Source of the DNA: Chloroflexota bacterium
GTDB lineage: Bacteria > Chloroflexota > FW602-bin22 > JAMCYS01
Length of the DNA stretch: 8,004 nucleotides
Assembly (NCBI GenBank): GCA_021847625.1
Contig: JAJZQK010000120.1
Location: 1 to 8,004 of the forward strand
Direction: 5' to 3'
Shown: one piece after another, positions 1-8,004 of the stretch
Layout of the letters: each line of letters begins with the position of its first letter
Position numbering within the stretch: position 1 is the first letter of the stretch
Program-made: the position numbers and the translations under genes
The notes under the pieces: model-generated
Seen by the model: the letters and a program-made list of their open reading frames with translations, nothing else
What the model was told of the DNA's origin: nothing
The model's database searches: none

Positions 1-2
1 GC

Positions 3-1655
3 TGCCTTGCCTGTGGCGGGCCGCTCTGGCAGGCCGACCGGACAGGGCCGCGTCGATTCCCCCTCGCCGACTACATCCGACACCGGATGGCGGGCTACTT
101 CGACCTGCTGATTGTGGACGAAGGTCATGAGTACAAGGCCCGTGGTTCGGCCCAGGGACTGGCTGCCGGCGCGCTCGCCGCGGTATGCGGCAAGGCATTG
201 ACGCTCACCGGGACGATCTTCGGCGGCTACAGCTCGACGCTGTTCTACCTGCTTTGGCGCTTCTCGCCGGCCGCGCGCTTGGAGTTCGGCTACCGGGAGG
301 AGGCGAAGTGGGTCGGCCGGTACGGCATCATCGAGCGGATCACGACGAAAGACCCCGATGCCTACACCGACGACGGCCGCCACTCGAAGCGCCGCGGCTA
401 CCTGACCCGTACGGCCGAGAAGCCGGGCGTCTCGCCGGCGGTTCTGTTCCACCTAATCGGGAACACGGTGTTTCTCCGCCTGGCCGATGTCGCGCAGAAC
501 CTGCCGACCTACACGGAGCGGGTCGCTCTCTTCCCGCTCGAGGCGGGAAGAGGGGGTGAGGAGCCCTCGCAGGCGAGCTGCTACCGCCGTCTCGCCAGCG
601 ACCTCTGGCAGGCAGTGGCGGCCGCGCTGCAGCAAGGCTCAAAGCGGCTGCTGGCCGCCTACCTCCAGGCCTTGCTCGCCTATCCGGACGCCTGCACCAA
701 AGGGGAGACGGTCGTAGACCACGTGACCGGCAGCGTGATCGCCCACGCGCCCGCGCTGCCGACAGAGGTGCTCTATCCCAAGGAGCGTGCGCTCGTCGAT
801 CTGGTGCGCCGTGAGCGGACACGCGGACGATGTGTATTGGTGTTCATCACCCACACCGAGAGTCGGGATATCAGCCCTCGCCTGCGGCTGATTCTGGAGC
901 GAGAGGGGTTCCGGGTGGCCGTGCTCAAGGCCGGCACCGTCTCGGCGGACCGGCGCGAGGAGTGGGTGGCGGCCCGGGTGCGCGAGGGGGCCGACGTGCT
1001 GATCTGCCATCCTCGGCTGGTGCAGACCGGCCTCGATCTCGTCGATTGGCCCTCGGTCGTTTGGTTCGAGCCGGAGTACTCCGTCTACGTCCTGCGCCAG
1101 GCGAGCCGACGCTCCTGGCGGATCGGGCAGCGGCAGCCGGTGGAGGTGACGTACCTGGTCTACGAGGGCACCTTGCAGGCCGAGGCGTTGGCGCTTGTGG
1201 CCGCCAAGATGCGCTCCTCGTTGATGATCGAGGGGGAGCTGCCCGAGGACGGTCTGGCCGCGCTGGAGGGTGGCGAACAGGACGTGTTCCTGTCCCTAGC
1301 CCGTCGCCTGACCGAGCAGGGCAGTGGCGAGGAGCGGTCGCTCGAAGCCCTCTTCGCACAAACGCAGGCCATCGAGGCCGAGGCCGAGGACTACCTGGTC
1401 GACGGCGAGTGGGAGATCCCGGCGAGACCGATGCCGCCGATACCCGAAAGGTTCTTGCCCGAGGGCGATGCCGCCGATCTCTGGCAGCGGGTCTTCAACG
1501 GCGAGACACCGGCCGAGCCGTGTATAGCGCACGGGCCAACTCCGGGAGCTAATGGCCGGATGATGAGCTTCGAGGAGCTCGCGCATCGGGTGCGGCGGCC
1601 GAAACCGCGCCGCAAGCCGGTGCCCGAAGGTCAGATCGCCCTGTTCGACGACTAA
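3..1655 (+). CDS. SNF2/DEGH-box helicase, 3' portion (5' end outside window)
   Basis: The reading frame is open from codon 3 to TAA at 1653-1655, about 550 visible codons. An ATG at 87 falls between a CxxCG half zinc knuckle (3-17) and the DEGH box, so it is internal and the true start lies upstream. Visible superfamily 2 motifs in order are LIVDEGH (motif II, 108-128), LTGT (motif III, 204-215), a second RecA-like lobe from about 828 (VLVFITHTESR), QTGLDL (motif V, 1023-1040) and QxxRRxxRIGQ (motif VI, 1098-1130). RIGQ is typical of SNF2 ATPases. Walker A is not in the window. The family is expected to be a DNA-dependent ATPase that translocates on or remodels DNA. The residues between the lobes (about 300-780) resemble a helicase group I associate with plasmids and integrative elements, from memory only. 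The C-terminus is basic (PKPRRKP) and ends in QIALFDD, a clamp-binding-like peptide. The gene is followed by a terminator, so it closes an upstream transcription unit. The helicase call is firm; the biological role is unknown. Confidence 0.9.
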   Translation, partial: CLACGGPLWQADRTGPRRFPLADYIRHRMAGYFDLLIVDEGHEYKARGSAQGLAAGALAAVCGKALTLTGTIFGGYSSTLFYLLWRFSPAARLEFGYREEAKWVGRYGIIERITTKDPDAYTDDGRHSKRRGYLTRTAEKPGVSPAVLFHLIGNTVFLRLADVAQNLPTYTERVALFPLEAGRGGEEPSQASCYRRLASDLWQAVAAALQQGSKRLLAAYLQALLAYPDACTKGETVVDHVTGSVIAHAPALPTEVLYPKERALVDLVRRERTRGRCVLVFITHTESRDISPRLRLILEREGFRVAVLKAGTVSADRREEWVAARVREGADVLICHPRLVQTGLDLVDWPSVVWFEPEYSVYVLRQASRRSWRIGQRQPVEVTYLVYEGTLQAEALALVAAKMRSSLMIEGELPEDGLAALEGGEQDVFLSLARRLTEQGSGEERSLEALFAQTQAIEAEAEDYLVDGEWEIPARPMPPIPERFLPEGDAADLWQRVFNGETPAEPCIAHGPTPGANGRMMSFEELAHRVRRPKPRRKPVPEGQIALFDD

Positions 1656-1672
1656 TCTACTGGAGCACAACC

Positions 1673-1730
1673 AGGCCGGCTCATCAGGGAAGCGAGCATG
1701 CCGTCCTTGCGTGAGCTGGCCTTTTTTGTT
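1673..1730 (+). terminator. Rho-independent terminator after the first helicase gene
   Basis: The left arm AGGCCGGCTCA (1673-1683) pairs over 11 positions with TGAGCTGGCCT (1712-1722), with one G-U pair. The last stem base runs into TTTTTTGTT (1722-1730), the expected U tract. The 28-base interior is long for a terminator loop, but AGGGA (1686-1690) can pair with TCCTT (1704-1708, one G-U), which would compact it. The hairpin begins 17 bases after the TAA stop of the upstream helicase gene and should separate it from the downstream operon. Confidence 0.85.
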
Positions 1731-1744
1731 GTCCCGCGCAGGCC

Positions 1745-1784
1745 TGACACGAGAAGAGCGAGCCCCCTCACGTCTCTCGTGTCA
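1745..1784. repeat. Perfect 10-bp inverted repeat, 20-nt spacer; candidate operator
   Basis: TGACACGAGA (1745-1754) and TCTCGTGTCA (1775-1784) are exact reverse complements, with arm centres 30 bp apart, close to three helical turns. The spacer contains a small GAG/CTC hairpin around CCCC (1760-1769). No T tract follows on either strand, so it is a poor terminator candidate. It sits 38 bp upstream of the -35 box of the helicase operon. The first protein of that operon carries an XRE-type DNA-binding domain, so an autoregulatory operator is a reasonable reading. An RNA hairpin at the end of readthrough transcripts, or no function, remain possible. Confidence 0.55.
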
Positions 1785-1821
1785 AATCCCCCCGTTGCAG
1801 GGCACGTGGGGATAGGACCGC

Positions 1822-1857
1822 TTGAACCTGCGCTCCTACCATGTTATAGTTCGTTAA
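1822..1857 (+). promoter_or_regulatory. Sigma70-type promoter with extended -10 for the helicase-methylase operon
   Basis: TTGAAC (1822-1827) serves as -35, followed by exactly 17 bases and then TATAGT (1845-1850) as -10, a 5/6 match to TATAAT. A TG at 1842-1843 one base before the -10 makes an extended -10 (TGnTATAGT). Transcription would begin near A1857, leaving a leader of about 22 bases before the TTG start at 1879. This region is noticeably more AT-rich than its surroundings. It is the only convincing promoter I find ahead of the three downstream genes. Confidence 0.75.
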
Positions 1858-1866
1858 GTTCCTGCC

Positions 1867-1871
1867 GGGGG
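1867..1871 (+). promoter_or_regulatory. Ribosome binding site supporting a TTG start
   Basis: GGGGG (1867-1871) can pair with the CCUCC anti-Shine-Dalgarno with one G-U pair, and it ends 7 bases before TTG at 1879. The next in-frame ATG is at 1939; using it would delete the first helix of the helix-turn-helix and lacks this spacing. The site and domain integrity together favour TTG 1879. Confidence 0.55.
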
Positions 1872-1878
1872 CGCGGTT

Positions 1879-4800
1879 TTGGTTACGGGAACGGTCGGTT
1901 CTCCCGAATGGATAAAGGGTCTTCGTAGTGAGATCGGCATGACTCAAGCTGAACTTGCCGAGCACCTCGGCGTGACCTACGTGACCATCAGCCGGTGGGA
2001 GAACGGCCAGGCCCGCCCGAATCGGCTGGCCATGAGAGCTCTGGTCGCATTGGCCGCGCGGGCATCCGGCCACCATCGCACATCCGCAAGCGCCATCGGG
2101 GAACGACGGGCCGAGTACGCAACGGCTCCGCGCGTGCCGGTCACCGATTTCCAGGCGGATCCCGAGACGGTACGGCTATTCATCGAGGGCGAGCGCCTTC
2201 GCTACGGGCACCTGTTCAGTCCGGTGTTCGGCACGGAAACGGCGCTGATCGATCCTCTCCCCCACCAGATCATCGCGGTCTACCGCCACATGCTCTCGCA
2301 ACCGCGCCTCCGGTTTCTTCTAGCAGACGATGCCGGCGCTGGAAAGACCGTCATGACGGGCCTTTACATCCGGGAGATGCTCAGTCGTCGGCTACTCCGG
2401 CGCGTCCTCATCGTGCCTCCTGCCGGGCTGGTGGGCAACTGGAAACGAGAGATGCGCGTCCTCTTCTCACTGCAGTTTCGCGAAGTGACGGGCGCCGACT
2501 GTCGCGATGAGAATCCCTTTGCCGGCCCTGGGAGCGAGCTGGTGGTTGCCAGTGTGGATACGCTCGCCGGCGGTAGGGCCTTCGAGCGACTCGCGGCGCC
2601 TGAGACGGAGCCGTATGATCTGGTGGTGTTCGATGAAGCCCACAAGCTATCCGCCATGCGCAACGCCGACGGCAGTTACGAGACGACCGACCGCTACAAG
2701 CTGGCAGAGCTTCTGGCCGGAGCGGAGCCACTTCAGGAAACCCGACCGCCCCGACGTCTCTCCTGGCACGCACATCATCTCGTGCTCCTCACCGCCACGC
2801 CGCACATGGGGAAGGACTTCCCGTATTTCGCCCTGTGGCGGCTTCTCGAACCCTCCGCGCTCCGAACGGTCGATGCCTTCAACTCCTTCCCGGCCGAAGC
2901 TCGGGCACGATACTTTCTGCGGCGCAGCAAAGAGGAGATGGTCAGGTTTGACGGCACGCGCATCTACCCTACCAGACTCAGTCACACGGCAGGGTACGAC
3001 CTCACTCCGCCCGAGTGGGAGCTGTACGAGCAACTGACCGACTATGTGCGCTTTCACTACAACCGGGCCCGGGTGTTGAACCGCTCCGCCGCCCGGCTTG
3101 CCATGAGCATTCTGCAGCGCCGGGCCGCCAGCTCCACCTGGGCGCTACTCCGCTCGCTCGAACGCCGGCGGGACCGGCTGAGCGATTTCATAAGCAGAGT
3201 GGTAGCGAGGGCGCTGACCGAAGAGCAACTCCAGGCCGATCAGCGACGACTCCGCATCCCGGACATCGAGGAGGAGAGGACCAGCGACGAAGAGGGAACG
3301 GTGGACGGCCGTGAAGAGCGCGACGCGGTGGAGGAGGACGCCATGGGCGCCACCACCGCGACCACCCTCGCCGAGCTTCGGGCAGAGAAGACCCAGGTCG
3401 AGGAGCTGCTGGCTCTGGCGCGGCGCGTCTACGAACGCGGCGATGAGTCGAAGTTCGACCGCCTCTGGGAGGTGATCCGGGACCCGGAGTTTCGGGATGA
3501 GAAGCTGCTGATCTTCACGGAGCACCGCGACACCATGGACTACCTAGTCCATCGACTGGAAGGCATGGGCTACACCGGCCAGGTTGCCCGCATCCATGGT
3601 GGCATGCCGTACCCGGAACGGGAAGCCCAGATGGAAGAGTTTCGGAAGCGGTGCCGATTCATGGTGGCCACCGATGCGGCGGGCGAGGGCATCAACCTGC
3701 AGTTCTGCTGGATCATGGCGAACTACGACATCCCGTGGAACCCGGCGCGGATTGAGCAACGCTTCGGCCGCATTCACCGCTACAAGCAGACGCACGATCC
3801 TGTGGTGCTGGTCAATCTGGTTGCCAACAAGACCCGCGAGGGTCGTGTCCTGAGGACACTTCTGGACAAGCTGGAGACCATCCGGCGGGAGCTGGGCTCG
3901 GACAAAGTCTTCGACGTCATTGGGCGACAGTTCCAGGGAGTATCTCTGGCAGAGGTCATCATGCGGGCGGTGGTCGAGGACCGCGCCGACGAAGAATCCA
4001 GCCGCGTCGAGGGCTTTCTTACAACGGAGCAGGTGCGAGCCATTCAGGAAGCCGATACCAAGCTCAGAAGCACCGGGGGGGACGTGGTATCGCTCCTTCC
4101 ATCTCTGCTGGCCCAGCGTGACCGCGACCAGTTGCACCGCCTTCTCCCCGGTTACGTCCAGAGCTTTATCCAGAAGAGCGCTCCGCGCCTTGGAGTCGCC
4201 ATACGCGGGGACCTGGACGGACGCTTTCATCTGGAGCGGCTGCCGATTGCACTCGGCCTGGCGCTGGAGGAGGCAACTGGCGGAAGGCCGTTGCCGATGA
4301 CCGTGCACAAACCTGGACCTGATGAAGACGTGTTGTGGCTTCGTCCGGGTGAGCGCTTCTTCGACAGATACCGCTCGTACTTCTGCGAGGGGGTTGCCGA
4401 GATCGCCCTCAGGGGTGGGGTCTTTGTCGACCCCTATGCGGCCGAGCCGTACCTCTACCACTTGGGCCTGGTGACCGTGGTCCGGGTTGCCGATCCCGAT
4501 TTCCCGGAGTCCTTCCGAGCCGACCAGGTGTTGGATGTCCACCTTGCTGCTGTCACTCAGTCGCTGGATGGGGAACCGCTCCCATGTCCGGTAGAGCAGC
4601 TCATGCTGTTGCGCCCGGCGGAGCATGTTCCACCAACGGCCTGGCCGGCGCATCAACGGATAGATGCGGCGATCGCCCGCGCCGAGAGTTACCTCCACAG
4701 CTCCGTACTGGGGCCCCTTGTCGAGGAGCACCGGCGAAGGCTCACCATTTCGCTAAAGGATAGAGAGGAGTTCCTCCGGAAAGGGTTCGATTACCAGGAG

Positions 4801-5433
4801 GCCGAACTTCTGGACCTGCGTGCCAGACTGCGTGAACAGGCGAACAGGGGCGAGCAGGCGGCGAGGCGACGCTTGGAAGAAGTGCGGCGGAGGCAACAAG
4901 AACTCAAGGCGAGGGAAGAGCGTGCCCTCGGGATATTGCGGCGCGAGATAGAGCTCGTGGAGCCGGGCGAGGCGACGTTCCTAGCGCACGCCCTGGTCCT
5001 TCCGTCGGCGGACCCCGAGGACCGAGAGCGGCACGACAGGGAGGTCGAGCGCATCGCCATGCAAGTAGCCCGGGCATACGAGGAAGCCCAGGGCGCCCAG
5101 GTGCACGATGTGTCCACACCCGAGAAGGCCCGCCTGATCGGGCTAGACCAGTGGCCCGGCTTCGACCTCCTCTCCCGTCGACGAGACGGAGAGCAGCGCT
5201 GCATCGAGGTCAAGGGACGCCGGGCCGTGGGCGACGTGGAGCTGAAGGAGAACGAGTGGGCGAAAGCCGCCAACCTCCGGGAGCAGTACTGGCTCTACGT
5301 GGTGTACGATTGTGCTGCCGCATCTCCACGGCTGCTGCGAGTTGCGGACCCATTCGCCACGCTGCTGGTGCGTGCCAAGGGTGGTGTGGTAGTGGATGGA
5401 CAGGCCGTATTCCAGGCGGCGGAGGTCAGTTGA
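1879..5433 (+). CDS. XRE HTH - SNF2 helicase - DUF3883 nuclease-like fusion protein
   Basis: This 1184-residue protein has four parts. Residues 10-60 form an XRE-type helix-turn-helix (MTQAELAEHLGV, then TISRWENG). Residues about 125-700 are a SNF2-type ATPase: LPHQ Q-motif, Walker A DDAGAGKT (150-157), DEAH (252-255), TATP (305-308), ATDAAGEGINLQ (597-608) and RIEQRFGRIHR (624-634). An acidic insert (462-488, about half Asp/Glu) lies between the lobes. After an unassigned stretch comes an Arg/Glu-rich coiled coil (about 950-1030). The C-terminus (about 1050-1184) looks like DUF3883, with GFDLLS and IEVKGR giving D1096, E1110 and K1112, then NEW and YWLYVVYD. The canonical motor residues and the E-x-K pair are present, so an active ATPase and possibly active nuclease are expected. 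It starts at TTG with the whole HTH retained, and it leads the operon with the methylase. It resembles helicases found beside DUF1156 methylases; it is DISARM DrmD-like in role, but I do not recognise the DrmD N-terminus. It probably acts on invading DNA and may also repress its own promoter. Confidence 0.93.
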   Translation: MVTGTVGSPEWIKGLRSEIGMTQAELAEHLGVTYVTISRWENGQARPNRLAMRALVALAARASGHHRTSASAIGERRAEYATAPRVPVTDFQADPETVRLFIEGERLRYGHLFSPVFGTETALIDPLPHQIIAVYRHMLSQPRLRFLLADDAGAGKTVMTGLYIREMLSRRLLRRVLIVPPAGLVGNWKREMRVLFSLQFREVTGADCRDENPFAGPGSELVVASVDTLAGGRAFERLAAPETEPYDLVVFDEAHKLSAMRNADGSYETTDRYKLAELLAGAEPLQETRPPRRLSWHAHHLVLLTATPHMGKDFPYFALWRLLEPSALRTVDAFNSFPAEARARYFLRRSKEEMVRFDGTRIYPTRLSHTAGYDLTPPEWELYEQLTDYVRFHYNRARVLNRSAARLAMSILQRRAASSTWALLRSLERRRDRLSDFISRVVARALTEEQLQADQRRLRIPDIEEERTSDEEGTVDGREERDAVEEDAMGATTATTLAELRAEKTQVEELLALARRVYERGDESKFDRLWEVIRDPEFRDEKLLIFTEHRDTMDYLVHRLEGMGYTGQVARIHGGMPYPEREAQMEEFRKRCRFMVATDAAGEGINLQFCWIMANYDIPWNPARIEQRFGRIHRYKQTHDPVVLVNLVANKTREGRVLRTLLDKLETIRRELGSDKVFDVIGRQFQGVSLAEVIMRAVVEDRADEESSRVEGFLTTEQVRAIQEADTKLRSTGGDVVSLLPSLLAQRDRDQLHRLLPGYVQSFIQKSAPRLGVAIRGDLDGRFHLERLPIALGLALEEATGGRPLPMTVHKPGPDEDVLWLRPGERFFDRYRSYFCEGVAEIALRGGVFVDPYAAEPYLYHLGLVTVVRVADPDFPESFRADQVLDVHLAAVTQSLDGEPLPCPVEQLMLLRPAEHVPPTAWPAHQRIDAAIARAESYLHSSVLGPLVEEHRRRLTISLKDREEFLRKGFDYQEAELLDLRARLREQANRGEQAARRRLEEVRRRQQELKAREERALGILRREIELVEPGEATFLAHALVLPSADPEDRERHDREVERIAMQVARAYEEAQGAQVHDVSTPEKARLIGLDQWPGFDLLSRRRDGEQRCIEVKGRRAVGDVELKENEWAKAANLREQYWLYVVYDCAAASPRLLRVADPFATLLVRAKGGVVVDGQAVFQAAEVS

Positions 5434-5447
5434 CACGTCAGCACAGT

Positions 5448-5452
5448 AGGAG
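5448..5452 (+). promoter_or_regulatory. Ribosome binding site for the middle gene
   Basis: AGGAG (5448-5452) lies 6 bases before ATG 5459 in the 25-base gap after the helicase stop codon. A second GAGGAG (5452-5457) is too close to the start to be optimal. This strong site fixes ATG 5459 as the start of the 355-residue protein. Confidence 0.8.
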
Positions 5453-5458
5453 AGGAGA

Positions 5459-6526
5459 ATGAGGATTGTTGCGGTAAGTCCATTGTCTAGGAGCATCGTG
5501 CCTGCACTCTCGGTCACCGTAGCTCACGAGTTTGAAGAGAGCGTGGTGTGGTTCTCGATCATTGGCCACGTCTTGGCCGCAGACGGAGCTGTCGTAGGGC
5601 CCTTGCTGCCGTTACAAGAAGCGCCGGGGGAACGGGAAGAATCTCTTTGGCAGTTGAATCTGGATAGCATTAGTAGCCAGCAGACCCGCCATCGAAGGGA
5701 TGTGCGACGAGTGTCCTACTGCCCCTTGGAGGGACGTGTCCTCGACCACGTTGAGAGCCTGAGGATGAAGGAGCGCAAGCGGGACGTACAATTGTCATTC
5801 GACCTCAGCATCGACTTTGCCAGCGTCAATGTATCCCTGGGAGACTTCCGCCACGGGCAACAGATTGACGAGGATTCCGCTGTTGTTCTTTCGTCGTGGC
5901 GCCGCTCTGACAGCAGCAATCAGAACCTCAGAATCCTTGTGAGCCCGAGTCAGCCGTTCCTTCAATTCAAGCGCCTCAGCACAAGGCTGAGTCATACCAT
6001 CACGTCGAGCGATTGGGTGCATGATTTTGCTCCCGCCCTCGGCCTCGGTCGTGTTCTACTCGTCGAAATCGCTGAGCCTGGGTCAATTGCAGTGGACAAC
6101 GCCATCGTCAGGGACGACGATAGGGAGTTCGCGGGTCGGCTCGAGAGAGCAGGTACGGTGCTGCAGCAGATGAACAGAGACTTACAGGGTGGAGAATGGC
6201 GTGATGTCGTGCGGCAGTCCAGGGAGTTTTGGGGACTCTTCCAGGAGTCCTCGAAGCAGCTGGACGTGAGTAGGTTCATTACCACTTTGATCACAAGCTC
6301 GACGGGACTTGAAGAGGAGAAGAGCAGGAACATCGTGCAAGCCGTAGGGCGGTTGTACGGCTACGCTAGCGACTTATTGCATCCTGTCGGCGACTCTGGG
6401 GTGAAAGATGTATTTGTTGGCGGTAAGGAGGATGCATACCTAGCCTATTCTCTCGCAGCCAGCTTCCTGAACTTGGTGACACGCAAGTTCAAGCGATATC
6501 TGGAAGACAGGAAGGCTGAAGCATGA
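5459..6526 (+). CDS. Uncharacterised 355-residue protein between helicase and methylase
   Basis: I do not recognise a named family. The N-terminal half (about 1-200) looks beta-rich, with alternating hydrophobic strands such as VQLSFDLSIDFASVNVSL, and it ends in SDWVHDFAPALGLGRVLLVEI around W186. The C-terminal part (about 220-355) looks helical: a long amphipathic region with DLQGGEWRDVVRQSREFWGLF, then RLYGYASDLLHPVG (H308) and a final helix EDAYLAYSLAASFLNLV. This organisation reminds me of hypothetical proteins near defence loci with a HEPN-like helical C-terminus. The diagnostic HEPN R-x4-6-H is absent; the nearest Arg is 11 residues before H308. There is no signal peptide, clear membrane span or zinc site. 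It has a strong Shine-Dalgarno, starts 25 bp after the helicase and overlaps the methylase start by 4 bp (ATGA), so translation is probably coupled. GC is lower than in its neighbours. Roles as target sensor, specificity factor or regulator are all open. Confidence 0.88.
   Translation: MRIVAVSPLSRSIVPALSVTVAHEFEESVVWFSIIGHVLAADGAVVGPLLPLQEAPGEREESLWQLNLDSISSQQTRHRRDVRRVSYCPLEGRVLDHVESLRMKERKRDVQLSFDLSIDFASVNVSLGDFRHGQQIDEDSAVVLSSWRRSDSSNQNLRILVSPSQPFLQFKRLSTRLSHTITSSDWVHDFAPALGLGRVLLVEIAEPGSIAVDNAIVRDDDREFAGRLERAGTVLQQMNRDLQGGEWRDVVRQSREFWGLFQESSKQLDVSRFITTLITSSTGLEEEKSRNIVQAVGRLYGYASDLLHPVGDSGVKDVFVGGKEDAYLAYSLAASFLNLVTRKFKRYLEDRKAEA
6509..6515 (+). promoter_or_regulatory. Ribosome binding site for the methylase gene
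   Basis: AGGAAGG (6509-6515) lies 7 bases before ATG 6523, inside the last codons of the preceding gene. Together with the ATGA stop/start overlap at 6523-6526 it supports this start and suggests coupled translation of the two proteins. Confidence 0.7.
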
Positions 6527-8004
6527 CCGTTGATCGCCCTCGTCTCATCGAGGTGGCCTTTCCGTTGAAGCAGGCGTCGCTGGACTCCGTCCACGAGAAA
6601 AATGTGCGGCACGGCCACATCTCCACGCTCCACATCTGGCCGGCGCGACGCCCCTTAGCGGCCTCTCGTGCCGCGCTCATCGCGACCCTGCTTCCCGATC
6701 CTGGCACAGAGGCGGAGCGTAAGCGCCTGCTGGAACTGTTGGGTGGCAGGGTGGTGATCAGGAACACCTTCAAGAACGTCGGCGGCCGCAACGTCCCGGT
6801 CATTAAGGAAGAGACTGAGGGGGGCATTCTCCATTGGGGGCGAGAGAATGGCCCTGCCCTGGAGTTCTTTCGAGAGGAGATCAAGAAGGCGTACGGCGGC
6901 CGAGCGCCCCGGGTCCTGGACCCCTTCGCCGGGGGTGGGGCCATCCCTCTGGAGGCCATGCGCCTGGGTTGCGAGGTTACGGCCATCGATATCAACCCCG
7001 TGGCGTGGTTCATCCTAAAGTGCACCCTGGAGTACCCGCAGCGGCTGGCGGGGCAGAAGCGACCCTTGCCGCGCTTCGCTCTGGAGTCCGAAGAGTTCAT
7101 GGCGGCTTACTGGAAGACCAGGGGCAACGGTCGTAAGGGCAGAGGCAAGAAAGAAGCCGCAGCACAGCCCAGCCTGCTGGAAGCGGAGGAAGCCGATCTC
7201 TCGTGGCACGTGCGGGCGTGGGGCCACTGGGTTCTGGAGCGGGCGCGGCGCGACCTGGAGCGCTTCTACCCGACGGTGGACGGCAAGCCAACCGTAGCCT
7301 ACTTGTGGGCTCGGACCGTCACCTGCAAGAACTGCCGGGCCACCATTCCTTTGCTCAAGACCCTCTGGCTGTGTAGGAAGGACAACAAGCGCTTCCGGCT
7401 GGAGATGAAGCCACGTTCCGACAAGAGCGGGGTGGACTTCGGGGTGGTGGCGGAGCCGGTGAAGGGCAGTAACGCCGCCCAGCGCCGGGCTCATGACCAA
7501 GCCGTGGGACGAGGCACCATGTCCCGCTCGGGCGCATGGTGCCCGGTGTGCGGCGGCCCCGGCACCGTTTCCATGACGCTCGATGATATTCGAGCAGAGG
7601 GCATGGCGGGGCGGCTGGGCGCTCAGATGACTGCAGTCGTGGTGGACGGCGCCAGAGGCAAGGAGTATCGCCTACCCACCGAGGAGGAGATAGAGGTGGC
7701 TCGGGAGGCCGCCGACCATGTGGACGACGTTTTCAACGACGTGCCCTTCGGCCTGCCCACCGAGCCGACCCCGACCGGGGGCGGTAGCGGTGCCGGGCGG
7801 GCCTTCTCGGTCCAGAACTACGGCCTGGACCGATGGTACAAGCTGTTCACTCCGCGCCAGTTGGTGGCTCTGGGCACCTTCGTCAAGCACACCCGTGCCG
7901 CGCGCGAGGCAATGAGAGCCGAGGGGTACCCGCCAGAGTGGGTGGAGGCGGTGAGTGCTTACCTAGCCTCGATGGTCGACCGCGTGGCAAATCAGGGCAG
8001 TACA
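6523..8004 (+). CDS. DUF1156/COG1743-type adenine-specific DNA methylase, 5' portion
   Basis: The frame runs open from ATG 6523 to the window end, giving 494 codons without a stop; the gene continues beyond. The N-terminus is a DUF1156 signature: RLIEVAFPLKQ, then KNVRHGHISTLHIWPARRPLA. A Rossmann methyltransferase motif I, VLDPFAGGGAIPLEA (131-145), and the next strand AIDINPVA (154-161) would bind S-adenosylmethionine. A zinc ribbon follows, CKNC (268-271) and CPVCGG (340-345), the two Cys pairs being separated by about 70 residues. Family-like stretches such as GRLGAQM and YGLDRWYKLFTPRQL come after it. The catalytic DPPY-type motif is not seen and is expected downstream in this circularly arranged family. 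The product should methylate adenine N6 in DNA, probably protecting host DNA. It is co-transcribed with the helicase-nuclease. In known relatives a DUF499 ATPase gene often lies nearby, possibly beyond the right edge. Family call is firm; target sequence unknown. Confidence 0.92.
   Translation, partial: MTVDRPRLIEVAFPLKQASLDSVHEKNVRHGHISTLHIWPARRPLAASRAALIATLLPDPGTEAERKRLLELLGGRVVIRNTFKNVGGRNVPVIKEETEGGILHWGRENGPALEFFREEIKKAYGGRAPRVLDPFAGGGAIPLEAMRLGCEVTAIDINPVAWFILKCTLEYPQRLAGQKRPLPRFALESEEFMAAYWKTRGNGRKGRGKKEAAAQPSLLEAEEADLSWHVRAWGHWVLERARRDLERFYPTVDGKPTVAYLWARTVTCKNCRATIPLLKTLWLCRKDNKRFRLEMKPRSDKSGVDFGVVAEPVKGSNAAQRRAHDQAVGRGTMSRSGAWCPVCGGPGTVSMTLDDIRAEGMAGRLGAQMTAVVVDGARGKEYRLPTEEEIEVAREAADHVDDVFNDVPFGLPTEPTPTGGGSGAGRAFSVQNYGLDRWYKLFTPRQLVALGTFVKHTRAAREAMRAEGYPPEWVEAVSAYLASMVDRVANQGST

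Follow-up and report, generated by a model that had tools for sequence, protein, structure and literature searches.

Helicase-methylase-ATPase (Hma) systems are described in Payne 2021 (PMC8565338), and operons of the Hma type are also in print as Type-1 BREX-related systems (PMC12839542). The latter combine an SNF2 helicase carrying a C-terminal PD-(D/E)XK-type domain with a DUF1156 methylase and a DUF499 ATPase. Genes embedded in Hma form a published class (guilt-by-embedding; Payne 2024, as cited by later papers), and nested or adjacent second-layer genes have printed precedents (PMC11411939, PMC12988326, PMC12255303, PMC3710099), such as TgvAB in a type I restriction-modification (R-M) operon (PMC11411939) and PrrC beside hsd genes (PMC3710099).

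Here, we analysed a stretch of 8,004 nucleotides from a Chloroflexota bacterium (the window) and read its locus, with a probability of roughly 0.7, as an Hma (Type-1, DUF499-centred BREX-related) restriction-modification-like defence operon in which an accessory gene, ORF2, is embedded between hmaA and hmaB. The locus is assigned to Hma, and neither to DISARM nor to an undescribed system, because HmaA and HmaB are encoded in the window and HmaC (a DUF499 ATPase) in a relative. Seen directly in the sequence are the domains of HmaA and HmaB, HmaC in the relative, the exchange of genes at the slot between hmaA and hmaB, and a base composition of ORF2 that departs from that of its neighbours. An earlier sequence-only reading had proposed a defence operon linked to methylation and belonging with the DUF1156/DUF499 systems, which is borne out by the PADLOC matches to HmaA and HmaB and by HmaC in the relative. 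Its further suggestion of an undescribed system falls, since PADLOC identifies the published Hma.

Three open reading frames were confirmed on the + strand (1879-5433, 5459-6526 and 6523-8004), and their positions agree with the 25-bp gap between the first two and the 4-bp overlap between the last two that had been reported. The first encodes HmaA (1879..5433, +), a protein of 1184 aa from a TTG start (start codon uncertain) with the order HTH - SNF2 helicase - NOV_C/DUF3883 PD-(D/E)XK-type nuclease domain. It is followed by the embedded accessory gene ORF2 (5459..6526, +; 355 aa, of a family without a name) and by HmaB, a DUF1156 adenine-type DNA methylase (6523..8004, +), which is open at the window end and represented by its first 494 aa. 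That the three genes share a single promoter, as had been claimed, is unproven: a consensus scan gave a promoter-like site with an extended -10 (TTGAAC-17-TATAGT; 1822..1850, +) and a second sigma-70-like site inside the middle gene, and this count of 2 is not above the 0.8 +/- 0.9 found in shuffled sequences.

The combination of SNF2 helicase, DUF3883 and DUF1156 methylase named from the sequence was recovered by Pfam, which placed HTH_3, SNF2/ResIII, Helicase_C and NOV_C (DUF3883-type) in HmaA and DUF1156 in the third gene. With PADLOC, HmaA scored 4.8e-160 for HmaA versus 1.1e-96 for DrmD, and the motifs GAGKT, DEAH, TATP, RFGRIHR and D..EVK were found. The NOV_C domain at the C-terminus (5044..5334, +; Pfam 4.2e-17), together with the D..EVK motif, would correspond to the C-terminal PD-(D/E)XK nuclease of Type-1 helicases. 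At the N-terminus lies an XRE-type HTH (HTH_3/HTH_31 in Pfam; 1912..2052, +), whereas the Type-1 systems of PMC12839542 are described with a TUDOR domain there; Pfam, a family scan and not a structural one, gave HTH families only and no TUDOR in this region. An N-terminal HTH was also present in five of the ten other HmaA N-termini scanned, these being the five closest to the HmaA of the window.

The 494-aa part of HmaB matches PADLOC HmaB (4.5e-59) and Pfam DUF1156 (1.2e-17), with a MethyltransfD12 match slightly below cut-off. Motif I (DPFAGGG) is in the window, and motif IV (DPPY) is in the full copy of the closest relative, a Chloroflexota metagenome-assembled genome (G001) whose HmaB scores 2.9e-109. 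The gene order recurs in this one genome, with HmaA-ORF2 on contig C73 and ORF2-HmaB-HmaC on contig C88, both contigs ending within ORF2, and the ORF2-HmaB DNA is 93% identical to that of the window. HmaC (PADLOC 4.9e-77, DUF499 2e-16) lies to the right of HmaB in G001; the expectation of further genes to the right holds for this relative, the gene being outside the window itself. Neither DUF3780 (Type-2), PglZ/iSTAND (Type-3) nor PLD genes, and neither DrmA nor DrmB, were recognised among the scanned proteins, which on G001 contig C88 numbered eight; the downstream region is known from G001 alone, and a 1568-aa helicase on a G001 contig was outside the family scan.

Compared with Hma as described in PMC8565338, the locus shares HmaA and HmaB, plus HmaC in the relative, and differs in the N-terminal HTH of HmaA, the embedded gene of an unnamed family and, in G001, the type III-C CRISPR operon after hmaC. 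The helicase with its C-terminal domain, the methylase and the ATPase are equally those of Type-1 BREX-related systems. As in the Hma-embedded candidates (Payne 2024, as cited by later papers), a foreign gene sits within the Hma operon, but ORF2 is without a match in PADLOC 2.0.0. TgvAB and PrrC are comparable as second-layer effectors nested in, or accompanying, a methylation-based operon, a role that ORF2 may share; no protein similarity between them and ORF2 was found.

The gene set had been suggested to be a variant or undescribed subtype. Judging from the DNA comparisons, the middle gene does not define a subtype; it is swappable cargo and not core, since relatives with 93% and 79% identical hmaA DNA carry other genes in its place. 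In G202 (93%), a 128-aa gene replaces ORF2; the alignment with its contig C17 runs at 93% identity to position 5390 and resumes at 6532, delimiting the swapped cassette (5391..6531, +). In G122 (79%), a SMODS cyclase and a SAVED effector (CBASS) take the place of ORF2, and the match breaks at 5423 and resumes at 6532. In Chloroflexota, 19 of 37 Hma loci have inserts, counted as co-directional ORFs of at least 120 aa, between hmaA and hmaB; between hmaB and hmaC the figure is 9 of 39. Cargo is mostly different from locus to locus across these 19 slots, its GC content is below that of the flanking hmaA/hmaB in 18, and it is recognised by Pfam in 14, with CBASS genes, a DarT-Macro pair and HerA-SIR2 among the genes seen. 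In 7 of 10 plasmid loci examined, further genes separate the gene annotated as helicase from that annotated as DUF1156.

Scars of the hmaA and hmaB ends were found in two of the 19 slots and suggest how cargo gets exchanged and stacked. The scar in G122 is a repeat of the hmaA end, and that in L119 consists of an hmaB-start copy followed by an hmaA-end copy, located between SIR2-HerA genes and a GmrSD gene. None was found in the other 17 slots, a 28-bp match in L100 being too short to count. Exchange would proceed by recombination across the conserved hmaA end and hmaB start.

The middle protein had been called unrecognised, and ORF2 indeed has no match in Pfam, PADLOC (2.0.0) or NCBIfam. Pfam searches of 13 family members, with E-values of up to 10 allowed, yielded five scattered families, each matched by a single member (best PsbQ, 0.0076). 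Among 5.8 billion proteins, a single-sequence search gave 10 homologues and a profile search at least 11; the family is about a dozen proteins among the matches listed, very rare and undescribed. Viral contigs gave 29 pattern matches, none confirmed, and no relatives were found in plasmids. Among the best five candidates per genome in 400 Chloroflexota genomes, G001 alone matched, and it is the only other Hma locus seen to carry ORF2. More distant homologues occur in L002 (by ABC transporter and gyrB-like genes), L003 (adjoining what we read as methylase-like genes), L004 and L005, with no match to HmaA/B/C in the DNA fetched around them. No literature report of defence activity was found for the family.

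The 13 sequences share 22 invariant columns, and dN/dS versus G001 (0.14 for aa 234-355, 0.49 for aa 1-268) indicates that ORF2 is under purifying selection, with its N-terminal half evolving faster than its C-terminal part. The GC content of the gene is 55.6% versus 64.1% and 65.6% in its neighbours. In the predicted full-length model (pLDDT 74, pTM 0.46), a beta-rich N-terminal half is joined to a C-terminal helical bundle of HEPN-like shape (aa 219-354; 6113..6520, +). The likeness to HEPN is not decisive: hemerythrin and alpha-catenin outscore it for this bundle in fold comparison, and the best Foldseek E-values were 0.16 (full model) and 0.079 (C-terminal part, the match not being a HEPN protein). 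The HEPN RNase motif Rx4-6H is not conserved: H308 is invariant, and the sole nearby arginine, R298, lies 10 residues upstream and is variable.

ORF2 is probably an accessory effector or sensor, i.e. an extra defence protein. It is unlikely to be a passenger or regulator without a defence role in a permissive intergenic site, as might be argued from the faster evolution of its N-terminal half and from junction cargo that is not obviously defence (UvrD in L128, DUF3800 in L092 and a 220-aa gene in L100, transposase-like on reading and outside the Pfam scan), since 10 of the 14 Pfam-recognised cargoes are of defence or toxin-antitoxin type on our reading and ORF2 itself is conserved as set out above. 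A true fourth subunit of an Hma subtype, serving as methyl-mark reader or HmaB specificity helper, would fit the shared operon, the overlap with hmaB and the purifying selection, and Type-2 BREX-related systems have a fixed extra gene of such kind, DUF3780 (PMC12839542). This is quite improbable given the unrelated genes in G202 and G122, the low GC content of ORF2 and its homologues without Hma genes found nearby, and it was dropped as the lead reading after the slot comparison. The chance that the locus is DISARM or a variant of it is practically negligible: HmaA does match DrmD models and a DrmA model (8.7e-58), but in PADLOC the models for HmaA and HmaB rank well ahead, the DrmD score in NCBIfam (335.8) falls short of the cut-off (610), the methylase matches HmaB, DUF1156_MTase, MTase_II and mad2 and no Drm model, and HmaC adjoins in G001. 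The first reading had likewise set the locus apart from class 1 DISARM.

Based on the protein families and published models, HmaB of the Hma operon would mark host DNA by adenine methylation, HmaC, as an AAA+ ATPase, would assemble the complex, and the HmaA helicase-nuclease would destroy unmarked DNA. More tentatively, ORF2 could be co-translated with the operon, given its 4-bp overlap with hmaB, yet act as a separate second layer, modelled on PrrC beside type I R-M, TgvAB and the Hma-embedded candidates. The beta-rich half might detect infection or a breakdown of Hma, and the HEPN-like bundle might target RNA or a partner protein and halt the infected cell.

Unexpectedly, in G001, a type III-C effector operon (Cmr1-Cmr6-Cas10-Cmr4-Cmr5-like-Cmr3) begins 12 bases past hmaC on contig C88. 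A second version, about 30% identical, is found in G186 (C38) and on G001 contig C45, with hmaC 40 bases before Cmr1 in both. These are the only three of 19 III-C loci with upstream DNA in which HmaC precedes Cmr1, and III-C as a general Hma partner is not supported. A search with five HmaC sequences against translated DNA gave no further HmaC among 18 loci (L133-L150), although four of these loci extend no more than about 1.2 kb upstream and such a search could overlook a distant HmaC end; in G162, whose Cas10 is 84% identical to that of G186, no HmaC was found in 6.4 kb upstream. The Hma-linked Cas10s have no GGDD motif, and HN or HM replaces HD, so a partner enzyme may be needed; degeneration of this kind is not confined to the copies next to hmaC, GGDD being absent from 18 of 18 and HN or HM present in 11 of 18. 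It is very doubtful that, in some Chloroflexota Hma operons, III-C recognises its target through crRNA and thereby licenses the helicase-nuclease of Hma, in an RNA-guided restriction system with ORF2 as fallback effector. The literature search found no paper combining type III-C, DUF499 and CRISPR. Separately, CRISPR arrays lie by HmaC in four genomes, long in G069 and G051, with five repeats at a contig end in G109 and two copies at a contig end in G060; their repeats are closely similar and may belong to a single lineage, and we do not propose a functional link.

ORF2 adds a further antiviral candidate from an unnamed family, placed by its embedding in Hma on a published route of discovery, and the comparisons at 93% and 79% DNA identity resolve the cassette swap nearly base by base. 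Should the placement of III-C next to hmaC prove functional, guidance by CRISPR RNA would be connected with a methylation-based system.

The three genes of the operon lie on the forward strand: gene 1 (1879-5433; Pfam HTH_3, SNF2/ResIII, Helicase_C and NOV_C), ORF2 (gene 2, 5459-6526; no Pfam match) and gene 3 (6523-8004; Pfam DUF1156, with a sub-threshold D12-methylase match). The 25-bp gap and 4-bp overlap between them, described in the sequence-only reading, were both recovered. A promoter-like site occupies 1822-1850 (two sites in the whole scan versus 0.8 ± 0.9 in shuffles), and one promoter may plausibly be common to all three genes. A second SNF2-type helicase gene (3-1655, forward strand; 550 aa, Pfam Helicase_C), open at the window's left end, stops 223 bp 5' of hmaA. 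No counterpart was found in the loci of relatives G202 and G122, and it was therefore left out of the operon.

PADLOC assigned gene 1 to HmaA (4.8e-160; best DrmD 1.1e-96) and gene 3 to HmaB (4.5e-59). A DISARM-type DrmD identity for gene 1 was rejected, as its NCBIfam DrmD score of 335.8 lies below the cut-off of 610. When the ORF2 alignment was scanned against genome contigs, it led to Chloroflexota MAG Centralia_MAG_325 (genome G001), in which the contig of locus L001 starts within the same middle gene and continues rightwards with an HmaB of 1149 aa and a 1100-aa protein matching DUF499 (2e-16) and HmaC (PADLOC, 4.9e-77); the DUF499 ATPase sought to the right is present in this relative, after HmaB. 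HmaA (93%) and residues 1-268 of ORF2 lie on a second contig of this genome, C73; we infer that the HmaA-ORF2 and ORF2-HmaB-HmaC contigs adjoin. Because both the HmaA and HmaB models match and HmaC occurs in the relative, we identify the gene set as Hma (probability about 0.95), a known system and not the undescribed subtype first considered possible.

In the sections available, PMC8565338 presents Hma as a candidate defence system made up of a helicase, a methyltransferase and an ATPase, and PMC12839542 groups it with DUF499-centred BREX-related systems; in Type-1, a DUF499 ATPase and a DUF1156 N6-methylase accompany an SNF2 helicase that bears a PD-(D/E)XK nuclease at its C-terminus. The Type-1 helicase described there has an N-terminal TUDOR domain, whereas the window HmaA, with helicase and D..EVK motifs intact, shows an XRE-type HTH and no TUDOR match by Pfam at this end; the HTH-helicase fusion is absent from that portion of the Type-1 description. 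Of ten further HmaA N-termini that were scanned, the five with the greatest similarity to the window's also have such an HTH, and the remaining five gave no match.

Comparison with loci of two relatives sets ORF2 apart from its neighbours. Window and G202 share 93% DNA identity in hmaA up to base 5390 and match again from 6532, within hmaB, and the G202 slot in between holds a 128-aa gene. With G122, 79% identity extends to 5423 and likewise returns at 6532, and the slot contains CBASS genes (a SAVED effector and a SMODS oligonucleotide cyclase). The GC content of ORF2 (55.6%) is below that of hmaA (64.1%) and the hmaB part (65.6%), as is that of the G202 and G122 cargo genes relative to their neighbours. 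We read ORF2 as cargo in the hmaA-hmaB slot; it is very probably accessory rather than core and fairly likely a defence effector or sensor, and a HEPN identity of its C-terminal domain is somewhat less likely than not.

An HmaB search, scoring up to two candidates per genome, matched at least 120 of 400 Chloroflexota genomes. From the upper part of the match list 39 loci were sampled, and five further loci brought the set to 44, of which seven (L098, L112, L120, L125, L130, G234:C294 and G130:C291) were excluded from the hmaA-hmaB count for a missing, broken or non-adjacent hmaA. The 37 kept include two loci from each of three genomes, their Hma status resting on HmaA/B/C similarity; the window and G001 are outside both junction counts. 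A co-directional ORF of ≥ 120 aa occupies the hmaA-hmaB junction in 19 of the 37 loci, with a GC content below the flanking genes in 18 (mean difference -6.3 points), and the hmaB-hmaC junction in 9/39, some possibly spurious. Pfam, run on 18 of the 19 slots (all but L100), recognised cargo in 14: DUF3800, OLD + TOPRIM, DUF1828 + DUF6978, AAA_21 + DUF4276, protein kinase, AlbA_2 (four loci), GmrSD_N (two loci), HerA + SIR2, UvrD, SMODS + SAVED, DUF5343 + Hypoth_ymh and DarT + Macro. L097, L101, L107 and L124 gave no Pfam match (part of the genes scanned in L107 and L124). On plasmids (ten loci chosen for diversity among 40 listed of 182 records), no gene separates the annotated helicase and DUF1156 genes in three loci, and genes do so in seven: three Thermus loci hold Fic there, the Planktothrix locus RelE-HigA, the Gloeocapsa locus AAA + DUF4435 + DUF29, and the Gordonia and Rhodobacter loci hypothetical genes. 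Two Thermus loci have their helicase gene in inverted orientation.

Copies of neighbouring gene ends are retained in two of the 19 slots, and the other 17 carry no such scar. In G122, an extra hmaA 3' end (176 bp, 77%) lies directly 5' of the SAVED gene; in L119 (G011), the stretch between the SIR2-HerA genes and the GmrSD gene repeats first the hmaB start (197 bp, 66%) and then the hmaA end (144 bp, 81%). As such an arrangement is the expected remnant of two joined Hma loci with different cargo, cargo would be exchanged by recombination across the hmaA and hmaB ends.

Type III-C CRISPR genes adjoin hmaC in some relatives. In G001:C88, Cmr1, Cmr6, Cas10, Cmr4, a 145-aa gene that we call putatively Cmr5-like, and Cmr3 start 12 bases 3' of hmaC on the same strand (PADLOC: Cmr1, Cmr6, Cas10c, Cmr4, Cmr3). 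In G186:C38, Cmr1 (33%), Cmr6 (28%) and Cas10 (30%) begin 40 bases 3' of an HmaA-HmaB-HmaC set whose HmaC is divided over two frames; on the 6.2-kb contig G001:C45, Cmr1 likewise begins 40 bases after the end of an HmaC that shares 80% identity with the G186 one. Both G186 HmaC genes (L106 10855-13682, L110 2145-5059) consist of two overlapping frames, through frameshift or assembly error. HmaC was found 5' of only three of 19 III-C loci, and the Cas10 of G162 is 84% identical to that of G186, yet no HmaC was found within 6.4 kb upstream; both observations count against a fixed Hma/III-C partnership. An RNA-guided reading of the pair has a low probability, and we sort the cases into two types of adjacency, of which one is retained in two genomes, possibly reflecting the same embedding habit. 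Seven III-C operons (L134, L135, L138, L139, L140, L141 and L146) have two extra genes after Cmr1, read from sequence as a putative ABC/OLD-like ATPase and a small partner.

Other features were noted in or near Hma loci. CRISPR repeats begin directly 3' of hmaC in four Chloroflexota loci: L095 (16304-18208, 26 copies), L096 (1696-3737, 28 copies) and, at contig ends, L098 (1-393, five copies) and L093 (16335-16484, two copies). A CRISPR-like array of ~55 repeats lies 5' of hmaA in G288 (L124 15971-19941). A putative very large helicase family recurs close to Hma loci, at G001:C88 18006-22712 (reverse strand numbering), L131 2070-7646 (between CRISPR arrays), L132 10982-16561 and L104 16208-19999. 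HmaB carries an in-frame DUF559-type stretch between short repeats in G001 (L001 366-3815; by Pfam), G202 (L097 1-3216) and G082 (L047 10211-13807; these two by reading the sequence), the insertion site being shared by G001 and G202 and different in G082; the window HmaB is without it. L012 (G001:C123) encodes a further DUF499-type ATPase (31% to G001 HmaC); its contig also holds an HmaB match at a distance of ~5 kb, so that L012 is probably another Hma-type locus.

In the sections available, PMC11411939, PMC12988326 and PMC12255303 refer to Payne et al. 2024 (doi 10.1101/2024.01.29.577857) on antiviral genes that sit inside defence operons, with Hma-embedded candidates of tested activity among those attributed to that study. 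Embedding being already published, the slot itself is no new discovery. ORF2 had no match in the libraries searched; it is a new, testable gene embedded in an otherwise known system.
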